A stretch of 10,123 bases of DNA, taken from the NCBI GenBank assembly GCA_903920405.1, contig CAIXMC010000395.1:1-10123 (forward strand), in the 5' to 3' direction. The notes beneath the pieces were generated by a model. That model was not told where the DNA came from. It did not search any database and saw nothing but the letters and a program-made list of their open reading frames with translations. Shown here in pieces: positions 1 through 10,123 of the stretch (its first letter is position 1; every line of letters starts with the position of its first letter). Source of the stretch: an uncultured beta proteobacterium. Its GTDB lineage: Bacteria; Pseudomonadota; Gammaproteobacteria; Burkholderiales; Burkholderiaceae_C. Both the position numbers and the translations under genes were made by a program.

Positions 1-60
1 GTCATTCCCGCGAAGGCGGGAATCCAGAATGCACTAGATTCCCGCCTTCGCGGGAATGAC
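1..60. repeat. Long palindrome of two inverted ATTCCCGC cores
   Basis: Bases 1-23 and 38-60 are perfect reverse complements (23-bp arms) around a 14-base loop; the c24-g37 pair extends the stem by one. Each arm is itself a near-palindrome of the form ATTCCCGC-GAAG-GCGGGAAT. It resembles the dRS3-type ATTCCC...GGGAAT repeats known from Neisseria and similar abundant repeats in other betaproteobacteria; that family link is from memory. As RNA either strand would fold into a very stable hairpin, so it could stop transcription or protect 3' ends downstream of ybeY, although no T-tract follows. Confidence 0.8.
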
Positions 61-99
61 GAAAATTCAACAACTTGCCTTCAGAACAAATTCACCCTG
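1..99. mobile_element. Right part of a miniature inverted-repeat element, left end outside window
   Basis: Bases 38-99 match 1591-1652 almost base for base (the differences I see are c/t at 74 and c/a at 97), and 1588-1652 belongs to a complete miniature element further right. Bases 83-99 (AGAACAAATTCACCCTG) are the right terminal repeat and the exact reverse complement of 1559-1575. Unlike the complete copy, this one carries two inverted hairpin cores (1-23 and 38-60) instead of one. The left terminal repeat and the left target duplication lie before the window, so the insertion cannot be proved here. No transposase is encoded, so it would have to be mobilised in trans. The right flank begins GTCGTGCATT, which should recur just left of the element if a 10-bp duplication was made. 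Confidence 0.65.
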
Positions 100-282
100 G
101 TCGTGCATTTTGTTCACGCCCTGGACAGGCATGGCTGCATGATTTCTTATTGGATGCCGTAACAATAAGACCGTGCTGTGGCGCAAAGAGTAAGTACCCT
201 CCAGACATGCCGTAGTGTCCTTCTGCGAACCTGGCACTGCATCCCAACTCTGACAAGTCAAAAGCAAAAATTATTGTGGACC
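100..282. other. Intergenic stretch with no recognised gene
   Basis: This 183-base stretch downstream of ybeY holds no convincing gene. A minus-strand reading frame of 66 codons (67-267) runs into the repeat element and resembles nothing I know. The only structure seen is a perfect 8-bp inverted repeat, TCTTATTG (145-152) and CAATAAGA (163-170), with a 10-base loop and no adjacent T-tract. No tRNA cloverleaf or CRISPR-like repeat is visible. Confidence 0.5.
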
Positions 283-729
283 CTACCCATAGGGATTGTC
301 AAACCCCAGCCGCATCATGATGTCGCCCTCACGCAGTTCCATCACTATTGCATCTTCATCCTCATCGTGATCCCAGCCCTGGGCGTGCAGCGTGCCATGT
401 ACCAGCAGGTGCGCATAGTGTGCTGACAAGGTTTTGCCTTGTTCACGGGCTTCTGCAGCAATCACTGGAGCGCAAAGAACCAGGTCAGCAGACACGATAG
501 GTTCTTGAGCGTAATCAAAGGTCAGGATGTTGGTGGCATAGTCCTTTTTGCGGTAGTCGCGGTTCAGTGCCAGGGCTTCAGCGGTATCCACAATGCGAAC
601 CGTGATGTCTGCATCACTTTGCAGCGCAGCAAGAATCCAGCGTGTCACACGATGACGGGGCAGGGCGGCACGGTGCGTGGCTACATCAGCCCATTTGGCA
701 AACTGCAAAGACAAAGTAAGTTGGTGCAT
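283..729 (-). CDS. ybeY: Endoribonuclease YbeY (rRNA maturation factor)
   Basis: YbeY is a zinc-dependent cytoplasmic endoribonuclease needed for 16S rRNA 3'-end maturation and late 70S ribosome quality control. The 148-residue product has the family's zinc signature HGTLHAQGWDH at residues 111-121, with the three ligand histidines H111, H115 and H121. It also has the conserved block RDYRKKDYATNILTF at 57-71, matching the family's arginine-rich N-x-L-S/T-F region. Length is normal for the family. The ATG at 729 is preceded by a weak CAGG four to five bases upstream. The gene follows radC on the same strand with a 109-base gap containing a repeat. In many proteobacteria ybeY sits in a phoH-ybeY-corC-lnt cluster; none of those neighbours is visible here, so it appears relocated or cut off from that cluster. 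Family identity is secure from the zinc motif. Confidence 0.95.
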   Translation of the reverse strand: MHQLTLSLQFAKWADVATHRAALPRHRVTRWILAALQSDADITVRIVDTAEALALNRDYRKKDYATNILTFDYAQEPIVSADLVLCAPVIAAEAREQGKTLSAHYAHLLVHGTLHAQGWDHDEDEDAIVMELREGDIMMRLGFDNPYG

Positions 730-751
730 GGTGGCCTGAAAAAAACATAAG

Positions 752-793
752 AAATATGCCTCTAGCCCTTGATGGTATTGCGTTGATAGCTAT
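752..793 (-). repeat. Short intergenic repeat, first copy
   Basis: Read on the minus strand this begins ATAGCTATCAACGC and ends GGCTAGAGGCATATTT. The plus-strand segment 3219-3262 begins ATAGCTACCAACGC and ends GTTAGAGCCACTTTTTT, so the two share their borders and spacing while differing in the middle. I recall similar ATAGCT...GCTAGAGGC repeats as common between genes in Comamonadaceae. In this copy the central stem is degraded. A run of seven T follows on the minus strand at 738-744, just before the ybeY start, so it may be a decayed terminator or attenuator between radC and ybeY. Confidence 0.5.
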
Positions 794-838
794 TGATTGC
801 GTAGCAAAATAAAGGGGGTAATGTTGGTCTTGCAGACT

Positions 839-1540
839 TTACATCAGCCCGTGTTCGGCCATGGACAAGGCCTCACCGGCCGAGACAATGACGTGATCCA
901 ACACCCGCACATCGATCAGCGCCAGCGTGGTTTTCAGGGTTTGCGTCAGCATTTCATCGGCGCGTGAAGGCTGCACCGTGCCACTGGGGTGGTTGTGTGA
1001 CAGCACCACAGCGCTGGCCTGACACTGTAGGGCGAGCAGCACCACTTCACGCGGATAAACGCTGGTTTGTGTCAGCGTGCCACGAAATATTTCCTTGAAC
1101 TCCAGAAAGCGGTTTTGCACATCCAGAAACAGTACAGCAAAGACTTCGTGAGGGCGTGCGCCAAGCTGCAATCGCAGGTAGTTTTTAACGGCATCCGGGG
1201 TGTCAAACACGGCTCGTTCTTTCAACTGCTGAGCCAAAGCGCGGCGTGCCAGTTCCAGCACTGCGATCAATTCGGAACGTTTGGCAGGCCCTAACCCCTT
1301 GATGCGCATGAGGTCTTCTGCACTGGCGTTGAGCAGACCGGAGATGCCATCAAAGCCAGCGACACCATTCTTGGGGGTTTTCAGCTCAAGAAGCTCCTGC
1401 GCCATTTGCAACACGCCTTTGCCTTTGATTCCCGTGCGCAGCAGCAGCGCCAACAGTTCTGCATCGCTTAAAGCGCCAGGCCCACGCGCCAGTAATTTTT
1501 CTCGGGGGCGAGCATCAGGGGGAAGATGTGTGAGTGGCAT
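839..1540 (-). CDS. radC: RadC family JAMM-domain protein
   Basis: RadC/YeeS proteins (JAB1/MPN/Mov34 metalloprotease fold) were once linked to DNA repair, but their biochemical role is unsettled. The 233-residue product has the usual N-terminus ([20 protein letters not shown], residues 11-30), a helix-hairpin-helix at about 78-91 ([13 protein letters not shown]) and the JAMM zinc motif SHNHPSG (181-187) followed by D195, so zinc ligands H182, H184 and D195 are present. Length is typical of chromosomal full-length RadC. The ATG at 1540 gives the expected N-terminus, and an in-frame TAG lies upstream within the miniature element. There is no good ribosome-binding site: the eight bases before the start read ATATCCTT, and the target duplication of the inserted element begins immediately beyond. 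Any promoter has therefore been pushed 104 bp away or replaced. It is divergent from fkpB. Confidence 0.95.
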
Positions 1541-1548
1541 AAGGATAT

Positions 1549-1662
1549 GTTCAGAGAGCAGGGTGAATTTGTTCTACAGCCAGTTCCGTCATTCCCGCGA
1601 AGGCGGGAATGACGAAAATTCAACAATTTGCCTTCAGAACAAATTCACACTGGTTCAGAGAG
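1549..1662. mobile_element. Complete 94-bp miniature element (MITE) with 10-bp target duplication
   Basis: The element proper is 1559-1652. Its left end CAGGGTGAATTTGTTCT (1559-1575) and right end AGAACAAATTCACACTG (1636-1652) are inverted repeats matching at 16 of 17 positions. It is flanked by an exact 10-bp direct repeat GTTCAGAGAG at 1549-1558 and 1653-1662; the bases just outside (t1548/g1652 and c1559/t1663) differ, so the duplication is exactly 10 bp. The interior carries a hairpin (1588-1613). No reading frame of transposase size fits, so it is non-autonomous. Ends starting CA and a duplication of this size recall IS families such as ISAs1 (8-10 bp), but that parentage is only a guess. 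It sits in the divergent radC/fkpB region, eight bases upstream of the radC start codon. A second, larger relative occupies 1-99. Confidence 0.85.
1588..1613. repeat. Perfect hairpin core inside the miniature element
   Basis: GTCATTCCCGC (1588-1598) and GCGGGAATGAC (1603-1613) are perfect 11-bp arms around the loop GAAG. The same core occurs twice, inverted, at 1-23 and 38-60. It is the dRS3-like ATTCCC...GGGAAT repeat type. It could act as a transcription barrier between radC and fkpB, but no T-tract follows on either strand. Confidence 0.85.
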
Positions 1663-1691
1663 TGTGCAATGGGTGAGATGACTTTTACAAT
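1663..1691 (+). promoter_or_regulatory. Weak candidate promoter for fkpB-ispH
   Basis: TACAAT at 1686-1691 matches the sigma-70 -10 box at five of six positions. The best -35 at 17-bp spacing, TGTGCA (1663-1668), matches only three of six and lies directly beside the right target duplication of the miniature element. It would give a leader of roughly 75 bases before the fkpB start. The -10 alone is reasonable; the whole is tentative. Confidence 0.25.
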
Positions 1692-1765
1692 GCGCACAGT
1701 TTAGGCTCTCACTCTTGTTGTTTGGAGTGTTTCGTTGCAGCCAGGCAACTTTTAACCGTCGTCTT

Positions 1766-1769
1766 AGGA
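1766..1769 (+). promoter_or_regulatory. Ribosome-binding site that fixes the fkpB start
   Basis: AGGA lies five bases before the ATG at 1775. The upstream in-frame ATG at 1715 has no such signal and would add 20 residues (LFGVFRCSQATF...) that do not belong to the FKBP fold. Confidence 0.7.
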
Positions 1770-1774
1770 AAAAT

Positions 1775-2235
1775 ATGAGCAGCACCGTTGCAACCATTCA
1801 GCCCGGCTCATTTCTCACCCTGCATTACCGTCTGAGCGGTCCACAGGGCGATGTGATCAACACCTTTGGTGATGCCCCAGCCACATTGACTCTGGGCACC
1901 GGTTTGTTGTCTGGCGCACTAGAGGCTTGTTTGCAGGGTTTGACTGAAGGTACTCACACCACGTTTGAATTGCCCGCAGGTGCAGCCTTTGGCGAACGAA
2001 GTGCAAAAATGGTGCAATGGTTAGCCCACCAGGAACTGATCGACATGGGGGTGGCCAACGAACACTACGCGGTGGGTGATGTGCTGCAATTTCCTACCCC
2101 AGACGGAAAAGGGCAGTTTGCAGGTGTGATTGTAGAAATGCGAAAAGGCGGCAAGGGCGATGCGGTTCGTCTTGACTTTAACCATCCCTTAGCCAGTCAG
2201 CCAGTCACATTTGAAGTCCGGATCATTGGGGTGTT

Positions 2236-2239
<4 letters not shown>
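1775..2239 (+). CDS. fkpB: FKBP-type peptidyl-prolyl cis-trans isomerase (SlpA/FkpB)
   Basis: This SlyD-like FKBP prolyl isomerase and chaperone of the cytoplasm accelerates folding at proline bonds. The 154-residue product has the FKBP N-terminal strand GSFLTLHYRLS near 11-21, an inserted flap domain around AAFGERSAKMVQW (residues about 70-82), and the family's C-terminal block LDFNHPLASQPVTFEV (about 132-147), close to the LDFNHPLAGQ of E. coli SlpA as I remember it. It lacks the histidine-rich metal-binding tail of SlyD, which supports SlpA rather than SlyD. The start at 1775 is chosen for its AGGA ribosome-binding site. Its stop overlaps the ispH start as ATGA, so the two are translationally coupled. 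The fkpB-ispH pairing is also found in E. coli, where lspA precedes them; here lspA is absent and radC is divergent. Confidence 0.93.
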
Positions 2240-4583
<2,344 letters not shown>

Positions 4584-4610
4584 GGGATTACTTATCTTCA
4601 TCCGTTACTA

Positions 4611-5525
4611 ATGAAAAAATACATCTCAGAATCTGGAATCAATCGTCGCAATGAGTGGATTGAGGAAATTTGTAAGTTAAGTGGTCATTTCGGGGTTGAT
4701 TCAGATCGATTGGAAAAAGAACTTTCCGATGAAATCAAGAGAGATGGTCTGGCATCTTTAATTGATCATTTGCGACTGAGCGGAAACATTCCAGAATGTT
4801 ATCCACATGATTCCAGTGAAGAAAAATTGTATTCCAAATATACAGATGCACTGCTGGCAGAAACTTTTAAGAATTTGGGTTTGAAAAGTCTGGTCTTAAA
4901 GGAAAGGGCAGATGCAGCAGATGTTGAGGTATTTGCAAAAGAATACAGTTTTGTTGCCGATGCAAAGGCTTTTCGTCTCAGCCGAACAGCCAAAAATCAG
5001 AAAGATTTTAAGGTTCAAGCCATGGACGGATGGAAACGTGGCAAACCTTATGCGATGGTTGTTTGCCCTATCTACCAGTTGCCACACAAATCTAGCCAAA
5101 TTTATGAGCAGGCGAGTGCAAGAAATGTATGTATTTTCACTTACTCCCATTTAGCAATGTTGGTCGCTTATGCTCAGCATGATGGTTACGGCAAAGCCGA
5201 AGAATTGTTACATAAAATTTTTAAAACAATACCAGCATTAATCCCATCAAAAGAATCTTCCAACTATTGGCTTGCGGTCAATAAAACGATGCTTGAATTT
5301 TCAAATATACTGGATGAATTGTGGAAAATTGAAAAGCAGGCGGCCATAGAATCCATAGCTATTGCAAAAAATGAAGCACTTACTTTTCTGGCACATGAGA
5401 GAGAATCCATCATGAAAATGACGCATGAGGATGCTCTCAAAGAATTGGTAAGAGCTTACAATATTGAAAATAAAATTCAGATTATAAAATCAGTGACTGA
5501 TAATAATATATTGGAAATAAGGTAA
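4611..5525 (+). CDS. HindIII-family type II restriction endonuclease
   Basis: The 304-residue product matches R.HindIII (300 residues) as I remember it. Residues 115-135, from VADAK through FRLSRTAKNQKDFKV, are nearly identical to the HindIII catalytic region. The PD-(D/E)xK nuclease core is visible as D104 in AADVEV and D117-A-K119 in VADAK. By family, it would cut double-stranded A^AGCTT as a dimer needing magnesium. It lies six bases before its methyltransferase on the same strand, with no controller gene. It is AT-rich: sample 60-base lines run about 40% GC, falling to about 17% at 5461-5520, against about 68% for one line of serS. This suggests horizontal gain. The ATG at 4611 lacks a ribosome-binding site and lies 27 bases after serS, so translation may depend on serS read-through. 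Family is secure; exact specificity is inferred. Confidence 0.93.
   Translation: MKKYISESGINRRNEWIEEICKLSGHFGVDSDRLEKELSDEIKRDGLASLIDHLRLSGNIPECYPHDSSEEKLYSKYTDALLAETFKNLGLKSLVLKERADAADVEVFAKEYSFVADAKAFRLSRTAKNQKDFKVQAMDGWKRGKPYAMVVCPIYQLPHKSSQIYEQASARNVCIFTYSHLAMLVAYAQHDGYGKAEELLHKIFKTIPALIPSKESSNYWLAVNKTMLEFSNILDELWKIEKQAAIESIAIAKNEALTFLAHERESIMKMTHEDALKELVRAYNIENKIQIIKSVTDNNILEIR
5476..5504 (+). promoter_or_regulatory. Candidate internal promoter for the methyltransferase
   Basis: TTCAGA (5476-5481, four of six to TTGACA) is followed after 17 bases by GATAAT (5499-5504, five of six to TATAAT), inside the very AT-rich 3' end of the endonuclease gene. Transcription would begin near 5511 and include the AAGG ribosome-binding site at 5519. 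A separate methylase promoter makes sense where the endonuclease is first in order. AT-rich sequence gives such matches easily by chance. Confidence 0.35.
5519..5522 (+). promoter_or_regulatory. Ribosome-binding site of the methyltransferase
   Basis: AAGG lies nine bases before the ATG at 5532 and overlaps the last codons of the endonuclease gene. It is one of the few clear Shine-Dalgarno sites in this gene cluster, so the methyltransferase may be translated better than the endonuclease. Confidence 0.55.
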
Positions 5526-5531
5526 ATACTA

Positions 5532-6386
5532 ATGGAAAATTATGAATTTGTAAACCATATTTTGCATGGAGATTGTCTGCACATCATGCAAAAAATGAAT
5601 GCAGATTCAGTTGACATGGTATTGACATCGCCTCCGTATGATAATTTAAGGACGTATAACGGATTTATTTTTCCCTTTCAAAATATTGCACGTCAACTGT
5701 ATCGCGTCGTGAAAAAAGGGGGAGTTGTGGTATGGGTTGTCAATGATGCAACGGTAGATGGAAGTGAAACCGGAACCAGTTTCACACAAGCACTTTTTTT
5801 CAAGGAAGTAGGTTTTAATTTGCACGATACCATGATATTTCGCAAAAAGAATCCAATCCCGCAAATCTACAGAAAGCGCTACAACAACGAATTTGAATAT
5901 ATGTTTGTATTCAGCAAAGGCCCCGTAGAGACGCACAATCCCATCATGGTTGATTGTCTTCATGCTGGCTTGGAACTTAACGGAACAACTTATAAAAATT
6001 ACTCAAAAAGTGAACAAAAACGAGAGAAAATGGCAAGTCCTGTTAAATCAAAAAAGATCAAGGGGAATATATGGGAATATGTTGTTGGAAAAAACCTTGA
6101 AGACCAGGAAGCCAAAGACCACCCCGCGCCATTTCCATGTGAGTTAGCTCGCGATCATATTTCATCATGGTCAAATGCTGGTGATTTAATTCTTGATCCC
6201 ATGTGCGGGAGCGGAACCACTTGCAAAGTAGCAAAGCAAATGGGGCGAAATTTTGTAGGTATTGATATCAGTGAACAATATTGCGAACTAGCCAAGCGTC
6301 GCCTTGCAATCCATTCTGAAGTGCCATTCAACAAGACGCGCAACGATGAATATGCACAGGGTCATTTTTTATTTCAAATGTCTTGA
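5532..6386 (+). CDS. DNA adenine-N6 methyltransferase, HindIII family (beta class)
   Basis: This is the modification partner of the preceding endonuclease; by family it transfers a methyl group from S-adenosylmethionine to adenine N6 in AAGCTT. The catalytic motif IV TSPPYDN is at 32-38. The AdoMet-binding motif I comes late, as LDPMCGSGTT (221-230), then motif II FVGIDISEQY (241-250). The order IV, target-recognition region, I defines the beta class, as in M.HindIII. The middle (about 100-195), lysine-rich with EQKREKMASPVKSKKIKGN, should hold the target-recognition region. HPAPFP (197-202) fits motif X. The 284 residues are slightly short for the family (about 300), but all motifs are present. 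It shares the AT-rich composition of the endonuclease. The stop lies 18 bases before glyQ. Confidence 0.93.
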   Translation: MENYEFVNHILHGDCLHIMQKMNADSVDMVLTSPPYDNLRTYNGFIFPFQNIARQLYRVVKKGGVVVWVVNDATVDGSETGTSFTQALFFKEVGFNLHDTMIFRKKNPIPQIYRKRYNNEFEYMFVFSKGPVETHNPIMVDCLHAGLELNGTTYKNYSKSEQKREKMASPVKSKKIKGNIWEYVVGKNLEDQEAKDHPAPFPCELARDHISSWSNAGDLILDPMCGSGTTCKVAKQMGRNFVGIDISEQYCELAKRRLAIHSEVPFNKTRNDEYAQGHFLFQMS

Positions 6387-6404
6387 ATTTAACTCCATAT
6401 TTCC

Positions 6405-7325
6405 ATGTTGTCCTTCCAGCAAATTATTCTGAAACTCCAATCCTATTGGGATACCCAAGGCTGCGCCTTATTGCAACCCTATGACATGGAAGTGGGCGCG
6501 GGCACATCGCACACCGCAACGTTTTTAAGGGCACTGGGCCCTGAGCCTTGGAAGTGCGCTTATGTGCAGCCCAGTCGCCGCCCCAAAGATGGTCGTTATG
6601 GCGAAAACCCTAATCGATTGCAGCATTACTACCAATATCAAGTGGTGATGAAACCTGCCCCCAGCAATATGATGGATTTGTATTTGGGCAGCCTGGAATC
6701 TTTGGGTTTTGATTTAAAACAAAATGACATTCGTTTTGTTGAAGATGATTGGGAAAACCCTACACTGGGTGCCTGGGGTTTGGGCTGGGAGGTTTGGTTG
6801 AATGGCATGGAGGTGACCCAGTTCACTTATTTTCAGCAGGTGGGGGGTATTGATTGCAAACCGATTACTGGCGAGATCACTTATGGTCTGGAGCGCCTGG
6901 CCATGTATTTGCAAGGGGTGGATAACGTTTATAACCTGACCTGGACAGAAAGTGCCGATGGCAATAAACTGACGTATGGCGATGTTTATCTACAAAACGA
7001 AATCGAACAATCCGCCTATAACTTTGAACACAGCGATGCCGATTTTTTATTCACCGCTTTTACTGCGCATGAGCGAGAGGCCAAACATTTGATGGACGTG
7101 CAGTTGGCATTACCGGCTTACGAACAGGTACTCAAATGCGCTCACAGTTTCAATTTGCTCGACGCACGCGGCGCCATCAGCGTGACTGAGCGCGCAGCTT
7201 ACATTGGCCGCATTCGCACCCTGGCACGCAGCGTGGCGCAAAGCTACTTTGACAGCCGCGAGCGTCTTGGCTTTCCCATGGCTTCGCGCGAGTGGGTGGC
7301 GCAGATGGTTCAAAAAGCGGCTTGA
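6405..7325 (+). CDS. glyQ: Glycyl-tRNA synthetase alpha subunit
   Basis: GlyQ is the catalytic alpha subunit of the bacterial alpha2beta2 glycyl-tRNA synthetase, forming glycyl-adenylate. The 306-residue product carries the family's blocks: [19 protein letters not shown] (31-49), [20 protein letters not shown] (54-73), [19 protein letters not shown] (113-131), [14 protein letters not shown] (135-148) and [14 protein letters not shown] (157-170). Length is normal (about 300). The start at 6405 gives the expected [15 protein letters not shown]; no clear ribosome-binding site precedes it. It begins 18 bases after the methyltransferase and its TGA overlaps the ATG of the following ATPase gene by one base. 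Its partner glyS is normally directly downstream but is here 1.77 kb away, separated by the ATPase-TOPRIM gene. Confidence 0.97.
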
Positions 7326-9067
7326 TGGTTTCTATGCTGACTCGTCTTTGTATCCGTTACTTCAAGCAGTTTGACCAGGCCGACATCAATTTATCGTCGG
7401 CAGTGGTTTTTATTGGGCCAAACAACTCAGGCAAAACAACAGCATTGCAAGCGTTGGCTTTGTGGGATGCTGCTTGCAAGCAGTGGCTGGTCAGGCGATC
7501 GGTGGGGACTGTCAAAGAAGCGGCCAAAGGCATCACCATCGGTCGCAAAGACTTGGTCTATTTGTCCCTGCCAAGCGCAAATGCACTGTGGAAAGACTTG
7601 CGTGTCCGTGAGGGATACCGTGACAATGGCAAGACAAAAACCAAAAATATTCTGATTGAAATTACGGTTGAAGGGTGCAATGCGTTGGGCGACTGGCAAT
7701 GCGGGTTTGAATTTGAATACGCCAATGAAGCGTTTTTTTACTGCCGCCCCTTGCGTCAGGGGAGTTCTGCCACGCGCATGGCCGTTCCATCTGAAGCATT
7801 AGCTGAGGTCAGACTGGCTTTTTTGCCGCCCATCAGTGGGTTGTTGATGGAAGAACCTCTGCTGTCGCCCGGTCGAGTCGATGTTTTACTGGGCAGTGGA
7901 CGCGGCGGCGAGGTTCTGCGTAACCTGTGTTATGCCTTGTATGAACGCCATGACGACAGTTGGGAGAGTGTGGTTTTGCATCTCCAGACGCTGTTTGGAG
8001 TCACGCTGCACCATCCTGTCTTTGTCAGTCAGTTGGGAACGATCGAGTTGGACTATGAACGCCCGGGCAGCACGGTTTGTTTGGCCTTGACATCTGCGGG
8101 TTTGGGCATGTTGCAGACACTGCAATTGGTGGTTTATCTGTACCTTCAGCCTGGGTCTGTTTTGTTGCTCGATGAGCCAGATGCCCATCTTGAGGTACTG
8201 CGCCAGCGGCAGGTTTATCAATTACTGGTTGAATTGGCACGTCAAAATCAAAGCCAGTTGATTTGTGCCAGCCATTCTGAAGTGGTGTTGAATGAGGCCG
8301 TTGCACGCGATACTGTGATTGCGTTTATTGGCAACCCGCATACAGTGTCCGGCAACAAAGGCGCGCAGGTGTTGAAGGCACTCAAGGACATTGGGTTTGA
8401 ACATTACATGCAGGCTGTGCAAACCGGCTGGGTGTTGTACCTTGAAGGCAGCACAGACTTGGCCATTTTGCAGGCCTGGGCCAAACGGCTGAATCACCCC
8501 GCACAAGAGGTATTGGCCAAGCCTTTTGTGCATTACCTGAATACCAATGTTCCCAGTGTGGCGCGACTTCACTTTAACGCCGTCCGAGAAGCCAACCCTG
8601 ACCTGATTGGCGTGGCACTTTTTGACCAACTCGACGTTTCACCTCAAAGTGCGCAAGAAGGCTTGGTGGACGTACAGTGGAAAAGGCGCGAAATTGAAAA
8701 CTATTTTGCAATGCCTGACGTGTTGCTGGCCTTTGCCCAAGGCGATGTGACCGATGATTTGATAGAGGATGCAAAGGCGCAAAGTCGCAGAGCAGCCATG
8801 CAGGAAACCCTTGCCGAAGTACAGGCCGCCGTTCAAACTTTGGGCGATGATCTCTGGGATGTCAACCGCAAGGCCAGTGAACAGGTGTTGCCGCCTGTAT
8901 TAAACCGTTACTTTGCCAAAACCCAAGACCGTCGCGTTCCGTCCAAAGGTGCGTTTTATACGCTGATAGATTATCAACACGCAGACTCAGTGGATGCCGA
9001 AGTAGTTGAAAAACTTGACTTAATTCACAGTGTTGCCCATCGTGCCAAAACATACCCCAACCCATAA
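7325..9067 (+). CDS. OLD-like AAA ATPase with C-terminal TOPRIM domain
   Basis: The 580-residue product has an ABC/SMC-type ATPase followed by a TOPRIM-like region, as in OLD-family nucleases. Walker A is GPNNSGKTT (31-39), a signature-like TSAGLGMLQTLQL spans 256-268, Walker B is VLLLDEPDAHLE (279-290; D283, E284), and ASHSE (315-319) carries the H-loop histidine H317. The TOPRIM region shows YLEGSTDLA (372-380; E374, D378), LFDQLD (432-437; D434, D437) and KRREIENYF (453-461), a pattern I recall from uncharacterised ATPase-TOPRIM proteins. By family it may be an ATP-gated nuclease acting in phage defence; that is inferred. No GajB-like helicase or other partner is visible. The ATG at 7325 overlaps the glyQ stop as TGATG; GTG 7292 and ATG 7334 are alternatives. 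Composition is host-like. A fused PARIS-type protein is an alternative reading. Confidence 0.8.
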   Translation: MVSMLTRLCIRYFKQFDQADINLSSAVVFIGPNNSGKTTALQALALWDAACKQWLVRRSVGTVKEAAKGITIGRKDLVYLSLPSANALWKDLRVREGYRDNGKTKTKNILIEITVEGCNALGDWQCGFEFEYANEAFFYCRPLRQGSSATRMAVPSEALAEVRLAFLPPISGLLMEEPLLSPGRVDVLLGSGRGGEVLRNLCYALYERHDDSWESVVLHLQTLFGVTLHHPVFVSQLGTIELDYERPGSTVCLALTSAGLGMLQTLQLVVYLYLQPGSVLLLDEPDAHLEVLRQRQVYQLLVELARQNQSQLICASHSEVVLNEAVARDTVIAFIGNPHTVSGNKGAQVLKALKDIGFEHYMQAVQTGWVLYLEGSTDLAILQAWAKRLNHPAQEVLAKPFVHYLNTNVPSVARLHFNAVREANPDLIGVALFDQLDVSPQSAQEGLVDVQWKRREIENYFAMPDVLLAFAQGDVTDDLIEDAKAQSRRAAMQETLAEVQAAVQTLGDDLWDVNRKASEQVLPPVLNRYFAKTQDRRVPSKGAFYTLIDYQHADSVDAEVVEKLDLIHSVAHRAKTYPNP

Positions 9068-9092
9068 ACCATCATTCCATCAACCCATAAAC
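9058..9092 (+). repeat. 12-bp direct repeat at the ATPase/glyS junction
   Basis: CAACCCATAAAC occurs at 9058-9069 and again at 9081-9092, 23 bases apart. The first copy contains the stop codon of the ATPase gene; the second lies directly before the glyS start at 9096. It could be a local slippage duplication or a scar of the event that placed the ATPase gene between glyQ and glyS. No copy is seen at the glyQ side. Confidence 0.7.
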
Positions 9093-9095
9093 ACC

Positions 9096-10123
9096 ATGAA
9101 TCTTCTCGTTGAATTGCTGGTTGAAGAATTGCCACCCAAAGCACTGAAAAAATTGGGCGATGCCTTCGCGCAGCTTCTAGCTGAACAGTTGCGCAGCCAA
9201 GGCCTGGCAAGTGCTGAATCGGTGGTCACTCCCTTTGCCACACCGCGTCGGTTGGCGGTACACATCACGCAGGTACACACCAAAGCGCCAGTCAAAGTGG
9301 TGCAGCAAAAGCTCATGCCGGTGAGCGTTGGACTGGACGACGCGGGCAGTGCCAAACCTGCTCTGGTTAAAAAACTTCAGGCTTTGGGGATGGGCGCGCT
9401 GGATGTGACATCGTTATACAGGGCGATGGATGGTAAGGTCGAAGTCTTGTTTTATGACCGTCTGCTGCCAGGGGTCATGCTGACAGACGGTTTGCAGCAG
9501 GCGCTGGATGCGGCTATTGCCAATTTGCCCATTCCTAAAGTGATGAGCTACCCACTGGCGTCAGATGGCGAGTTGCCTGGTTGGAGCAGTGTGAAATTTG
9601 TGCGGCCGGCGCATGGTTTGGTGGCGCTGCACGGCAGTGCGGTGGTGCCGGTCAGGGTGCTGGGTTTAATGGCGGGCAACACCACGCTGGGGCACCGGTT
9701 TGAGGCACGCACATCGCCCGTGGTGATTGAGGAGGCTGATCATTACGAACAGACATTGCAAGACGATGGCGCAGTGATCGCCAGTTTTGCAAAGCGTCGT
9801 GCCGAGATGGTTCGACAGCTCGAATGTGCGGCGGCCAAGGTAGGGCAGGGCGCTTGTGTCATTCAAGATGATGATTTTCTTGATGAAGTCACCGCGCTGG
9901 TGGAACGCCCCAACGTGCTCGTCTGTCAATTTGACCCCCAATTTCTGAAAGTTCCCCAAGAGTGCCTGATTTTGACCATGAAGGCCAATCAGAAATATTT
10001 TCCGCTGCCAGATGCAAAAGGTCAATTGACGCACCACTTTTTGGTGGTCAGCAATATCACGCCCACAGACCCAAGTGCGGTCATCAGTGGCAACGAGCGC
10101 GTGGTGCGTCCACGTTTGAGCGA
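9096..10123 (+). CDS. glyS: Glycyl-tRNA synthetase beta subunit, 3' end cut by window
   Basis: GlyS is the tRNA-binding beta subunit of the alpha2beta2 glycyl-tRNA synthetase. The open frame runs from the ATG at 9096 to the window edge, giving 342 residues of a protein usually near 690. It starts with the typical MNLLVELLVEELPPKAL and contains TPRRLAV (49-55), GHRFEA (199-204), LTMKANQKYFPL (293-304) and SGNERVVRPRL (331-341), all matching the family. The anticodon-binding C-terminal half lies outside. The start is 28 bases after the ATPase stop and has no Shine-Dalgarno; the spacer is filled by a 12-bp direct repeat. Separation from glyQ means balanced subunit supply depends on transcription through the intervening ATPase gene. 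Confidence 0.96.
   Translation, partial: MNLLVELLVEELPPKALKKLGDAFAQLLAEQLRSQGLASAESVVTPFATPRRLAVHITQVHTKAPVKVVQQKLMPVSVGLDDAGSAKPALVKKLQALGMGALDVTSLYRAMDGKVEVLFYDRLLPGVMLTDGLQQALDAAIANLPIPKVMSYPLASDGELPGWSSVKFVRPAHGLVALHGSAVVPVRVLGLMAGNTTLGHRFEARTSPVVIEEADHYEQTLQDDGAVIASFAKRRAEMVRQLECAAAKVGQGACVIQDDDFLDEVTALVERPNVLVCQFDPQFLKVPQECLILTMKANQKYFPLPDAKGQLTHHFLVVSNITPTDPSAVISGNERVVRPRLS

Follow-up and report, generated by a model that had tools for sequence, protein, structure and literature searches.

An OLD-like ATPase gene with TOPRIM-like motifs between glyQ and glyS, at a junction that recurrently carries toxin-antitoxin and restriction genes

The genes glyQ and glyS, which together encode an essential tRNA-charging enzyme, are separated in the DNA analysed here (the window, a stretch of 10,123 nucleotides taken as a whole) by one intact gene for an OLD-like ABC-ATPase with a TOPRIM-like C-terminus. 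In the bacterial family of the window this junction repeatedly harbours toxin-antitoxin and restriction genes. Judging by the intact reading frame, the conserved ATPase and putative metal-binding residues, the patchy distribution, the recurrence of one clade at the junction and the hotspot cargo, the gene probably encodes an OLD-like ATPase-nuclease that is accessory, acts alone and most likely counters phages, and it has probably long resided in this junction.

The gene order of the window is serS, a HindIII-like endonuclease, a DNA methyltransferase, glyQ, the OLD-like open reading frame and glyS. The upstream flank glyQ (6405..7325, + strand) matched NCBIfam TIGR00388 with 523.8 bits, above cut-off, and the downstream flank glyS (9096..10123, + strand, cut by the window end) was assigned by a glyS search and by reading of the junction. 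The single long open reading frame between them spans 7325-9067 and has 580 intact codons, as an earlier note on this DNA had described. That note also let the gene overlap the glyQ stop by one base. The corresponding ATG at 7325 is present, yet the homologs begin at the equivalent of the ATG at 7334 (MLT...). Thus the gene probably starts 8 bp past the glyQ stop and encodes 577 amino acids (7334..9067, + strand; 580 amino acids from ATG 7325), and the one-base overlap may be just an upstream ATG. The stop codon lies 28 bp ahead of the glyS ATG at 9096. The frame was covered to 97-100% by the 120 homologs listed (8000 were scored); judging by this near-full coverage and by the invariant Walker and TOPRIM-like residues in 121 sequences, it is not a chance frame. 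Between 6300 and 9300 one terminator-like site was detected, inside glyQ, versus 3.6 expected, and three promoter-like sites versus 2.4 expected. No tRNA gene was found in the window, no convincing flanking repeats at the borders of the OLD-like gene, and no integrase among the annotated reading frames of the window.

The predicted protein matched the Pfam families AAA_21 (73.6 bits) and AAA_15 (58.3 bits), both above cut-off, and no family reached its cut-off in the C-terminal third. Conservation was assessed in 121 sequences, i.e. the window protein and 120 homologs among the matches listed, which are 49-97% identical to it. K37, D283, E284, H317, E374, D378, D434 and E456 (580-residue numbering) were invariant in 121/121, and E458, K516 and K541 were conserved in 120/121. 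K37 is part of the Walker A motif GPNNSGKT (residues 31-38; 7415..7438, + strand), and D283 and E284 mark the Walker B region (8159..8194, + strand), in line with the AAA_21 match. The TOPRIM-like motif I, E374-x3-D378 (EGSTD; 8444..8458, + strand), aligns with VEGKT of P2 Old. As a TOPRIM-like second motif, D434-x-x-D437 (8624..8635, + strand) replaces DxD; position 437 was D in 70, E in 41 and another residue in 10 of the 121 sequences, and D-N-D was seen at the second motif in eight relatives with 36-40% identity. E456-x-E458 (8690..8698, + strand) supplies candidate metal ligands by motif. The earlier description of a single-gene ATPase with Walker A, Walker B and TOPRIM-like motifs was supported.

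The TOPRIM assignment of the C-terminus is at the level of motifs. With E values up to 10 allowed, neither PF20469 nor any other Pfam TOPRIM family matched the C-terminus of the window protein, the close homologs P0048 and L184 or eight further homologs, while P2 Old as a positive control matched PF20469 (OLD-like_TOPRIM) at 1.2e-17. Because PF20469 misses the C-terminus although it matches P2 Old, and because DxD is altered, we call the protein OLD-like and refrain from assigning it to OLD itself; as a family name, OLD was too strong. The closest solved structure by sequence was 6p74, a putative OLD-family endonuclease which we take to be Thermus scotoductus OLD; the match runs via ATPase stretches alone. 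These proteins make up a conserved OLD-like subfamily whose TOPRIM motif is altered.

Compared with Class 1 OLD proteins (P2 Old, Thermus scotoductus OLD, E. coli YbjD/OldB), the window protein is likewise encoded by a lone gene. Its ABC-ATPase also lies at the N-terminus, with Walker A and B split and a histidine (H317) in the H-loop position, and the C-terminus has the E-x3-D TOPRIM-like motif. Its length is near that of P2 Old (586 aa). It also shares the absence of a UvrD-like helicase partner, the flanks being glyQ and glyS in four lineages. On the other hand, unlike P2 Old it has no Pfam OLD-like_TOPRIM match, and the window subfamily replaces the DxD of Class 1 OLD by D-x-x followed mostly by D or E and has E-x-E where TsOLD has S-x-E. 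The family profile aligned with P2 Old over part of the ATPase only. PMC7049728 gives E377, D381, D431-x-D433, S478-x-E480 and R487 as metal-binding residues of TsOLD; set against this site, and matched by motif, E374, D378, D434 and E456-x-E458 are conserved and DxD is altered. According to PMC13261556, the phage phenotypes of the lone OLD gene YbjD are independent of its TOPRIM, so that nuclease action of the window protein is not to be assumed.

The best PADLOC hits of the window protein were NsnB (1.1e-22), AriA (1.9e-21) and mad3 (1.3e-16), with the best stretches limited to the ATPase or its edge. This ATPase module is common to the window protein and to AriA (PARIS), GajA (Gabija), PtuA (Septu), MAD3 and NsnB, and the NCBIfam scores were well under the cut-offs where these are listed (MADS3, 42.8 vs 420 bits; PtuA, 26.6 vs 500). 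The window gene is flanked by glyQ and glyS, not by the partner genes of these systems. No gajB helicase lies beside it, the next gene being glyS. With respect to PARIS, we found neither an AriB partner or fusion next to the gene nor a full-length AriA match, AriA models matching the ATPase only. DUF4435 was absent from the Pfam matches of the window.

The OLD-like gene is accessory, rare and patchy. In surveys that count the window's own genome and in which many genomes are incomplete, the own genome and 9/249 in its family matched at E 1e-60, with only G181 (58%) and G205 (47%) exceeding 40% identity; 2/89 genomes of the genus matched at E 1e-100, namely the own genome and G293 with a partial copy (47%, at the end of a contig other than the one with glyQ); and 4/399 genomes of the order matched at E 1e-120, namely the own genome, G620 (62%), G543 (49%) and G338 (50%). 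The gene is thus sporadic. Its occurrence in nearly all relatives, which the earlier note had named as a refutation, was not found: among the 89 genus genomes a close copy exists in the own genome only. A pattern scan of named genomes returned relatives from many phyla (best 80 of at least 519). None of 50,697 phage records matched, and 72,556 plasmid records yielded a single match, weak and partial (24% identity over 61% of the length); on these grounds, and for want of convincing flanking repeats, we rejected mobile-element cargo as a description of the gene. In genus-mates the junction was empty, the distance between glyQ and glyS being -1 to 151 bp in 28/28 further loci (L145-L172, among the matches listed; 52 genus genomes have glyQ), with 11 bp in ten loci and -1 in seven. 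A paralog in the own genome (L002:1492-3348, 39% identity) directly follows hsdS and carries the D-N-D motif, and the 47% homolog of G205 (L086:1504-3267) lies between fba and purC, another housekeeping junction.

Among the loci read, the four whose proteins are at least 54% identical to one another all have the gene between glyQ and glyS with an intact reading frame: the window, L005 (a Hydrogenophaga MAG), L006 (a Betaproteobacteria groundwater MAG) and G181 (from a different genus in the window's family). G620, from another family of the order, holds the same contig as L006, and the junction members span at least two families of the order. They fall within a clade of 41/128 proteins (support 0.9) with G205, G543 and G338 outside. 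In this clade P0021 and P0037 are the L005 and L006 proteins and 35 members are known as proteins only, so that 4/4 members of known context reside at the junction. Among the other homolog loci read, none had glyQ or glyS near the homolog; the synthetase genes looked for were these two and serS. The L005 and L006 proteins grouped together (support 1.0) with the window protein outside, while GlyQ of L005 shared 89.4% identity with the window and 84.6% with L006. This hints at transfer between lineages into the same site, four loci being few. Judging by L005 and its GlyQ identity, the window probably stems from a Comamonadaceae-like member of the Burkholderiales. Recent import of a whole glyQ-gene-glyS block was rejected because GlyQ and GlyS of the window were no closer to those of the other carriers (L005 89.4/70.2%, L006 81.7/65.6%, G181 83.1/66.2%) than to those of genus-mates (mean identity to 29 genus loci 90.7/70.2%), a weak test since within the genus set both window proteins rank lowest by mean identity. 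The OLD-like genes of L005 and G181 end in a stop codon that overlaps the glyS ATG, as read from the sequence. Together with the location of the only terminator-like site of 6300-9300 within glyQ this overlap points to a coupling to glyS.

Across the family, searches located glyQ in 241/250 genomes and glyS in 243/250. Positions from 149 genomes per gene gave 116 pairs on the same contig and strand from 115 genomes, G181 not included. The distance was at most 150 bp in 96 pairs, 150-400 bp in 5 and more than 400 bp in 15, own genome included. The other 14 long junctions contained PIN toxins (9), ParE (1), an Eco57I/MmeI-like enzyme (1; 1334 aa, L138:6262-10266 of G038), YdjM (2) and DUF4325/HATPase (1). 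The nine PIN-domain toxins were all above the Pfam cut-off; two antitoxins beside them were tested and both matched PF04014, and the other seven were judged by eye. Because the PIN proteins are 28-59% identical, except for one pair with 95%, they do not represent one recent arrival. In 3/15 long junctions the genes are not known as defence genes (YdjM twice, DUF4325/HATPase once). As a control, 0/92 pheS-pheT pairs were more than 400 bp beyond the median distance (97 genomes were taken from those listed; three with the genes on different contigs and two without a second listing were dropped). The difference between 15/116 and 0/92 had a Fisher P of 1.6e-4, or 3.2e-4 without the own genome, a comparison that ignores relatedness and partly uses other genomes in the two sets; restricted to the 49 shared genomes, the count of long junctions was 5 vs 0. 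In a literature search of limited coverage, by which absence is not proven, no paper had a title or abstract opening on a glyQ-glyS insertion hotspot.

A link of the broader family to defence is provided by its neighbours. A search seeded with three R-M proteins detected type III-like Res or Mod within 3 kb of the homolog in 12/94 loci (L006 being counted twice, as L006 and L183), adjacent in 11 of them and about 1.5 kb away in L083; the other 82/94 loci had no type III-like neighbour within 3 kb. Pfam confirmed ResIII in L007, L028, L043 and L184 and N6_N4_Mtase in L010, L043 and L184. A neighbour scan of 80 loci, six of them without a gene call, gave 146 immediate neighbours from 74 loci; 43 of these, mostly short or antisense reading frames, were dropped by eye, and the remaining 103 plus two second neighbours made up the 105 frames used. 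They included ResIII in six, N6_N4_Mtase in four and type III methyltransferase models in up to five cases. In 105 control frames, drawn at random from 237 more than 4.5 kb away, ResIII and N6_N4_Mtase were not among the families with two or more members. Across the broad family most neighbours look metabolic or unknown. The type III-like R-M neighbourhood, a minority of loci, thus supports a predicted defence role, as does the position of the own-genome paralog behind hsdS. The candidate defence nuclease of the earlier note agrees with the data as to the single gene, its sporadic occurrence and the R-M genes beside some relatives (12/94). In L043 and L184 the gene order is mod-homolog-res with type III-like R-M genes, a candidate three-gene system.

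R-M genes are also found in the window itself, immediately upstream of glyQ: a HindIII-like restriction endonuclease between serS and glyQ (4611..5525, + strand; PF09518, E 1.8e-114) and beside it an N6/N4 DNA methyltransferase (5532..6386, + strand; PF01555, E 4.1e-49). Their position, and the distant homologs that adjoin R-M genes, would fit one defence island that comprises the OLD-like gene and has engulfed glyQ. Base composition made us disfavour this: the endonuclease has 37.3% GC (GC3 32.8) and the methyltransferase 39.6% (GC3 36.5), versus 51.3% (GC3 54.8) for the OLD-like gene and 50.4% (GC3 55.7) for glyQ. In addition, both R-M proteins of the window were absent from L006 and from L085 of G181 in tblastn searches, L005 being uninformative as it starts inside glyQ. 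A common island is very doubtful. By composition the R-M pair looks like a separate, recent arrival, and the OLD-like gene looks long resident. The same GC likeness to the neighbours would suit a housekeeping ATPase of the RecF/SMC-like or Cran1-like kind that was inherited vertically and lost from most relatives, and an OLD-family ATPase of archaea, Cran1, is indispensable for the cell cycle to proceed (PMC12796447). Yet a close copy occurs in 1/89 genus genomes, and the own genome plus 9/249 in the family match at E 1e-60; the pairing of the L005 and L006 proteins against GlyQ kinship (89.4 vs 84.6%) moreover suggests transfer. With this patchiness in genus, family and order we hold a housekeeping gene to be very unlikely. 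Rarity could also mean a passive passenger, landed by chance and drifting without function. Catalytic residues that do not vary across 121 sequences of 49-97% identity to the window, and an intact frame in four members at the same junction in four lineages, render such drift highly improbable.

Another reading ties the function of the protein to glycyl-tRNA synthetase (GlyRS): it would sense the enzyme or glycyl-tRNA, or cut tRNA, and this would explain its retention in the operon. One clade at the exact junction in at least two families and the stop/start overlap with glyS in two lineages speak for it. VapC, which includes tRNA-cleaving members, is the commonest other cargo of the junction. 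TOPRIM/OLD systems can target tRNA, AriB of PARIS being a tRNA-cleaving example (PMC12409363), and P2 Old is said to cleave a host tRNA (PMC13261556). On the other hand, the same junction holds unrelated cargo, nearly all genus-mates lack the gene, and some more distant relatives adjoin R-M genes or occupy the fba-purC interval; at no other locus read was glyQ or glyS close to the homolog. Cargo of such variety makes a dedicated sensor of glycyl-tRNA less plausible, and we consider the tie to GlyRS unlikely. The special sensing of translation or tRNA status suggested in the earlier note is thus unsupported so far, given the unrelated PIN, ParE, Eco57I/MmeI-like and YdjM cargo in relatives and the absence of glyQ and glyS near any other homolog locus read. 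A more elaborate version, likewise unlikely in our view, would make the junction a dedicated berth for conflict genes, whose cargo is retained through translational coupling to an essential synthetase subunit, with the OLD-like clade tied to GlyRS or glycyl-tRNA and its nuclease triggered by phage interference with translation.

We therefore favour an accessory anti-phage gene long resident in the junction. Such a gene would be transcribed together with glyQ and glyS and hence always be expressed. Deletions reaching glyQ or glyS would be lethal, whereby the site would guard its cargo from loss, and nonsense mutations in the OLD-like gene may reduce glyS expression by polarity, which would favour retention. 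Upon infection, sensed perhaps by the ATPase part, the ATPase might release the activity of an ATP-controlled, metal-dependent TOPRIM nuclease directed at DNA or tRNA, so that the phage is blocked or the cell stopped.

Defence genes are thought to be quickly gained and lost, mostly on mobile elements. Our data suggest that an essential operon can act as a safe berth for defence, toxin-antitoxin or restriction genes. If true, a hotspot in a two-subunit essential operon, with neither integrase nor repeats seen, would be another way to keep defence genes, in which the essential neighbour pays for the expression of the cargo and punishes its loss. Junctions of split essential operons may then serve as a search rule for single-gene defence systems. 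The site resembles the chromosomal and prophage defence hotspots described in PMC10250203 (P. aeruginosa core hotspots) and PMC9122126 (P2/P4 hotspots) in being fixed and having variable defence cargo. Unlike these it is located within a two-gene essential operon, its cargo usually amounts to one or two genes, and the window has no tRNA, convincing flanking repeat or annotated integrase.

Two minor observations concern glyQ and its surroundings. In the window serS is upstream of glyQ (3273-7325), while it was beside glyQ in 0/57 loci of relatives with about 1.5 kb visible on each side. In many relatives the upstream neighbour of glyQ is, by eye, lnt, which in the own genome is on another contig and is directly followed by a gene encoding MerR and Resolvase domains (coordinates including L186:2939-3574), an arrangement known from IS607-type elements. 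Either the serS-R-M-glyQ locus was rearranged or the MAG contig is misjoined. In three genus-mates (G286, G281 and G274) the GlyQ match breaks after residue 184-185 and resumes past 69 to 141 extra bp with the frame open, which suggests that GlyQ carries an in-frame insertion there.
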